Source: Arthrobacter alpinus (GTDB taxonomy: Bacteria > Actinomycetota > Actinomycetes > Actinomycetales > Micrococcaceae). From it: a DNA stretch of 64,000 nucleotides. Numbering within the stretch: the stretch's first letter is position 1; every line of letters starts with the position of its first letter. Below are positions 1-64,000 of this stretch, piece by piece. The stretch is taken from NCBI RefSeq assembly GCF_001445575.1, contig NZ_CP013200.1, positions 2,108,001 through 2,172,000 on the forward strand, read 5' to 3'. Below the pieces are notes generated by a model, which was given only the letters and a program-made list of their open reading frames with translations, was not told where the DNA came from and did no database searches. The translations under genes were made by a program, and so were the position numbers.

Positions 1-2385
1 GCATTCGCGCTCACCTTCAATCATGTGCACGAGCACAGATATGGCATCGCTGAAAGATACTACGAACCGCTGGGGATCCCCGACGGCCTTAAGCACATGC
101 CGCCGCCGATCGTGCAAGCACTACTTGTCCTTTCGGGGCTCGCGCCGCTGGGCTGGGACGCCGAGGAGCTCGACTGGATGCTGTCCCACGTGCCTTACTC
201 CCGCTACATTTTTCCGTCTTGGCGCAATGCTTTTCACGGGCCGATCGCCTCGCTGGAGCCCGCTGAACGCCGGAAAATCCCAACGGCGACCCGCCGGATG
301 GAAGAAATGCTGCTCGTTGACTTCCCTGAAGGGCCAGGGCTCCATCTGGAAGTCCGAAAATTCAATGAACTGCTGCTTGAGGACGACAAAGAAGACGGCC
401 GCATCCCGCTGCAATACGTGACAGATAGGGACGACATCGGCCCGCAGGTAAGCATGGTCATCCGGCCTATCATGCCCGAATACCAATCCGCCCACCTGCT
501 TCTCTTCATGAGCGAGCTGACCGGCCCGAAGCCCACGATGAAGTGGAAACGAGCCGCGGAAACGCACGTCGCGCAGCAGCCCGCGGTACTGCTGGTCGCC
601 CGCGCTCTGGTCGGCTTGGCTGCGGACCGGACACCGACGGCGGACCGTGGCGAGATCTCATGCCTTACCCCGCACTCCGGGGCAATCCTGCGCGCATCCC
701 TCTGGCTGCTTGCCCTCCAGCCGGATGCGCCCGCAGATATCAGCCTCATTCGTGATGCGGCCGCCTACTTGGGGGCCGGCCACAACGGCAGGAACGGACT
801 CTGCCGTTCCACAACCGGGGCCAACGCCGGGGTGGAAGTGCTGCTGGAGATCGCCAGGAGCCATGTGGACGCCACCACGGAAGTCGTCGGCGCTCTGACC
901 CGGATCCGGGATGTGGTCAAAAACAAGAACCTGCACAAACGCCTTGTCAAAGTCGTCGACCAGCTCTCCGCTGAACGAGGTATCACTCCCTCGGAGCTGC
1001 TGGAAACAGCCGTTCCTGATCTGGGACTGGATTCGGAGGGCGCCAAAACCTTCGCAATCGACGGGTACACGGCAAGGGTTGCGCTCACTCAGGGAGCAAG
1101 GGGGCCCGCAGTAGCTCTGACCTGGTTCACTGTGGGTGACGAACCAGTGCCGGAGCCGGCCAAGCTAAAGAACACCCCGGAGCGGGACACTGTAAAACGG
1201 GCGATAAGCGAAGCAAGGAATGTCTTGGCCAGCCAGTGTCGCCGGATCGAACGGCTCATGGCTTACGACCGAGTGTGGACAGGCGCCGACTTCCGGAGCC
1301 GCTACCTGGAACACCCTGTCGTTGGAACCATCGCGCGCGGCCTGCTGTGGACCATCACCTCGCAGGAAAGCGAAAATTCTGGGTACCCTCGGCGTGCAGA
1401 CGGCGCTATCAGCTGGGAACTGGTTGATGCGGAAGGCAAGGCACACCGTATCGCCGACGACGCCGTCGTCGTGCTTTGGAAACCTTGGGAACGGAGTACC
1501 GGGGAAGTGCGCTCCTGGCGCTCATATCTCATCGAGCACCGGCTAAGGCAACCGTTCAGGCAGGTATACCGGGAACTCTATTTGCTGACGCCCGCTGAGC
1601 GAGAGACCAGACAGTACTCCAACCGGTTCGCGGCACACGTCCTTGATTATCCGCGGATGCAGGCCATTGTGAAGGAGCGCGGCTGGCATGGCACACAACT
1701 GGGACCTTGGGACGGCGGGCAGGACACCCAGCTGTATGTTGAGTTCGCCGATGAGCGGCTCAGGGCGGGGTTCAGTATCGAACTTCTCGAGCTCGACGAA
1801 GACCGCGCATCCCTGTGCTCAACCAACAGGTTATGGTTCGAGCGACTCATTGCCCCGGACACTTGGGAGTCCGTAGACCTGAATGATGTACCGCGTGGGG
1901 CATTCAGCGAAGCGATGCGTGACGTTGACCTATTTACCTCAGTGGCTGCAATCGCACCGGACCCGGACTGGACCGACCATCCGAACGGCCAAGTCAGGGA
2001 ATACTGGAGCGCTTCGCACACAGCGGCACTCTCGGAATCCGCGCAGGTGCGCCATGAGTATCTAAGCAAAATCCTTCCCCACACGATTTTGTCCGCATGC
2101 TGCCAGCTGACCGACCGCCATCTCATCGTGCGCGGCACCTATCGCTCGTACAAGATCCATCTCGGATCGGGGAACATCCTGATGGAACCTGACGATTCGT
2201 ATCTATGCATCGTGCAAGCGCCCAGAGCGCGGTCCGAACGCATCTTCCTGCCCTTCGAGGAAAGGGCTGGGAGATTGGGAACGATCCTATCCAAGGCCTT
2301 CATGCTCATGAACGACCACAGGATCACGGATCCATCCATCCTCAGCCAAATTCATGGAGCCCGGCCAAGGACGACAGGCTCTTGA
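1..2385 (+). CDS. DUF4132 domain-containing protein (5' end outside window)
   Basis: The frame is open from base 1 and the first in-frame ATG is at 25, so the true start probably lies upstream and this is the C-terminal part (about 795 codons visible). A block around residues 520-560 (counting from the ATG) with ELYLLTPAERET then YSNRFAAHVLDYPRM matches the conserved core of DUF4132/MolR-type proteins. The last 110 residues (YLSKILPHTILSACCQLTDR onward, with IVRGTYRSYKIHLGSGN) fit the C-terminal module usually found with it. No membrane segment or signal peptide is seen, so it is probably cytoplasmic. The biochemical role of the family is not established; some members sit with WGR or MoxR-type genes. 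No partner gene follows: about 600 bp of non-coding DNA separates it from an att-like repeat. Confidence 0.8.
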   Translation, partial: AFALTFNHVHEHRYGIAERYYEPLGIPDGLKHMPPPIVQALLVLSGLAPLGWDAEELDWMLSHVPYSRYIFPSWRNAFHGPIASLEPAERRKIPTATRRMEEMLLVDFPEGPGLHLEVRKFNELLLEDDKEDGRIPLQYVTDRDDIGPQVSMVIRPIMPEYQSAHLLLFMSELTGPKPTMKWKRAAETHVAQQPAVLLVARALVGLAADRTPTADRGEISCLTPHSGAILRASLWLLALQPDAPADISLIRDAAAYLGAGHNGRNGLCRSTTGANAGVEVLLEIARSHVDATTEVVGALTRIRDVVKNKNLHKRLVKVVDQLSAERGITPSELLETAVPDLGLDSEGAKTFAIDGYTARVALTQGARGPAVALTWFTVGDEPVPEPAKLKNTPERDTVKRAISEARNVLASQCRRIERLMAYDRVWTGADFRSRYLEHPVVGTIARGLLWTITSQESENSGYPRRADGAISWELVDAEGKAHRIADDAVVVLWKPWERSTGEVRSWRSYLIEHRLRQPFRQVYRELYLLTPAERETRQYSNRFAAHVLDYPRMQAIVKERGWHGTQLGPWDGGQDTQLYVEFADERLRAGFSIELLELDEDRASLCSTNRLWFERLIAPDTWESVDLNDVPRGAFSEAMRDVDLFTSVAAIAPDPDWTDHPNGQVREYWSASHTAALSESAQVRHEYLSKILPHTILSACCQLTDRHLIVRGTYRSYKIHLGSGNILMEPDDSYLCIVQAPRARSERIFLPFEERAGRLGTILSKAFMLMNDHRITDPSILSQIHGARPRTTGS

Positions 2386-3002
2386 GGGTAGGCCGGGGCC
2401 GATCGGGTTCGGCACCTTCATAGCTGTGAGTGGACTGCCGGTCCTTCGGGACGAGATCGAACAGCGATAAAGGTCGTCTAAGTGAGGATTTGATCGCTTC
2501 GTACTTTGCGAACGCTCGATGGTGTATTAGCGCACTGCAGAGGATCCGCTTTCGGATTGTTGAGAGGCGTCCCGCAGAGCCCAAAGTTCCCCTTGTAGGA
2601 CGAGTTGAGAGTCTGGCTGGCGGGAAGGCAATTGCGTTGGGATGGATCTGCCACAGCACGTCGTTGGGCTGGTGGTCCACGGCAGTATCGCCGAATTGCG
2701 AGAGCTGGATGATCGAATCTGCCGCGCTGGGATGCTTGCAGTCTCGAGGGAAGTTCTTGGCTAACCGATGGTCGTCAGTGCCGGGAGTAGGACGATCGGA
2801 GGGCCAATATTTAGGAGCCTCCGGCCAAAGCAGGACTGGCCTTGAAAAACCGCGGATTCCCGCGATTATTCTGCCCGTAGATTGAAAAACGTGACGACAA
2901 TCGGAGGCTGAATCGGCCCTAAGTAAGCCAAAAGCGTGAGCAACTTTTCGATCAAAAACGTGAATAGAACGTGATTCTATCCCTCGCCGCGCCCTGTTGA
3001 AA
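2386..3002. other. Non-coding stretch, no supported gene
   Basis: About 600 bp between the DUF4132 gene and the tRNA-derived repeat. Open frames on both strands have no family resemblance and poor codon use. The long minus-strand frame starts inside the tRNA remnant and is an artefact. No clear promoter or RNA was recognised. Confidence 0.5.
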
Positions 3003-3200
3003 CAGTAAAACCGCAGGTCAGAGGTTCTTTTTGTGCCCCGGACTGGAATCGAACCAGCGACCAAGAGAATCTAGCCATCTGGATTTTGCCTGTTATCGCT
3101 GATTGCCAAAATCCGCGTGTTTCCGCGGTACTTCGTTGTTTCCGAAGGCTATGGCATGTCGCGTATTGCCGTAGTTCTTGGTTGAAAAGGGGGAGTAAAA
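3003..3200 (-). repeat. att-like repeat, copy A, containing a tRNA 3'-end remnant
   Basis: On the minus strand, bases about 3080-3030 read as the 3' end of a tRNA: a T-arm of GCTGG, TTCGATT loop and CCAGT, then acceptor strand CCGGGGC and discriminator A. No anticodon or D arm can be found before it, so it is a fragment of about 45 nt, as left by a tyrosine integrase that uses a tRNA 3' end as attB. The flanks (CCGCAGGTCAGAGG on one side; the stretch ending in GTTGAAAAGGGGGAGTAAAA on the other) recur around 12840-12870 plus 15504-15675, where an IS21-type element splits the copy. This is probably an att scar of an integrative element; tRNA identity was not determined. Confidence 0.65.
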
Positions 3201-3411
3201 GGGGAGTGGAGACTTTTCGCTCCCGATATTCTTTTTGGAATTGGCGCCCATTGTCGTAGAAAGAGGCTTGTCAAAGTTTGGCCACGACGCAGCGTACGCC
3301 GCCAACTGTTCTCACCATTTTACGCCTCAAGGCCGGGACAAGGTGATGCCAAATGTTCACTGCGGCGAAACGTCTAAACCACGAATATGAGATTGCTTGA
3401 TGGTTCCTCGT

Positions 3412-4713
3412 TCAGGGGACTTCGGGATTCAACGGCAGGTCGCGGATCTGCGTATCAGGGGTCCAGCCGGCCACTGCTGCCGTGATTACTGAATCATCCG
3501 CACCCGGAGTTACTACTACGGTTCCGCCTGGGCCAAGTGCATCGATGACCGCGTCGTCGACCGGCGTGAAAGAAACTCGGCTAGTAACGATCGGTCGAGC
3601 GAGGACGAATGACCGGTCCGCCAACGAGATTGTCGGTTGTTCGATCGCGACTGGAGAGTGTTCGCCGCGAGAGACTGCTCGAATTTCACTCTTTGCCGCC
3701 TCGATCTGTTCGGGGGTAGCGTCTTCAGGAATGGTCATCGAAATCTCCTGCCACTTACCGATGTGCGCTTTTCCTCCATAAATGGCGACGAAGGACTCGA
3801 AACGTGCGAACTGGCCAAGTAGCATTTCCATAATGTCGGGCATGACAAGATTCATCGTGGCACTCGCCTGGAGGGAGACCAGACCCGCCGCGACTGGTCG
3901 ATAGTGAGTCAAGAGTGACGAGGGAGTCGTCAGGCCTCCTCCCTTCAGCATCTGCGCGCCGGTCATCATCTCAATGAAGAAGCTGTCAGCAGGATCGATA
4001 GAAGAAATCAACTCAATCTCGGCGAGCACGTCTGCTGGATCGTTTCCGTCGACATTGCCGACTGCGAAATTAACCTTGGGGTTTTTGCCATTCTTGTCGT
4101 CCCGCAACTCGAATGTAAGTAGTTGTGCAGGCGTGGTTGCATGCAGTCGCATCCAGCCTGTTGACGCCCCACTCGTCGCAGTGACTCCAGTAAGTGGAAT
4201 CGAAATTTTGGTCGCTCCGTCGGTGTCGACGACTCGAAGAAGGAGGTCCGGGCGACGAGAGCCCTCCGCGAGCATGACACTCAACAGCGACTCTTCGTTG
4301 ACTTCGCCGGCGAACGGGCCTCCGGATTGAACGGTTCTTGCACTTGCGTCAGTGAATGGGACACCCCACTCTCTCCAAAGCTTCACAGACTCGTACATCT
4401 CGGTGCCGGGCGGGTCAAGGAAGGTGACCCGGGTAGAAAGCGGCTCAAGCTCAGCAGCCTGGGCATGAGCCGGCTGTGTCGCCGCGGCCTCCGCTGCCGA
4501 TTCAAGGACAGCTACAGCCGTTTCCCTGGCGTCTTCATGGTTCAGTCCCCATGCGACGCCTTCGAGGATAACGTGCTCAAGAGTCAGCTTCGTCAGGGAG
4601 CTCTGTCCATCGAGGGCATGGCCCGCGTTGGTCGTGGCTTCGAATAGTAGAAATGTCGGTGCCGTATCGTAGAGCGGGGATAGCATAATTTCCCCGCCCT
4701 TGCCGATGAGGAT
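3412..4713 (-). pseudogene. HipA-type kinase, C-terminal fragment with unusual extension
   Basis: This is the 3' part of a gene split by the IS3-type element at 4714-5967. Joined to the 5' part at 5968-6780, minus one copy of the 3-bp target duplication, it restores the HipA motif GNGDAHSKNYS followed by GGEIMLSPLYDTAPT without loss of frame. The first ~80 residues match the HipA C-terminal lobe. The remaining ~350 residues (from about LEPLSTRVTFLDPPGTEMYE) resemble nothing I recognise and make the reconstructed protein about 703 residues, against roughly 440 for typical HipA. It could be a natural fusion or a deletion that joined HipA to a neighbouring gene. Because of the IS, the fragment is unlikely to make an active kinase. 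Confidence 0.75.
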
Positions 4714-4780
4714 GGGACTGCCCCGGCTTTGCTTGACTCCTGACTTGTGAGGATACGTTCCTTGCAGCAAGGATATTGAT

Positions 4781-5065
4781 ATGCCTAAGCCTTTTCCCGC
4801 CGAGTTCCGCCGCGATGTTGTTTCCGTGGCTCGCAAGCATGAAGCACCGATCGCTCAGATCGCTAGGGATTTCGGGATCTCCGAGGCCACTCTGCATAAC
4901 TGGCTCAAGAAAGCCGATATCGAGGACGGCACCCGCCCGGGTGTAAGCGCTGTTGAGGCGGCCGAGCTGCGGGATGTGAAGAAACGCATCCGGCTGCTGG
5001 AGCAGGAGAATGAGATCCTGCGTCGGGCCGCAGCGTTCTTCGCCCGGGAGCTGCCCCCAAAATGA
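4781..5065 (+). CDS. IS3-family transposase OrfA
   Basis: This 94-residue protein has an N-terminal helix-turn-helix (PFPAEFRRDVVSVAR, then IAQIARDFGISEATLHNWL) and a C-terminal leucine-zipper-like coiled coil (VKKRIRLLEQENEILRRAAA), the usual OrfA layout. Its stop overlaps the orfB ATG (ATGA at 5062-5065), and orfB lies in the -1 frame, as in IS3 elements that make an OrfAB fusion by programmed frameshifting. OrfA binds the terminal inverted repeats. It looks intact. Confidence 0.93.
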   Translation: MPKPFPAEFRRDVVSVARKHEAPIAQIARDFGISEATLHNWLKKADIEDGTRPGVSAVEAAELRDVKKRIRLLEQENEILRRAAAFFARELPPK

Positions 5066-5925
5066 CGTTCCCGCTGGTCCTTGATCTTGCCGCGGACGGA
5101 GTCCCCGTCGCGGTGGCCTGCCGGGTGCTCGGCTTCTCCAAGCAAGCCTTCTACGCATGGAAGGCGGCTCCGGTGACGGACCGGGATTGGGCTGATGCGC
5201 ATCTGATCAACGCCGCGCTAGATGTCCATCGCGACGACCCGGCGTTCGGGTACCGGTTCATTGCTGACGAGTTGAAGGACCAGGGACTGGCTGCGGGTGA
5301 GAACCGGGTCCAGCGCCTGTGCAGCAGCCAGCGAATCTGGTCCGTGTTCGCCAAGAAACGCGGCCTGACGCGCAAAGCGGGCCCGCCCGTCCATGACGAC
5401 CTGGTCAAGCGGGACTTCACCGCAACGGCACCCAACCGGCTGTGGTTGACGGACATCACCGAGCACCGCACCGATGAGGGCAAGCTGTACCTGTGCGCAA
5501 TCAAGGACGTGCATTCGAATCGAATTGTCGGCTACTCGATTGATTCACGCATGAAGGCGTCTCTGGCCGTTGCAGCTCTGCGCAACGCGGTGTCGCTAAG
5601 GTCGCCACAGGGGGCGGTGGTGCATTCGGATCGTGGCTCTCAATTTCGTTCCAACGCCTTCGTCCGGACCCTGAAGAGCAACGGGCTGACTGGGTCGATG
5701 GGGCGGGTGGGTGCGTGTGCTGACAATGCCGCCATGGAGTCATTTTTTGCGCTGCTGCAGAAGAACGTTCTGGACCGGCAGCGCTGGTCCACGCGGCAGG
5801 AACTGCGGCTGGCAATCGTGACCTGGATCGAGAAAACCTACCACCGGAAACGCCGACAACGACGACTTGGCCGGCTAACACCGATCGAGTTTGAGACAAT
5901 GAATACCGGCCTCGAAGCCGCCTAG
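5062..5925 (+). CDS. IS3-family transposase OrfB (DDE catalytic subunit)
   Basis: The 287-residue protein has an HTH_21-like N-terminus (HRDDPAFGYRFIADEL) and an rve integrase core with the DDE triad visible: WLTDITEH (first D), VVHSDRGSQF (second D) and NAAMESFFALLQKN (E). It catalyses cut and joining of the IS ends and is translated in the -1 frame relative to orfA, with an overlapping start. Full length and apparently functional, so the element may still move. Confidence 0.94.
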   Translation: MTFPLVLDLAADGVPVAVACRVLGFSKQAFYAWKAAPVTDRDWADAHLINAALDVHRDDPAFGYRFIADELKDQGLAAGENRVQRLCSSQRIWSVFAKKRGLTRKAGPPVHDDLVKRDFTATAPNRLWLTDITEHRTDEGKLYLCAIKDVHSNRIVGYSIDSRMKASLAVAALRNAVSLRSPQGAVVHSDRGSQFRSNAFVRTLKSNGLTGSMGRVGACADNAAMESFFALLQKNVLDRQRWSTRQELRLAIVTWIEKTYHRKRRQRRLGRLTPIEFETMNTGLEAA

Positions 5926-5967
5926 AAACACTAAACCCCGAGAGTCAATGAAACCCGGGGCAGTCCC

Positions 5968-6780
5968 GATCGAGTAGTTTTTTGAGTGTGCGTCCCCGTT
6001 TCCAATTAACAAGTTGAAGGTCACGGCTCGAAGTAAGTCGCGTTTGAACTCTTCCTCGTCAATGCTGTGAGGTGCTGCTATGGTCACCAGCCGGGTCAGG
6101 CGGGACGGTAATCCGGCCTGACTTTCTTCAAAAACATCGACTTCGTCAAGTGCAAGCGCCTGGAAGAAGTCTTCACTGTGCAGGACTTCGCCGCCGGGGG
6201 ATAAGTCGAATCGCGTTACGATCAGCGCTTCACGCCCAGCAAGGGTCTCAATGTAAGCCTCCGCAGCTCTTAGACCTGCGGTTCGGGCAACTCGAAGGGC
6301 CCATTCCTCAGAGGGAAGCAGATGAGGGCCAGTGTAGTCTGACGGCCTGACGGTCTTGACGAGATGGGTTGCCGGCAAGTTGTTACCAGGCAGCGCCCAT
6401 TCGTCTCCATTTCGCCTCAACATAACGGTGGACTCGATTGCGATCGCGAGGTCCTGATCTGTCAACGTGAGCGATTCGGGAAGCGCCTCGGCGAACTCAC
6501 CAGCGGGGCGCACCTGGACGGCCCCGGTGATACCTATTGTTGGCTTAGATCGGGCAATATCCCCAGGCAACAGTTTGTCAAAGTAGAGAGATACTTGCGG
6601 CCCGCCGATGGGTATGTCTGAGACAGGAAGAGACAAGGACAGGCAGGGAGAGTTTACACCGTATTCAGAGACGACGTCCGCGTCGTATTGAAAAGACAGA
6701 TCTGCATCGGAACGGGAAAGTACACCAACGTGGCGAGAATGGAGAAACACCTCGAATTTTGTACTCACCACTTGATCCAA
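5968..6780 (-). pseudogene. HipA-type kinase, N-terminal fragment (interrupted by IS3-type element)
   Basis: The gene begins with ATG at 6780. It has the HipA N-terminal subdomain (FEVFLHSRHVGVLSR, then NSPCLSLSLPVSD), a HipA_C kinase part (ALPGNNLPATHLVK, EEWALRVARTAGL) and the catalytic-loop motif LLIGNGDAHSKNYS, directly after which the IS starts. I do not see the S-x-AGAQ-x-K segment that normally carries the regulatory serine, so the protein may have been degenerate before insertion. No HipB-like antitoxin gene is found upstream; that space holds transposase debris. HipA kinases phosphorylate glutamyl-tRNA synthetase in characterised cases. The interrupted state suggests loss of function. 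Confidence 0.8.
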
Positions 6781-7015
6781 AGGTGGCGAATTCTGTGGAT
6801 TTGAGCGGCTTCACTGTAGAGGGCGCGACCCGAGGCGGTTGTGTCGAGACGGCCCAAAGGGCTGGGAACGGTAGGTAATAGCATGCGTTGATCATTTCAC
6901 CAATACGGCTCCAGAACTGTCCCAGATCCTTGACACACCTCAATCTAGCCTGAGGCGCACTGGGTCTGATTGAAGCTCGTGTTATTCGATTCCGACCGGT
7001 TATTTCGCGGGCGGC

Positions 7016-7231
7016 CTAGACACCACAGAACGTGTCGTCGAACTCGGCAAGTGGCACGTCGCCGAGGTAGGCGTTGAGGCACTGCGTTTTGTACCAGGGC
7101 GCCCATCCGGGCTTCGCGAGTTCGAGGTCCTCGACTGTCTTCTGCGGCCCGGACCTTGCCAGGCCGCGGACGAGCTCGGTTTTGTGATGGTTGTTTACTG
7201 TGTCGGCCAGGGCGTTGTCGTTGCTTTAACC
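7016..7231 (-). pseudogene. IS3-family OrfB remnant, C-terminal ~70 codons
   Basis: Read on the minus strand from about 7231 to the TAG at 7016-7018, the frame gives NDNALADTVNNHHKTELVRG, then TVEDLELAKPGWAPWYKTQ and a tail with YLGDVPLAEFDD. This is the end of an IS3-group OrfB different from the one at 5062. The rest of the element is missing on both sides. It is non-functional debris between the hipA-like gene and the next cargo gene. Confidence 0.7.
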
Positions 7232-7512
7232 GGCTAATAATCGGTGGTGCTGCGCCATAACCGGACGCTCCGTCTGATGGAAGAGCCTCAACGCTTGAGA
7301 CCATCAATTCCACGCCGGAAACAAAGTCCCGCCCCGCCATGACTTCAAAGAACCCATCCACCACTACCCTCCGACCCTGGCAGGCAACGCAAGACCACAG
7401 ACACCCACAGCCAGGCTGCCAAGCCAATCGCGATCTAGACACTGACGATTCGTGCAGGACTGTGCGCGGAGGTGAACGTTTCGATGTCACACCTCCCAGG
7501 TATGGTCAAACC

Positions 7513-8400
7513 ATGTACAACACAACAGGGACCCTCAGCAAGGACGTCAAAGACCCGAAGACCTCAATTGGTCAATACCTCCGAGTCACCTTTCCTAACA
7601 TGAAGCCGCTACAGACTGAATACAAGGAGCTTGCTGGCGGTCTTGTCGTCGACTCGATGGGCGCCAACGCGGGTACCGTTGGGACTGCGTTCGATCTAGT
7701 CATTCGTCTAATGATCAAACCGGATGTTACCCCGAAGTCAACACTCGCTCTCTACCCCTTCAACACGACCTATCACTAGGTTGTGAACGATCTGGCTAGC
7801 ATCGCTGGTCGGTCAGACGATGAAGAGCTGGCCACTCGGGCCGTCTGGGCACTCGCCCTTTGCGTCAATGCGTACCGGGCGGGTCCTGCATGGGCTCCGC
7901 TTGATCCAGATTTGGTGGACAGCGGCAACTTTTTCGTCGACACGATGCTTGAGCAAGCCGACGATAACGCTGTCGCCGAGCTACTCGCATTGAAAAAACT
8001 GGCCGAATTACGTCTGATTCCAAAACTTGCTGGCCCGTTTAGCCTTGGCCCAACATTTGAACTTTCCAAGCCCGGCGCTTCCCAGCGAATCGGAGCTGAA
8101 GCCGACCTCGTGGCAGGAGGTCTACTACTGGACATTAAGACTATTCTTGCCCCCAAGAACAGGGCAGGACTTCGTCCAGATGTGCTTAAGCCCGATAGCG
8201 TCTATCAGCTTCTGGGCTATGCGCTACTGGATTACTCCAATCAATACAACATCGAACAGCTCGGCATTTACTCGGCTCGTTACGGATCGCTGATCGAGTG
8301 GCCACTCGAGCGGGCCACCTCGCTTCTGTCCGGCGGGAAGTTCGATCTCTCCGTAGCGCGCCAAGAAGTCTGGGACCTAATGCAGCAAGAACTGGCCTAG
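7513..8400 (+). pseudogene. PD-(D/E)XK nuclease-like protein with in-frame amber codon
   Basis: From ATG 7513 the frame runs 88 codons to TAG at 7777-7779 and then continues in the same frame, open to 8400 (295 codons in all). The second part contains RIGAEADLVAGGLLLDIKT followed by YQLLGYALLDY and IEQLGIYSARYG, a pattern typical of PD-(D/E)XK nucleases (acid, then D-x-K, then a glutamine helix). A GTG at 7783 could restart translation, but no ribosome-binding site precedes it. The unchanged frame on both sides of the stop argues for one gene with a nonsense mutation (or suppressed amber) rather than two genes. Biological role unknown; the position next to other islet genes suggests accessory or defence cargo. 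Confidence 0.6.
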
Positions 8401-8443
8401 TACACCACATCTGTATTGAACCTGCGACTATGAGGGGGAGAAG

Positions 8444-9691
8444 TTGAGCAACAAAAAGTTGAAAGACTTATGTACGGCACGTTTTGCTGTTGTGGACGGA
8501 GGCGGGCGACGATCGCGAGAGTGGAAGCTGTGGACGTACGCATCCAGCCGTCCGTCAGATGAAGTCTACTTAGCTCCCAGAGACTGCGGTGAATCCCTGA
8601 AGATCAGCATGCATTCAAAGGGTGAAAGTCAACTCGGCCTCGGGCCCAATATGCGAGGGCAATTGGCTTCGATTGACCGTCACGCTTTGGACCGATGGAG
8701 GGATAGCAACAACGGCGAAAAATGGAGAATCGCTTATGGTCTCTACTTCCCGTACGCAGAACTTCGTGATGGACCAACGCTTGAGTCTGGGAGCTTCAGG
8801 GTTCCAGTATCGAAGGCCAGTGAATGCACGCTAATGCTTGTAGTCATCTCCGAAGAAAAAACCGGTCCCAGTGCACTCATTTCAGCGTTGAGCAGTACAG
8901 GCGACTTCTCACTAGTTGCTAGGTTGCCCAGGGCTTCAGGCGGTGAGGTGTACCTGCTAGCCGGTGAAATCCCAAACCCTTCCACAGCAATCGCAAATGC
9001 CAAGAAATTGCTCACGATGCCTAGCAAGATATGGGAGCTCCCGTACGCCATGGGGACGGATCGAGCCTTCGCTGCATATTTCGACGTACATCCAATGACA
9101 AGACAACGATTCGCCCTCGAGATTGCCCTTGACGAATTTGTTGTGCCCAAGGCGCCGCTGGTCTATGAGAAGTTCAGGGGAACTGTAAGTGCTTGGAATG
9201 CTGTGCTACTGGCTCAAAAACCAGAAGTGTGCAGCCTCTTATGCATCGAAAAGGACGGAACAGAGAGAATATACGTCAACCAAGGCATGCGCTGTAGTCA
9301 CGAAAATCTCTTCACCCGTGCGCATGATGTGCTTGACGCCTTCCACAACGATGGACCAGATCGCGGTTGGACGAAGAGAAACGACGGTGTTTGGATGACC
9401 CGCCTCGTCTCGCCGAAGCTAGCGGAACGCCAATGGGCAGCCGATCCGGACGGACGTTCCACGGGTCTTCCAGGATGGACCTACAAGGGGCCGCAGGAAG
9501 GCCACTTCATACCGGAGGATGTTGAGCGAAACATTCGCGAAAACACATTGTCAGAGGCAATTTGCATCACAGGTGGGCATATTCTCTACGACGTGAGTAG
9601 GCCCCAGCCGTTGCTTCGGATTGGCTATTTTGACGAACAGCTAATCCCTCGAGAGCATCAATTCTATTCAAGTACCTCAGTAGAAGGCTGA
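8444..9691 (+). CDS. Uncharacterised 415-residue protein (W-x-W / S-x-H family)
   Basis: TTG start at 8444 is preceded by a strong GGGGGAG ribosome-binding site, 43 bp after the preceding gene. The N-terminal 60 residues (EWKLWTYASSRPSDEVYL, then ESLKISMHSKG) share a spaced pattern with the gene at 25847-26464 (GGWRVWCTGEDTYI, then TWKTSLHG): W-[KR]-[LV]-W, an acidic-x-Y, then K-x-S-x-H. That points to a common uncharacterised domain. The rest has no motif I recognise, and no membrane segment or signal is seen. The next gene (9780) seems to be a distant relative, so the two may work together. No function assigned. Confidence 0.65.
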   Translation: MSNKKLKDLCTARFAVVDGGGRRSREWKLWTYASSRPSDEVYLAPRDCGESLKISMHSKGESQLGLGPNMRGQLASIDRHALDRWRDSNNGEKWRIAYGLYFPYAELRDGPTLESGSFRVPVSKASECTLMLVVISEEKTGPSALISALSSTGDFSLVARLPRASGGEVYLLAGEIPNPSTAIANAKKLLTMPSKIWELPYAMGTDRAFAAYFDVHPMTRQRFALEIALDEFVVPKAPLVYEKFRGTVSAWNAVLLAQKPEVCSLLCIEKDGTERIYVNQGMRCSHENLFTRAHDVLDAFHNDGPDRGWTKRNDGVWMTRLVSPKLAERQWAADPDGRSTGLPGWTYKGPQEGHFIPEDVERNIRENTLSEAICITGGHILYDVSRPQPLLRIGYFDEQLIPREHQFYSSTSVEG

Positions 9692-9779
9692 GGACATCCG
9701 CATGCTGTTGAGCTGCATCGTCGGCCCCTACAGCGTCGAATAAGGAGAAGGATTCAAGATTTCCAGTAACAAGCCGACA

Positions 9780-10613
9780 ATGAAGAAGCTGTCGAAGAAG
9801 AGGAGCCTGGGTGTATTCGTGAAAATGAATACTGAGGGTTGCGCACGAAAGTTGCTGTCAATCTACGTCAACAAACGCGATGGCGGGGTGATGGTTTCTC
9901 CCTACTTAGAAAACTGGGGAGAAACAACTTGTTCGCGACTCACTCACTCTCCGTCTGACGGATTGCTACCAGTCAGGGAGAGCTACGTGACTACCCGGCC
10001 TGACAACCCTCCAAAATTTCACTACCATCGCTCCGGCATGTCCTCAGTCCAGCCGGTGAAGTTTGAGAGAGGTGACGGCCGCCAGACGATTCATCTACCT
10101 TCAATGGACGAGTTGGATGGAGTTCAGATCTTCTCGCTTGCCGCGCGGCTACCCCATTATCTGCCATGGAATCATAGGCCGCGGCAAGGTGACATTGTCT
10201 ATTTTCTGGACACGCCCGGTATTCAGTCCTTGTACATGAGCGGCATTATTTATGATCGTGACAAAATTCCGTCGGAGAGCGTTGGAACTCAACAAGATGG
10301 CGAACCAGTAGTCCTCACGTCAGGCGATAGGAACGCTTTTCTAATCGACTTATCGGGCTATGGCGTTGAAGCGATCTTGAGCCTTCATTTCGGACCTAGA
10401 CCTCAGGATTTGCCCCATTTCGCCGCTGATTTTAGCTTGGTCAGCACCCATCAAGACCATCTCTACATCGAAGGGGCAATAGCAATTCACGCAGGGCCGG
10501 GCATTCCCTTCCTTGGGATGATGTCGCCGATTCCCTCACTGAGCGAATTCCATCGAACAGACGCTCTTGATCTGGTAGAGAACGAACACAGAATCACCAA
10601 TCGAAATCCGTGA
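9780..10613 (+). CDS. Uncharacterised protein, possible distant paralogue of the 8444 gene
   Basis: The 277-residue frame begins with ATG at 9780. An AAGGAGAAGG ribosome-binding-like stretch at 9742-9751 sits too far from that ATG and would better serve an ATT at 9759, so the start is uncertain. Residues 60-80 (PPKFHYHRSGMSSVQP) echo the K-x-S-x-H-x-S-G pattern of the upstream gene, which is 88 bp away on the same strand. No catalytic motif, signal peptide or membrane helix is evident. The two genes probably form one transcription unit. Function unknown. Confidence 0.55.
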   Translation: MKKLSKKRSLGVFVKMNTEGCARKLLSIYVNKRDGGVMVSPYLENWGETTCSRLTHSPSDGLLPVRESYVTTRPDNPPKFHYHRSGMSSVQPVKFERGDGRQTIHLPSMDELDGVQIFSLAARLPHYLPWNHRPRQGDIVYFLDTPGIQSLYMSGIIYDRDKIPSESVGTQQDGEPVVLTSGDRNAFLIDLSGYGVEAILSLHFGPRPQDLPHFAADFSLVSTHQDHLYIEGAIAIHAGPGIPFLGMMSPIPSLSEFHRTDALDLVENEHRITNRNP

Positions 10614-10702
10614 GTGCTCTGTAGTTGGGTCGGCCTCAGCGAATGCCAGCCCAGACGTGAGTAGACGGGGACGACGTGCTGATCCATTAGGTTCCACTGG
10701 GT

Positions 10703-11318
10703 TTACCCGTCGCCAAAAGCCTGCAGTACCTCTGTGTTGTCGGGCGCTTCGTGCGTTTTCTGCACGTAGTGCTTGCTGGTGATCTTTTCGTTTGAGTGCC
10801 CGAGCTGTGCCGTGGCGGCGGCAATACCCTGGGTGTTGGAAAGGATCGTACCGACCGACTTCCTGAACGTGTGCGGCGTGATCCAGTCATACCCAAGGGA
10901 TTCTCTGACCTCTCGCCATTGCTTGCGAAAGCTATTTGGATCACGGATCGTTCCCACGCTGGAGGCAAAGACCATGCCAAGGTCGTTGGTTCGCGCAGTG
11001 TCGGATTGACGCTTGCGGAGGATTTCAACGGCGAAGGACGGCAGGAAGTACCTCTGCCGTGAGTTGGAACTCTTCGGATGGTCTTGAATCTTCAGGCCAC
11101 TTGTGCTTTTGATTATGATGACGGTCCCATTGACCGTCAAGGTGGGCTTTACTGCATCGAGGTCTACGTCCGTCCAGTGAAATCGCAAGGGCCTGGCTGA
11201 TGCGGGCGCCGGTGGCCAGCATAATGTCCACAACTTCCAGGATGCCCGTCACCGGCAGCCCGTCGGGACGCCTGGTCTGCTGCTGCCACGCATACACGCC
11301 CTTACCAAGGGTTTGACG
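10703..11318 (-). pseudogene. Decayed tyrosine integrase (N-terminus missing, frameshifted)
   Basis: It is closely similar to the C-terminal half of the intact integrase at 28203-29372. RKSVGTILSNTQGIAAATAQ, LGHSNEKITSKHYVQ and [11 protein letters not shown] are all present, including the H-x-x-R box and the GH motif. The catalytic-arginine region (MLATGARISQALAIS) is in another frame. An extra T near 11180 (GCGATTTCACTGG here, GCAATTCACTGG in the intact copy) breaks the gene. Everything upstream of the KGVYAWQQ region is gone. It is a remnant of an earlier integrative element of the same family. Confidence 0.85.
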
Positions 11319-11412
11319 CGACACTTGAAGTGACGACGTCGGCAAAAATTGTGGCTGACGCGTACACTTCCGGTATGACCTGGCGCAAGATGAACCTCTC
11401 CATCAAATTCTC

Positions 11413-12189
11413 TTGATCGTCTTGTTTTCCGCCGTGGTAGGTGCCATAGCTGCCGTAGCGGTTGCGGTTGGCATGAACATGACCGACTCACGTACCACCT
11501 CCATACAAGAAATACCTACCGCTAAGCCGACGCCGTCCGTTACTACACTTGTTGCCAAGCCCCCGCGTACTAGAGCCCCCGAGACCGTAAGAACGCCTGC
11601 ACCTTCGCCAGCGGAGTCTATTCAGGAGTTGCCACCCTCAATAGCCACGATCGCCCCTGAAGTTATTGAAGCCGTGACCGCCACGCCGCTCGTATCTGCC
11701 CCGGAGACTCGACCGCCTGTGGATACATGCCCGTCCGGTACAGTCTCAGCGAGCTTGGATTCTATTATCTTCGAATTTCCGTACTCTACCCTTCCGAACG
11801 AGGTAACAGTCGTGGGACGTGGGACACTTCACAACGGCACGAGTGCGGCGGTCCAAGTCAACGAGCGTGATGTGCCAAACCTTGAGGGACTGAACGCCCG
11901 TGGACAGACGTCAGCGATTGCGCTTTACGGAGACTACGACTGGGCGCCCTCACCGGGAGTCCCTAGCGGTGGTGTTATTGTCGTGGAACCCGGTGAATCA
12001 GTTACCTACACGGTCAAGGACGACACTCTCGCGAGCAGTATTGCCGAGGTCACTCATTGGTATTCTTCAACAGAAAGCGGGTGGCTCCAGATGTACTTCA
12101 GCAATGCTGGTAGCCTCTGCAACGTTGCGGGAATGAATCCGGGTTCAGGGAAAGCAATCCCTAACGATTTCGTCCCCCGTGGTCCGTAG
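11413..12189 (+). CDS. Membrane-anchored exported protein with Pro/Thr-rich linker
   Basis: The 258-residue protein starts at TTG 11413; the frame closes at 11356 and no ATG lies between. An N-terminal hydrophobic helix (VLFSAVVGAIAAVAVAV) could be a signal anchor. It is followed by about 75 residues rich in P, T and A (TAKPTPSV, KPPRTRAPE, PAPSPAES) and a C-terminal domain with a lone pair of cysteines (PVDTCPSG and GSLCNVA) that could form a disulphide outside the cell. The layout is typical of actinobacterial surface proteins. No family was recognised. It starts right beside the decayed integrase and so looks like element cargo. Confidence 0.55.
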   Translation: MIVLFSAVVGAIAAVAVAVGMNMTDSRTTSIQEIPTAKPTPSVTTLVAKPPRTRAPETVRTPAPSPAESIQELPPSIATIAPEVIEAVTATPLVSAPETRPPVDTCPSGTVSASLDSIIFEFPYSTLPNEVTVVGRGTLHNGTSAAVQVNERDVPNLEGLNARGQTSAIALYGDYDWAPSPGVPSGGVIVVEPGESVTYTVKDDTLASSIAEVTHWYSSTESGWLQMYFSNAGSLCNVAGMNPGSGKAIPNDFVPRGP

Positions 12190-12726
12190 CTCCTAGTCGT
12201 CCACCGATTGCGGGTCGGTTCCCTATTTATCAGGTTCTGGAAATTCTCCGTTGTCGAGAATGGCAGCCAGGTCGCAATGCGCAGCCTGGGAGCGTCCTCC
12301 AATTATTGGGTTCCTGCAACTTCAGCAGCATCATGGGCCGGCATGAATGAACGGCACTTGCGGCCGCGGGCGCGAGGCTGGTCGCGGGAGGAAGGTTTTC
12401 CTGCTGGCTCTTGAAGAAGCGATGCTCGCCGTAGCTGGCGCGGCAAGTCGGGTGTCCAGCGGTGGCCCTGAACATTCTGCACTGGACTGCGACTGTCGAC
12501 CTGGCTTCTTTGGCTTGTCTATTTCAGCCCCAATATTTGTCAGAATTCGCTGCCAATATGGTTGGATTCTTAGCTCTCGAATTGCTGTATCTTACTTGCC
12601 GAAACACAGGAGGTTCGGCCGTAGCTACTCGAGGGACAGCGATTGGGGCAGGGGCACTTGCCTACTTTGACTGCCTGAACGGCCCACCGACCATCTCGGA
12701 TTACCCGAATTTATTGTCTCGGTACC
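12190..12726. other. Non-coding stretch, no supported gene
   Basis: About 540 bp after the exported-protein gene. Open frames on both strands are short and without recognisable motifs. The last 90 bp (from about 12643) share scattered identity with the stretch at about 23370-23445, which precedes the second paired G-rich repeat. Confidence 0.5.
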
Positions 12727-12761
12727 AAAAAGGGGAGTTCGTTGTACTGAAAGGGGGAGTG
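12724..12761 (+). repeat. Paired G-rich att-like repeat, copy C
   Basis: Two direct copies of an A-run followed by GGGGAGT (12727-12738 and 12749-12760) lie 22 bp apart. The same pair with the same spacing occurs at 23446-23482, and single or tandem versions (AAAAGGGGGAGTAAAAGGGGAGT) end the repeats A and B at about 3185 and 15653. Short direct repeats of this kind next to integrase-associated boundaries could be arm-type integrase sites; this is inference. Confidence 0.45.
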
Positions 12762-12839
12762 AACTTGGAAGAAAACTTTGCTGAATTGGGGGAGTGGCAG
12801 GGGAATCGGCATCCAACATCCTCTACTCTGCAGGGCATA

Positions 12840-12870
12840 ACCGCAGGTCAGAGGCCCTTTTGTGCCCCGG
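12840..12870 (-). repeat. att-like repeat, copy B, left part (split by IS21-type element)
   Basis: CCGCAGGTCAGAGG and then TTTTGTGCCCCGG match copy A at 3012-3043. The copy stops at the IS21-type insertion and resumes at 15504; together they rebuild the repeat with one CCCCGG. Confidence 0.7.
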
Positions 12871-13004
12871 TGTCAAGGGCCATGAGTTTCTGCCCACCAG
12901 CGGTCAGGTTTTCTGCCCGCTGGTGGCCAGCAAAAGTGCCCGGATATGGCCATGAGATCTGCCCACAACTTTAGATTTGTGGTTGGCCATTCCGATCCAG
13001 TGTT

Positions 13005-13784
13005 TTAGCTCAGTTTCGTTACTCCCTTCCCCGCCAGGGCTTGGGTGAGCCTGACGGAGTCACCACTGGTCTGGCAGACATGGGCATGGTGCAGGAGCCG
13101 GTCAACTGTCGCTGTCGCCAGGGTTTTAGGCATGAGCTCGTCGAAGCCGGCCGGGTGCAGATTGGAAGAGATCGCGATGGAGCGTTTCTCGTAGGCGGCA
13201 TCCACGACCCGGTAAAGTCCCTCGGAAGCATCAGTACCCACGGGCAACAAACCAATATCGTCAACCACCACCAAATCAGCGCGCAGCACCCGGGTGATAG
13301 CTCTAGTGACACTGTCATCGGTGCGGTGGGCGCGGATGAGCTGACCGAGGTCCTCGAGCCGGAACCACACCACACGTAAACCTTCTTCGACGGCTTGCTG
13401 GCCCAGGGCCTCGAGGAAGAACGTTTTCCCGGTACCGGAGGGCCCGCAAACGACAAGGTTTTCCCCACGCCTAATCCATTCCAGAGTCCGCAGGGCTTGC
13501 TGAGTCGGGGCCGGGATCGAGGAAGCGGCCGGGTCCCACACATCGAAAGTTTTCCCGGTCGGGAACCCGGCCGCCTTGCGCCGGGTGGCGAGCATCGAGG
13601 CGGCCCTGCCACGGATTTCCTCGGCAAAGAGGGCTTTGATGACCTCTACTGGTTCCCAGCGCTGGGCACGGGCGGTAGCGATGAGTTCCGGCGCCAAGGT
13701 GCGGGCGTGGGGCATCTTCAAGGAACGCATCATCGCCTCGAGGTCCTGTGGCAGTGCCGGGGCGGTGGTGTTGATCGGGTTCAC
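13005..13784 (-). CDS. istB: IS21-family helper ATPase IstB
   Basis: The 259-residue AAA+ protein has Walker A GPSGTGKTFFLEALG at about 110-125 and Walker B ADLVVVDDIGLLP. The N-terminal helical part (LEAMMRSLKMPHARTLAPEL) is typical of IstB. It regulates target choice and activates the IstA transposase. The start overlaps the istA stop (13781-13784), so the pair is translationally coupled. It looks intact. Confidence 0.95.
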   Translation of the reverse strand: MNPINTTAPALPQDLEAMMRSLKMPHARTLAPELIATARAQRWEPVEVIKALFAEEIRGRAASMLATRRKAAGFPTGKTFDVWDPAASSIPAPTQQALRTLEWIRRGENLVVCGPSGTGKTFFLEALGQQAVEEGLRVVWFRLEDLGQLIRAHRTDDSVTRAITRVLRADLVVVDDIGLLPVGTDASEGLYRVVDAAYEKRSIAISSNLHPAGFDELMPKTLATATVDRLLHHAHVCQTSGDSVRLTQALAGKGVTKLS

Positions 13785-15307
13785 TGCTTTACCTCACTGA
13801 CGGTGGCGGTTGTTGTGGTGATCGCGGCCCAAGCGCCGGTGCCCTGAGTCAGGGAGGTGCCCTCGTTCGCGGTGTGGGTGGTGATGTTGGCCCGTCCTGC
13901 TTGCAGGATTGAGGAAAGATCTCCATGGGCGAACCGTCCATGAATCGCCGCAGTCCCTAGGGCCCGGTCAACATCAATGACACCGGCGATCTTCGCCAGA
14001 GAAACAGCCTCAGCCATTTTCACGTTGATCCGTTGAGTGCCAACCGCGGCTGCTTCCTTGAGCCAGGTAACGGCACCACCACCGATGGCCAGGAACTCCG
14101 CCTCGGCCCCGGTACGGGCCCTGGGTGTGTAATCGCCCGGGATCCTTTCCACATACCCGGGAAAGTGATCGTCATTGATTGCAGGGCTCCCTGGTCTGGC
14201 ACTGCCGTGGCGGGCGACTTCCACCGGGCCATTCACGCCGTGGTGCACGATGACGACCTTTTCATCCGGGCCAGCCCCGTGGGAACGAACGAACACCCGC
14301 TGCCCCAACAGGTGGGACGGCACGGAATACATGGCGTTGTTGAACGTGACCATGGGCGTGTTCGGTGGCACGGTGCGTGCTAATCCAAAAGAGACCGTGT
14401 GGGCGTCATCGGGAACCCGATGCAGGCGCAACACCTCCTCAGCAAGCATCAACGCCGGTTTACGCTTGGTGCTGCGGTGCTCACGAGCATTGATGTGGGC
14501 CATGAACTCCTCACACGCGGCCTCCACCTCAGCGAAGGAACCATACGCCTCGCGCAGGTTCGTGTCCTTGGGCACGATGTCAGCCTTAGCGACCTTTACC
14601 GCGTTCTCCACCCCGCCCTTGGAAGCAGGATCCGCCGGCTGACACGTCAACACGGTCACCCCGTAGTAGCGGGCGAAATCCACGGTTTGCAGGTTTCTCA
14701 CCGGTACCCCGGCCACGTGGGAGACAGTTACCGTCTTCTCGTTGTCAGTGAGGATATAAACCGGAGCCCCGCCAATAATGCGGAAACAGCGATCGAGAGC
14801 AGCGAACACAGATGGTGCTGTCCGGTCCCGTAGCGCGATGACGATCCGGAATCGTGACCAGGCCAGCCACGCCACGAACAACACCGTCTTCACACCATCG
14901 ATGGAGGGGCCGTCGCCGAAATCGTACTGTAGCCAGCCGCCAGGTTCTGTGATCCAGGGGCGGTGCACGCGTACCCGGCCGAGCTTCCACGCGTCTTTGA
15001 CTTGGGCTATCGCGCGGCGGGTGGAACGCTCCGACCCTTCGAAACCCATGCCTACCAGTTTCTGGTGGGCGACATCAGCCCGGATCCGGCCACGCGTCTT
15101 TTCTACGAGTTCCTCGATCTTGGGCAGGTACTCATCAGTGATCTTTTCCCTGGATACTGGTTCCGCCAAAGGCTTGCCGGCAGTGCGGGCGGCGACGTGC
15201 TTGGCTACGGTGTGGTGCGAACAACCCGCGAGGACTGCCGCGGCGCGAAACGACTTCGTAAGATCGTACGCTTCAAGAATTTCCATGATTTCTCCGTCAG
15301 ACTTCAT
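13781..15307 (-). CDS. istA: IS21-family transposase IstA
   Basis: The 508-residue protein has an N-terminal HTH (MEILEAYDLTKSFRAAAVLA, then GCSHHTVAKHV) and an rve core with WLQYDFGDGP (first D), VYILTDNEKTV (second D) and PASKGGVENAVKVAKAD (E). The C-terminal Mu-type domain follows, with MYSVPSHLLGQRV. It performs strand transfer with help from IstB encoded just downstream. Full length. Confidence 0.95.
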   Translation of the reverse strand: MKSDGEIMEILEAYDLTKSFRAAAVLAGCSHHTVAKHVAARTAGKPLAEPVSREKITDEYLPKIEELVEKTRGRIRADVAHQKLVGMGFEGSERSTRRAIAQVKDAWKLGRVRVHRPWITEPGGWLQYDFGDGPSIDGVKTVLFVAWLAWSRFRIVIALRDRTAPSVFAALDRCFRIIGGAPVYILTDNEKTVTVSHVAGVPVRNLQTVDFARYYGVTVLTCQPADPASKGGVENAVKVAKADIVPKDTNLREAYGSFAEVEAACEEFMAHINAREHRSTKRKPALMLAEEVLRLHRVPDDAHTVSFGLARTVPPNTPMVTFNNAMYSVPSHLLGQRVFVRSHGAGPDEKVVIVHHGVNGPVEVARHGSARPGSPAINDDHFPGYVERIPGDYTPRARTGAEAEFLAIGGGAVTWLKEAAAVGTQRINVKMAEAVSLAKIAGVIDVDRALGTAAIHGRFAHGDLSSILQAGRANITTHTANEGTSLTQGTGAWAAITTTTATVSEVKQ

Positions 15308-15503
15308 ACAGAGCCTCTTCCTGGTGTGGTTTGGTGCGACTAGACACCGACATCAAACCCCAGGAAGGGGCTCCCGCCGTTAAGAACACGACGAGGCTAG
15401 TAAAAAGAGTGGGCAGATCTCATGGCCACCAATGGGCATTTCTGCTGGCCAGCAGTGGGCACTTTCGTGGCCGCCTATGGGCAGTTTTTCATGGCCGCTA
15501 ACA

Positions 15504-15690
15504 CCCCGGGCCGGAATCGAATCGGCGGCCAAGAGAATCTAGCCGCCTGGATTCTACCTGTTGTCGTTGACTGCCAAAATCGTCGTGTTTCCGCGGTACT
15601 TCATAGTTTTCGAAGGCCGTGGCATGTCGTGCATTGCCGTAGTTCTTGGTTGAAAAGGGGGAGTAAAAGGGGAGTTCCTCCTCAGGGTCC
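15504..15690 (-). repeat. att-like repeat, copy B, right part
   Basis: This continues copy B after the IS21-type element: tRNA 3'-end-like bases (GCCGGAATCGAATCGGCGG), AAGAGAATCTAGCC, the CCGCGGTACTTC segment, and the terminal GTTGAAAAGGGGGAGTAAAA. It is clearly similar to 3043-3200 by eye. Here the T-arm pairing is partly lost, so this copy is further decayed. A shorter match (ACCATTTTACGCCTC, then GGCGATGCCAGGTG-like) recurs about 120 bp further on, at 15783 and 3315. Confidence 0.65.
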
Positions 15691-16567
15691 CTTGACATCA
15701 TTTGGGCTTCGACTGCGAATAGCTGCGTGAACAGGTTCATTAGTGATCCACCTTCAGGCGGTGCGGGCCATTGTCCTCTCCTACCATTTTACGCCTCTGA
15801 CTTGGACCTAGGCGATGCCAGGTGCCCCAGATTGAGAGGCCGTCGACTACGGTTGGGTCGGGAGACACGGCATTATTCGCGGCGATCTGAGCTCCGTTGT
15901 GGTCGCCCAAGGTAGATCGCTGGTTGCAAGGAAACGGCCGAATGCTGATGAGAGGCGCGTAGGATCCAATGTGGTTAGTTATGTTGATCGTGAGGCAGGG
16001 CGGGCGTGCCATCTTAAGATTCCGTAGGCCTTGGCGATGTGTCTCACCGCTGGCCATGGATACTCATTTCGCCATGGCGTGCCACGACGGAATCGGTGAC
16101 GCAGTTATGCATGTGGAACGAGCGCCCAATGCGGTGCCGCCGCGGACCGGCGAGGATGTGAAATATGTGCGAGGCAGTATTGGTTTGAGCCATGCCGGCA
16201 TCCGAAGCAGCCTGGACTGAGCGATGAAGCGGGACTGGATATCTTCCCAGCCTGACATGTAGGTGTAGGGATCCGCCACTAACAACTGTGACCCATATCC
16301 AGAGTCCTTGGGAAGGGGCCACCTCGTGTTGAACATCGACCACCCGCAACGGACGAGTCACTCCACCACGGAACGGCCGAACAGATTCACTTTGACGACA
16401 TAGCCGCGGCACGCCTCAAGGCCAACCAGAATGAGAGGCCTGGTCGTCACGATGACGTCGCCAACGAACCCCCAACCAATGTGGCAACATCGTCACCCAC
16501 AATGACTAATGCATCGCCAGAGAATGGCGACGCGTAACAGCAAGGTAGAGCTCAATTGCTCTCTTGC
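15691..16567. other. Non-coding stretch, no supported gene
   Basis: About 880 bp between repeat B and the AT-richer gene on the minus strand. Several 80-120-codon frames exist on both strands, but none has recognisable motifs or a convincing start. A plus-strand frame ending at about 16537 (tail with TNASPENGDA) might be a gene remnant but has no start. Confidence 0.45.
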
Positions 16568-17245
16568 TCAAATGGCATTTGTGCTGCCGAGAGACACATA
16601 AATAGGGGATCCCAATATGATCGAGTCAATATTTGGGAAGGAATCCCAATATTGTTGGGATTTATTCGCCGCTGACTTTCGAAATACAACTTGCTGAGCG
16701 ACAGCTAGGAAGGAGATACGCTGTTGAAACGGCGCCAATAGCCGTTGGGCATGGGCAACCCCCGCAAGCATTCTGGACGTGCTGCTTGGATCTCCTTCAT
16801 AAGTCACGTCCAGATCTTCCATCATTCTATTTAGCGCGGACCATGCATATGAGTGGAGGCCAAATTCTTGTTCCGGCCGTCTATCACCGACCAAAAACTG
16901 GGCAGATCCGGTCATTACCAGCAGGGTTGCACCCCGTTTGACAAGCCAGATCACTGTTCCTCCGGCCACCAAGGCCCACTGAGCGAGTTCGTCACCCGAC
17001 ACGTACGTCTGCGGAAACTGGATGGTCCCGACAGTTCCGGTTTTTGTAAGCACATCACGAACGATTACTATTTTCGCATATTCTGAATCAGTTATATCGT
17101 TGTTCTTTATTAATAATGAGGCCAATTTGAGATCCAGTTTAAGCTCGGTAGATACTTTTTTCAGCATTTTCACTGGTACCTGAGAATATAGCATGTCAAT
17201 TTTTGTGGAACTGCGATATAAATAATATTCCACGGAAATTACCAC
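16568..17245 (-). CDS. Uncharacterised protein, possible SAVMC3_10250/DUF7019-like
   Basis: The 225-residue protein begins near YYLYRSSTKIDMLYSQVPVK, a start that resembles a group of actinobacterial proteins opening with Y-x-Y-x-S-x-[TS]-K-V-D-M-L-[YF]-x-Q-[IV]-P. I recall the group only loosely, so the family call is tentative. The region 16.6-17.8 kb is clearly more AT-rich than its surroundings, a sign of separate origin. It precedes the HAD gene (opposite end at 17303) on the same strand with a 57-bp gap, so the two are probably co-transcribed. No function assigned. Confidence 0.6.
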   Translation of the reverse strand: MVISVEYYLYRSSTKIDMLYSQVPVKMLKKVSTELKLDLKLASLLIKNNDITDSEYAKIVIVRDVLTKTGTVGTIQFPQTYVSGDELAQWALVAGGTVIWLVKRGATLLVMTGSAQFLVGDRRPEQEFGLHSYAWSALNRMMEDLDVTYEGDPSSTSRMLAGVAHAQRLLAPFQQRISFLAVAQQVVFRKSAANKSQQYWDSFPNIDSIILGSPIYVSLGSTNAI

Positions 17246-17302
17246 CTCAGTTGATTGGTAGTTTTTATTAAAACGGTGTTATGAATCATTCTAGCTACCA
17301 TT

Positions 17303-17785
17303 TCACTTGAATCCTGCGCAGAATTCGAGAATATTTTGGACATGCTTGATTGCTAGGCCGCTCTTTGGTCTAATCGGGACTAGTAAGGTTGGCTGAATCT
17401 GAAATTCGGCCCAGTTCGCTTCCTTGGGCCCTAATTCATCGTCTACCCATACAATAGCATCCCAGTATAGTCTTTCCATTACCCATCTTCTGTTCAGCCA
17501 GCTGCTAATTTCATTGGACTTAATTGCGGTATTGGAATGATAAATATTTTGGCTTCCAAGTGAAATTATTCGACTTTCAACTCCCATTTGGGCACCAAGA
17601 CTCGCAACTTGGTCATATGGCCACGCCGTCAGCCAGACGATGTCAGCGGCCTTCGATATTCTTTGTATGGACTCAGCAATTCTAGAATCTACGACGAACT
17701 CTAACTCATCACCATAGTTTGAACCACCTCGAAGTATCCGCGGATCTATGACTCCATCGACGTCTAGGAAAATGATGACCTTCAT
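17303..17785 (-). CDS. HAD-family phosphatase-like protein
   Basis: The 160-residue protein has the HAD motifs: FLDVDGVIDPR near the N-terminus (nucleophile D-x-D), VWLTAWPYD (motif II region with threonine) and VWVDDELGP (motif IV acids). It matches the small HAD domain group also found in RNA-repair contexts. The ATG at 17785 starts directly before the D-x-D motif, as expected. It is cytoplasmic and its substrate cannot be told from sequence. It is AT-rich like its downstream neighbour at 16568. It lies divergently, about 220 bp from the STAND gene, so an accessory role in that defence islet is possible but unproven. Confidence 0.75.
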   Translation of the reverse strand: MKVIIFLDVDGVIDPRILRGGSNYGDELEFVVDSRIAESIQRISKAADIVWLTAWPYDQVASLGAQMGVESRIISLGSQNIYHSNTAIKSNEISSWLNRRWVMERLYWDAIVWVDDELGPKEANWAEFQIQPTLLVPIRPKSGLAIKHVQNILEFCAGFK

Positions 17786-18008
17786 GTGTCGATTGTTCCA
17801 TCAGGACAGAAAATTGTCTTTAGATGTCGAAACTTATCGGACCCATCATCCAATGGAGAACTGGAGCTGACGTGCGGCAGGTCGGCCGTGCGCGGTGCAG
17901 CCCGATAGTCAGGATTTGAATCGTGAGTGGCCGAGTCGGCTTTTTGGTCTAGCCCATTGTTCGACCCTTAGTGAGGGCCTAGGCTCAAAAGACCTAAAGG
18001 AGTCCTTC

Positions 18009-21000
18009 ATGCAGCAACACCTCGACCGCTACAGTACGCTCCGCGTGTTCGGTCACATCAGTTTGCACGACAAGTACCAAAGCTTGGTCGGGCAGCTTCT
18101 GAAGCTGATCGACGAAAAGGGTAGGGTGCGCGTTTCGACGCTGGAGTCCGAGCTGTTTCCACTTCATGACGATGCTGCGGCGGACAACTTGATAAGTCAA
18201 TTGGTTCAAGTGATCAACGATGCAGCGGAAAGCTCTGGTGTGCAGTTGACGGCGCGCATCACCGCGTACAAGAATGCTGGCGTAATCAGTCGCTGGGTCT
18301 GGTTCCAGGGCTCTTCACAAATGCCGGGACCATCGCATTGCGAAAACCAGAACAGTATTCACCCTGAGCGATTGGTCGTGGATCAGCAGGGCCCCGTGAC
18401 GGGGGACCCCGTGATCATGCTGTTGACATTCAACCAGCACGAGACTCAGGCCGTCTTCAAAGAATTTGTGCAAAATCAGCGGGTGCCAGTGGCTACGGCG
18501 AGTCCATACTTCGAGTTAGGCCGCCACGGTGGAGCCCGAGTCATGCTGCGTATCTCACGCCAGGGAAGCGCGGCGGCCCAACAGGCTGCGGAAGAATCCA
18601 TTCGGCTATTCTCGCCCAAAGCCCTGATAGGCGTCGGCATCGCTTTCGGAGTAGACGAGCAAAAGCAAAGCATTGGAGACGTCTTGGTCAGCGCGGCTGT
18701 CAACGACTACGAACTCCGGAAGGTGAACAAGTTGGGCGTTGTCATTCCACGAGGGCATACCCCACCGCATCGCCCTTGCTGGTTGATCGCTTCAACGGGC
18801 TGAAGCACGTGTATTTGCCTGACGGCAGTGATGGTTTCCCGAAGATACAGGAGGGAGTGCTCCTGTCCGGTAACGCTCTGATCGACAACATTGACTATCG
18901 CCAGAGTTTGATCGAGTTGGCTGGGACCGAGGTCATCGGTGGTGAGATGGAGGGGCGTGGCCTGCACGAATCGGCCCTTTTCCACGACGTCCATTGGATT
19001 ATTGTCAAGGCGGTCTGCGACTTTGGAGATGGGAACAAGGGCGCTGAGTCGAAAGAGCGTGATCAGAAACTTGCCGCTAAGCACGCTGCACTCGTCGTGC
19101 ACATGGCCCTAGATGGGGAAGGGCTGTACCAGCCGAATCTCGACGCTCGGCGCCCAGCGCCAGTGGGACCCCCTCGGCTGCCGCCCTTCATAGACGCAGA
19201 CGGCCCTTGGGTGCCTAACCGTGGGACCACACCAGTCGTCCTGTGGACGGCGACACAGCGCCAACTCGGACAGCCGGCAGCGTGGACGTCATGGACCACC
19301 TGCTGGCGTGGGCCCATGCCCCAGCCTCCTCCAGCGCGTTCGCCCTGTTGGGGGAGTACGGCATGGGCAAGACCGTCACCTTACAGAGATTCGCGCGCCA
19401 CCTGCGCAAACTCCGGCCCAAAGACCCGACGATACCCCTGTCGTTGTACTTGGACCTGCGAGAAGTGACTGGCCTTGAGCACGGCGTCCCTACGTTGGAC
19501 CAGATCGTGACTGAAGTGATGAAGCGAAGCTGGCCGAACGGCGACCTTCCTGCATACACCATGGAGAATTTCGAGAGCTGGATCAGCCAACCCGCGGTCG
19601 TGATTTTCGACGGTTTGGACGAGGTGCTGGTGAAGCTCTCCGCTGGTGACGGGCAGACCTTCACCCGCACTCTCCTCAGCCTGGCCCCGCGACTTGGGGA
19701 TGCACGTTGCGGCCGTCTGAAGATAATGGTCTCCTGCCGGACCGAGTACTTCCGGACGCTGAGCAACCAGCTTAACCACTTCACGGGTCACCGCCCACCT
19801 GGGCACATGCAGGCTGACTCCTCCAGCGTCCTAATTCTTCGCCCTTTCGAAGATGGAGAGGTTCGCACTTATCTCAGTACTGTTTTCCCCGGTCAGGACT
19901 TGAACAAGATTCTCGAGACGATTCACAGTATCCACGGCCTTGACGAACTCACCCGGCGCCCTTACACGCTGTCTCTCGTCGCCCGCTTTCTGCCCGAGAT
20001 CGAATTGGACCGCGCAGCCGGCAAAACGGTGTACGGCGTGTCCCTGTATAGACGTACGGCAAATGCATGGTTGGAGCGTGACGACGGCAAGCACCAGATT
20101 AGGGCCGAAGATAAGCAGATGTTTACTGCCACGCTGGCAGCCCGTATGTGGGCGGAACGCGAAACATCCCTGCCTATCCGTGTCATTGAACGGTGGTTCC
20201 GGGAATGGCTCGACTTGGAGCCCGGACTACGAAGCCGATATGAACACTTCCACCCAGATCGGTTGGAGGAGGACTTGCGTGCTGCCACTTTCCTCACCCG
20301 AACGGACGTAAACGAAAGCAGTACTTTTCGTTTTGCCCATACCTCGTTGCAGGAGTACTTCCTTGCCATGCACCTCGTAGAAGCAATCCGGAGTAATCGC
20401 CCCGAACATTGGGCGCTCCCAACTCTGAGCTATGCGACCCTCGACTTCATCGGCCAACTACTGGCAGAGGCTAGGCAACCCAAGCTCTTGACCACTCTTG
20501 CATCGTGGTCAGCACCGTACCGGGTCCAGGCCAGTGAGAACTTACTGGCCTACGCGGTGAGAGCCATTGGTCGTGGATGGCCGGTCCCAGTCCTGCGCGG
20601 ATTGGACATGAGAGGGGCACAACTTGATAACCTGAAGATCCCAGCATTTGGCACTTTCCACTCACCCCTCGATCTGTCCGGAGCGCAGTTCCGAGGCGCG
20701 TCGCTTCGACATGCAGCACTGTACAATGCGAATCTCGACGGAGCGGACTTTCAGGGTGCCAACCTGTTTCAGGCCTACTTCCTTAGATGCTCCCTCAACT
20801 CGACACGCTTTGTCGCTGCGGACCTAGTCAGTACAGTGTTTCGTGACTGCATTCTCACGGTCACTGAGTTTGACGATTCGGACATCCGAGGAGCCCAGCA
20901 GCTACGGTGTCTCGATCCAAACCCATCTTTCTTGGCAGCCCCTGCACGATTTCCGGCAGCACAATTGCCTTCGGATCGCCTCCGCTGGAACGCGATCCAT

Positions 21001-22932
21001 TCGAACTTGGCCGTGTTTTCCCCAGATGGGACTGTATTGGCCACTGCCGGTAACGATGGAACGGTCCGGCTGTGGGAGGTCGGCTCCGGGGCGGAGCGAA
21101 CAGTCTCCGAGGGCCACACCGGGTGGGTTCGTTCGGCGGTGTTTTCCCCTGATGGGTCACTGGTGGCCACGGCTGGGAATGATGGAACGGTCCGGCTGTG
21201 GGAGGTCGGCTCCGGGGCGGAGCGAACAGTCTTCGAGGGCCACACCGGGTGGGTTCGTTCGGCGGTGTTTTCCCCTGATGGGTCACTGGTGGCAACGGCT
21301 GGGAATGATGGCACAGTTCGGCTTCTCGAAACCCGCACAGGGGCGGAGCGAACCGTCTTCGAAGGCCACACTGGTACGGTTCGCTCGGTCGTTTTTTCCC
21401 CTGATGGGTCACTGCTAGCCACGGCTGGGGACGATGGAACGGTCCGGCTGTGGGAGGTCGGCTCCGGGGCGGAGCGAACAGCCTTCGAGGGCCACATCGG
21501 GTGGGTTCGTTCGGCGGTTTTTTCCCCTGATGGGTCACTGGTGGCCACGGCCGGGGACGATGGCACAGTTCGGCTTCTCGAAACCCGCACAGGGGCGGAG
21601 CGAACCGTCTTCGAAGGCCACATTGGTGCGGTTCGCTCGGTCGTGTTTTCCCCTGATGGGTCACTGCTGGCCACGGCAGGGGACGATGGCATAGTTCGGC
21701 TTCTCGAAACCCGCACAGGGGCGGTGCGAACCGTACTTATTGGACACGGGGGCTGGGTACTTTCGGCCGTGTTTTCCCCGGATGGCGCTCTGTTGGCCAC
21801 GGCCGGGGACGACGGTACTGCCCGACTTTGGGAGACTGGAAATGGGGTGGAGCGAACCGTACTTATTGGACACGGGGGCTGGGTGCTTTCGGCCGTGTTT
21901 TCCCCGGATGGCGCTCTGTTGGCCACGGCCGGGGACGATGGTACTGCCCGACTTTGGGAGACCGATACTGGGGTGGAGCGAACCGTCCTCACTGGCTATA
22001 CCGGGTGGGTTCGATCGGCCGTGTTTTCCCCAGATGGGGCTTTGTTGGTCACGGCTGGGGACGATGACACGGTCCGGCTGTGGGAGGCGGACACCGGGGC
22101 GAAGCGAACCGTCCTCATTGGCCATGCCAGCGGAGTCCTTTCCGCAGGATTCTCCCCTGACGGGGCTTTGCTGGTCACGGCTGGGGAAGACGGCACGGTC
22201 CGGCTGTGGGAGGCGGACACCGGGGTGGAGCGAAGGGTCTTTGTTGGCCATACTGGCTGGGTTCGTTCGGCCGCGTTTTCCCCTAATGGGGCTTTGTTGG
22301 CCACGGCCGGGAATGACGGCACGGTCCGGCTGTGGGAGGCGGACACCGGGGTGGAGCGCAGGGTCTTTGTTGGCCATACTGGCTGGGTTCGTTCGGCCGC
22401 GTTTTCCCCGGATGGGACCACGTTGATCTCAGCAGGAGACGACGGCACGGTCCGGCTGTGGGAGGCGGACACCGGGACAGAGCGAGTGGCCCTTATTGGC
22501 CACACAGGCGGGGTTCGTTCGGCCGCGTTTTCCCCGGATGGGACCACGTTGATCTCAGCAGGAGACGACGGCACGGTCCGGCTGTGGGAGGCGGACACCG
22601 GGACAGAGCGAGTGGCCCTTATTGGCCACACAGGCGGGGTTCGTTCGGCCGCGTTTTCCCCGGATGGGATCCTGCTTGCTACGGCGGGGGACGATGGCAC
22701 AGCTCGACTCTGGGACTTGAGAACAAGCAATGCGCTACTAGCGTTTGGGTTCGTCAGTAGAGACCCGTTGGACCTTGGTGGATACGCAGTCTGGCGCCCC
22801 GCCACAAACAAGCTCCTTGAGATCTCAGATGAAGGTTGGCGAGCTCTGCTATGGGAACGGCATGAAACCGGCGGGCACACCGCGAGGCTGCCAGCGGAAT
22901 ACTTCAGATCTGAAGTCATCACTTCGTGCTAG
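18009..22932 (+). pseudogene. PNP-NACHT-pentapeptide-WD40 STAND protein (NLR-like, two -1 frameshifts, possibly intact)
   Basis: Start ATG 18009 follows AAAGGAG at the right spacing. Reconstructed length is about 1641 residues. Order: ~130 unassigned residues; nucleoside-phosphorylase/MTAN-like domain (~133-370) with VIMLLTFNQHETQAVF and GGEMEGRGLHES, then VKAVCDFGDGNK; NACHT NTPase (~430-700) with Walker A LLGEYGMGKT and Walker B VVIFDGLDEVL; an LQEYFLAMHL-type NACHT helical region; pentapeptide repeats (~867-968; ANLDGADFQGANL); then 14 WD40 repeats. This is the architecture of STAND anti-phage ATPases (Avs/bNACHT type), where the C-terminal repeats sense a trigger and the N-terminal enzyme is the effector, here probably cleaving nucleosides or nucleotides. 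Frame breaks at the C run 18760-18763 and near GGG 19223-19225 are each mended by one added base. Without mending the gene gives three pieces. Confidence 0.85.
20986..22741 (+). repeat. Fourteen 126-bp tandem repeats coding for WD40 blades
   Basis: From repeat 2 at 21112 to repeat 14 at 22624 the spacing is exactly 126 bp with no indel. Each unit encodes GHTGWVRSAVFSPDG, a TAG[DN]DGTVRLWE core and a short variable tail. Units 12 and 13 are identical from ACCACGTTGATCTCAGC to GTGGCCCTTATTGG. Fourteen blades fit two seven-bladed propellers. The near-identity at DNA level shows recent unit duplication or gene conversion. Confidence 0.93.
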
Positions 22933-23445
22933 TGCTGCGCGTCACGCAATTCTTGGGCAGACTCGACCTATCCCTGGCGGATCTGCGCCGAAACGTAGGA
23001 CTACGAAGAGGCAAAACGATATATTAGGCGGAGAAATTCAATGATTCAAGTCGGGAAGCTGCATAATCACTAGGATTGGCGGTAGCTTTACCTCCATTCA
23101 AGGCGCGCTCTATTACCCCTTCGTGGGCGGTCCTCGCGTCCCCAACGAAGGCAAGGTAGCTCAACCGCTTCGTGCGGCGCTATGGCCTGGATGCGAATTC
23201 AGGTTGCCTGCATCCACCCCGTTGGAGCTCACGATTTTTTTGAATGAGACGCTTTTTGGGGTTCCGATAACAGCGGGATCTCGGGCATCAGGCCCTGGCC
23301 TGTGGTGACGTTAAGTATCGTTTGCAACGAGGTCCGGCCGTAGGAGTCCGATAGACAGCCCTTGGGCCGGGACCGTTGGGCTACTTTGATTGCATGAACG
23401 GCCTGGCCATTATCTTGAACAAGATCGAAATTCTTTTTTGTGACA
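22933..23445. other. Non-coding stretch, no supported gene
   Basis: About 510 bp downstream of the STAND gene. No convincing gene, terminator or RNA is seen. The last ~80 bp resemble 12643-12723 (shared CTACTTTGA-TGC-TGAACGGCC pattern) just before the paired G-rich repeat. Confidence 0.5.
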
Positions 23446-23483
23446 CCAAAAGGGGGAGCTCGCGCTGCTGAAAAGGGGGAGTG
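23446..23483 (+). repeat. Paired G-rich att-like repeat, copy D
   Basis: ACCAAAAGGGGGAGCTCG then GCTGAAAAGGGGGAGTG repeats the pair at 12724-12761 with the same spacing. The truncated coding frame that follows begins exactly at its edge, as if a recombination there removed the 5' part of a gene. Confidence 0.45.
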
Positions 23484-23746
23484 TCAACGCATACCGCAAT
23501 CGGTTAATACAGTTTGCTAAGGAGAAACTCGGCAAACGCCTACAGGGCAAGGTCATGGGTGACACCCTAGCGAGCTATGGGAAGCGCATCACCAATCTTG
23601 ACTCCATGGCGAACAAAGGCGTACACAGTGATGTCACCGCTGCTGAAGCTGAGCAGTGCGTGATCTGGAGCTTCATGCTTGCCGCTGACCTTCTGCGCAT
23701 TTCGGATGGAACTTCGGCAGACTTGGCGCCAGTGAATGATTTCTGA
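23483..23746 (+). pseudogene. C-terminal remnant of an uncharacterised protein
   Basis: The frame is open from the G-rich repeat and reads NAYRNRLIQFAKEKLG, then a segment with LDSMANKGVHSDVTAAEAEQ, CVIWSFMLAADLL and a stop at 23746. The KGVHSDVT-x-x-EAEQCVI pattern is one I associate with the C-terminal ends of larger actinobacterial proteins, some linked to abortive infection, but this is memory and not proof. No start with a ribosome-binding site is present; an ATG at 23555 would give 63 residues. It is best read as a gene truncated by recombination at repeat D. It overlaps the next gene start by 11 bp. Confidence 0.5.
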
Positions 23747-24314
23747 CTCGATCCCGTGGCGCGAGGAACTTTGGCGCGTAGCCGACCGGCTGGAAAAGAA
23801 GTCCAAGCAACAGCGGTGGACCGAACGCAGCAGCTTTTTGGTCGAACGCGACTTCATGACGAGTGCCTACGCCATCCGGAGGTTGAACGAAGCCCGCAAA
23901 ATTTCTGACGACTTGGCGAAGACCAAAGTCCCAGTCATCCGGCACAAACTCATTGGATCCGTTCCCGACCTTTGGAACCGACACAAGATATGGGAGCACT
24001 ACGACTTGGAGCATGGGGTAGATGATCACATCACCATCCCACACCTGTGCAACCAACTCATCCACTCTTTCGTCTGGTTTCTCAGCGCAACCGAAGATAC
24101 TGACCTGTTTGACGGCGCGTTCGTCGCCTCAGAAAACGAACGCCACAAGCATCTCTACTTCTTTCCCGTTGAAAGTATTATTGATCTTTGCCGGAACGTT
24201 GCTGCTGAGGACATCGGCTCCATCCAATACCAGCGAGGAACCGACGGCATCATGCGCATCGTCAGCGTCAAAGTCATGGAAGACGACGGGGAAAATCCGG
24301 CCCCGACAAGTTGA
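23736..24314 (+). CDS. Uncharacterised 192-residue protein
   Basis: The frame begins MISDSIPWREELWRVADRLE at 23736 and overlaps the end of the truncated upstream gene by 11 bp, the spacing of an operon partner. It is mostly helical in appearance with many charged residues (RLEKKSKQQRW, HGVDDHITIPHLCNQLIHSF). No catalytic motif, signal or membrane helix is seen. Codon use looks genuine. It was probably translated together with the now-truncated gene. Function unknown. Confidence 0.6.
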   Translation: MISDSIPWREELWRVADRLEKKSKQQRWTERSSFLVERDFMTSAYAIRRLNEARKISDDLAKTKVPVIRHKLIGSVPDLWNRHKIWEHYDLEHGVDDHITIPHLCNQLIHSFVWFLSATEDTDLFDGAFVASENERHKHLYFFPVESIIDLCRNVAAEDIGSIQYQRGTDGIMRIVSVKVMEDDGENPAPTS

Positions 24315-24542
24315 CGCTAAGCGCCGAGGTGCGGGCAGGCTACCGGAGTCATGATCAGTTTTCGAAGTGGGGAGAATGCCACTCGTACTCCGTGGACTCA
24401 GGCAGCAGCATCGCATAAGCGGCCTGGTGCTCCTGAGTCCACCGGCCACCTACGCTGAGGCCACCAAGATAGGCGACTATTTCATGAGTGCACCCTACAT
24501 CCGTGGCAACTGCAGCTCCTTGAAAGCTATCGGAACGATTTC

Positions 24543-25658
24543 TCATCGCGAAGGGAGGAGTCCGATGAGTGTGCAAGAACTAATAGAGCCATCTAGGGAC
24601 GCCAGAGCATTGAACTGAAGCTTCCCGTGCACTGAGGTCTGAACCTCTCCGTAGTGGTCGTTCATGTCGCCATCAGAAACCCAGTATTCGTTCGGGATCG
24701 AGTGCATCTCGCCTTTGTATACGGGACTTTCAGCGGAAATTTCTGCCTCAACTTCGCAAATCAGAACCGTATCCGTGGAGTCACCGATTTCAGATTCTGT
24801 ATAGGTCAGCGTGTCGAAGTCGATCTCCAAATGCGCAATCTTTGGACTCTCAAACCACTCGGGGAATTGGACATCAAGTGCTTCTGCAACCTCCAATAGG
24901 ACATCGAAGTCGCTCCACAGCACGTCGTCCGCTGCTCGCTCGATAGCGTTTGCAAGATCGGTATCGAATTTGGCGTCCCGGGCATTCTCTGCTCCTTCTG
25001 CCGTTGAAGGTCGTGTTAGGTCTAGCTTTGCAATGAATTCGTCGAGGGTATTAACCAAATGCACCGAAAGATTGTTGTTGATTAGCTTGACTTCATCTAT
25101 GAGATTTGTGGCCAGCTGGTGCTTATTTTTTTTGCTCACCGCAAAGTCGCTGCTGTTATTTGTGACAAAATACAACTCTTCAAGACCTGGCTCACTTCTA
25201 ACCAAGTCCAGCAAGCTATGCCAAATCAGCGTGTCTCTGTAGCCGGAGCCATCTTCGGAGAATGGTTTCACAAACCCCAACTCTTTTTGAACGACCACTG
25301 AGTGGGATACGTCAGGTAGGGGAAGGACTCGACCTCCATGCTCGCGGATTCTTGTCGTCGCATTGAGGATGAACTTTTCCGCTTCCGCGTTCGCCTCTTC
25401 CTGGAAGCGCTCATGAAATGATTTCAATTCATCTGATACGTCCGTGAGCCTGATTGACGACGCTGCTCGTTTTATTTCTGTGGCCGCGTGGTCAAGACTG
25501 ATTTGAACTTGACGGTTGGCTTCGAGGAGGCAAACCTCAGGCACGGCCAGCAAGAACTGTCCACTGCGTGAGGCGTTCAGGACAAGTGTCCACTGGAAGC
25601 CTTTCAGCTCCGTGCTTCTACGCTGAAGCGTAGTCGTGTCAACTACCATTGCCCGCAT
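24543..25658 (-). CDS. PIN-domain (DUF4935-like) protein
   Basis: Of the 371 residues, the N-terminal 190 match a PIN-like ribonuclease fold: VVDTTTLQ at the very start (first Asp), VPEVCLLEANRQ (Glu), GYRDTLIWHSLL (Asp) and ELYFVTNNSSDF (last acids). The C-terminal half (~200-371) contains an acidic beta-rich part (HLEIDFDTLTYTESEIG, CEVEAEISAESP). PIN_8/DUF4935 proteins are predicted metal-dependent RNases found in many accessory and defence loci. No antitoxin-like partner is adjacent. ATG 25658 is chosen because the catalytic Asp follows five residues later; a second ATG at 25649 is possible. Confidence 0.75.
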   Translation of the reverse strand: MRAMVVDTTTLQRRSTELKGFQWTLVLNASRSGQFLLAVPEVCLLEANRQVQISLDHAATEIKRAASSIRLTDVSDELKSFHERFQEEANAEAEKFILNATTRIREHGGRVLPLPDVSHSVVVQKELGFVKPFSEDGSGYRDTLIWHSLLDLVRSEPGLEELYFVTNNSSDFAVSKKNKHQLATNLIDEVKLINNNLSVHLVNTLDEFIAKLDLTRPSTAEGAENARDAKFDTDLANAIERAADDVLWSDFDVLLEVAEALDVQFPEWFESPKIAHLEIDFDTLTYTESEIGDSTDTVLICEVEAEISAESPVYKGEMHSIPNEYWVSDGDMNDHYGEVQTSVHGKLQFNALASLDGSISSCTLIGLLPSR

Positions 25659-25846
25659 TGTGCTCCCAAAATTGACTTGTACACACTGTGATAATTGATG
25701 GCCACACGCCCATTCATTTATGAAGGCGATAGAGGGACCGGGACGAGCAGGACAGCCGATGACGCTTGCAATACCTCCGTCTACGAATCCCGGACGGCGT
25801 CGATGGAAGTGCCACTATTGATTCGAAGAACCCATCGCGGTCACCT

Positions 25847-26464
25847 TCAGCCCAACTGGATCCCTTTAACGAGCAGTCCAGGAGACAGCGATCCATGGGA
25901 CTCGGGTGTAATAACTTCGACCATTGAACCTACCGCTGGATTTTCGGGACTAGTGCTCCATCCAGGAACTATTTCGGCCACAGTGTCCAGCCAAACACGG
26001 CGGCCACTCTTCAGAGATAATGGTTCCCCGATGAAGTCCAAACCCTCGAGACTCACTCCCGGCTCCGTCATCCAAATTCTAGCCAACTGTATGACATTCC
26101 ATGCATCTTGAGTCGCAATCTGAACCTCTTTCTGGTCTTTTTGACCCGGCAGCATTGCTGAACGAGCCACGGCGACCACGAAAGCCAGGCGCTTTCCATC
26201 ATGGAACGTGGGAACCTCGTACTTCCATGGTGCTCGATCTTCACCTGGAGTGAAAACGGGAAATTCTGAATGCATATTCTCCGCAGTGACGGCCGTCCGC
26301 CACGCCTCATCACCATGAAGGGACGTCTTCCATGTCCCATTGAGACTCTTGGCCGTAATGTACGTGTCCTCGCCGGTACACCAAACCCGCCATCCTCCGC
26401 AAAGGAGACCTGAATTTGGCCCGGCATCGATTGAGAAACTGAATCGTAAGATCTGTTTTGCCAT
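25847..26464 (-). CDS. Uncharacterised protein (W-x-W / S-x-H family, short member)
   Basis: The start is placed at ATG 26464 (MAKQILRFSFSIDAG); an upstream TTG at 26491 is less likely, and no strong ribosome-binding site is seen at either. The N-terminal pattern GGWRVWCTGEDTYITAKSL, then TWKTSLHGDEAWR parallels the 8444 gene (W-[KR]-[LV]-W, Y-[LI], K-x-S-[ML]-H). The middle (FHDGKRLAFVVAVARSAMLP) is beta-rich. It is about 205 residues, without export signals. It lies about 190 bp from the PIN gene on the same strand. The recurrence of this domain in two separated islets suggests cargo with a shared, unknown role. Confidence 0.6.
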   Translation of the reverse strand: MAKQILRFSFSIDAGPNSGLLCGGWRVWCTGEDTYITAKSLNGTWKTSLHGDEAWRTAVTAENMHSEFPVFTPGEDRAPWKYEVPTFHDGKRLAFVVAVARSAMLPGQKDQKEVQIATQDAWNVIQLARIWMTEPGVSLEGLDFIGEPLSLKSGRRVWLDTVAEIVPGWSTSPENPAVGSMVEVITPESHGSLSPGLLVKGIQLG

Positions 26465-26671
26465 CGTTTGAACATAGCCGATCCCATGCAAAGTGGAACG
26501 CTCATCGAGACGGATTCTTGTGGTCCCATATACCTACGTCATTTTGAAGTTGGCCGGCGGTTCAGTGGCGAGCACGCATACTTGTCTTGACCACAGCAGG
26601 GACAACTGGGAATAGTCTGTTGGCGGTCCACACAGCACCATATTGGATGGCTCAAACTTAGTCGGTTAGGT

Positions 26672-26713
26672 GTTTGCCGAATGCCTGCAGCACCTCGGTG
26701 TTGTCAGGCGCTT
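26672..26713 (-). pseudogene. Integrase C-terminal scrap (third copy)
   Basis: On the minus strand these bases read [15 protein letters not shown], matching the last residues of the integrase at 28203 ([14 protein letters not shown]). The fragment is cut by the 51-bp IS-end element at 26714. It marks another boundary of an integrative element from the same family. Confidence 0.7.
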
Positions 26714-26764
26714 GGGACTGCCCCGGCTTTGCTTGAGAGAGTCAATGAAACCCGGGGCAGTCCC
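26714..26764. mobile_element. 51-bp end-to-end derivative of the IS3-type element, copy 1
   Basis: GGGACTGCCCCGGCTTTGCT (left-end sequence of the IS at 4714) is joined, after three bases (TGA), to GAGAGTCAATGAAACCCGGG and then GCAGTCCC (right-end sequence). No transposase is present. It can fold as a strong hairpin. It is either an internal-deletion relic or a tiny non-autonomous element; no target duplication is evident. Confidence 0.75.
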
Positions 26765-26767
26765 GTC

Positions 26768-27013
26768 CGTGGGCACTGGACTATAGAAAACCGGCTCCAC
26801 TGGGTACGGGACGTAGTTTTTCTTGAGGACAAGTCCATGGTCCGCACCGGCAACGCCCCCAGGCTCATGGCCTCGCTCAGAAACCTGGCCATCAGTCTCT
26901 ACAGGATCGCAAGAATAGACAACATCGCCAAAGCCACCAGACACACCGCCAGAAGCGCCCACCGCGCGCTCAAAATCGCCAGAATCAGGCCCCTACCAGC
27001 GACTTTGAATTAG
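26768..27013 (+). pseudogene. ISAs1/H-repeat-type transposase, C-terminal remnant
   Basis: The frame reads [18 protein letters not shown], then [20 protein letters not shown], the end of a DDE transposase of the ISAs1/H-repeat-associated type (the glutamate of [10 protein letters not shown] is the catalytic E). The N-terminal three quarters and both IS ends are missing. It joins directly to the 51-bp element on its left. Confidence 0.75.
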
Positions 27014-27015
27014 CA

Positions 27016-27288
27016 CTGGAGCGCGATGGCCCACTGCGCGAGTACTCCCGCGATAGCGAAAAGGTCTATGAAATCCGAGTGGCCGGATTTCATCAATACT
27101 GGGCCATTGAGCCGGAGGGCGCTGAGAGTCGCTCCGTCCTCTGGGTGGATGATCGCGATTGGCACCCCGGGCCGACGGCAGGTCTGCCGCTCCCCTGGAC
27201 CGCAGAGCGCGAGGCTGTGATCCGGGCCGCTGGTGAGTACTGGGATCCCTACGGCAGGAACCTCTTAGGGCGTGCCGCCGGAGTTTAG
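27016..27288 (+). pseudogene. Orphan coding fragment, unknown protein
   Basis: The frame gives LERDGPLREYSRDSEKVYEI, GFHQYWAIEPEGAES, then a stretch ending in EYWDPYGRNLLGRAAGV. It has good codon use and domain-like composition but no start codon with a ribosome-binding site; an ATG at 27079 would give 69 residues. It follows the transposase remnant directly, so it is probably a 3' fragment left by that insertion. It ends convergently with the gene at 27265, overlapping by 24 bp. Confidence 0.45.
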
Positions 27289-27813
27289 GTAGCTCTCATA
27301 TTCCTGAGCAGCGGCGCGCATGTCGTCTTCGGTTACAAATCCCCAGTCGGCGAGAAGGTTTGGGCGATGCGCGTTTACTCCGTCAGTGCAGCTCACGTCG
27401 TCGTGCCAATTTTCGTTCATCGTCGGGGCATAGAGGCATGACCACCCCTTACCGAAAACTTTCTCCCACGACTCTCGGTTCGCCTCTTCGATCTCCTGGT
27501 CCGAGGGCTCGTAGTTCTCCTCAACATGCTGTAGGGATTCCCTGGCGAGCGTTTTTCGTTCTATCTCCTCAAGAGACCGTAAGCCTTGCCTGGGTGGCGT
27601 TGTGTATTCGATCTCTTCAACAGGCTCTAAGGGTTGCTTAGGGGCGCTGTTCGGTCGATCTCTGTCAGCATTCCGATAATGGACTTGCGCGTCGCTGAAA
27701 AACCATGCGAAAAATGAGAAAACGATGACAACCACAGAGCCGACGATAAAAGCGAGGAGGCCCGGGGTCATGTAAGCCAGCAGCCCCCTAGGCTTCTTGT
27801 ATTCCGTCATCAT
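27265..27813 (-). CDS. Single-pass membrane protein, uncharacterised
   Basis: Start ATG 27813 is preceded by AGGAGGGCAA, a textbook ribosome-binding site. The 182-residue product has one transmembrane helix near residues 17-38 (GLLAFIVGSVVVIVFSFFAW) and then a long charged region with E-rich repeats (EPVEEIEYTTPP, RSLEEIERKTLA, QHVEENYEPSD). The C-terminal domain has two cysteines (GWSCLYAP and DVSCTDGV) that may pair outside the cell. The topology suggests a short cytoplasmic tail and an exported domain. No family recognised; it is likely cargo of the integrative element whose integrase lies 390 bp upstream. Confidence 0.6.
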   Translation of the reverse strand: MMTEYKKPRGLLAYMTPGLLAFIVGSVVVIVFSFFAWFFSDAQVHYRNADRDRPNSAPKQPLEPVEEIEYTTPPRQGLRSLEEIERKTLARESLQHVEENYEPSDQEIEEANRESWEKVFGKGWSCLYAPTMNENWHDDVSCTDGVNAHRPNLLADWGFVTEDDMRAAAQEYESYLNSGGTP

Positions 27814-27833
27814 TTGCCCTCCTGTCGGTAGTC

Positions 27834-28149
27834 TAGCGCACCGTCGGAGGGCAAGAACCTGCACAACTAACTGTTACTCCGCGGACTTTCTTGCGTCCAA
27901 AAGGTGTGCCCTGACCGCATGTACCGGAGCGCGGGGCGGTGAGCTTCACGGTGAGCGCTTCGGCCACAGCGGTGCCGGGTAAGTGAGCTTCACGCTCACC
28001 GCACCACTTGTGGAGAACAAGGAGCCGACCTAGTGTCTGTGGCCGCGCAGCCAGCCGGCCCTTCCCCACTCAAGCGCACAGTCCTAGAGTGGCCCCCCTG
28101 TATCCTCCAGACCCTCTGCACCCCGAGTGGATCCAGCTCTATAAAGCTG
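27834..28149. other. Non-coding stretch, no supported gene
   Basis: About 315 bp between the membrane-protein gene and the second 51-bp element. GTGAGCTTCACGGTGAGCG and GTGAGCTTCACGCTCACCG form a local imperfect repeat at about 27940-28000. No gene or RNA was recognised. Confidence 0.4.
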
Positions 28150-28200
28150 GGGACTGCCCCGGCTTTGCTTGAGAGAGTCAACGAAACCCGGGGCAGTCCC
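28150..28200. mobile_element. 51-bp end-to-end derivative of the IS3-type element, copy 2
   Basis: Identical to copy 1 apart from one base (AACGAAACC here, AATGAAACC there). It sits two bases beyond the integrase stop codon, where its GC-rich hairpin (GGGACTGCCCCGG with its complement) could act as a terminator for the xis-int operon. Confidence 0.75.
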
Positions 28201-28202
28201 CT

Positions 28203-29372
28203 TCATTCATCGCCGAATGCTTGCAGTACCTCAGTGTTGTCCGGCGCCTCATGTGTCTTCTGGACGTAGTGCTTGCTGGTGATCTTCTCGTTTGAATGGC
28301 CGAGCTGCGCCGTGGCAGCAGCAATGCCCTGGGTGTTGGCGAGGATGGTACCCACTGACTTACGGAACGTGTGCGGGGTGACCCAGTCGTAACCCAAGGC
28401 TTCTCGGACTTCGCGCCATTGCTTACGGAATCCGTTGGGATCACGGATTGTCCCCACACTTGAGGCGAAGACAAGTCCCAGGTCATTGGTTCGTGCAGTG
28501 TCAGTCTGACGCTTGCGGAGCATTTCGACGGCAAATGACGGCAGGAAGTACCTTTGCCGAGAATTGGAACTCTTCGGATGGTCCTGAATCTGCAGCCCAC
28601 TAGTGCCCTTGACTTTGATGACGGTACCGTTGATCGTCACCGTTGGTTTTTCGGCGTCGAGGTCCACGTCCGTCCAATGAATGGCAAGTGCCTCCCCGAT
28701 GCGGGCGCCGGTGGCCAGCATGAAGTCCACGACGTCGAGGATGTCCTTCTCGTGTAGTCCGTTGGGGCGCCCGGTGGGTTGCTGCCACGCATAGACGCCT
28801 TTGCGAAGGGCGATAACTTCGTCCAGGGTCAGGGCTCGGACTTCCTTCACCACGATGGGGATTTTGGCGACTTCTCGTAGAGGGTTGGCGCTGATGGCGC
28901 CGTGCCGTGTGGCGAGGCTGAGCATCCCGGAAAGGATGGTCTTGCACATCTTCGCGGTCGTGGCGCCGCTATTGGTTCGGATGGTCTTGAGGAACCTGTC
29001 GAGGGAATTGACATTGGCTTCTCTGATAGTCAGCTCACCGGTGCCTGGCAGGATGTGGGTGTCCAGGAGTTCCCGATACCGTTTGCTGGTGTTGGCAGCC
29101 CGGCCCAGGTCTTCAAATTCAGCCCACCAAATCCGTGAAAGCTCGCGCAACTGCATCTCCGGTCCGATCTCGTCCTCATTGGCTGGGATCAAAAGCGTGA
29201 GCTTGTGAATCAGTGCCGCCTCTGCCTTTGGGCCAGACGGTCCCCACGCTTCGTACCGGCGGACTGCACCATCGAAGGAGCGAAATTTGGCGCGGGCACG
29301 CCAAATTTTTGGCTTGAGTTGCTTGCGAGTGATCTGCCCCCAAGTACCCAATGGCAAACGCGCTCTAGGCAA
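28203..29372 (-). CDS. int: Tyrosine-type site-specific integrase (intact copy)
   Basis: This phage/ICE-type integrase of about 390-399 residues has an N-terminal arm-binding part, a SAM-like core-binding domain (DTHILPGTGELTIREANVNS, then SGATTAKMCKTILSGML) and a catalytic domain with the R-H-x-x-R-H-Y set visible: ATGARIGEAL (R), TPHTFRKSVGT (H-x-x-R), LGHSNEKITSKHYVQ (H and Y). The start is uncertain: a TTG at 29372 or an upstream start near 29402 inside the excisionase gene are both possible. It follows and overlaps that gene, forming an xis-int operon. Two decayed relatives lie at 10703-11318 and 26672-26713, so elements of this family have entered repeatedly. Confidence 0.9.
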   Translation of the reverse strand: MPRARLPLGTWGQITRKQLKPKIWRARAKFRSFDGAVRRYEAWGPSGPKAEAALIHKLTLLIPANEDEIGPEMQLRELSRIWWAEFEDLGRAANTSKRYRELLDTHILPGTGELTIREANVNSLDRFLKTIRTNSGATTAKMCKTILSGMLSLATRHGAISANPLREVAKIPIVVKEVRALTLDEVIALRKGVYAWQQPTGRPNGLHEKDILDVVDFMLATGARIGEALAIHWTDVDLDAEKPTVTINGTVIKVKGTSGLQIQDHPKSSNSRQRYFLPSFAVEMLRKRQTDTARTNDLGLVFASSVGTIRDPNGFRKQWREVREALGYDWVTPHTFRKSVGTILANTQGIAAATAQLGHSNEKITSKHYVQKTHEAPDNTEVLQAFGDE

Positions 29373-29586
29373 AGTGATCCTCTGTCGTCGAGAGCCAATC
29401 ATTCAGGTCGCTGCGGCTGATGCGCAGGTGTCGGCCAATCCGGTGGGCCCGTGGCCCAAGGTGTTTGACGCGCCACTGGTAGAAGGTCTGCTCTGGGATC
29501 TGCAGTTCCCGGCAGATGTCTCGTGGGGTCAGCCATTCCTCCGCGATTGCTGCGGTGGAAGGGATATGGCCAATTTGCTCGCTCAT
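29365..29586 (-). CDS. xis: Excisionase-like helix-turn-helix protein
   Basis: The 73-residue protein has an HTH_17/MerR-like fold: EEWLTPRDICRELQIPEQTF, YQWRVKHLGPRAHRIG, then LRISRSDLNDWL. These proteins bend att DNA and direct tyrosine integrases towards excision. ATG 29586 follows GAGGAGATT, a good ribosome-binding site. The 3' end overlaps the likely integrase start, so the two are translationally coupled. Confidence 0.88.
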   Translation of the reverse strand: MSEQIGHIPSTAAIAEEWLTPRDICRELQIPEQTFYQWRVKHLGPRAHRIGRHLRISRSDLNDWLSTTEDHFA

Positions 29587-29993
29587 TAGAATCTCCTCTT
29601 CAACGTGGACGTTCCCCTTTCCATGGCGAAAAGACCTTGGAACTACATGACTGCCGTTGCTATGTCAGAAGAATGACGGTGGCGACCTCACCCAATACTG
29701 GCGTGGCACGCAAAAGAGCTCCAGTTTGCTGGCGGGTGTGAACATGGTGTTGCATTCGGGGCCGGTTTGCTTGGTCACGCCTCGCCGTAGCGATCCGACC
29801 CGGATACCCCATGACTTGCCGTCACGCTGGCCGTGACGGCAACCCGCTTCGGTGCCAGAAGTGTGAAGGGATTTTTGGTAGCGGCAGCAGCACGGTATTT
29901 GGGGGTGCTTTTGCCAGCGGAATTGGTCGTGGTGGGATTCGGCTGCGGTGGTGGGTTGGAGGAAATATCGGTGGGATGGTGGTGGCGCAGGGG
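29587..29993. other. Intergenic stretch upstream of xis, no supported gene
   Basis: About 400 bp. It probably holds the promoter of the xis-int operon, although I cannot point to clear -35/-10 boxes. From about 29970 the bases GGTGGTGGCGCAGGGGAGTG match those at 60948-60970, so the boundary of the nrdH-associated backbone lies here. Confidence 0.4.
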
Positions 29994-30022
29994 AGTGCCG
30001 CATGAAGTCTTCATGCGGCACT
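29994..30022. terminator. Perfect hairpin downstream of the nrdH 3' fragment
   Basis: AGTGCCGCATGAAG, a single T, then CTTCATGCGGCACT: a 14-bp perfect inverted repeat. A near-identical hairpin with one mismatch follows the intact nrdH at 60966-60994. No U-run follows, so a factor-dependent or bidirectional terminator, or a protein site, is possible. Confidence 0.6.
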
Positions 30023-30042
30023 GGATCACCTGTTGAGGCTGG

Positions 30043-30123
30043 CTACTGGATGGCGAGCCGGAGTCGTTCGATCTCGGTGGGGTTGAATCCTGACCAGTGG
30101 TGATGGTCGCTGACCACGACGAT
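30043..30123 (-). pseudogene. nrdH 3' fragment (split by Tn554-like transposon)
   Basis: On the minus strand it reads VVVSDHHHWSGFNPTEIERL, then RLAIQ and a stop at 30043, matching residues ~57-78 of the intact NrdH-like protein at 61015-61251. The match stops where the transposon end GGTTATCTGA begins (30124). The 5' half of the same gene is at 55506-55663 on the same strand, so the two halves flank a 25.4-kb insertion. Confidence 0.88.
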
Positions 30124-30236
30124 GGTTATCTGACGGTGCTGGTTGACTGTCATGCGCGTTGAGATTCATCTCCTGATTGCCTCACGTTAGTCAGATGATC
30201 TGCCTGCCGACGTTTTGTCTTGGTAGTGATATTGCC

Positions 30237-31403
30237 ATGGCACCTTCCGTCCTTACTTTCATGCTAAGCCGCGCTGTGCATCCTTCGACGGGCGACGCGA
30301 TGCTGGTGATCGAATCATCCGAGGGTGACATTCATGAGGAGGCAACGCGCTGGTTGCGGTTCCTTGCCGCGGTGGGGAAGTCGCCGAACACCATCCGAGC
30401 CTATGGACTCCGCCTTGCGCCTTATCTGAGCTGGTCTGTCGCTTCCGGTAGAGACTGGCGAAAGGTGCGCCTCACTGATCTCGTCGAATGGAAAACCGTT
30501 GTGGTTGCGACTCCCTGTTCAGGCGCGAAGGGTTTGCCGCGTCCCCGGAGGCCGGCCACGGTGGACGCTTGGATGACCGCTGTGGTCGAGTTCTTTAAGT
30601 GGGCCGAAGCCGCCGCCGTGGTTGAGCCTGCTTTGTCCGGGTTGATCTATGAACCCCGGTACATTGCTGCCGGCGTCTATGGTGGTGAACAGGGACGGAT
30701 TCGCCAGGTAAAAGTCCCTGAACTGCAGGCCCGCAGCCACCAGGAGACTGCTTCCCCGGAGTGGATCGAATTCCCGCGAGCCCGGGCAGTGCTTCTGAAT
30801 CTTGAGTTGGTCGCTCGAGACCGTTTCCTGGTCGACTTGTTGTTCTTCACAGGCCTGCGGATTGGTGAGGCACTGGCACTCTTCCGCCAGGACGTCCATT
30901 TCCTGGCCGAAAATTCCGGCCTGGGCTGTCGGATTCGGGGCCCACATATCCATGTCCGCTCGAACGAGGTCCTCAACGGGGCTCGGGCGAAAACCGGGCC
31001 TCGTTGGGTACCGGTTCCTGACCGGGTGGTGTTTTCCTATGAGGACTACCTTCTGGACCGCCGGGACATCCTGGGGCTCGACAGCAACCCTCACGTTTTC
31101 GTCAATCTCTACCGAAGTTCCCGCGGCACTGCCATGAGCTACGCGGGCGTAGTGGATCTGTTCCAACGCATCTCTGTATCCGTCTCGAGCAGGATCCGTC
31201 CTCACATGCTCCGCCATACTCGGGCCACAATGTGGCTACGAGGCATCGACACTCCACGGCTGGATCTGGACACCGTGCGGGTCCTGCTTGGACACGCTTC
31301 ACTGGAAGCTACCAGCATATATGCCCATTCACGGGCCGAGGATCTGCGCGCAGCCGTCAGTAACGCTTCCCTGCCCGGCATCGGTGACGAGAAGGGCCGC
31401 TGA
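30237..31403 (+). CDS. tnpA: Tn554-type tyrosine recombinase (TnpA-like)
   Basis: The protein (about 388-408 residues depending on start; ATG at 30237 or 30261 are alternatives to the 30177 start) has a core-binding domain (GKSPNTIRAYGLRLAPYLSW) and catalytic motifs FFTGLRIGEALALF (R), RPHMLRHTRATMWL (H-x-x-R) and VLLGHASLEATSIYAHS (H and Y). Its position next to the left end and its overlap with the following recombinase gene (TGATGG at 31401-31406) match TnpA of Tn554-type elements, which act together with TnpB for site-specific transposition. It looks intact. Confidence 0.82.
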   Translation: MAPSVLTFMLSRAVHPSTGDAMLVIESSEGDIHEEATRWLRFLAAVGKSPNTIRAYGLRLAPYLSWSVASGRDWRKVRLTDLVEWKTVVVATPCSGAKGLPRPRRPATVDAWMTAVVEFFKWAEAAAVVEPALSGLIYEPRYIAAGVYGGEQGRIRQVKVPELQARSHQETASPEWIEFPRARAVLLNLELVARDRFLVDLLFFTGLRIGEALALFRQDVHFLAENSGLGCRIRGPHIHVRSNEVLNGARAKTGPRWVPVPDRVVFSYEDYLLDRRDILGLDSNPHVFVNLYRSSRGTAMSYAGVVDLFQRISVSVSSRIRPHMLRHTRATMWLRGIDTPRLDLDTVRVLLGHASLEATSIYAHSRAEDLRAAVSNASLPGIGDEKGR

Positions 31404-33855
31404 TGGTTAGCCAAAGCGCGTCCGGTGCCGCCCGCGTTACGCCACTGAAGCCGCATTCCCAGCCGGACCAACGCTGCTGGATCTCTTTTTTGGAAGATCA
31501 GCTTCCCTCCGACTGGCTTGCGGGGGAATGGGATGCAAATACCGGAATTCTGGCGCCATTGCCGGATTCTGGCAGGTTTTCCGTCGTAACCTGCTCACGG
31601 ACCGGGTGCCCAACTATCCTGGACGCCCAACGGACATGCCACAGCTGCCGGCAAAACGGTGAGAAGCCAAGAGTTGCCGCCACTGGAGATCCAAAAGCCG
31701 GGCAAGGCCCTCCCATCCAGAGGGACTGCGTTCTCGCGCGTGACGGAATCCGCTGCGGCCGCAATCAAGTCAGCCATGGCTTGTGTCGGCCTCATTACGC
31801 CCTGTTCAAAGTGAATAAGAGCCATGACGACGTCCAAGCCTGGCTCAAGTCCACTACCTCCGTACCTAACGCGTTCTTACCCTGCGCTGCCGCGGGGTGC
31901 CCGATCAGCGCGGACAACCCCCGGGTTGACCTGCGTCTGTGCTCGAACCACCGCTACCAGCTCGCTGCCAGACGCAGCCGCGGAGAGATCCTCGACGAGC
32001 AGAGTGCCCTCCAATGGCTATCGGACCCCGTGGACCCTCCGTACATGCTCAGGATCGGCCGATTGAGTCAGCGAATGCAAACCGAAATCCGGTACGTCAT
32101 CCAGGCTCACCTCGACCTCCACCAAGGGCCCTTGCAGGTCAGGACCTATCGGAATTTGATCAACAAAGGCGCCAAGTGGAATTCCGAATCCCTCCTTGCC
32201 ACCATCGAGCGGACTGCAGGAACGGTCAACGCGAACAGCCGGTCGGTGTACCGCTTCATCCGCGAAGTCCTTGTCAAGCAGAAACGCCGCCATGAGGGCT
32301 ACGATCTCTACAGTGAAAACCTGATCTACCTCAACGACCTCAACCTGCGCACGACGGCCTCGAGCAGGCGGGAAATGTTTGAGAAGCCCCCTTGGACCTG
32401 TCCCGGATTACGCAGCCCTGGCTCCGCGAAGGCTACCGAAACTGGCTGCTGACCATCTTGCCCACACGAGGGAATGTCCTGACCGGATACCGCATCGCTG
32501 TCCTAGCATCGGAAGTCCTCGCCCGGCATTGCTCCGATCGCGGACACGATCCACGCCTTCTCGGGCCCTCCCATATGAGCGCGATCATCAACGTGATGAA
32601 CCAGCAATGGCCCAACTACGGCGGTGCCAAGGGCGTCTTCCGTCTTTGGCGACACATCCTGGAATCCGGGCACCGCACCAGCATCTGGGACCACGTTCCC
32701 CGCGCCTTCAGCTACAACCCTCGCCTCCACAAACCCCCAACCCACTTCCGCACCTACCGTGAGGACAACGACCACGGCCGGGCGCTGCCGGTGGCCGCCG
32801 TCGCACATCTGCGCAACAATCTTCAAGGCCTCACCCCCTACCGCAACAGAGACATGGCCATAGCCATGCTGGCCGTGCTCATCGACACAGGCCGACGCCC
32901 CAACGAAGTGGTCAGTCTCCACCGGGGCTGTCTCCAGCGCGACCGGCACGGCGACTGGATACTTGTCTATGACAACCACAAAGCAGGACGGCTGAACCGC
33001 AGACTCGCAATTCAACAGGAAACCGCTGAGGCCATCACCAACTGGCTCGACAGTAGGATCAACGGTCCCGTGGCTGAATCCCAATGGCTGTTTCCCAGCC
33101 CACAGCCCACCAGAACGGATACGTGCGCCAGCTACGGACTGCTCTATGGCGCCCTGCGGCGGCTTATCCACGACGTCCCGACAATGGAAGGGCCCATCAA
33201 AGACCTCCACGGCGTCCCGGTCGACTTCAGTTTTGACGAGGTCCGTCCTCACGATTTCCGCCATTCCTATGCCCAGAGACATGTCGACAACGGAACCGCC
33301 CCGGACGAACTTCGGGATCTACTCGATCACGAAGACGTCCGCACCACCATGGGCTACTACCAAGTCAACGACACCCGCAAACGTGCCGCTGCAAACCTCC
33401 TCGCCCCTCTCACCTATGACCGAAACGGCGACAAAATAGGCCTCTCACCCGGGCGGCGCGGCCTCGCCTCCATCGCAGTGCCCTACGGCGGGTGCACCGA
33501 GCCATCCAACGTCAAGGCTGGCGGCAACGCCTGCCCCATCCGCTTTCAATGCTCCGGATGCACGTTCTACCGCCCAGATCCCTCCTACCTTCCCGATATC
33601 GAACGACACCTCGTGGAGCTGAAAACCAACGCAGCCCAAGCCCGCCGCCTCAACGCCCCGCCCTACGCCATCGCGAACTTTGACGGCCAAGTAGACGACT
33701 TCAAGCAAATCGTGGACCGCATGCGCACCGACCTTGCCCTCCTGCCAGAACCCGACAGACAGGCAATCACCGAGGCGGCAACCATCCTGCGAACATCCCG
33801 GCTAATAGCGCGACCGGGCCAGCACCTCCCTCTGACCGTCAAGGATCGATCATGA
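31403..33855 (+). pseudogene. tnpB: Tn554-type large tyrosine recombinase (TnpB-like), one -1 frameshift
   Basis: Two frames make one protein of about 817 residues. The first (31403-~32390) holds cysteine-rich zinc-binding-like clusters (CSRTGCP, CHSCRQNG, CVLARDGIRCGRN, HGLCRPHY) and ends in REMFEKPP. The second (from ~32388) continues LDLSRITQPWL and holds the catalytic domain: DTGRRPNEVVSL (R), RPHDFRHSYAQRH (H-x-x-R), LDHEDVRTTMGYY (H and Y), then a second Cys cluster (CPIRFQCSGCTFY). One extra C in the run 32387-32391 joins them exactly. Either the assembly lost a base or the transposon is immobile. Confidence 0.8.
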
Positions 33856-34406
33856 CAAGAATGGAGGGCGCCCCGTTCGCAAATATGGTCGCAGCTCGTC
33901 AGCGGGAAGCCGACAGAAAACAGGCCGCCACGGCATCTGCCATCAACAGATTTCTCTTGGACGGGACACTCATCAGCATCACAGCCGTTGCGGGTGCCGC
34001 AGGCGTCAGCCGCAACTTCATCTACTCCCACGAGACCCTTCTGCACCAGCTCGAAGCCGCCCGCCAGACCCAGGCCGATGCCCGCACCCCAGGACAAAAA
34101 CTCCCGACGAACGGCGCCCTCGGGCGAACAGCACTTCAGACGGAAATAGCGCTGGCGCATCAGACCATCAAACGGCTCCGCCAAGATCTTGCCGAACTGA
34201 AGAAGCGGCATGAGCACTGTCTCGGGGAACAAATCTGTGCGGCGGATCCAGCGGAAGAAACTTCCCTGACGACTGCTGAGAACCTTGAACTTGAAGGGCT
34301 CACCGAGAATAACCGACTCTTGACTCAGCAGGTTAAGACACTCAGCCATCGCATTGATGACCTGCTTGACGACCTCACCGCCGAACGCCGAGGGACGATT
34401 GCCTAA
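33852..34406 (+). CDS. tnpC: TnpC-like protein (DUF6262 type)
   Basis: The 184-residue protein opens with a helical DNA-binding-like part (SAINRFLLDGTLISITAVAG, AAGVSRNFIYSHETLLHQL) and ends with a long coiled coil (HQTIKRLRQDLAELKKRHE, LEGLTENNRLLTQQVKTLSH). This is the layout of DUF6262/TnpC proteins encoded third in Tn554-family transposons, where TnpC influences frequency and orientation of transposition. ATG 33852 overlaps the end of the recombinase gene (ATGA), so the three genes form one operon. Confidence 0.82.
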   Translation: MTRMEGAPFANMVAARQREADRKQAATASAINRFLLDGTLISITAVAGAAGVSRNFIYSHETLLHQLEAARQTQADARTPGQKLPTNGALGRTALQTEIALAHQTIKRLRQDLAELKKRHEHCLGEQICAADPAEETSLTTAENLELEGLTENNRLLTQQVKTLSHRIDDLLDDLTAERRGTIA

Positions 34407-34620
34407 ACTGCTGCGCCCTAGAGCTTGGATTCGTGGCGGGGCCTGAGCCTTAAAGACCTGAACCGGTGCGGGTGTTGTGGATAACTGGCGGAAGATTCGC
34501 ACTCATGCCATTCTCTTGCCCTGCCATGAGTGCAGCCGTTTGAATACCTAGCGCATGAATTCAGGCTGTCGGGGGCAGACCCGTTGCCGGTGAACATGAA
34601 CGGCCTCGCCAGGGCGCTGC

Positions 34621-35438
34621 TCAGGCGATCTGCACCATCGCGTTGTAAAAGGCATGGATGAGTACCCCTGGCAGTATCGATCTGTACCGGATGGTAGTGA
34701 CGGCCGCCACCGCTCCGAAACCCCCGGCTAGAACCACATTAAGGCCGTTGTAGGGTGCGTGTGCAAGTCCAAAAGTGAGGGTACTGACGAGAGATATGAC
34801 TACCAAGATCACGAGCCCAAGAGTCTTGTTGAGGTATCTACGCGTAGCACCACTATTGACGGCGAAAACCGCTAGCGCGATGGGACCACGAAAGAGCGTC
34901 TCTTCCCAGAGTGGGGCGTGGAAGAATCCGTGGACAGCCTGGATGAATGGCGTAGCCTGTGCAATTGCGAGCAAACGATCGTCGTCAGGTGACGCGGCCC
35001 AGCCTGCCGGGAGTGGAAGGTGTGAGAGCCAATTGTTTAAAGCGACAAAGACTGTGATGGTTGCTACGCAGATGACAAGTAGCTGTGAGATTTCGGAACG
35101 GGTGTACTTGCGTACGCCCAGTGCGATTGCCACGGATCGAAATACGCGAACGGTTTTTCGCACTCCGTATTTTAGGTCGCCGTTCGACATTGCATCCTTA
35201 TTGGATCCAAGTTGAAGTGCCATGACTAGCAAGGGGGAGACCACGATAAAGACAAGCGCCATCGAGATGCTTGAACCGAGGTCCTCCGGTTTGACGTGGA
35301 TCCCGGGAGAGCGGCTAGCGGGATGTGAATCAGCAGTCCCAGACCAACGAACGCTGGAAGCGCCAAAAATGGGGCCAGTATCCATGCCAAGCTGGTCCCT
35401 AAACGGACCAGCTTAATCTTAATCTGCTGCAAACTCAC
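34621..35438 (-). pseudogene. CPBP-family intramembrane metalloprotease, one -1 frameshift
   Basis: The second frame (34621 up to ~35305) holds the Abi/CPBP motifs: PLWEETLFRGPIALA (E-E-x-x-x-R), TFGLAHAPYNGL (H) and GVLIHAFYNAM (H-x-x-x-N), within several membrane helices. The first helix (LGTSLAWILAPFLALPAFVG) is in another frame, started by GTG 35438 after GAAGGG. One added C or G in TCCCGGGA at 35301-35308 joins LAALPG to IHVKPEDLG in frame. CPBP proteases act on prenylated or peptide substrates in eukaryotes and confer bacteriocin immunity in some bacteria. Monocistronic, on the transposon. Confidence 0.75.
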
Positions 35439-35846
35439 TAGTGCCCTTCGGGAACTCCACCGTGGTGTAGTCGTGTCTTGATAGAAGATGGGACGGAAAT
35501 GCACGTAAGGCCGGCTGACGTTGTTCGGAGGATCTTGCTAGCTGCCTTGAGGAAGAGCCGTCTGCCAGGAAAATGATAGCTGTGCCCAGCCGAGGCGGTG
35601 TGCAAGCGAAATTCGGCAATTGCGCGGCCATGGGCCGAACACTTACTCAACCACGGGCATCGACAGCACAGGGATCAGTCAGAATCGCTATTTGACCTTG
35701 GCGGTGCAGTGCCGGGCATTTTCGACGTGTCACGCCGGGCAAATCGGATTTAACCTGAAGAATACTGTCCGCTGCGGCAACCGTCTAAAGCATAGCGACG
35801 GATATTTCACTTTTCACAAGCCACGCGCAGATTGACGGGAATCAGT
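35439..35846. other. Non-coding stretch, no supported gene
   Basis: About 410 bp between the CPBP gene start and the dedA-like gene end. Short frames on both strands lack motifs. No hairpin followed by T-run was spotted. Confidence 0.4.
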
Positions 35847-36725
35847 TCATTTCATGTGTGGCTGAGGATCTCGCTCACATCGGCGAGGACTTTGATGTTC
35901 GATCATGCTGGATTTCTTGGTGACAAGGTTACAGTTCTGCTCCTGCGATGGCTGAACAACGAAGTATTCAAGTGGACTGGCGAGATCGGTGGTTGTGGGC
36001 GCGTCTGGATGGTTGGTTGATGGGTATGTTTCGCTGGAGGGCATGGTGGCTTCATGGGTGAGAATCAAGGCAGATGAATTCTCCCGGTGTTTCGCCAGAG
36101 TCGATTGAAGCTTTTGTTCCGTGTGGTGCATGCGTTGTTTTCGAATGCGCCACGTGATGAGTCCGAGGATGGTGATGCTGAGCATCGCGAAAGTGATTGA
36201 GTGGCCGATAGTTTTTGCAAGGGTGAGGTAGACGTTGCCAGCGAAGTATCCGAGCAGGACTGCGGAGGCGCCCCAGATGATGCCGCCTACGGCGTTGAAG
36301 ATGAAAAAGCGCCGGTACGGCATATGGGACAGGCCGGCTAGTGCGGGCATGACGGCTCGGAAGAAGGCGGTGAAGCGGCCCAGAAAGACTGCTTTTCCGC
36401 CTCGTCGTGCCAGGAAATCACGGGCGTCGTCCAGTTTTTGTCGCCGTTTGCGCAGTAACTTGAGGTTGAGTATCCGTGGCCCATGGTGCCGACCAAGCTC
36501 GTAACCGACGGTGTCCCCGATGATGGCTGCAAGTATTACCAGGATCGTGATGAGCCACAGGTGTAGGCGCTGCTGGCTGGCGAGGATGCCGCCGATGATT
36601 GCGGCCGTTTCTCCGGGAAGAATGAAGCCGATGAACAATGCGTCTTCGGCGAAGACCAGCGCAGTGATGAGGAGGTAGGCGACCCCAGGGGTCACCTGCA
36701 GGATCGTGTCAATGATCGTGTTCAT
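35847..36725 (-). CDS. DedA-family membrane protein
   Basis: The 292-residue protein has the DedA core: VFAEDALFIGFILPGETAAI, GDTVGYELGRHHGPRI, DFLARRGGKAVFLGRFTAFF, then FRAVMPALAGLSHMPYRRF and a hydrophobic tail. DedA/DUF- SNARE-assoc proteins act in membrane lipid balance (undecaprenyl-phosphate or phosphatidylethanolamine recycling) and in resistance to cationic peptides and alkaline stress. The C-terminal ~90 residues are an extra, low-complexity cytoplasmic tail (T/S/P rich). ATG 36725 is preferred over GTG 36728. A CTNAG-N6-CTGAG direct repeat lies about 50 bp upstream (36776-36791). Confidence 0.88.
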   Translation of the reverse strand: MNTIIDTILQVTPGVAYLLITALVFAEDALFIGFILPGETAAIIGGILASQQRLHLWLITILVILAAIIGDTVGYELGRHHGPRILNLKLLRKRRQKLDDARDFLARRGGKAVFLGRFTAFFRAVMPALAGLSHMPYRRFFIFNAVGGIIWGASAVLLGYFAGNVYLTLAKTIGHSITFAMLSITILGLITWRIRKQRMHHTEQKLQSTLAKHRENSSALILTHEATMPSSETYPSTNHPDAPTTTDLASPLEYFVVQPSQEQNCNLVTKKSSMIEHQSPRRCERDPQPHMK

Positions 36726-36775
36726 CACTATTCTTACCTTCCCTGTCCGGTCTATTCCAGTTTTCCACGAAGGCG

Positions 36776-36791
36776 CTAAGAGGAACCTGAG
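36776..36791 (-). promoter_or_regulatory. Response-regulator-type direct repeat upstream of dedA-like gene
   Basis: Read towards the gene: CTCAG-N6-CTTAG, two half sites with an 11-bp period, about 50 bp before the start codon. The same arrangement occurs at four other transposon promoters (40030, 43540, 45822 and 45848). Confidence 0.55.
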
Positions 36792-36841
36792 AAGCTCTGC
36801 CCGAAGTCTTTGAAAGGGCGACGTGCAAGTGTGGACGTGGC

Positions 36842-37402
36842 TTAGTCGACCTTTTCTCCTGTTCCGGCTGATTTGGTGGCTGTCCCTGTTGCGGGGACGT
36901 ATCCGGTGGCGGCTGCGGTGATGGTGATGATGACTTGGTTGGTTGAGTTTCGGTAGATGCTGTATTTGTTTTCCGGGTAGTGGCCGGGGCTGGTCCCGTT
37001 GTCGAAGTACACGGTTTCCTTCTGAGCGGGGGCGAGCGTGATGCCGTCGAGCTTTTGATAGTACGACTCGGTTTTGCCCGTGGTGGTGTCTTTCATCGTG
37101 TAATAGGCCTCTAGCCCTGTCATGGGTGCTGTGCTGGTGTTGGTGAGATCGAATTGCAGCCGGTCGGGGACCGCCGCCTTGGATTGGGGATCGACGTTGT
37201 TTTCCGCCAGCGCCCCGGTGACAGTAAGCCCTGGCTTGGTGCCTGTGGTCTTCATCGGGTTCGTGGGAACGGGAAGAACAGTGACAGCTGAGGCTGTCCC
37301 TACCGGCTGGTTGGGCAGTGTGCTTGAGCCGCAGGCGGCCAGGGAGCCAAGAGTGATCAGTGCCGCGACCAACAGGCTGGCGCAGCGGTGGAGGGTTTTC
37401 AT
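36842..37402 (-). CDS. Lipoprotein, last gene of the ABC-exporter operon
   Basis: The 186-residue protein has a lipoprotein signal peptide ending in SLAACGS (lipobox, Cys ~24). The mature part is a beta-rich domain (LTVTGALAENNVDP, LQFDLTNTSTAPMTGLEAYY, YSIYRNSTNQVIITITAAAT) that looks like an Ig-like fold. It is 1 bp from the upstream permease gene, so it is translated in the same operon. It may be the extracellular partner of the exporter or its cargo. Function inferred only from context. Confidence 0.8.
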   Translation of the reverse strand: MKTLHRCASLLVAALITLGSLAACGSSTLPNQPVGTASAVTVLPVPTNPMKTTGTKPGLTVTGALAENNVDPQSKAAVPDRLQFDLTNTSTAPMTGLEAYYTMKDTTTGKTESYYQKLDGITLAPAQKETVYFDNGTSPGHYPENKYSIYRNSTNQVIITITAAATGYVPATGTATKSAGTGEKVD

Positions 37403-37403
37403 G

Positions 37404-38375
37404 TCAGGGGACCTTTCGGAGAATAGTTTTCTTGGTACCGGTCAGCAGTGCTGCGCTGACGGATATGACCAGCCCGGCCAGAAGCCAAAGGGTGTTGTTG
37501 AAGGTGCCGGCCCAGATAAATCCCAGGGGTTGTTGGTTGTAGTCGATCTTGATGCCCAGGTAGGCGAAGGTGGCGCGTTCGTAGTGTTTGGTTACCGAGG
37601 TTTGTTCGATGAGGTCCCGGGTCGTTTCGTAGCCGGTGAAGTGGGCCATGACGGATTGTTCATGGGATTTATCGACTTGCAGGCTTGCGAACAGGCCGCC
37701 GGGAATCTGGTTGTCAGGGTCCATGGTGTCCCCGATTTGGGGGATGATCAGGACAATGATGAGCCACAGAACCAAGGCCAAGATCAATCCGGTGCCGGTG
37801 CGCCGGGTCAACGATGCCAGGGCCATGGCCAGCAGTGACCACATGATGAGGTAGCCGATGGTGTGGGCATCCGCCAAAGCAAGGCGGAGGTAGTCGCTGC
37901 CTTGAAGGGGCGCGTTTCCCACCAGCAGCAAGGTGACGGTGACAACGAGGAACAGGCCAGTCACGGTAACTGCCCAGAGCAGGGCCAGCGAGAGGATTTT
38001 TCCTCCCGCGAAGGCATACCGTCCTAGGGGTCGGCTAAAGATCAGATGAAGCGTGCCCCGACCTCTTTCCTTGGTGATGATCGAATAGCCCAGGACGACG
38101 GCGAACAGGCTCCCGATGATTTCCAGGTACTCGACCCCGCCTCGGAGCATTTGTAGGGGAAAGAGTTGCGGGGCCGGGGCTGTGGCGGCACTTCCTGCCG
38201 CTGTCAGGGCATCGACGTAGTGGTTGTAGTCGGCGATCGTGAGCCGGAAATCCGCAGCGGCCACGACCACGGACAAGACGACGGCGACGGCCAGGAAAAT
38301 GAACAGCACGAGCATGAACCGGTTGCGGCGCAGATCAGTGAGTTCTTTGCGGGCTAGGACCAGTACTTCAGTCAT
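37404..38375 (-). CDS. ABC-2-type transporter permease
   Basis: The 323-residue membrane protein has about six predicted helices (FMLVLFIFLAVAVVLSVVVA, LEIIGSLFAVVLGYSIIT, WAVTVTGLFLVVTVTLLLV, IGYLIMWSLLAMALASL, LILALVLWLIIVLIIPQI, LWLLAGLVISVSAALLTG) and the NosY/ABC-2 signature KERGRGTLHLIFSRPLGR. With the sister permease (38368-39270) and the ATPase it forms an export complex in the cytoplasmic membrane; the substrate is unknown. It overlaps the sister permease gene by 8 bp. Confidence 0.87.
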   Translation of the reverse strand: MTEVLVLARKELTDLRRNRFMLVLFIFLAVAVVLSVVVAAADFRLTIADYNHYVDALTAAGSAATAPAPQLFPLQMLRGGVEYLEIIGSLFAVVLGYSIITKERGRGTLHLIFSRPLGRYAFAGGKILSLALLWAVTVTGLFLVVTVTLLLVGNAPLQGSDYLRLALADAHTIGYLIMWSLLAMALASLTRRTGTGLILALVLWLIIVLIIPQIGDTMDPDNQIPGGLFASLQVDKSHEQSVMAHFTGYETTRDLIEQTSVTKHYERATFAYLGIKIDYNQQPLGFIWAGTFNNTLWLLAGLVISVSAALLTGTKKTILRKVP

Positions 38376-39270
38376 GGAGTTCGCTCCTCATCCGGTCCCG
38401 CCGGGTCAAGGCGACGGCGATACAGGCGACCACGGCGAAGGCACTGATGGTCAGGAAGCCACCGGTCATGGTGCCGGTGGCCTGCGGGTCTGTGAGGATC
38501 AGTGCACTGACGTGCTTGAATTGCTCGCCCACAGACAGCGGGCCAAGCAGGCTGCTCGTGAAGGCGAAGAATCCGGTCTGGGCTGCTGGCGGCGCGGCGA
38601 CGGGGTTGAGCAGGGAGACAGGATGGGCCGCGGTCCCCAACAGCGGCAGGATGAAAACCATCACGCTCCAGAGCACGATCGGGATGAGCAGTGCCGACGT
38701 GGCCGAGGAAGAGTAGAGGCCGGCGAGCATGCCCAGTGCCACGAACGGGACCATGAACAACCACGCCAGGACGTACAGGCCAGCGATCCGTGCGCCGTCA
38801 CTTAGGGAAAGAATATGGCCAGTGACGACGCTGACGCATCCGATGTTAATCACTGTCGCGGCCGCCAGCAACAGCAGAACGAATAAGGCCAAACCAGTGA
38901 GTTTCGCTCCCAAATAGGAGGAGGTGTGGACATCCCGGGAGAGTATTAGATCTGTTGTTCTGGCCTGCCTGTCCCTCAAAGTGGAGCGGGCGCCGATGAC
39001 AATGGCCAGCAGTGCCCCGATGAGCACAATATAGATCACCGTATTGCGTGCGTAATACAGTGGCGAGAACGTATCAAAGGGGTTCGGTGCCGTGGTCAGG
39101 CCCTGGCTGAGCACCTCACGGTAGACCCCCGTCACGCTCGCCCGCGCCGAGGATCCGATGAACGCCGACGCGGCAATCATTCCTACGAAGACCGCCAGCA
39201 ACAACTGAGGGAGCCGCTCACGCGCAGTGCAGAGGAGCTCCTGGCCGATGACGGCGGTCCATCGGTTCAT
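38368..39270 (-). CDS. ABC-2-type transporter permease (second subunit)
   Basis: The 300-residue membrane protein starts MNRWTAVIGQELLCTARERL and has the ABC-2 region IVIGARSTLRDRQARTTDLI followed by LSRDVHTSSYLGAKL, then several helices (LTGLALFVLLLLAAATVINI, ALLIPIVLWSVMVFILPLLG). The start overlaps the ATPase stop (39267-39270, ATGA). With its sister it would form the heterodimeric channel of the exporter. Confidence 0.87.
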   Translation of the reverse strand: MNRWTAVIGQELLCTARERLPQLLLAVFVGMIAASAFIGSSARASVTGVYREVLSQGLTTAPNPFDTFSPLYYARNTVIYIVLIGALLAIVIGARSTLRDRQARTTDLILSRDVHTSSYLGAKLTGLALFVLLLLAAATVINIGCVSVVTGHILSLSDGARIAGLYVLAWLFMVPFVALGMLAGLYSSSATSALLIPIVLWSVMVFILPLLGTAAHPVSLLNPVAAPPAAQTGFFAFTSSLLGPLSVGEQFKHVSALILTDPQATGTMTGGFLTISAFAVVACIAVALTRRDRMRSELHD

Positions 39271-40004
39271 GGCCGGTGACCGGCTTCAATGTGTAGATAG
39301 ATATCCTCCAACGAGTCCTGGCCAGGGAAGGACTCGAGGGTGGCGGCAACGGAGTCCTGGTAGATCAGGGTACCGGAGCTGAGAATACCGATGCTGGTGC
39401 ACGTCTTAGTCACTTCCGCGAGCAGATGGGTGTTCATGAAAATTGTCATGCCGAGCTCGGTGTTCAGGGAAATGATGATCTCACGCAGTTTTGCTACGCC
39501 CTGTGGATCCAGCCCGGAGGTCGGTTCGTCCAGGAACAGCACGGAGGGTTGGTGGAGGATGGCTTGGGCGATGCCCGCGCGTTGACGCATGCCTTTGCTG
39601 AAGGTGCTCATCCGCTGGCCCTCATGGCCGGCAAAGTCCAGAAAGCCGAGTACCTCCCGGATCCGCGTCCCTGGAGTGCGGATGCCTGAGAGGCGGGCGA
39701 AGAACTTCAGGTTTTCACCCAACGTGAGATTGTCATAGAACTGGACGTTCTCGGGCAGGTACCCGATGGTGCGGCGCACCTGGTTGGCTGCCGACCTGAT
39801 GTCATGGCCACCGATCAGGGCCGTTCCCGAGGTGGGTTCCAACAGTGTGGTCAGGATATTGACTATTGTTGTTTTTCCCGCCCCGTTGTGGCCCAGCAGG
39901 CCAAAAATCTCGCCGACGGGCACTGACAGGGTCAGCTCGTTCAGTGCCTGCTGGGCACCGTACCGCTTGGCCAAGCCCGTTGTCGCAATCGCATCATTGC
40001 TCAT
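39267..40004 (-). CDS. ABC transporter ATP-binding protein
   Basis: The 245-residue ATPase (start ATG 40004; upstream 40028 is less likely) has Walker A GLLGHNGAGKTTIVN, a Q-loop region (GYLPENVQFYDNL), signature FSKGMRQRAGIA, Walker B SVLFLDEPTSGLD and the H-loop (NTHLLAEV). It is the first gene of a four-gene operon: ATPase, two permeases, lipoprotein. It energises export across the membrane. The direct repeat CTCAG-N6-CTTAG lies 26-41 bp upstream, close to where the promoter must be. Confidence 0.92.
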   Translation of the reverse strand: MSNDAIATTGLAKRYGAQQALNELTLSVPVGEIFGLLGHNGAGKTTIVNILTTLLEPTSGTALIGGHDIRSAANQVRRTIGYLPENVQFYDNLTLGENLKFFARLSGIRTPGTRIREVLGFLDFAGHEGQRMSTFSKGMRQRAGIAQAILHQPSVLFLDEPTSGLDPQGVAKLREIIISLNTELGMTIFMNTHLLAEVTKTCTSIGILSSGTLIYQDSVAATLESFPGQDSLEDIYLHIEAGHRP

Positions 40005-40029
40005 AGCACCGGAGCCTACGTGCCACAAG

Positions 40030-40045
40030 CTAAGAGGAAGCTGAG
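40030..40045 (-). promoter_or_regulatory. Response-regulator-type direct repeat upstream of the ABC operon
   Basis: Read towards the gene: CTCAG-N6-CTTAG with 11-bp period (half sites at 40041-40045 and 40030-40034). The surrounding bases (TAAGAGGAAGCTGAGAG) are almost those of the dedA site (TAAGAGGAACCTGAGAA). Confidence 0.55.
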
Positions 40046-40103
40046 AGAGTGCCCATCCATGGATCCGGACCCCGGAATCCGTCGGCGGGCAGCTTTTGAG
40101 GTG

Positions 40104-41420
40104 TTATGGGGCCAGTCCGAGCCGGGGTGCCAGCCAGGTTAGCGCCGGGTTCATGGCATTCACTGGCACCTCCCATGAGTGGCCAGCGCCTGGCACGCTG
40201 TACGTCATGACAGTTATCCCTGCCGCCCGGGCTGCTGCGGAAATCTGATGCATGTAACCGGTGAAGCGACCATCCTGCGCACCTGCAGCGAGGAACATCC
40301 AGCTATCCGTGTACCTGCTTTTTGCCATCACCGCCAGGGGGGTGACGGCGTTGAACGCTGCCGTGTCGCCGCCGAATGCCGTGTTGATGGTCGCGTTCCG
40401 GTCGGCTGAGAGTGCCGGTTCTGCCTCACCGCTGAGATCAATGGCGGAGGGGTATGTTTTCGGGTGCAGGGTGGCCATTTGCAGCGCGCAGGTGCCACCA
40501 AAGGAGAATCCGGCGATGGCCCAGTACTGCGGGTTCGGATCAACGTTGAGTGTGCTTTTGATCCAGGCAGGGACATCCACGGCGAGGTAGGTGTCCGCCT
40601 TGGCGATCCGCGAGTCCATGCACATGGTGTTCCCGGAGGCGGATCCGTTTACATCTGGAATCACGACGACCGGGGCCAGTCCTTGGTGAGAGGTGGCGAA
40701 AGCGTCCATGACCTGCTGCAATTGGCCGGCCTTGAGCCAGTCGGCCGGGGACCCGGGTTGTCCCGGGATGAGGACCAACACCGGCAGCAGCGGTGGATTC
40801 GTGGCTTGGTAGGCCGGAGGCAGATAGACGTAGGCGGTCCGGCCGGTAAAGCCGGAGACGTGGCCCGGGATCTGCGCCGAGTTCACCGTGCCGGTTCCTG
40901 CCAGCCCAGCCGGTTTCACCCAATGGTTCACCACCGGGCCAGTGGTCGCAACGATGAGGCTATGCCCTGATGATGTCTTGGGCCCGGGTCGTACCAAGGG
41001 TGCGATGTTCGCTGTGCTGGCGCCTGTGACATCACCGATGGTGCGGTACGCGCCATAGTAGAGGTTGATTTGCGCGGCGACGGCAACAACCACCAGAGCC
41101 ATGGCTACCGGGGCCAAGGCCTTGCGCCATCGGCGACTGCGGACGAGGTTAAGCACCATGAGGAGCACGGCGAAGAGTGCGACACCAATCCAAGCGATCA
41201 CCTCAAGGGGCAGGTCATAGGCGCTCAGCCCGGCTATATGGACCACGTACCAGTTGATGGCCCAAGCCAGTGCGGCGGCCAGAACTACAGCGGACCCTAC
41301 GCTGAGGATCCATCCGCGGCGACGGCGCAGCATCAGCCACGCCCCTGATGCACACGCCACAACAGCCAGCAAGACCGGAAACGGGCCGGAGATCAGATCA
41401 ATAGTGGAAATGATATCCAT
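40104..41420 (-). CDS. Membrane-anchored esterase of the antigen-85/esterase-D-like group
   Basis: The 438-residue protein has four N-terminal membrane helices (FPVLLAVVACASGAWLML, ILSVGSAVVLAAALAWAI, VIAWIGVALFAVLLMVLNLV, LAPVAMALVVVAVAAQI) and an extracytoplasmic alpha/beta-hydrolase domain: LPVLVLIPGQPGSPADW, nucleophile elbow IAGFSFGGTCALQM (Ser), a region with LAAGAQDGRFTGYM (acid) and VPGAGHSWEVPVNAM (His). Close relatives in actinobacteria include mycolyltransferase-like and O-acyl esterases of the envelope. Not in an operon; it lies between the ABC operon and the IS110-type element. No 11-bp direct repeat is seen upstream. Confidence 0.82.
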   Translation of the reverse strand: MDIISTIDLISGPFPVLLAVVACASGAWLMLRRRRGWILSVGSAVVLAAALAWAINWYVVHIAGLSAYDLPLEVIAWIGVALFAVLLMVLNLVRSRRWRKALAPVAMALVVVAVAAQINLYYGAYRTIGDVTGASTANIAPLVRPGPKTSSGHSLIVATTGPVVNHWVKPAGLAGTGTVNSAQIPGHVSGFTGRTAYVYLPPAYQATNPPLLPVLVLIPGQPGSPADWLKAGQLQQVMDAFATSHQGLAPVVVIPDVNGSASGNTMCMDSRIAKADTYLAVDVPAWIKSTLNVDPNPQYWAIAGFSFGGTCALQMATLHPKTYPSAIDLSGEAEPALSADRNATINTAFGGDTAAFNAVTPLAVMAKSRYTDSWMFLAAGAQDGRFTGYMHQISAAARAAGITVMTYSVPGAGHSWEVPVNAMNPALTWLAPRLGLAP

Positions 41421-41702
41421 GGCAATCGCTTCCAGTGGCTAGTAGAGGAGGGTATGACGTCCGGCATCCTGAAGGCTGAAAAATGGGCTGGTGTCAGGGT
41501 GAATGCCCCGGACAGGACGGGGGATCCTGTCCGGGCCATTCTGATTCGTTGCGGCAGCCCGTTATCTTTTTGATAGTCCCTAGAAAGAGGATCATAGGGA
41601 TTGTCGGCCGACCAATCTCGGCATGGTGTCTTGCCCCTGTCTATCCAATGATCCGGGGGGTGTTGCCACCGAGATTGGGATGGCAGCGAGGTGATTGCTG
41701 AT
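41421..41702. other. Intergenic stretch before the IS110-type element
   Basis: About 280 bp, probably holding the esterase promoter. No gene or clear regulatory motif recognised. Confidence 0.35.
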
Positions 41703-43023
41703 TAGGGGCGCGGCGCCAAAATATGGACGCCTGTCATAACGTGGATGTAAGACTTTGCTACCGGCGGTTGGTCGGCCTTGAACAAGAACTAGTTCAAAGG
41801 AGCACTAGCCATGATCACTAATGACGTGCAGATCTTTCTAGGCCTCGATGTCGGCAAAACCGACCACTGGGCCTGCGCTGTTACCAAAGATGGCACGAAA
41901 ATCTGGAACAGAACGCTTCCTAACGACGAAGCCAAACTCACCGCCGTCTATCAAGACCTCAGCGCCAAGGGCACGGTTCTCGTTGTCGTGGACCAGCCAG
42001 CGACCATCGGCGCGTTAGCCGTCGCACTCGCTCAACACCTGGGTATCCCGGTGGCCTACCTGCCCGGGTTATCGATGCGTCGAATCGCGGACATGTACCC
42101 GGGATCGGCGAAAACCGATGAGAAGGATGCGTTCATCATCGCGGACGCGGCCCGCACCATGCCTCACACCCTGCGCAGCATCGAGGTCGCTGACGAGGAC
42201 GAAGCCACGTTAGCCATGCTCACCGGTTTCGATCTGGACTTGGCACGCCAGATCACGCAAACGAGCAATCGAATCCGCGGGCTCTTTACCCAGATTCACC
42301 CACCCCTGGAACGCGTCATTGGCCCTTGGTTGGATCACGACGCCGTTCTTGAAGTCCTCGCGACCTGGCCCACACCGACCCAACTCAGGCAGGCCGGCAA
42401 AGCGCGGATCGCTGCGAAACTCAAGAAGCACGGAGCCCGACGCCACACCGCGTGGGCAACGACAATCCTTGCCGCACTGGAGAAACAGAGCGTTATCGTG
42501 GTCGGCACCGACGCTGCCGCACTAGTGATCCCACACCTCGCCAATCAGTTGATCTCCCTGCATGCCCAACGCAGCGATGTGGCCACTCACCTGGAGAAAA
42601 TGGTCGAGGCCCACCCTCTTTACCCGGTCCTGACATCCATGCCAGGGGTCGCCGTCAGGACCGCAGCGATCATCATTGCCGAGATCTCCGGCAAAACCTT
42701 CGCTAACGCCGCCGCCATGGCCTCATACGCAGGCTTAGCGCCAACAACACGCCAGTCAGGTACCTCGATCAAATCCGAACGCGTCAGCCATTCAGGGAAC
42801 AAACGCCTGAAAAGAGCACTATTCCTCTCGGCCTTCGCCTCGATCAGATTCGACCCCACCAGCCGCGCCTACTACGACCGGAAACGCGCCCAAGGGAAAC
42901 GCCACAACCAAGCCTTGATCGCACTAGCCCACCGCCGACTCACAGTCCTCTTCGCCCTGCTTCGAGACAAAACCCTTTACGATCTTCCGGAGCTAAAAGC
43001 TGCTTGACAAAATACATAGGGGC
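41703..43023 (+). mobile_element. IS110-family element (approximate ends)
   Basis: A transposase gene is flanked by short direct matches TAGGGGC at 41703-41709 and 43017-43023. IS110 elements lack clear inverted repeats and carry a recombination core repeated at one end, so one copy of TAGGGGC may belong to the target. The 100 non-coding bases before the gene (41710-41810) are where IS110-group elements encode their bridge RNA; I cannot fold it reliably by eye. Confidence 0.7.
41811..43007 (+). CDS. IS110-family transposase
   Basis: The 398-residue protein has the N-terminal DEDD RuvC-like domain (FLGLDVGKTDHWACAV; VVVDQPATIGALAV; KTDEKDAFIIADAAR) and the C-terminal Tnp/transposase_20 domain (LTSMPGVAVRTAAIIIAE, then YAGLAPTTRQSGTSIKSERV, SHSGNKRLKRALFLSA, with the catalytic serine expected here). 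ATG 41811 is preceded by AAAGGAGC. It looks intact. It probably inserted secondarily into the transposon cargo, between the esterase and the secreted-protein gene. Confidence 0.93.
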   Translation: MITNDVQIFLGLDVGKTDHWACAVTKDGTKIWNRTLPNDEAKLTAVYQDLSAKGTVLVVVDQPATIGALAVALAQHLGIPVAYLPGLSMRRIADMYPGSAKTDEKDAFIIADAARTMPHTLRSIEVADEDEATLAMLTGFDLDLARQITQTSNRIRGLFTQIHPPLERVIGPWLDHDAVLEVLATWPTPTQLRQAGKARIAAKLKKHGARRHTAWATTILAALEKQSVIVVGTDAAALVIPHLANQLISLHAQRSDVATHLEKMVEAHPLYPVLTSMPGVAVRTAAIIIAEISGKTFANAAAMASYAGLAPTTRQSGTSIKSERVSHSGNKRLKRALFLSAFASIRFDPTSRAYYDRKRAQGKRHNQALIALAHRRLTVLFALLRDKTLYDLPELKAA

Positions 43024-43119
43024 ACCCCCCAAGTGCGGGCCACGTGTGGTTATTCAGTGGCGCCTCCTTCCTGGTTCCTGGCCATTGGACCAGCCGATTG
43101 AGCCAGTGGCCCTGCCGGT

Positions 43120-43455
43120 TTAGGGGGAACTTGGCAGGTCGGCGGGGTCTGTGTGGTCTCCGGTTTGCTGGACGTCGGGACCGGTGTCGCCCGGTGTCTC
43201 GGCTGCACCGGAAGTATCCGCCGGATCCGTGGCCTCCGTGGCACCGGGGACATCCGGGATGTCGCCGGGCGTTGAGACATCGGTGGTCGATTGGCTTGAG
43301 GAGGACAGTGGTGCGGGTACAGGGGTGGCTGCGCTGGCTGCTCCAACGCCAAGCCCGGCCAAGGCCATGACACCGACCGCACCCATGAGTACCTTCTTTT
43401 TCATGTCCATCCTGGCGATCCGAGCCTTGAGAGTCGTTTCCGAACTTTTGGTCAT
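43120..43455 (-). CDS. Small secreted protein, acidic and Pro/Thr rich
   Basis: The 111-residue product has a signal peptide (KKKVLMGAVGVMALAGLGVG, then AASAAT as cleavage region) and a disordered acidic mature part (VSTPGDIPDVPGATEATDPA). No enzyme motif. The ATG at 43455 is preceded by GGAAAGGAAG; an ATG at 43407 would also keep the signal. It is divergent from the sensor-kinase gene, and the 170-bp space between them contains the 11-bp direct repeat at 43540-43555. Likely a member of the same regulon, perhaps an envelope-stress accessory protein. Confidence 0.65.
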   Translation of the reverse strand: MTKSSETTLKARIARMDMKKKVLMGAVGVMALAGLGVGAASAATPVPAPLSSSSQSTTDVSTPGDIPDVPGATEATDPADTSGAAETPGDTGPDVQQTGDHTDPADLPSSP

Positions 43456-43539
43456 TGCTGCTTCCTTTCCTCACGGATCTCTGCGACATCCGCTGCCATC
43501 CTGGCTGGGTGGCGATGATTCCACTGTGCCAGCTCGGCC

Positions 43540-43555
43540 CTGAGAGGACGCTGAG
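43540..43555. promoter_or_regulatory. Direct repeat between secreted-protein and kinase genes
   Basis: CTGAGAGGACGCTGAG: two CTGAG half sites with 11-bp period, plus a third at 43572-43576. Read towards the minus-strand secreted-protein gene, the orientation (CTCAG-N6-CTCAG) is the same as at the other sites. Confidence 0.5.
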
Positions 43556-43628
43556 GCTCCTTATGGGGAGGCTGAGAAGACGGATCCGGCGATTGTGCAA
43601 ACGACACCGGCAAGGGCACAGTGGAACC

Positions 43629-45041
43629 ATGAACCCACGCCTCCTGCGGAGACACGCGCCACACCACGAAGGGAAGCACCTCTGGGGCGTGCGCAAAAGA
43701 GCCACAGCCACGGCCGTCATCGTCGTAGCCCTTGCCCTGCTCGTTGGAGGGCTGCTGTTGCTATTTCTGCTGCAAAAATCCCTGATCGCGACCACTGAAG
43801 GGGCGGCGAAAGCCAAGGCAGCCGATGTGGCCGCGTTGATTACCAGCCAAGACGTCTCCGAGGCCGGGCAAGCCCTGAATAACACCGCGCACAGCGGCCA
43901 GTACGTTCAGATCATCAGCCCTGACGGCGTGGTGGTGGCGTCGTCGGAAAAATCCGTCGGCACCACAGTGCTCTCGGAACTGCGTCCTAGACCGGGCCAA
44001 ACGTTGGGCCAGACAGTGTCCAGTCTTCAAAGCATCGGCGACACCGATGAGTTCCTCATCGTCGCCACCGGAGTGCAAACCAGCACGGGCGTCTACACCG
44101 TCGTGGTCGCCTCGACCGTCCAGGTCCAGGCGGACACCGTGAGTACAGTTGCGTCGTTCATGCTCGGGGCCACACCCCTGCTCCTGATAGTGGTCGGGGG
44201 TTCGGTGTGGATTTTGGTGGGCAGGTCCCTGCGGCAGGTCGAGAGGATTCGGGGACAGGTGGCACGGATCAATGCCAGAAGTCTCAGCGAACGGGTGGAG
44301 GTGCCGGCCACCAACGATGAAATCCACCAACTGGCCCTGACCATGAACACCATGCTCGACCGGCTCCAAGTCTCCGACGGTGAACAGCGCAGGTTTGTCT
44401 CCGACGCCAGCCATGAATTACGCAGCCCCCTGGCCACGATCAGTGCCGGCTTGGAAATCGCGGCCGCGGACCCGAGCGGTGAAATGTGGCACGAGCTCCA
44501 AGGAATGCTCAGCGGGGAGACGGCACGGATGAGCTACCTCGTCGATGACCTGCTGACCCTGGCCAAAGCCAACGATGATGGTGCCCACATTTTGACCCAG
44601 GATGTGGACCTCGACGATGTCCTGGATGCAGAAATTCGCAGGCTTCGCTCCCTGAGCCCCCACACCATCAGCGCCAGTCTCACCCCCGCCAAGGTTACCG
44701 GCGATGCACGCCGCCTCGGGCAGGTACTGCGGAATGTACTCGAGAACGCCAACCGCCATGCCCAGTCCAGCATCACCGTTAGCCTGTCCTCCGGCCCGGA
44801 CGGGGTGCGTGTGCTCATCGACAACGACGGCGACCCTGTCCCCAAGACCGACCGGGCCCGGATCTTTGAACGATTCGTGCGCCTCGATGCGAGCCGCTCA
44901 CGAGAAAGCGGCGGCAGCGGACTGGGCTTGGCCATCGCCAAAGGCATCATGACCGCCCACCACGGCACGATCACGGCGTCCCAAACACCTGCCGGGCAGT
45001 GCCGCTTCGAGCTACTGCTGCCACCGTGCACCACGAGCTGA
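43629..45041 (+). CDS. Sensor histidine kinase (HAMP-type, two membrane helices)
   Basis: The start is taken as ATG 43629 (MNPRLLRRHAPHHEG), as upstream codons look non-coding; about 470 residues. It has TM1 TAVIVVALALLVGGLLLLFL, an extracytoplasmic sensor of ~110 residues, TM2 LGATPLLLIVVGGSVWILVG, HAMP, H-box SDASHELRSPLATISAGLEI (phospho-His), N-box RNVLENANRHAQ and the G-box region SGGSGLGLAIAKG. It probably pairs with the convergent OmpR-type regulator (45095-45781), although tail-to-tail arrangement is less usual than an operon. The kinase would autophosphorylate on envelope stress and pass phosphate to the regulator. Confidence 0.88.
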   Translation: MNPRLLRRHAPHHEGKHLWGVRKRATATAVIVVALALLVGGLLLLFLLQKSLIATTEGAAKAKAADVAALITSQDVSEAGQALNNTAHSGQYVQIISPDGVVVASSEKSVGTTVLSELRPRPGQTLGQTVSSLQSIGDTDEFLIVATGVQTSTGVYTVVVASTVQVQADTVSTVASFMLGATPLLLIVVGGSVWILVGRSLRQVERIRGQVARINARSLSERVEVPATNDEIHQLALTMNTMLDRLQVSDGEQRRFVSDASHELRSPLATISAGLEIAAADPSGEMWHELQGMLSGETARMSYLVDDLLTLAKANDDGAHILTQDVDLDDVLDAEIRRLRSLSPHTISASLTPAKVTGDARRLGQVLRNVLENANRHAQSSITVSLSSGPDGVRVLIDNDGDPVPKTDRARIFERFVRLDASRSRESGGSGLGLAIAKGIMTAHHGTITASQTPAGQCRFELLLPPCTTS

Positions 45042-45094
45042 GCCGGTCACTTCTTCCTGCAGCCAAAGAAATGGTGAGACCGACCGTGGGGGTC

Positions 45095-45781
45095 TTATGA
45101 GTCGCTGGGGCGGTCTGCGCTGAGTATGTATCCCATGCCGCGGACCGTATCCAGGGTGGAGAGATTGAACGGGGCGTCGATTTTGCGCCGCAGATACCCG
45201 ATGTAAACCTCCACCACGTTGTCACCGCCGTCAAAGGCAGGATCCCAAACATTGTCGAGAATCTCGGCCTTGGAGACGACCTGGTCGTGCCGGCGCATCA
45301 AAAATTGCAACAGCCCGTATTCGCGCGCCGTCAAGGAAATGGCCGTAGCACCGCGGTGGACGCTGCGGTTCATCGGATCCATCCTCAAGGTCCCCAACGT
45401 CATGACCACTGGCCGTTCCGGGGCTCCACGCCTGATCAACGCCCGCAGCCTAGCGACTAAGACCAAGAAGCTGAACGGTTTGGTCAAGTAGTCATCAGCG
45501 CCCAGATCGAAGGCGTCGGTTTGATCATATTCGCCGTCTTTGGCCGTGAGCATCATCACCGGTGTCCAGATCTTGCGCCCGCGCAGCTCCTTGAGCACGT
45601 CGTAGCCATTTTTCAGGGGCAGCATCAGATCCAGAATGATCACATCGTACGGATTTTCCGTTGCGGCCCACAATCCACTGACCCCGTCGTGGATGACCTC
45701 AACAATGAAGCCCTCATTCGTCAAGCCGCGGCGAACCGTCTCGGCCAGCATTGTCTCGTCCTCCACTAATAGGATGCGCAT
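45095..45781 (-). CDS. OmpR-family response regulator
   Basis: The start is ATG 45781 (MRILLVEDETMLAETVRRGL). The receiver domain has acidic pocket ED, phospho-acceptor D in VIILDLMLPLKNG, T in MMLTAKD and K in LTKPFS. The C-terminal winged helix (SLTAREYGLLQFLMRRHDQV, DNVVEVYIGYLRRKID, TLDTVRGMGYILSAD) binds DNA as tandem dimers on direct repeats about 10-11 bp apart. That agrees with the CTCAG-N6-CTYAG repeats found upstream of this gene and its neighbours. The gene is convergent with the kinase gene (54-bp gap) and has its own upstream site (45822-45837), so autoregulation is likely. Confidence 0.92.
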   Translation of the reverse strand: MRILLVEDETMLAETVRRGLTNEGFIVEVIHDGVSGLWAATENPYDVIILDLMLPLKNGYDVLKELRGRKIWTPVMMLTAKDGEYDQTDAFDLGADDYLTKPFSFLVLVARLRALIRRGAPERPVVMTLGTLRMDPMNRSVHRGATAISLTAREYGLLQFLMRRHDQVVSKAEILDNVWDPAFDGGDNVVEVYIGYLRRKIDAPFNLSTLDTVRGMGYILSADRPSDS

Positions 45782-45821
45782 CTGTGTCCTTTCCGCGTAC
45801 AAGCAGTATGCCCGGCTGAAG

Positions 45822-45863
45822 CTGAGAAGTAACTGAGAGCACGGTTCCTCAGTCAGCTCTCAG
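45822..45863. promoter_or_regulatory. Two divergent direct repeats between regulator and PAP2 genes
   Basis: CTGAGAAGTAACTGAG (45822-45837) faces the regulator gene, and CTCAGTCAGCTCTCAG (45848-45863) faces the PAP2 gene. Each is a pair of CTGAG/CTCAG half sites with 11-bp period, 41 bp upstream of the regulator start and 51 bp upstream of the PAP2 start, respectively. Confidence 0.6.
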
Positions 45864-45913
45864 GAACACCCTGTCATGCTGTGATCCTCAGCCCGTACAA
45901 AGTCAGGAAGACC

Positions 45914-46687
45914 ATGATGATCGTTTCGCACGAGCAACGATCCGCCGAACCGTATCCATGGAGGTACTTTCGCTCCTGGTTGTGGCTTCTCGTGGGTTCG
46001 CTAGTCTTCGCAGTAACCGCTGCAGCCGGGATGGCCATCAAGGGCTCAGGGCCCAAAATAGCCGAACTCGGTGTGGACACGGCACTGGCACAGGACCGCA
46101 ACCCTGCCCTGACAGCACTGTCACTGGCCATCCACTATGGCCTGGGACCTGCCGGCGCCGTCATCATCGTGCTGGCGAGTTGCCTGATTCTGACGGTGGC
46201 GCGCCGTAACCTGGCCAGCACCCTCACATTCGTCTCAGTGGTCAGCATCGGCTGGCTTGCCTCGGAAGTGGGCAAACGCATCGTAGAGCGACTTCGGCCA
46301 CCTTCTGATGCCGTGCAGGCGTTGATCCCCGAACACGGCATGGACAGCTTCCCTTCCGGACACACAGCCTTCGCCGTGGCCCTGGTCTGGGCATTCGTTC
46401 TCGTCGTAGCCCGCACCCCACGGGCCCAAATGGTGACAATGGCCGTTGGGGCCGTGTTCGTGGCCGTCGTCGCCTTCACCCGGCTATATCTGGGGGTGCA
46501 CTACCCCAGCGATGTCATCGCCTCAGTCTTCATTGCCAGCGCCGCGATTCTGGCCTGGCTGCCTGTCTGGAACAACCTCATCGCCCACCGCTTCGGCACC
46601 AGGAACCGCACGCCCGACCCGGTCCCGGGTCAACTCAATCAGGACGGGCGGCACACGGAGCAGCAAACGGCCAAGGACCACCCCTGA
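45914..46687 (+). CDS. PAP2-family membrane phosphatase
   Basis: The 257-residue protein (ATG 45914; 45881 is an alternative) has the PAP2 signature in three parts: KRIVERLRPPS (K-x6-RP), FPSGHTAFA (PSGH) and TRLYLGVHYPSDVIA (S/T-R-x5-H-x3-D). Five or six membrane helices surround it. Members dephosphorylate undecaprenyl pyrophosphate or phosphatidic acid, which recycles the lipid carrier for cell-wall synthesis. The CTCAG-N6-CTCAG site just upstream links it to the neighbouring two-component system. Confidence 0.9.
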   Translation: MMIVSHEQRSAEPYPWRYFRSWLWLLVGSLVFAVTAAAGMAIKGSGPKIAELGVDTALAQDRNPALTALSLAIHYGLGPAGAVIIVLASCLILTVARRNLASTLTFVSVVSIGWLASEVGKRIVERLRPPSDAVQALIPEHGMDSFPSGHTAFAVALVWAFVLVVARTPRAQMVTMAVGAVFVAVVAFTRLYLGVHYPSDVIASVFIASAAILAWLPVWNNLIAHRFGTRNRTPDPVPGQLNQDGRHTEQQTAKDHP

Positions 46688-46753
46688 TTGCCTTGATACT
46701 CAAGGCACCACAGGTTTCGGAACAAGAACACAAGGAAAAGTTGAGGGACGGCA

Positions 46754-49416
46754 GTGAAGGTACACGAGCAGTCCAAGGATCGGCTCTGGGAGTCGGATGC
46801 TGGCCATCGAACCGCGTGGTGGCAGACGTGGATTCATTCCCCGGTCACCGTGATCTTCTTGGTGCTCTTGTGGGTGCCGGGGCTGCTGACGGGCACCGTC
46901 CTGACCGGACTTCGCGGACCTCTGCGTTCGGCGATGGTTGTCACCCCTTCTTCTCTGCCGGGGCAATGGTGGACACTCGCTACGGGAGCGTTCTGGGAGC
47001 GTGGACTGGGCGGATATCTGATCGGGACTGTCGTATTGCTCCTGGTAGGAGTTCCGGCTGAGCGCCGGTTGGGCAGCGTCCATTTTGCTGTCGCCGGCCT
47101 CACGACCCAGGTGATGGGAATCCTTGTTGCGATCGGCATTGTCTATGCTGGCCGGAATCTGATGGGCAGCTGGTCGGCGGAACTGTTGACCCATGCCTTC
47201 CTGGGGCCCTCGGCACTGGTGTGCGGTGCGGCTCTGGCGGCAACCGCGACGTTGGGGACGCTGTGGCGCCGTCGGCTCCGGCTCACGATGTTCGCGGTAT
47301 TGATTCTGCTGGCCTTCTACAGTGGTTCCTTCCCGGACCTGATCAGGCTCGCTGCGGCCACCATCGGGGTAGTGATTGGCCCCTTGCTGCTAGGACGAGC
47401 CCCCCGCGTTGGTGTTCCGGTCACCTCCCGCCGTGAGGCCAGGGTCCTGATCGCCCTCATCATGGCCACCTCCGCAATAGGGCCAGTCCTGGCCGGGTTG
47501 CTGCCCCACGCCGTCGGCCCTTGGCCGTGCTGCGGTACCTTTTCACCAACATCCAGGCCGTGGATCCGCAAACCCTGCAAGCACTGTGTACCGACCCCGC
47601 CCAAGCCGGGGACTGCGCTGCAGCCCAGATGCAACTGCGTGCCGGTGCTGGCGGCATTTTCATGTCAATCCTTCCGTCGGTGTTGTTGCTAGTGGTCGCT
47701 GACGGGCTGCGCCGCGGCCGCCGCTTCGCCTGGTACGCGGCCATGATCATCCAAGGCGCCCTCGCCATCCTCGCCGGTAGTTACATCGCCGCAGCGCTGA
47801 CCCCCACCGGGCCAAACAATTCCCCCAATGAAGGGTTGGGCGCCATTGATGTGGCCGCCTTTCATCATCCGGTGAGCCTGATCTTGCCTCTTCTGTTGCC
47901 GATACTGTTGCTGGTTCTGCTCCTGGCGACACGGGGACTGTTTCACGTCAGCGCACCACCGAAAACCTACCGCCATCTCACCCAGGCTGTGCTGGCCACC
48001 GCCGCAATCCTGTCCGCGATCTATGTGACGGTGGGGCTGGCTCTGGCGCCGGGGTTCACACCTGTTCCATCGCTCCCGGAGCTGCTGGCCGACTTGCCCG
48101 ATCGGTTCCTCCCCCTAGGTTTTACGTTGGATCTTCCGCCCGCATTTTTCCCCCACAGTGGTGCCGCCGTGGTCCTCTACGAAGGTGTCGGCACGACCTT
48201 TTGGATCATCACCGCAGTCATGATCCTCGGATCCTTTCTGCGACCAGCCCACAATATCCATGGTGCCGATTCGGATCGTGCCCGGAACATCCTCAGGGCC
48301 ACCGAGGGTTCTTCGCTGTCGTGGATGACACAGTGGAACGGGAACAGCTACTGGTTCTCCAGTTCCGGCAACAGCTTCATTGCCTACCGGGTCCTTTCAG
48401 GCATCGCACTGACACTCGGCCCTCCTGTGGGACCGCCTGCGGAACTACGCGCCACGATCGAGGAGTTCACCCACCACGCCGCGGATAGGGGTTGGACCCC
48501 CTGCTTCTACTCCGTACCCCAGAACACCAAGGAGGTCACCGTGGATCTTGGGTGGGGATCGGTACAGGTAGCCCAGGAAACCATTCTGGACCTGCCGGGA
48601 TTGTCCTTCAAAGGCAAGAAGTTCCAAGACATTCGCACAGCACTGAACAAAGCGGCCAATGAAGGCATCCACACCCAGTGGGTGTCCTATGCTAAGGCTC
48701 CCTTGGCCATTGCCGACCAAATTCACGCCATCTCCGAAGAATGGGTCGCCGATAAGCGGATGCCAGAAATGGGCTTTACGCTCGGTGGCCTCGAGGAGCT
48801 CAACGACCCAGAAGTACGCTGTTTGCTGGCCATCGATGACCAGCACACCGTCCACGCCCTCACTTCCTGGCTGCCGGTCTACCGGGACGGTGCCGTCATC
48901 GGCTGGACCCTGGACTTCATGCGACGGCGCACCACCGGCTTCCGTGCCAGCATCGAATTCCTCATCGCCTCAGCCGCCCTATCCTTCAAAGCCGACGGCT
49001 ACGAATTCCTCAGCCTTTCAGGCGCACCCCTAGCCCGCATCGAACTCCACAGCACCGAGGAAGCAGCAATCACCCCTAACCAGCAAAGGGCAGGACTGGA
49101 CCGGCTACTCGAACGACTTAGCACCCTCCTTGAACCCGTCTACGGGTTCACGTCCCTGCTGCTGTTCAAATCAAAATTCCGGCCACGCTATGAGCCCCTT
49201 TTCATGACCTACCCCGACGCTGCAGCACTGCCCAGTATCGCCAACGCCATCGGCCGCGCCTACCTGCCCAACGTTTCCTTTCTGCAAAGCCTCAGCCTTG
49301 CCGGAAAAATCATCCGCCACCCCACCAGGACAAGCAGCAAAAGAACCGACATTCAACCCAGCGCCGGCTCACACACTGCTCACCCCACCCCGTGCTTGCA
49401 AGAGGTTCAGCAATGA
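46754..49416 (+). pseudogene. MprF-like DUF2156 lysyltransferase/flippase protein, one -1 frameshift
   Basis: The first frame (46754 to ~47518) has six hydrophobic segments (SPVTVIFLVLLWVPGLLTG, GGYLIGTVVLLLVGVPAERR and others) in a rhomboid-like arrangement. The second frame continues at LAVLRYLFTNIQAVDPQTL with more helices and a C-terminal DUF2156 aminoacyltransferase domain (MTQWNGNSYWFSSSGNSFIA, VLSGIALTLGPPVGP, RTTGFRASIEFLIASAALSF). One added C in the run 47518-47520 joins HAVGP to LAVLRY in frame, giving about 888 residues. MprF/LPG-type proteins modify phosphatidylglycerol with lysine or similar and protect from cationic peptides, which suits an envelope-resistance cargo. It is either really frameshifted or an under-called base. 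Confidence 0.82.
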
Positions 49417-49606
49417 AACCGCTCCACTGCACCACAGCGGTTGCTTCTGAAGCATTCTGGTTGGCGGTTCTACGCCCATCCATCCATGCCCACGCTGAAT
49501 CGCGCCACGGCTCAGCCCAGTGTTCATTACCCACGGCTCCGCCTTGCGCAGGAGCTTGTTGTAGGCGAGTTCAGGGCAACGCGAGCAGGCCACCGAGGAT
49601 GAGAAC

Positions 49607-51103
49607 ATGAACTACAGAAGTGGGAGAACTATTCTCAGTGCCTCAACCCTGGCCAAGGCCATAAGAACCTGCACCATCAGCATCGTCTTGATGCTGTCTC
49701 TGACTAGTGCCAACACGGACGCCCTCCTGCGCCACCTGACGGTTGAGAGACAAATTCTCTCCCTCTACAACTCCGCCGCCGCGCACACCGTCCTGGCCAG
49801 CACCACCTCCACCACGACATGCGCGAGTGTAGTGGGTACCTTCAGCTGTCACGAGTCATTTTCCGGAGGCGACATTTATTGGTCACAAAGTACCGGAGCC
49901 GTCTACGTGGCAAACGGTCCCTTGCGCGATCACTGGTTGTCCTCCGGCGGTCCCACAGGGCCCTTCGGGCTCCCGTCTGGAAACCCCACGCCCGTGCCGG
50001 GGAAGGGAAGCACCCAGACCTTCACCACCGGCACACTTCTCTACACTCCCGCCACCGGAACCCATGAATTCATGGGAGCAATCCGCACCAAGTGGCTCAC
50101 GTCCGGAACAGCAGGGGGCCCGCTTGGATTCCCCACAACGAACGAATACTCCAGCGGTCACGGACGTGCCCAAAAATTCCAGAACGGCATCATCTATTCC
50201 TCACCTTCGTCAGGTACCCACATCACCACCAGAGGAGAGATTGAAAGCAGATTCATTGCTTTGGGCGGACCAACGGGGCGCCTCGGCTTCCCTGCAGGAG
50301 AGCAAATCAGCACAGGAAACGGTTGGGCACAGCGATTCGCTAACGGCTACCTCGTCACGGGCCCGACCGGTAGCGCGAAAATCGTTGACCCCGACACTTA
50401 CAAGAACTGGGCCGCAAACCCTGAACGCTTGGGCTGGCCAGTCAAGGATTCCTGGGTCGATGACCGCGGTATTCACACGGCTTTTCAAAGAATCGAAACA
50501 ATCTGGGATCCCCAAACCAAGGCACTCTACTCAGCCGCCACGGTAGACAAAAATACCGCGATCATCATCGGAGACTCCCAGCTCGCGGGGGACTCCTGGA
50601 CCGAGCAGGGTGCCCGTGCCGCTGGTTTCCCCAAGAAAATCGAATTAGGTTTTGGCGGTTGGGGATACACCCGCACCACCCCAGCGACCGGGGGAACACC
50701 AGATGACGTGTTCAGCTCCCTGCGCATACTCCTACCTCAAGGGAACCCCGGGGCCATTTTCATGACCCTTGGCGGCAATGATGCAAGCTCCAATGCCACC
50801 GACCAGGACATCATCGCCCACGCAACCAAAACCTGGGCCGAACTTCACCGCCTCTACCCAAAGAGCACACTCATCATCAATGGCGTAATGTCCACGAACG
50901 CACCGAACCACACCAACAGACGGCACGTTGACCAAGTGATCACCCAGGCCGCCAAATCACAAGGCTTCATCCACATCAGTGTCGCCGGCATGGCCACAAC
51001 CGCCAGCAACAACTACAAAGACAACGTGCACCTCAACCAAACAGGAAACAACCTCGTAGCCCTCACCTACACCGCCACCCTGATCAAAGCCCTTGGAAAG
51101 TAG
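49607..51103 (+). CDS. Secreted LGFP-repeat protein with SGNH hydrolase domain
   Basis: The 498-residue protein has an N-terminal signal-like helix (AIRTCTISIVLMLSLTSANT), at least four LGFP-type repeats (GGPTGPFGLPSGNPTPVPGK, GGPLGFPTTNEYSSGHGRAQ, GGPTGRLGFPAGEQISTGNG, ERLGWPVKDSWVDDRG) that bind cell-wall polymers, and an SGNH/GDSL-type hydrolase end (TAIIIGDSQLAGDSW, FMTLGGNDASSN, DNVHLNQTGNN with Asp-x-x-His). It is probably exported and attached to the wall, where it may deacylate surface polymers. Start ATG 49607 lies after GAGGATGAG. Monocistronic. Confidence 0.85.
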   Translation: MNYRSGRTILSASTLAKAIRTCTISIVLMLSLTSANTDALLRHLTVERQILSLYNSAAAHTVLASTTSTTTCASVVGTFSCHESFSGGDIYWSQSTGAVYVANGPLRDHWLSSGGPTGPFGLPSGNPTPVPGKGSTQTFTTGTLLYTPATGTHEFMGAIRTKWLTSGTAGGPLGFPTTNEYSSGHGRAQKFQNGIIYSSPSSGTHITTRGEIESRFIALGGPTGRLGFPAGEQISTGNGWAQRFANGYLVTGPTGSAKIVDPDTYKNWAANPERLGWPVKDSWVDDRGIHTAFQRIETIWDPQTKALYSAATVDKNTAIIIGDSQLAGDSWTEQGARAAGFPKKIELGFGGWGYTRTTPATGGTPDDVFSSLRILLPQGNPGAIFMTLGGNDASSNATDQDIIAHATKTWAELHRLYPKSTLIINGVMSTNAPNHTNRRHVDQVITQAAKSQGFIHISVAGMATTASNNYKDNVHLNQTGNNLVALTYTATLIKALGK

Positions 51104-51394
51104 GCTGTCATCTTCGAACGCGCGCCGCCGAACCATGACTTGGGACTGCCCCCCAAGGCCATCGTCTAGAACCCCACATCAGTGATCGACGCAGTAGTCC
51201 CGACCCTTCCCGGTTCGTGCTGGCCTCACCAGATATCGATGCTCCACGACGGAAAGGTCCTTTACCAAGGGCGGCAGTCTCGAACTGCGAAAGCGGAGGC
51301 TGTGCTTCTGGTGAGGCGCTCATTTTCATCTCATTTGGAAAGACCACAATATTTGCGGGCGGCACCGTCCTCTCGAACACAGAAGGAGAACTCA

Positions 51395-52639
51395 ATGAGC
51401 AAGTCTTTACCGCTCGGTTTACCGGACCGACATATTTCTGCTCCCGCGCCGGGATCGGGAAGATCTCGCTGGATGAAAGTCCCGATCATCACCGCGACGT
51501 TCTGGACGATCAAGATCCTCTCAACGACGGTAGGCGAGACATTCGCCGACTACCTTGCTGTGAACGTTGGCCTCGGGCCGCTCATCACCACGGGGATGAT
51601 GCTCCTCCTCCTGGCCGTGGCGCTCGTGCTCCAGTTCCGCACACGGCGCTACACCCCCTGGATCTACTGGCTCACGGTCGTGCTCGTGAGCATTGTGGGC
51701 ACCCAAATCACTGACTTCTTCACCGACACGCTGGGTGTTAGCCTGTACGTCTCCACCGCGATCTTCACGGCCCTGCTGATCGGCGTTTTTACTGCGTGGT
51801 ACTTCCAGGAACGCACGCTCGCGATCACTTCAATCGACACGGTCCAGCGCGAGGCGTTCTACTGGGCCGCAATCCTCACCGCATTCGCCCTCGGAACCGC
51901 AGCCGGCGACCTCGCGACAGAGGCGCTCGGGCTCGGCTTCCTGATGGGATCCATTATCTTCGGCGCCCTCATTGTTGCGTGTTGGATCGCAGTTCGTGCC
52001 GGCGCGCCGGCGGTAGCCGCGTTCTGGCTGGCCTACGTACTGACCCGGCCGCTTGGTGCATCCGTCGGTGACCTATTGACCCAAGACCGCAACTACGGTG
52101 GCATGGGAGTCGGATCGGCGATCACCAGTGTCCTATTTCTGTCCGTCATCGTGATCCTTGTAGCCCGCGAACAGGTCCATGTCCAGCGCCACGGGGTCCT
52201 GACTAAGGGGCAGACCGCCGCGGGGGGCCGGCTGCGGGATGTCGCTTGGGCGGGGGCCGGCCTTGTCGCGATTGTCGTGGTGGCCACCACGGTCATGGGG
52301 GTCCAAGTGGCGCGGGCGCCGGCAAGCTCAGCGGCTGCAGGTCCGATCACGGCGAATCAAGGGCCACTCGGTGACCTCTCGCCGTTCTCTACCATCGTGG
52401 ACGACGTCACTGCCAAGATCGAGGCAGGAGACCTCCCCGCGGCGCGTGCCCGTGTCAAGGATCTCGAGACCGCCTGGGACAGCTCCGAGGCCGGCCTCAA
52501 ACCTAAGTCGCCGTCCGTCTGGGCCGTGATGGACAGCGCCGTCGACGATGAACTCACCTCCCTGCGAGCCGATCAACCGGACCAGGCCAGCTGCCTTAAG
52601 GCCACGCGTAATCTGCAGGCTGTCATCGCCTCCCAGTAA
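51395..52639 (+). CDS. COG4705-like multi-pass membrane protein
   Basis: Start ATG 51395 follows AGAAGGAGAA at good spacing; the longer frame from 51182 has poor coding character. The 414-residue protein has about ten membrane helices in two similar halves with the repeated motif TVGETFADYLAVNVGLG, GTQITDFFTDTLGVSL, GTAAGDLATEALGLGF, GASVGDLLTQ (G-x-x-x-[GADT]-D-x-x). This is the fold of COG4705 family proteins, whose transport role is unknown. The C-terminal ~110 residues after the last helix form an extracytoplasmic domain (SPFSTIVDDVTAKIEAGDL, then ARARVKDLETAWDSSEAG) seen in some members. The two-component genes follow 100 bp later, so it may be their sensor partner or target. Confidence 0.82.
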   Translation: MSKSLPLGLPDRHISAPAPGSGRSRWMKVPIITATFWTIKILSTTVGETFADYLAVNVGLGPLITTGMMLLLLAVALVLQFRTRRYTPWIYWLTVVLVSIVGTQITDFFTDTLGVSLYVSTAIFTALLIGVFTAWYFQERTLAITSIDTVQREAFYWAAILTAFALGTAAGDLATEALGLGFLMGSIIFGALIVACWIAVRAGAPAVAAFWLAYVLTRPLGASVGDLLTQDRNYGGMGVGSAITSVLFLSVIVILVAREQVHVQRHGVLTKGQTAAGGRLRDVAWAGAGLVAIVVVATTVMGVQVARAPASSAAAGPITANQGPLGDLSPFSTIVDDVTAKIEAGDLPAARARVKDLETAWDSSEAGLKPKSPSVWAVMDSAVDDELTSLRADQPDQASCLKATRNLQAVIASQ

Positions 52640-52738
52640 GCAGGGAGGTCATTGCTTCACCATTGATGTTAGTCACGCCGTCGTGCCCCATTTTGGGGTA
52701 GGACGGCGCATCAGCGACCGGCAATAGAAAGGAACACG

Positions 52739-53413
52739 ATGAGGATCCTCATGGCGGAGGACGATCCGATGATCGCGTCGGCACTCGCGCAGCAACTTGC
52801 CGACGACGCACATGTCGTTGAGGTGGTGGCAGACGGAAGGACTGCTTTGGACTTCGCCCGGCTGGGCTCCTTCGACGTCATACTTCTCGATCTGGGATTG
52901 CCTGAGATGGACGGGATCGGGGTGCTCCGCAGGCTGCGCGCCGGCAACGAAGGCGACCAGGGGCCGGTGGTCATTGTGATGACGGCTCGGGGCGCGGTGT
53001 CGGAGAAGGTCATGGGCCTGGATGCCGGCGCCGACGACTACCTCGTGAAGCCGTTCGCCTATGAGGAGTTACATGCCAGGCTACGTGCGGTAGGCAGGCG
53101 AGGTTCGTCGCACGGCACGGCCGTCCTGCGTGCGGGAGCCATCGCTCTCGACGAGGCGACCGCGTCAGCGACCAGCCACGACGGCGCCCCCGTTCAACTG
53201 ACCCGGCGCGAGCTTGCGCTTCTACGTGCCCTCATCAGACTCCCGGGCGTCGTTCTATCCCGCGACCAGCTGGAGTCCCAGGTATACGGTAGCGAGGTCG
53301 AGATCGAGTCGAACGCCATCGATTTCATCATCAAGCGCCTGCGCGGAAAGCTTGGGGCGGACTGCGTCCGCAATGTGCGCGGCCTTGGCTGGATGATTCC
53401 GAGGGGCCGATGA
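52739..53413 (+). CDS. OmpR-family response regulator (second system)
   Basis: The 224-residue protein has MRILMAEDDPMIASALAQQL, acceptor D in VILLDLGLPEMDG, T in IVMTARG, K in YLVKPFAYEE, and a winged-helix C-terminus (QLTRRELALLRALIRLPGVV, NAIDFIIKRLRGKLGADCV, NVRGLGWMIPR). It matches the PmrA/QseB-type branch. It overlaps the kinase gene by 4 bp (ATGA at 53410-53413), so translation is coupled. The promoter lies in the 100 bp after the membrane-protein gene; I see no CTCAG-type repeat there, so this is a separate system. Confidence 0.92.
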   Translation: MRILMAEDDPMIASALAQQLADDAHVVEVVADGRTALDFARLGSFDVILLDLGLPEMDGIGVLRRLRAGNEGDQGPVVIVMTARGAVSEKVMGLDAGADDYLVKPFAYEELHARLRAVGRRGSSHGTAVLRAGAIALDEATASATSHDGAPVQLTRRELALLRALIRLPGVVLSRDQLESQVYGSEVEIESNAIDFIIKRLRGKLGADCVRNVRGLGWMIPRGR

Positions 53414-54741
53414 GCATGCACCGCCGGACCATGTCCCTTCGATTCCGATTGGTCACAGCACTTGTCCTGTTCGTCTTGCTGGTCACGGCTGCCGCGGCCA
53501 CGTGGTCGTACCATCGGGCGTTCGTCGAGGCCCAGGAATCGCAGGACGGGCTCCTCTCCCGTGTGGCGGAGATCGTCAAGGCGCCGGGCGTCGACTTCGC
53601 CCAGAACGACCTCTCACAGGCGGCCAACCAATCAGGTCTCGTGGTTGAGGCGCTTGACAACAAAGGGATGTCGCACAGCCTACCCACGATCACTTCCGAA
53701 GGACTCACGACCATTTCAACGGAGCAGGGCCCGCAACGGGTCATGGTCCATTCCCTCTCAGGCGGGCGCAGGATCGCTGTAGCCCAGCCGATCGCCGTCC
53801 GCCAAGATGCAGTGAACGAGACCATGCTCTCCACTGTCATGCCGATCATGCTAGGTGCGCTGCCCTTGATACTGGTGGCCTGGCTCGTTGTTGCTTGGGC
53901 ACTGAAACCGGTCGACGCACTGCGTCGTGAACTCGAACGACGTGGCGACGGGTCCCTCGCTCCTTTGCCGCGCACGAGCGTCCCCAAGGAATTGTCCGGG
54001 TTCCTCGATGCGCTCGAATCTCATCATCAGCGTGCTTCCAAGGCTCTCGAGGGGCAGCGGCGCTTCGCCGCGGAAGCGGCCCATGAGCTGCGCACGCCAG
54101 TCGCCGCGGTTTCCTTTCAAGCGGAGCATCTACTGGCTGCCACAACGGATACGGACCGTATTCAGCGGCAGAATGCGCTGCGGGCGGGACTTGCCAGGCT
54201 GCGCGCACTCTGTGAGCAACTCCTGGTCCTCGGTGACGAAACTCCCCAAGCTGACCGCCTGGCACCGCTTGAAGATGTCGCCAGGCTCGTCGCCGGCAAC
54301 ATCGTGGCAATGGACGACGCAGAGGGATCCGACGTCCTCTGGGATCTCGGGGATTCGGGGAATGCCTCCGTCCCCGAATCAGGAACCCGGATCGTTCTGC
54401 AGAACCTGGTACACAACGCCATCCGCTATGCCGGATCCGCAGGCCCCATCGAGGTCAGCGCACGCAGGGGGCCGAGCTGGATCCAGATTGACGTGCGCGA
54501 CAACGGACCGGGAATCCGCGAACCCGAGAAGGCGCTGAACGCATTCCATCGCGAGGCAGGCCAGAATACTCCCGGCACAGGCCTAGGCCTGGCGATCACG
54601 GCGCGAACGCTTGAGCGTCTGGGTGGCGAGCTGCAGTTGTTGAGTCGACCAGAGGAGGGGAACGGCACCCTCGCGCGAGTCACTATCCCGCTCGATGGGC
54701 ACTCCGCGGACAACGGATCGGCGCCACCGCGGGTACCATAA
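53410..54741 (+). CDS. Sensor histidine kinase (second system)
   Basis: The 443-residue kinase has TM1 LVTALVLFVLLVTAAAATWS, a sensor of ~105 residues with VVEALDNKGMSHSLP, TM2 IMLGALPLILVAWLVVAWAL, H-box FAAEAAHELRTPVAAVSFQA (phospho-His), N-box QNLVHNAIRYAG, G1 DVRDNGPGI and G2 GTGLGLAITAR. It is of QseC/PmrB type. Translationally coupled to the regulator (ATGA). With the membrane protein at 51395 it may form a signal-transport module. Confidence 0.92.
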   Translation: MSMHRRTMSLRFRLVTALVLFVLLVTAAAATWSYHRAFVEAQESQDGLLSRVAEIVKAPGVDFAQNDLSQAANQSGLVVEALDNKGMSHSLPTITSEGLTTISTEQGPQRVMVHSLSGGRRIAVAQPIAVRQDAVNETMLSTVMPIMLGALPLILVAWLVVAWALKPVDALRRELERRGDGSLAPLPRTSVPKELSGFLDALESHHQRASKALEGQRRFAAEAAHELRTPVAAVSFQAEHLLAATTDTDRIQRQNALRAGLARLRALCEQLLVLGDETPQADRLAPLEDVARLVAGNIVAMDDAEGSDVLWDLGDSGNASVPESGTRIVLQNLVHNAIRYAGSAGPIEVSARRGPSWIQIDVRDNGPGIREPEKALNAFHREAGQNTPGTGLGLAITARTLERLGGELQLLSRPEEGNGTLARVTIPLDGHSADNGSAPPRVP

Positions 54742-55495
54742 GCCCACAGCGTTGCGTCCAGGTGATCGCCGCAAGAACCCAAGAAACGTTCTGCGGGACG
54801 GATTCAGGTGATCGAGGAACGTGACGCCGTTGGGTCGATCGGGACAGCACCTTTTATACCTAACACCATGACCGGCGTGGGGTCCTTCCGCACGATCGGG
54901 CGAAGGGGGCCTGCTTCAGACAGCCATAGATGTCACGGAAATGCAGGTGGGGATCAACCAATGAATGTGTTCCCGTCGGGAACATATTTCAAGCCGGACA
55001 GGTCTGGACGGCGACATACCGAGCCGTAAAGCCTTAGGATCTCACCACTTCCCAGTGTTTGCGAGGGAAATTGTCTGGTCGACTCCCACATCGGGCACGA
55101 TTGGCCGCGGTACAGGGAGTTTTCGTGTTTAAGAGTTCCCACCGTATTCCCATCCGCCTCATTCAGATTGGAAAATGAATGGTCCGGAAGCCAGAGGAAC
55201 GGTCGGCCTACAACGATCCGATCTTGCTCTGGCTCTCTCAATACAGCTCGGCCTAGACCTCGAATCCAACAGCAGAGTCGGAGAGTTCACGTGTTCCAAT
55301 GGTCTGGCATTCCTGCTTGGGGAACAGGCAGGAGAGCAACGACCTCACGAAGTTTGATTGTGTCGCAAGCCGAGGGTGGAGCGAACCCTACTCAACACAC
55401 TCCTGTCATCAATCGCGGTGGCAATCAATATTAGATGCGTCGATGACGTCAAGTACATCGCGCATCACGCCACCAATAGCCGCAAGTAGATTTCC
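54742..55495. other. Right-end region of the transposon, no supported gene
   Basis: About 750 bp after the last cargo gene to the terminal inverted repeat. Frames on both strands are short and without motifs. It probably contains right-end recombinase-binding sequences that I cannot delimit by eye. Confidence 0.45.
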
Positions 55496-55505
55496 TCAGA
55501 TAACC

Positions 55506-55663
55506 ACGGGGGCCTGGGAATAGCCGAGGTCCTGAACGTACTCGAGGGCGGCTGTGTTGCTGGTCAGGTCGACGACCTCGTAGAGGATGCCGGCATGGTC
55601 CAAGGACAGGCAGGTGAACTTGCATTGCTGGCAGCCCGGCTTGCTGTAGACCGTGACGTTCAT
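55506..55663 (-). pseudogene. nrdH 5' fragment (split by Tn554-like transposon)
   Basis: ATG 55663 after GAGGTGAGGGAAA. The frame reads VTVYSKPGCQQCKFTCLSLD, with the CxxC active site, then AGILYEVVDLTSNTAALEYV and QDLGYSQAPVV up to the transposon end at 55505. The missing C-terminus is at 30043-30123. NrdH redoxins reduce class Ib ribonucleotide reductase. An intact copy at 61015 may supply the function. Confidence 0.9.
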
Positions 55664-55713
55664 TTTCCCTCACCTCACTCTCTGTTTCTTGCGGGACGGC
55701 CTCCGGGGATTTG

Positions 55714-56736
55714 TTAGTGGTGGTTCCGGTAGGCGGTGTTCTTGTGTTGTGCCCAGCCGGACACGACTCCGGCGCCGAGCATCTGGTCCAGCAGCCGGGC
55801 TAGGTGGTAATCGGGATCAAACGTCAGGGCGACGTGCATGTAGTTCGCAGCGGCCGTTCCCCTGCCTTTCCACCAGCAGATGTGCCCGAGCATCGTCAAC
55901 GGCGCCGCAGCATGGGTCGGGGCGGCAATGATCAGCAACTGCCGCAGCAACTTTTCGGAGTAGCCGATCCGGTCCCATTGCGGGGCTTCTTCCGTGGCGC
56001 CAAAGAGGGTGGCTGCCATGGGTTCGTTGATGCCGGGCATGTCAGCCAGGATCTGGTCCCTGAGCCCGACGTGCTGCAGCCCGGCAAGGACCTCGGCCAG
56101 TTGGCCATGGGTCGGTTCGCCACCGTGGTCAAGGAGATCCACCCAGATCCGGTAGACGGCGTCAAGGCTCTTGGCGGGATTGGTGGCCATGGCTTGCATT
56201 GCTGACTCGACCGCGTCGTGGTCGACAGCGGCGAACAACTCGGGGATCGCGGGTGCATCGCTTTGTCCGATGAGGCTGCCTTGGTAGACCAGTTCGGCGT
56301 TGAGGGTGCTGGATTCAAGGGCAGCCAACGGCGTCTCGTTGCCGCAGGAGGTGGGGTTGGCGCCGTCGTACGGGGCGAAGGATTCGGGGCCGACGATCCA
56401 CACGTCATGGACGAGCAGCCCGGCAGCCAAGAACCGTCGCTTGAGTACCCGGATCATGGAAGCAAACGGCTTTTGGTGTCCCATGCCCCACGGCTGGTGG
56501 GTGAACAGGGCGATGAGGACGGCGGTGGCGTCGTGGTCGAAACCGACGGCGTGGGCGACGCGTTCGGCGTAGCTCTCGCCGATGTCTTCGGTGCCGGGGA
56601 GGTTCACGCGGAGGGTGGGACCGAGGGCTGCGCCGTCGAGGGCGACGCAGACGAGGCTTTCCTTCGGCCAATACCCGAGGCTGTGCCCCATGTAGCTGAT
56701 GGCGTCAGCCGGGCTGCTAATTCTGATCGGTTCCAT
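55714..56736 (-). CDS. DUF4192 protein, copy 1
   Basis: The 340-residue protein starts at ATG 56736 (MEPIRISSPADAISYMGHSL) after AGGAGCAAG; the frame extends further upstream but without a good start. DUF4192 features: GYWPKESLVCVALDGAALGP, a region with HDATAVLIALFTHQPWGMG, WIVGPESFAPYDG and the C-terminal ICWWKGRGTAAANYMHVAL, FDPDYHLARLLDQML. The family is common in actinobacteria, function unknown. It is followed 50 bp later by the nrdH 5' fragment, so the two formed an operon before the transposon insertion. A close paralogue lies at 61303-62325. Confidence 0.88.
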   Translation of the reverse strand: MEPIRISSPADAISYMGHSLGYWPKESLVCVALDGAALGPTLRVNLPGTEDIGESYAERVAHAVGFDHDATAVLIALFTHQPWGMGHQKPFASMIRVLKRRFLAAGLLVHDVWIVGPESFAPYDGANPTSCGNETPLAALESSTLNAELVYQGSLIGQSDAPAIPELFAAVDHDAVESAMQAMATNPAKSLDAVYRIWVDLLDHGGEPTHGQLAEVLAGLQHVGLRDQILADMPGINEPMAATLFGATEEAPQWDRIGYSEKLLRQLLIIAAPTHAAAPLTMLGHICWWKGRGTAAANYMHVALTFDPDYHLARLLDQMLGAGVVSGWAQHKNTAYRNHH

Positions 56737-57023
56737 TGTCTTGCTCCTCCTGTGTGAACAGTGGCTGTGTGTTCGCGGCCGCCTGCTCTGTTGGTGCCTT
56801 CTGGTAAGAGGAATCACCGCTGGGTTTAGGGGCCGGAGGGCAACTTGGGGTACCGGGCACGGGGCAAAATTGTTTCGAGGAAATAAGCGACGCAGGAGCG
56901 CCGAGGGAAAATTTTTGGAGGAGGGACCGGCGCGTAGCGCCCTGGTTGCGTGGAGGATCCGCCCAGCGATGATGGGGTACCAGAAGGCACAACGTGGTTT
57001 GGCATGTGTTCATGCAGGTCCAT

Positions 57024-57418
57024 CAGCTTGTGCAGTGGTGGTGGCTGACCGATAGAGGTTCCAGGATGTTGCCGCTGTGGTTGAGTGTTCGTTTCAAATG
57101 TGTTCATGGGGCTGGCTAGCTTCTGCTGCATGACTGGCCGTCTGGATCAAAGCAGGAGAGCTAAGTGCTCTGGATGAAAGATGTGTGAAGGATTTTTTGG
57201 TTGCGGCAATTTCATGGTGGGGTGGGCTGATTTTGCTGAGGGGGTTGGCGTTGGGTTGGCAACTGGCGGTGGTCGTGGGGAGGGTCAATGCTGATGAGAG
57301 GGTGGTGGTGTAGTTGCTCTTTCTGGCTCGTTGGAGGTGATCGTCTGAAGATGTCAGTGGCACACTCTATTGTCGAACGCGTATTCTATTAGTGAATTGA
57401 TATTTAGAGGTGTGTTCG
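57024..57418. other. Divergent intergenic region with possible LexA site
   Basis: About 395 bp between the DUF4192 leader and the DUF6504 gene. No gene seen. Near the right end, TCGAACGCGTATTCTA resembles an actinobacterial SOS box (described separately). Confidence 0.4.
57373..57388 (+). promoter_or_regulatory. Possible LexA (SOS) box upstream of DUF6504-dnaE2
   Basis: TCGAACGCGTATTCTA compares with the actinobacterial LexA consensus TCGAAC-N4-GTTCGA: left half 6 of 6, right half 4 of 6. It lies 30 bp upstream of the DUF6504 start and fits the known SOS control of dnaE2. A candidate only. Confidence 0.45.
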
Positions 57419-57702
57419 ATGGTTGTTGATGAGCGTGTGAATGTCCGGACGACTGCGGCGGGAAGTCCGCTGGAGTTTCAGTGGCGGGCGCGGCGGTATC
57501 AAATGACTGAACTGCCCCTGAGATTCTTTATTCGCCGTCCGTGGTGGACTGAGCAGAACCGCATTCAAAAAGGCATTGGCGCTCAGGTCTTGGAGACTGA
57601 GGTCTGGAGGGTAACTGCTGCGGGCCGTGGTCGTTCTGCCGAACGAGTTTTGAGCTTACCCATGAGGACTCTCACTGGCGGCTGTCTAGGATTCTTGGCT
57701 AG
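57419..57702 (+). pseudogene. DUF6504 protein, one -1 frameshift
   Basis: ATG 57419 starts MVVDERVNVRTTAAGSPLEF, then QWRARRYQMTELPLRFF and ETEVWRVTAAG, the layout of DUF6504 proteins that accompany imuB/dnaE2 in actinobacteria. The expected C-terminus (FELTHEDSHWRLSRILG, stop at 57702) is in another frame. One added G in the run 57622-57624 would join them. About 95 residues. The stop lies 6 bp before the dnaE2 start, so the genes form one operon. Unfixed, the frame would run on to 57829 over the dnaE2 start. Confidence 0.65.
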
Positions 57703-57708
57703 GCAAGA

Positions 57709-60700
57709 ATGTTCACTCATCTGCATGTTGCGTCCGCCTTCTCCGCCCACTACGGGTGGATTGGCCAGACACTCTGGCTTCCGTCGCCATGGACGGTGGA
57801 TCGGATGCGCTGGCCATCACCGACCGTGATGGGCTTTACGGGGTTCCCAAACATATTGCTGCCTGCCAGAGCGCGGGTATTGATCCGATCCTTGGGGTGG
57901 AACTGGCAACCTTGGACTCCGAGGGAGCTGTGACGGGCCGCGTCGTCATCTTGGCTCATGGACGCAACCAAGGTGCCGGGTATGCGGCTCTGTGCCGTCT
58001 GGTGTCTGCAGCCCACACGCACAAAACGGTAGGAGTGACGCAGCAGGAGATTGCCACTGAACTGCTGCACGAATCCGGGTGGGTTGGGACGGTTCTGTTG
58101 GGACCGCCCTCTGATGTGGGGCTGCGGGTGGGCTCTCGCGGCGCTGGGCTGCCATTGTTATTGGAGTGGCTAAAGGTTCTTCCTCGCCAGGTCCTGCGCA
58201 TTGAGGTCGTCTCTCATCTTTCGGAGCCCGGTCAGCCGCTGAGCCATACGCAGGCGATTCGGATGCTGCGCTTGGCTGATCAGTCACGGGTTGTGCCGGT
58301 ACTAAGCAATGCAGTGCGGTATGCCGCCCCTGATGGGGCGATGACTGCAGATGTTCTCGATGCGGCGCGTGCGCTCACCAGATTGGATGAGACCGGGGTG
58401 CAACCCACTGCCCAGGGCTGGCTCAAAGCTGGCTCGGTCATGAAGGCGCTGGCTTCAGAAATTACGACGCTGGGCCAATTCGGTGCAGGGTCGGCCAAGG
58501 CGCTATTGGCGCAGACCGAGGCGTTGGCGGATCAGTGTCGGATTGATCCGGTCGCTGATACGGGTTGGGGTGTTCCGGTGATGCCGGAGGCATCCATCAT
58601 CGGCATCACAGGTGATCCCTTGGCGGAGCTCTGGGAGCGGGCGAAGGCGGGCGTGACAACTCGGTATCCGGGGATCGGCTCCACCTTCCAGGTGGCGATG
58701 GAGGACCGGTTGCGGGCAGAGATGGCGACCATCGCCGAACTGGGTTTCTCCTCCTATTTTTTGACGGTGGCGGAGGTGACCCGCCTGATCAGGGAGATGG
58801 GGATTCGCTCTGCCGCCCGCGGCTCCGGGGCCGGCTCCCTAGTTAACTATGCCTTGGGAATTTCCCAAGTCGACCCTATCCGGCACGATCTCTTGTTTGA
58901 GCGGTTCCTGAGCACGGAGCGGCAAACCCTGCCTGATATTGACATCGATGTGGAGTCAGCGCGGCGGCATGAAATCTACCATCGCATTTTCGAGCGCTTC
59001 GGCCCGGAACGAGTCACGTTGATGTCGATGCAATCCGGGTATCGGGCCCGAGGAGCTGCCCGAGATGCCGGCATGGCCCTGGGTATGGCGCCGGAAGATA
59101 TTGACGGGATCGCGAAGGGTTTGTGGAGGTTCTCCGCCAGTGAATTCCGGGAAGCACTCGATGAGAAACCTGAACTGCGGGATCTTGCCGACCGGGTCGA
59201 GGGGAATCGGCAGCTGGATCTTCTAGTGGACATCACCGAGCGCCTGGACCGGCTCCCGCGACATATCTCTATGCACCCTTGTGGTGTCATCCTCAGCTCT
59301 GCGACGCTGTTGAATCGCACCCCGGTCCAGCCTTCCGGGATGGGGCTGCCCATGTCCCAATATGACAAGCACGACATGGACCCCATGGGGCTGATAAAGC
59401 TTGATGTTCTGGGCGTGCGCATGCAATCCGCGATGGCCTACGCCATCACCGAAATCCACCGCACCACAGGAAAGAGAATCGACTTGGAGGCTGTGCCACT
59501 GGATGATGAGCCGACCTTTGAGCTGATCCGCTCCACCCAAACACTGGGGTGTTTTCAGATTGAATCACCCGGGCAGCGCGAACTCATCGGCAAACTCCAG
59601 CCAACCGTCTTTGATGACCTCATCACTGACATTTCCCTCTTCCGCCCCGGTCCCATGCAAGCCGACATGGTCAAACCCTTCCTGAACCGGCGCGGCGGCT
59701 GGGAAACCGTCGCCCAACTCCACCCAGACCTGGAACCCGTGCTGCGCAGCACCTACGGGATCGTGGTCTTCCACGAACAACTCATGCGCATCCTAGACAT
59801 CTTCACCGGCTGCGGACTCGCGTACGCCGACGTCCTGAGACGGCACCTCAGCAACGAGGACAAACTCCCGGCCGTCGAAACATACTTTCGGGACAAGTCC
59901 GTGCAACGCGGCTACACCATCGACGCCGTGGAAAGGGTGTGGGGTGTCGTGAAGGGCTTTGGCTCGTTCGGTTTTTGCCGTGCCCACGGGGCTGCGTTCG
60001 CCGTCCCCACCTACGAGTCAGCATGGCTCAAAACTCACTACCCGATCCAATTCCTGGCCGGATTGTGGACCCATGACCCCGGCATGTATCCCAAACGACT
60101 CCTGGTAGCCGAAGCCCGCCGGCTAGGTATCCCGATTCTGCCGTTGGATGTCAACGCCTCCACAGATGAGTACGTCGTGGAACCCGCAGGGGACGGTGGT
60201 TTGGGGATCCGAATGTCGCTGGCGGATGTGAAAGGCATCCAAGCCAAAGAAGTCGAACGTATCCTCCACCAGCGCCCCTTCGATTCATTGGCCGACCTCA
60301 AACAACGCGCCCGGCTCCGGGTATCCACGATTGAGAGCCTGGCCCTGGTCGGAGCACTCGACTCCCTCTACACCGGAAATAACCACCGGAGCCGGCGAGA
60401 CCTGGCAGCATGGAACCAAGCGACCCGCCACAGCAAACGGGCGCACGTGATCCTCGGCCAACTCGCCTTACCCTTGCCGGCCATCGACGCGGCCACCATG
60501 ACCGCGCACGAGCCGGATATGACCCCGACCGACGTCACCCGGGCCGAGCTGGACATCCTCTCCCTGGACGTTACGCAACACCTCCTGGACTCCTACCAGC
60601 CCCTCCTGGACGAGCTCGGTGTCACCCAGGCAAAAGATCTCCTCAGCCTGCGCAATGGCACCTTCGTGCGCGTCGCCGGGGTGAGGGTCGCCACTCAAAC

Positions 60701-60938
60701 CCCGCCAATGCACGGCGGAAAACGCGTTGTTTTCATCAGCATCGACGATGGGACCGGCTGCATCGACGCAACCTTCTTCTCTGATGCCCAAGAAACCGTA
60801 GACCCACCCATTCTCTTCAATACCCGGCTACTGCTGATCGAAGGGACCACCCGTCGCACCGGCCCGCGAGGCATGTCCCTCCAAGCCACTCACGCCAAAG
60901 ACCTCACACAAATTTCAGCCACAAGGCGGGTTGGGTGA
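57709..60938 (+). pseudogene. dnaE2: Error-prone DNA polymerase DnaE2, one -1 frameshift near the start
   Basis: The N-terminus MFTHLHVASAFSAHYG (57709) is in one frame and the body (VDWPDTLASVAMDGGSDALA onward) in the next. One added G in GGG 57754-57756 joins them, giving ~1077 residues, normal for DnaE2. It has an N-terminal PHP domain (ITDRDGLYGVPKHIAAC), a Pol III alpha palm with RGSGAGSLVNYALGISQVDP and LPDIDIDVESARRHEI (catalytic Asp pair), and fingers with FGSFGFCRAHGAAFAVPTY. An HhH region (LKQRARLRVSTIESLALVG) and OB fold (RVAGVRVATQTPPMHGGKRV) follow. DnaE2 does mutagenic translesion synthesis after SOS induction, usually with ImuA/ImuB, which are not in this window. It may be functional if the shift is an assembly error; an ATG-like start inside the body frame would lose part of PHP. 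Confidence 0.88.
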
Positions 60939-60965
60939 ATAGGCGGGGCGGTGGTGGCGCAGGGG

Positions 60966-60994
60966 AGTGCCGCAGGAAGTCTTCATGCGGCACT
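60966..60994. terminator. Hairpin between dnaE2 and nrdH (convergent genes)
   Basis: AGTGCCGCAGGAAG, T, CTTCATGCGGCACT: a 14-bp inverted repeat with one mismatch, almost the same as 29994-30022. It sits between two convergent genes and could serve as a bidirectional terminator. Confidence 0.6.
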
Positions 60995-61014
60995 GGATCT
61001 CCTGGGTGCGATGA

Positions 61015-61251
61015 TTATTGGATGGCGAGCTTGAGCCGTTCAATTTCGGTGGGGTTGAATCCTGACCAGTGGTGGTGGTCGTTGACGACGACCACAGGGG
61101 CTTGGGAGTAGCCGAGATCCTGAACGTACTCGAGGGCGGCGGCATTGGTGGTCAAGTCGACGACGCTGTAGGGGATGCCGGCATGATCCAAGGTCAAGCA
61201 GGTGAACTTGCATTGGTGGCACCCTGGCTTGCTGTAGACCGTGATGTTCAT
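61015..61251 (-). CDS. nrdH: NrdH-like glutaredoxin (intact copy)
   Basis: The 78-residue protein starts at ATG 61251 (after GAGGTGAGGGCC). It has an NrdH/glutaredoxin fold with MNITVYSKPGCHQCKFTCL (CxxC active site), YSVVDLTTNAAALEYVQDLG, and WSGFNPTEIERLKLAIQ (W-S-G-F motif characteristic of NrdH). It donates electrons to class Ib ribonucleotide reductase, using thioredoxin reductase. It is 52 bp downstream of the DUF4192 copy 2, on the same strand. It is the intact counterpart of the gene split by the transposon. Confidence 0.92.
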   Translation of the reverse strand: MNITVYSKPGCHQCKFTCLTLDHAGIPYSVVDLTTNAAALEYVQDLGYSQAPVVVVNDHHHWSGFNPTEIERLKLAIQ

Positions 61252-62613
61252 GGCCCTCACCTCACTCTCTGTTTCTTCCGGTGTTGAATAGCAGTGGAAC
61301 TGCTATTTGTGGTCCCGGTACGCGGTGTTCTTGTGTTGCGCCCAGCCGGATACGACGCCGGCGCCGAGCATCTGGGCCAGCAGCCTGGCCAGGTGGTAGT
61401 CGGGGTCAAACGTTAGGGCGACGTGCATGTAGTTCGCCGCGGCCGTTCCCTTGCCCTTCCACCAGCAGATGTGCCCGAGCATCGTCAACGGGGCGGCCGC
61501 GTGCATCGGTGCTGCGATGGTGAGCAGTTGCCGCAGCAGCTTTTCGGAGCTGTCGATCCTCTCCCACTGCGGGGCTTCGTCCGTGGCGCCAAAGAGAGTG
61601 GCTCCCATGGGCTCATTGATGCCGGGCATGTCGGCCAGGATCTGGTCTCTGAGTCCGACGTGCTGGAGCCCGGCCAGGACCTTAGCCAACTGCTCATCGG
61701 TGGGTTCGTCGCCGTGGTCGATGAGATCCATCCACAACCGGTAGACCGCGTCAAGGCTCTTGGCGGGGTTGGTGGTCATGCCTCGCAGCGCTGACTCGAC
61801 GGCGTCGTGGTCGACAGCGGTGAACAACTCGGGGATGGCGGGTGTGTCACTCTGTCCGATGGCGCTGCCTTGGTAGACCAGTTCGGCGTTGAGGGTGCTG
61901 GATTCAAGGGCCACCAGTGGGGTCTCTTTGCCACAGGTCGTGGGGTTGGCGCCGTCGTAGGTGGCGAAGGATTCGGGACCGGCGATCCATACGTCATGGA
62001 CGATTAGCCCGGCGGCCAAGAGGCGTCGCTTGACTTCTTGGATCAGTGAAGCGAAGGGCTTGGTGTGTCCCTTGCCCCATTGCTGGCGGGTGAACAGGGC
62101 CATGAGAACGGCGGTGGCGTCCTTGTCGAAACCGACGGAGTGGGCGACACCTTCAGCGTAAGTTTCTACGTGTTCTGTGGCGACGGGGAGGTTCACGCGG
62201 AGGGTGGGGCCGAGGGCGGCGCCGTCGAGGGCGACGCAGACGAGGCTTTCCTGCGGCCAGTAGCCGAGGCTGTGGCCGATGTAGCTGATAGCGTCGGCCG
62301 GGCTGCTGATTCTGATCGGTTCCATAATCTTGCTCCTCTTGTGTGTTCGGTGGCTGGGTGTTCGCGGCCGCCTGCTCTGTTGGTGCCTTCTGGTAAGAGG
62401 AATCACCGCTGGGTTTAGGGGCCGGAATGCAACTTGGGGTACCGGGCACGGGGCAAAAATTGTTTCGAGGAGATAAGCGACGTAGGAGCGCCGAGAAAGA
62501 ATTTTTGGAGGAGTGACCGGCGCGTAGCGCCCTGGTTGCGTGGAGGGCCCGCCCAGCGATGATGGGATACCAGAAGGCACAACGTGGTTTGGCATGTGTT
62601 CATAGAGGTCCAT
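61088..62613 (-). repeat. Duplicated block (nrdH-DUF4192-leader), copy 2
   Basis: Direct repeat partner of 55506-57023, same gene order and strand, intact here. Similarity goes on through nrdH to the hairpin (60966), and the matching tail of copy 1 is at 29994-30123 beyond the transposon. Confidence 0.8.
61303..62325 (-). CDS. DUF4192 protein, copy 2
   Basis: The 340-residue protein starts at ATG 62325 (MEPIRISSPADAISYIGHSL) after AGAGGAGC; the longer open frame to 62697 is the duplicated leader read as protein. It is closely similar to copy 1 (55714-56736), with the same length and differing at scattered positions (for example PVATEHVETYAEGVAHS here, PGTEDIGESYAERVAHA there). It has the same domain features and operon partner (nrdH). 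Function unknown. Confidence 0.88.
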   Translation of the reverse strand: MEPIRISSPADAISYIGHSLGYWPQESLVCVALDGAALGPTLRVNLPVATEHVETYAEGVAHSVGFDKDATAVLMALFTRQQWGKGHTKPFASLIQEVKRRLLAAGLIVHDVWIAGPESFATYDGANPTTCGKETPLVALESSTLNAELVYQGSAIGQSDTPAIPELFTAVDHDAVESALRGMTTNPAKSLDAVYRLWMDLIDHGDEPTDEQLAKVLAGLQHVGLRDQILADMPGINEPMGATLFGATDEAPQWERIDSSEKLLRQLLTIAAPMHAAAPLTMLGHICWWKGKGTAAANYMHVALTFDPDYHLARLLAQMLGAGVVSGWAQHKNTAYRDHK

Positions 62614-62944
62614 CGACCGAGGCGTTCGTTTGGGCTGACCGTTGGAGAGTGACTTGGCTGCTTCCGTGGATACCGATTCTTGTTCATGCTCGTTCATGGT
62701 GTCGGCTCGGTCTTACGAAATGACCGATTGCCTGGATCCAAATGGATGGGCAGATTCTGTACGAAAGTCGAGTGACGATTGCCAGCGGCTCACTTGCAGT
62801 CCGCAGATTTTTGAATTGGGCGGGTCAAGTTATGCCGTGTCTGATTTCTTTGCCACGGCTAAGGAACGCCTAGAGCGGCGACGGAGTTGGCCATTTCAGC
62901 CGGTCGTACCGGCCTTCAGATAGAGCACGAAGCGGACCACACTG
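62614..62944. other. Intergenic stretch upstream of the helicase gene
   Basis: About 330 bp. A plus-strand frame ending at 62923 (tail with YAVSDFFATAKERLERRRSW) might be a gene remnant but has no convincing start. No clear promoter motif recognised. Confidence 0.4.
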
Positions 62945-64000
62945 ATGAGCTCGGCAGACCCTTTCACAGGTATTATCAAAAAGGTTGACCAACGGTCGGC
63001 GATCCTACCGGCAGAGCTACAATGGTTGAATCATGCCCCTGATGGCGCCTGCTCAGTCATTACATTTGGGGAAGGTTTGTACTTGCGCATCATCGACAAC
63101 ATCAGTGAACTGTTCGGCGACGATCTCAAGGCGGAGATTACGCCGGGATCCAAGGTACGAATAGCCGCGTCCACTTTCTCGATTTTCGCCTTCGAAGCGC
63201 TACGCAAGGAGTTGGAAAAGGTCTCCGAGCTGGAGTTCATCTTCACCTCACCGTCTTTCGAAACGTCGAAGGTCACCGATAAACTCCGCAAGGAACGCCG
63301 CGAGTATTTCATCCCGGAGGCAATCCGGGCAGAATCCAGTCTGTACGGCTCGGAGTTTGAGATAAAGCTACGAAATAAGCTTACACAGCGTGCAATTGCC
63401 AAGGAATGCGCCGACTGGGTACGCCGAAAGGTGACATTCCGATCGAATGCAACCGGGAACCCGATGCAACAATTCGCGGTCGTGGACGACACTGCGGCAT
63501 ACATGCCCCTCCAAGGTTTCACCACAGCCGATTTAGGCTATGAACCTAGCAACGCCGTCTCGAACTTGGTTCACCGGATCGATGAAGCGCCACTGACCGG
63601 CCAGTACATTCAGCTATTCGACCAAATTTGGAACACCACCGACCAGCTCAACGATGTCACCGAAGCAGTCCAAGAGCACATCGCCAGTGTCTACGCCGAG
63701 AACTCCCCGGCACGCATCTACTTCCTGATCCTCTACAACCTGTTCGCGGAGTTCCTCGAAGATATCAACGAAGACGTGCTGCCCAACGACCGCACCGGGT
63801 ACCAAGACACGAAGGTCTGGCAGAGTCTCTACAATTTCCAGAGTGACGCCGCGACCGGAATCATCAATAAATTGGAGACTTACAACGGCTGCATCCTTGC
63901 CGACAGTGTCGGCTTGGGCAAAACGTTCACCGCACTCGCAGTCATCAAATATTACGAGTTGCGCAACAAGTCGGTACTCGTGCTCTGCCCGAAGAAACTT
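62945..64000 (+). CDS. SF2 (SNF2/DEAD-type) helicase, N-terminal part (3' end outside window)
   Basis: ATG 62945 is the only start after the in-frame stop at 62921. The frame is open to the window end (352 codons). The first 200 residues resemble a phospholipase-D-like region of helicases (AAYMPLQGFTTADLGYEP; FEIKLRNKLTQRAIAKECAD, WVRRKVTFRSNATG). Walker A follows: GCILADSVGLGKTFTALAVI with preceding Q-rich motif NFQSDAATGIINKLE, then motif Ia-like KSVLVLCPKKL at the end. Such PLD-helicases occur in restriction and phage-defence loci. The ribosome-binding site is weak. The rest (motif II onward) is not visible. Confidence 0.8.
   Translation, partial: MSSADPFTGIIKKVDQRSAILPAELQWLNHAPDGACSVITFGEGLYLRIIDNISELFGDDLKAEITPGSKVRIAASTFSIFAFEALRKELEKVSELEFIFTSPSFETSKVTDKLRKERREYFIPEAIRAESSLYGSEFEIKLRNKLTQRAIAKECADWVRRKVTFRSNATGNPMQQFAVVDDTAAYMPLQGFTTADLGYEPSNAVSNLVHRIDEAPLTGQYIQLFDQIWNTTDQLNDVTEAVQEHIASVYAENSPARIYFLILYNLFAEFLEDINEDVLPNDRTGYQDTKVWQSLYNFQSDAATGIINKLETYNGCILADSVGLGKTFTALAVIKYYELRNKSVLVLCPKKL

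What the first reader, a model, noticed from the sequence alone, without database searches (positions are those of the whole stretch)
18009..22932. Candidate anti-phage system: PNP-NACHT-pentapeptide-WD40 protein
A single gene unites a nucleoside-phosphorylase-like effector, a NACHT NTPase, a pentapeptide block and 14 WD40 blades. STAND ATPases with NACHT are established phage-defence proteins, and phosphorylase-superfamily domains act as nucleotide-depleting effectors in some defence systems (Detocs) and occur on NLRs of fungi. The four-part order here, with a pentapeptide spacer before a double propeller and an unassigned ~130-residue N-terminal part, is one I do not know as a described system. 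It lies in a mobile islet beside a HAD protein.
Basis: partly seen in the sequence, partly recalled or inferred. Interest (0 to 1): 0.85.

Follow-up and report, generated by a model that had tools for sequence, protein, structure and literature searches.

The report
Broken bacterial NLR with nucleosidase effector
An Arthrobacter-like bacterium carries a frame-broken copy of a widely scattered bacterial immune-receptor-like family whose killing domain can be exchanged and whose sensor repeats vary at the same sites as those of fungal self/non-self receptors.

Summary
Intact single-chain relatives exist in many genomes, so the architecture is a real family. Of 61 related loci 58 have NNH6; between NNH6 and NACHT lies a PNP-fold domain (36) or TIR_2 (17). 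The 'unassigned' N-terminus is the described Pfam domain NNH6. The 'phosphorylase' is nearest to MTA/SAH nucleosidases, with the invariant active-site positions kept. The effector label changes at least twice on a quick NACHT tree. In 31 proteins with similar blades (window included), variation between blades concentrates at positions known to diversify in fungal HET-D/E; in the window copy the contrast is weak. PNP-NACHT, TIR-NACHT and highly repetitive WD40 proteins are each in print, so I file a new variant of a known kind. Most likely mechanism: the propeller clamp senses a ligand, NACHT oligomerises, and the clustered nucleosidase drains adenine nucleotides, probably ATP. Anti-phage activity is inferred, not shown; this copy is probably inactive.

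The parts
18009..18803 (+). ORF1 from the supported ATG: NNH6 domain plus the N-terminal half of the PNP-fold nucleosidase
18030..18320 (+). NNH6 (PF22737, NACHT N-terminal helical domain 6); modelled in relative L003 as helix-helix-(short strand)-helix-helix-strand-strand, a winged-helix-like order
   Evidence: E 1e-18; model of L003
18426..18692 (+). PNP-fold nucleosidase, N-terminal half; motifs TFNQHE, GVGIAFG, GDVLVS; the Glu of TFNQHE is invariant in 38 of 38 PNP-type relatives
18761..18785 (+). First frame change (approximate zone); relatives are continuous here
18761..19225 (+). Stretch of the second frame that matches relatives: C-terminal half of the nucleosidase; motifs GGEMEG and VKAVCDFGDG, whose second Glu and first Asp are invariant in 38 of 38
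19190..19243 (+). Second frame change (approximate zone), in the linker before NACHT
19243..20600 (+). NACHT NTPase module (Walker A 19351-19374, Walker B 19606-19623); end approximate
20600..20900 (+). Pentapeptide-repeat block (run of 14 steps); ends approximate
   Evidence: many short strands in the model
20977..22740 (+). 14 WD40 blades of 42 residues each, aligned as two seven-bladed propellers; neighbouring blades up to 95% identical in DNA
22741..22932 (+). C-terminal tail with a divergent blade-like stretch, to the stop codon

Best explanation
The window holds a recently broken copy of a bacterial NLR-type receptor of the NNH6 family. In intact members, the double WD40 propeller (with the pentapeptide block as spacer) recognises a protein ligand, most likely of a phage or a host protein altered by one. 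Binding frees the NACHT NTPase to oligomerise. This brings together the NNH6-tethered nucleosidase domains, whose relatives (MTA/SAH nucleosidases) are dimeric enzymes (recalled), so that the clustered effector cuts the base from adenine nucleotides, probably ATP, and stops the infected cell. Shown here: domain identity, kept active-site and NTPase residues, exchange of the effector for TIR in the same position, variation of the blades at the top-face positions, absence of NNH6 from the 22 other genomes of the genus searched. Inferred: ligand, activation by clustering, substrate, phage defence. This copy, split over three frames, very probably makes no full-length receptor.
Against: No experiment on any member of the family that I know of. 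This copy is broken, and it keeps a smaller share of near-invariant columns (179 of 199) than 48 of 51 relatives, so it may be decaying. Top-face variation is a general trait of highly repetitive WD40 proteins (PMC5587647, passages), so it is no proof of immune function; within the window copy the contrast is weak (pN/pS 0.54 against 0.36). The same fold serves MTA/SAH salvage, futalosine hydrolysis and phosphorylases, so ATP as substrate is a guess. Defence-gene neighbours were scanned for 127 of 377 flanking ORFs without a control set.
Confidence: 0.6

Rival explanations
1. The family is a self/non-self or regulated-cell-death receptor in bacteria, like fungal HET-D/HET-E, recognising variants of a host or neighbour protein rather than phage proteins.
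For: Same order effector-NACHT-WD40, similar blades, double propeller, and the same blade positions vary (PMC12222747 section 17 and passages, PMC1805685 passages).
Against: The host is a single-celled genus without known cell fusion (recalled); the gene is sporadic, in a mobile island, which fits defence better than a housekeeping recognition trait.
Confidence: 0.15
2. The PNP-type protein makes a nucleotide-derived signal for another effector instead of draining ATP, as proposed for PNPase-superfamily domains in conflict systems.
For: Prediction in PMC7159879 (passages): release of a base from a nucleotide or nucleoside as second messenger.
Against: No receiver gene in a fixed place beside the PNP-type loci: the families that recur in three or more loci are ordinary ones (ABC-type ATPases by eye, histidine kinases, response regulators) at changing distance and strand; TIR, a direct NAD-cleaving effector in many systems (recalled), takes the same slot.
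Confidence: 0.12
3. The two frame changes are sequencing or assembly errors and the window copy is in truth an intact gene.
For: Active-site and NTPase motifs looked for are all kept; 179 of 199 near-invariant columns kept.
Against: Genome completeness 99.99% and long intact ORFs around it argue against many errors; broken copies also occur in L006, L014 and L024, though L014 is a metagenome assembly; damaged copies of repeat-rich receptors are known (PMC9218822, PMC1805685, passages).
Confidence: 0.25
4. Recoded expression: the frames are joined by programmed frameshifting.
For: All three pieces stay conserved.
Against: The 51 full-length relatives are single chains without any such site, and I saw no obvious slippery heptamer in the two zones when reading (by eye).
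Confidence: 0.03

Closest known systems
Bacterial NLR-related (bNACHT) and Avs/STAND anti-phage proteins
   Same: Tripartite effector-NACHT-sensor plan (PMC12169576 passages).
   Different: NNH6 in front of a nucleosidase, pentapeptide spacer, double WD40 propeller; I found no tested member. NCBIfam's NACHT anti-phage protein EruA model gives only 24.2 bits against a cut-off of 1000.
Cap17-type ATP nucleosidase effectors (Detocs, CBASS, pAgo, DRT8, NLR-like systems)
   Same: PF01048 fold as effector; PMC10952713 (passages) lists Cap17 in 'NLR-like systems', with (d)ATP degradation; PMC10197012 (passages) calls the bacterial PNP_UDP domain an immune-related ATP nucleosidase.
   Different: The SLOG domain PF18178 listed there with Cap17 is not among the families found in the 61 N-terminal parts; here the enzyme sits between NNH6 and NACHT in one chain.
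Fungal PNP_UDP-NACHT-WD40 and HNWD (HET-D/HET-E) NLRs
   Same: PNP_UDP-NACHT-WD40 exists in fungi (PMC4986451 passages); similar 42-residue blades, double propeller, same variable positions (PMC12222747, PMC1805685).
   Different: Bacterial; NNH6 and pentapeptide parts added. Sequence kinship to the fungal proteins was not measured.
TIR-NACHT bacterial proteins
   Same: TIR on NACHT proteins is described (PMC10952713 passages).
   Different: Here TIR replaces the nucleosidase behind a constant NNH6; in six loci a separate TIR gene lies upstream.
MTA/SAH nucleosidases (MTAN)
   Same: Fold and catalytic positions.
   Different: 41.7 bits against the NCBIfam equivalog cut-off of 169: not a salvage MTAN by that test.

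Membership tests
NNH6 family (PF22737) | Match over Pfam's gathering score | tested here: met
   68 bits against 27 in ORF1; 58 of 61 related loci at E <= 0.001
Bacterial NLR-related / NACHT receptors | Central NACHT NTPase with Walker A and B | tested here: met
   GEYGMGKT and FDGLDE in the window; Walker-A-like motif in 68 of 68 loci, Walker-B-like in 52 of 68 by a simple pattern
Bacterial NLR-related / NACHT receptors | N-terminal effector and C-terminal sensor in one chain | tested here: inconclusive
   Met in intact relatives; in the window the effector is separated from NACHT by frame changes
Bacterial NLR-related / NACHT receptors | Protection against phage | not testable with these tools
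   needs bench work
Cap17 / ATP nucleosidase effectors | PF01048 nucleosidase domain | tested here: met
   Relatives: 36 of 61. Window halves: E 5.7e-5 and 0.011, each under the cut-off
Cap17 / ATP nucleosidase effectors | SLOG domain PF18178 (listed with Cap17 in PMC10952713) | tested here: not met
   Only NNH6, PNP_UDP_1, TIR_2 and TIR were found at E <= 0.001 in the N-terminal parts of 61 loci
Cap17 / ATP nucleosidase effectors | Cleavage of ATP | not testable with these tools
   needs enzyme assay
Detocs | Three-gene system with partner genes in fixed places (recalled) | tested here: inconclusive
   Here the nucleosidase is fused to NACHT. Ordinary histidine kinases lie in the flanks of six loci (L010, L014, L020, L021, L029, L037) and response regulators of three, at changing distance and strand; no Detocs profile was tried on them one by one
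Fungal HNWD receptors | HET domain at the N-terminus | tested here: not met
   PNP or TIR instead; HET is not among the families found
Fungal HNWD receptors | High internal conservation of WD40 blades with variable positions at the propeller top face | tested here: met
   31 of 31 proteins with such blades, window included; spacing scan best at the expected register; pN/pS higher at these codons in 18 of 18 genes. The window alone shows it weakly
MTA/SAH nucleosidase (equivalog) | Score over NCBIfam cut-off | tested here: not met
   41.7 bits against 169 for L003
EruA | Score over NCBIfam cut-off | tested here: not met
   24.2 bits against 1000 for the NACHT part alone

The most novel reading that the evidence does not exclude
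A bacterial receptor family with a plug-in effector slot: a constant NNH6 domain (winged-helix-like in the model) and a constant NACHT flank an exchangeable proximity-activated nucleotide hydrolase (nucleosidase or TIR), while a double WD40 clamp diversifies by blade amplification and selection at the same top-face codons as fungal allorecognition NLRs. In one set of members the TIR enzyme has moved to a separate upstream gene and the built-in TIR has become a scaffold. This would be a fast-evolving bacterial recogniser convergent with, or ancestral to, fungal HNWD receptors.
Probability: 0.4. Interest if true: 0.75.

Novelty: new variant of a known kind. Interest (0 to 1): 0.55.

Why it matters
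PNP-NACHT-WD40 receptors were described from fungi (PMC4986451) and PNP effectors from bacterial defence (PMC10952713). A bacterial family that joins both, exchanges nucleosidase for TIR in one fixed slot, and varies its blades at the HET-D/E positions offers a direct way to test how such receptors choose ligands and how clustering switches on two unrelated nucleotide hydrolases. Intact members exist in named cultured environmental bacteria, so it can be tested.

Tried and rejected
HAD_SAK_2 or DUF7019 as partner genes: no relatives (blastp E <= 1e-6) in the flanks held for 68 loci, many of them short contigs. Named-system filing: on the window pieces and seven relatives PADLOC gave, for the nucleosidase, only the PN-superfamily Effector and PDC-M60C profiles; on the window's third frame it gave HEAT-ARM_XIII (E 8e-45, over the WD40 blades) and a weak PDC-S20; for one of two TIR-type relatives ThsB-like and other TIR profiles. 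NNH6 fold: no convincing sequence relative in the PDB (best E 0.0011, a kinetochore chain, taken as chance); the structure search lists were filled by the nucleosidase, so NNH6 alone was not tested and the winged-helix reading rests on secondary-structure order only. NACHT and pentapeptide parts were likewise barely tested, whose list is filled by WD40 chains. Defence-island scan: 127 of 377 flanking ORFs of at least 160 residues (the first of three batches, less one fragment of the gene itself), PADLOC E <= 1e-10, 17 profiles matched, 16 of them in one ORF each (MADS, AriAB, Zorya, BREX, Septu, Gabija and others); ATPase models cross-match and no control was run, so it is only suggestive. Literature: ten searches; in their listings and the passages I read I saw no paper naming NNH6-PNP-NACHT-pentapeptide-WD40. 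The library lacks most subscription papers, and Kibby 2023 and Rousset 2023 were not held, so absence from print is not shown. My notebook entry overstated one point (all six built-in TIRs having lost the Glu); the report gives the corrected count.

Rows dropped: 7 of 68 loci left out of the N-terminal alignment (L006, L007, L014, L024, L051, L055, L060); 9 of 68 left out of the tree (these seven, L064, L069). The tree is a quick one without bootstrap, with four long end branches (L056, L061, L062, L063). PNP/TIR labels in the tree were given by motif and by eye, not by Pfam row by row; some TIR labels are degenerate domains that Pfam did not list. The blade analysis kept 31 of 179 proteins, chosen by repeat number and identity, with two near-copy pairs among them; the DNA count kept 18 of 69 genes, near-copies included. 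Proteins came from the best 120 of 830 hits, and only 7996 candidates were scored. In one search, 51 full-length relatives were searched but matches of only 16 printed. The register that maps fungal repeat positions onto these blades was first set from my recollection of the fungal repeat; it was then checked by the spacing scan and against the text of PMC1805685.
Full report
What is there. ORF calling shows three overlapping frames on the plus strand, 17895-18803, 18776-19468 and 19243-22932. An ATG at 18009 with AAGGAG just upstream is the likely start. Pfam finds NNH6 and the first half of PNP_UDP_1 in the first, the second half of PNP_UDP_1 in the second, and 14 WD40 repeats in the third. 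NACHT is shown by relatives and by the motifs GEYGMGKT and FDGLDE. A pentapeptide block of 14 steps precedes the propellers; 200 shuffles of the same stretch reached at most 5. The blades have a constant 42-residue period and neighbouring blades are up to 95% identical in DNA.

The copy is broken. 51 relatives of at least 1500 residues, each a single chain, were compared with the window by tblastn; in all 16 whose matches were printed the match changes frame in the window near 18.77 kb and near 19.2 kb. The invariant nucleosidase positions and the NTPase motifs that I looked for are still present. The window keeps 179 of 199 near-invariant columns, a share (0.899) below that of 48 of 51 relatives (median 0.961). 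I read this as a recently damaged gene, with sequencing error as the main rival. Damaged copies also occur in L006 and L014 (frame changes) and L024 (an in-frame stop), and intact copies exist in many genomes.

The surroundings. The host is Arthrobacter-like: the IS21 element matches Arthrobacter and Pseudarthrobacter plasmids in 5 of 5 matching records, and among 14 records matching another stretch 5 are of these genera; this is inference. NNH6 occurs in 1 of 98 genomes of the neighbourhood, the window's own, and in none of 22 others of the genus, and in 5 of 396 genomes of the phylum, its own included, 3 of them over the cut-off. The 2.7 kb downstream of the gene has only short, partial matches in 5 of the 22 other genomes of the genus. 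IS21 genes lie at 13005-15307, phage-integrase-family recombinases at 28203-29402 and 30177-31403, and a piece of a second copy of the first at 10703-11233. The HAD_SAK_2 and DUF7019 genes next door have no relatives (blastp E <= 1e-6) in the flanks of 68 related loci.

The family. A protein search gave 830 relatives at E <= 0.001 (best 120 listed), and one scan of species genomes gave 68 loci. Of 61 N-terminal parts, 58 have NNH6, 36 PNP_UDP_1, 17 TIR_2 and 4 TIR. So the segment between NNH6 and NACHT is exchangeable. On a quick NACHT tree of 60 rows (38 PNP, 22 TIR-like) the effector label changes 3 times (shuffled mean 18), and starred branches force at least 2 changes. The cleanest case is L013 (PNP) beside L017 (TIR), sister rows with SH-aLRT 100: 58% identity from just before NACHT on, 42% over NNH6 and the linker, and no match over the effector itself.

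A side branch. In six TIR-type loci a separate gene of 160-186 residues with a TIR_2 match (five over the Pfam cut-off, L057 below it) ends within 280 bases of, or overlaps, the start of the NNH6 gene. All six separate TIRs keep the Glu of the HELP-like motif in the alignment; in the built-in TIRs of the same loci it is missing from the aligned column in four of six, and in the other two (L054, L057) a Glu aligns beside a four-residue deletion. Among the 12 of 16 single-gene TIR types aligned, 11 keep a Glu there and L045 does not. This suggests that enzyme and scaffold have parted in these members, which do not form one clade on the tree. The role of this Glu as catalytic is recalled.

Neighbours. 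Families that recur in three or more loci's flanks are ABC-type ATPases (by eye, 7 loci), histidine kinases (6 loci, Pfam), response regulators and a mixed group with an EAL/GGDEF protein (3 loci each), all at changing distance and strand, besides the TIR gene above. I take the kinases as ordinary two-component genes; a link with Detocs, recalled as a two-component-like system, is not excluded.

How it works, and how sure. Ligand binding by the propeller clamp, NACHT oligomerisation, and activation of clustered nucleosidase is the best-supported reading by anatomy and by kinship to known NLR systems. Both alternative effectors, MTAN-like nucleosidases and TIR, are enzymes that work as assemblies (recalled), which explains how one slot can hold either. 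Shown: parts, conservation, exchange, variable sites, sporadic distribution. Inferred: ligand, substrate, defence role.

Known or new. PNP-NACHT-WD40 in fungi (PMC4986451), PNP effectors in NLR-like bacterial systems and TIR on NACHT proteins (PMC10952713), and highly repetitive bacterial WD40 proteins (PMC5587647, PMC9218822) are all in print; of each I saw passages, and of PMC12222747 also one whole section. The combination with NNH6, the PNP/TIR exchange in one slot, and the split TIR branch I did not find in ten searches of an open-access library, which cannot show absence from print. I therefore file it as a new variant of a known kind.

Noticed in passing
L036:6218-6724, L048:6463-6951, L054:1818-2312, L057:1461-2018, L062:6505-6984, L063:6099-6584: A separate TIR gene directly upstream of an NNH6-NACHT gene whose own TIR is degenerate: a possible two-gene version of the system.
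   Followed up: partly
L007:2687-5002: NNH6-NACHT-pentapeptide protein of 772 residues with only about 44 residues between NNH6 and NACHT: no built-in effector; upstream ORFs at 413-1471 and 1468-2286 not identified.
   Followed up: partly
L006, L014, L024: Other damaged copies of the family: frame changes in L006 and L014, an in-frame stop between NNH6 and PNP in L024, which lies in a genome with a second, longer copy (L058).
   Followed up: partly
   Followed up: no
30 of 68 loci L003-L070: The contig ends inside the gene, probably because similar blades break assemblies; the family is likely under-counted in short-read data.
   Followed up: no
L010, L014, L020, L021, L029, L037: Histidine kinase genes in the flanks of six loci, at changing distance and strand.
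   Followed up: partly
window 23448-23484: A 36-base element found again elsewhere in this genome and in other genomes of the genus.
   Followed up: no
window 10703-11233 and 28203-29402: Second, partial copy of an integrase-family recombinase, 82% identical in DNA; may mark island ends.
   Followed up: partly
window 5878-6780: HipA-like gene (HipA_C and Couple_hipA domains).
   Followed up: no
window 24543-25658: PIN_12 domain protein of 371 residues in the same islet.
   Followed up: no
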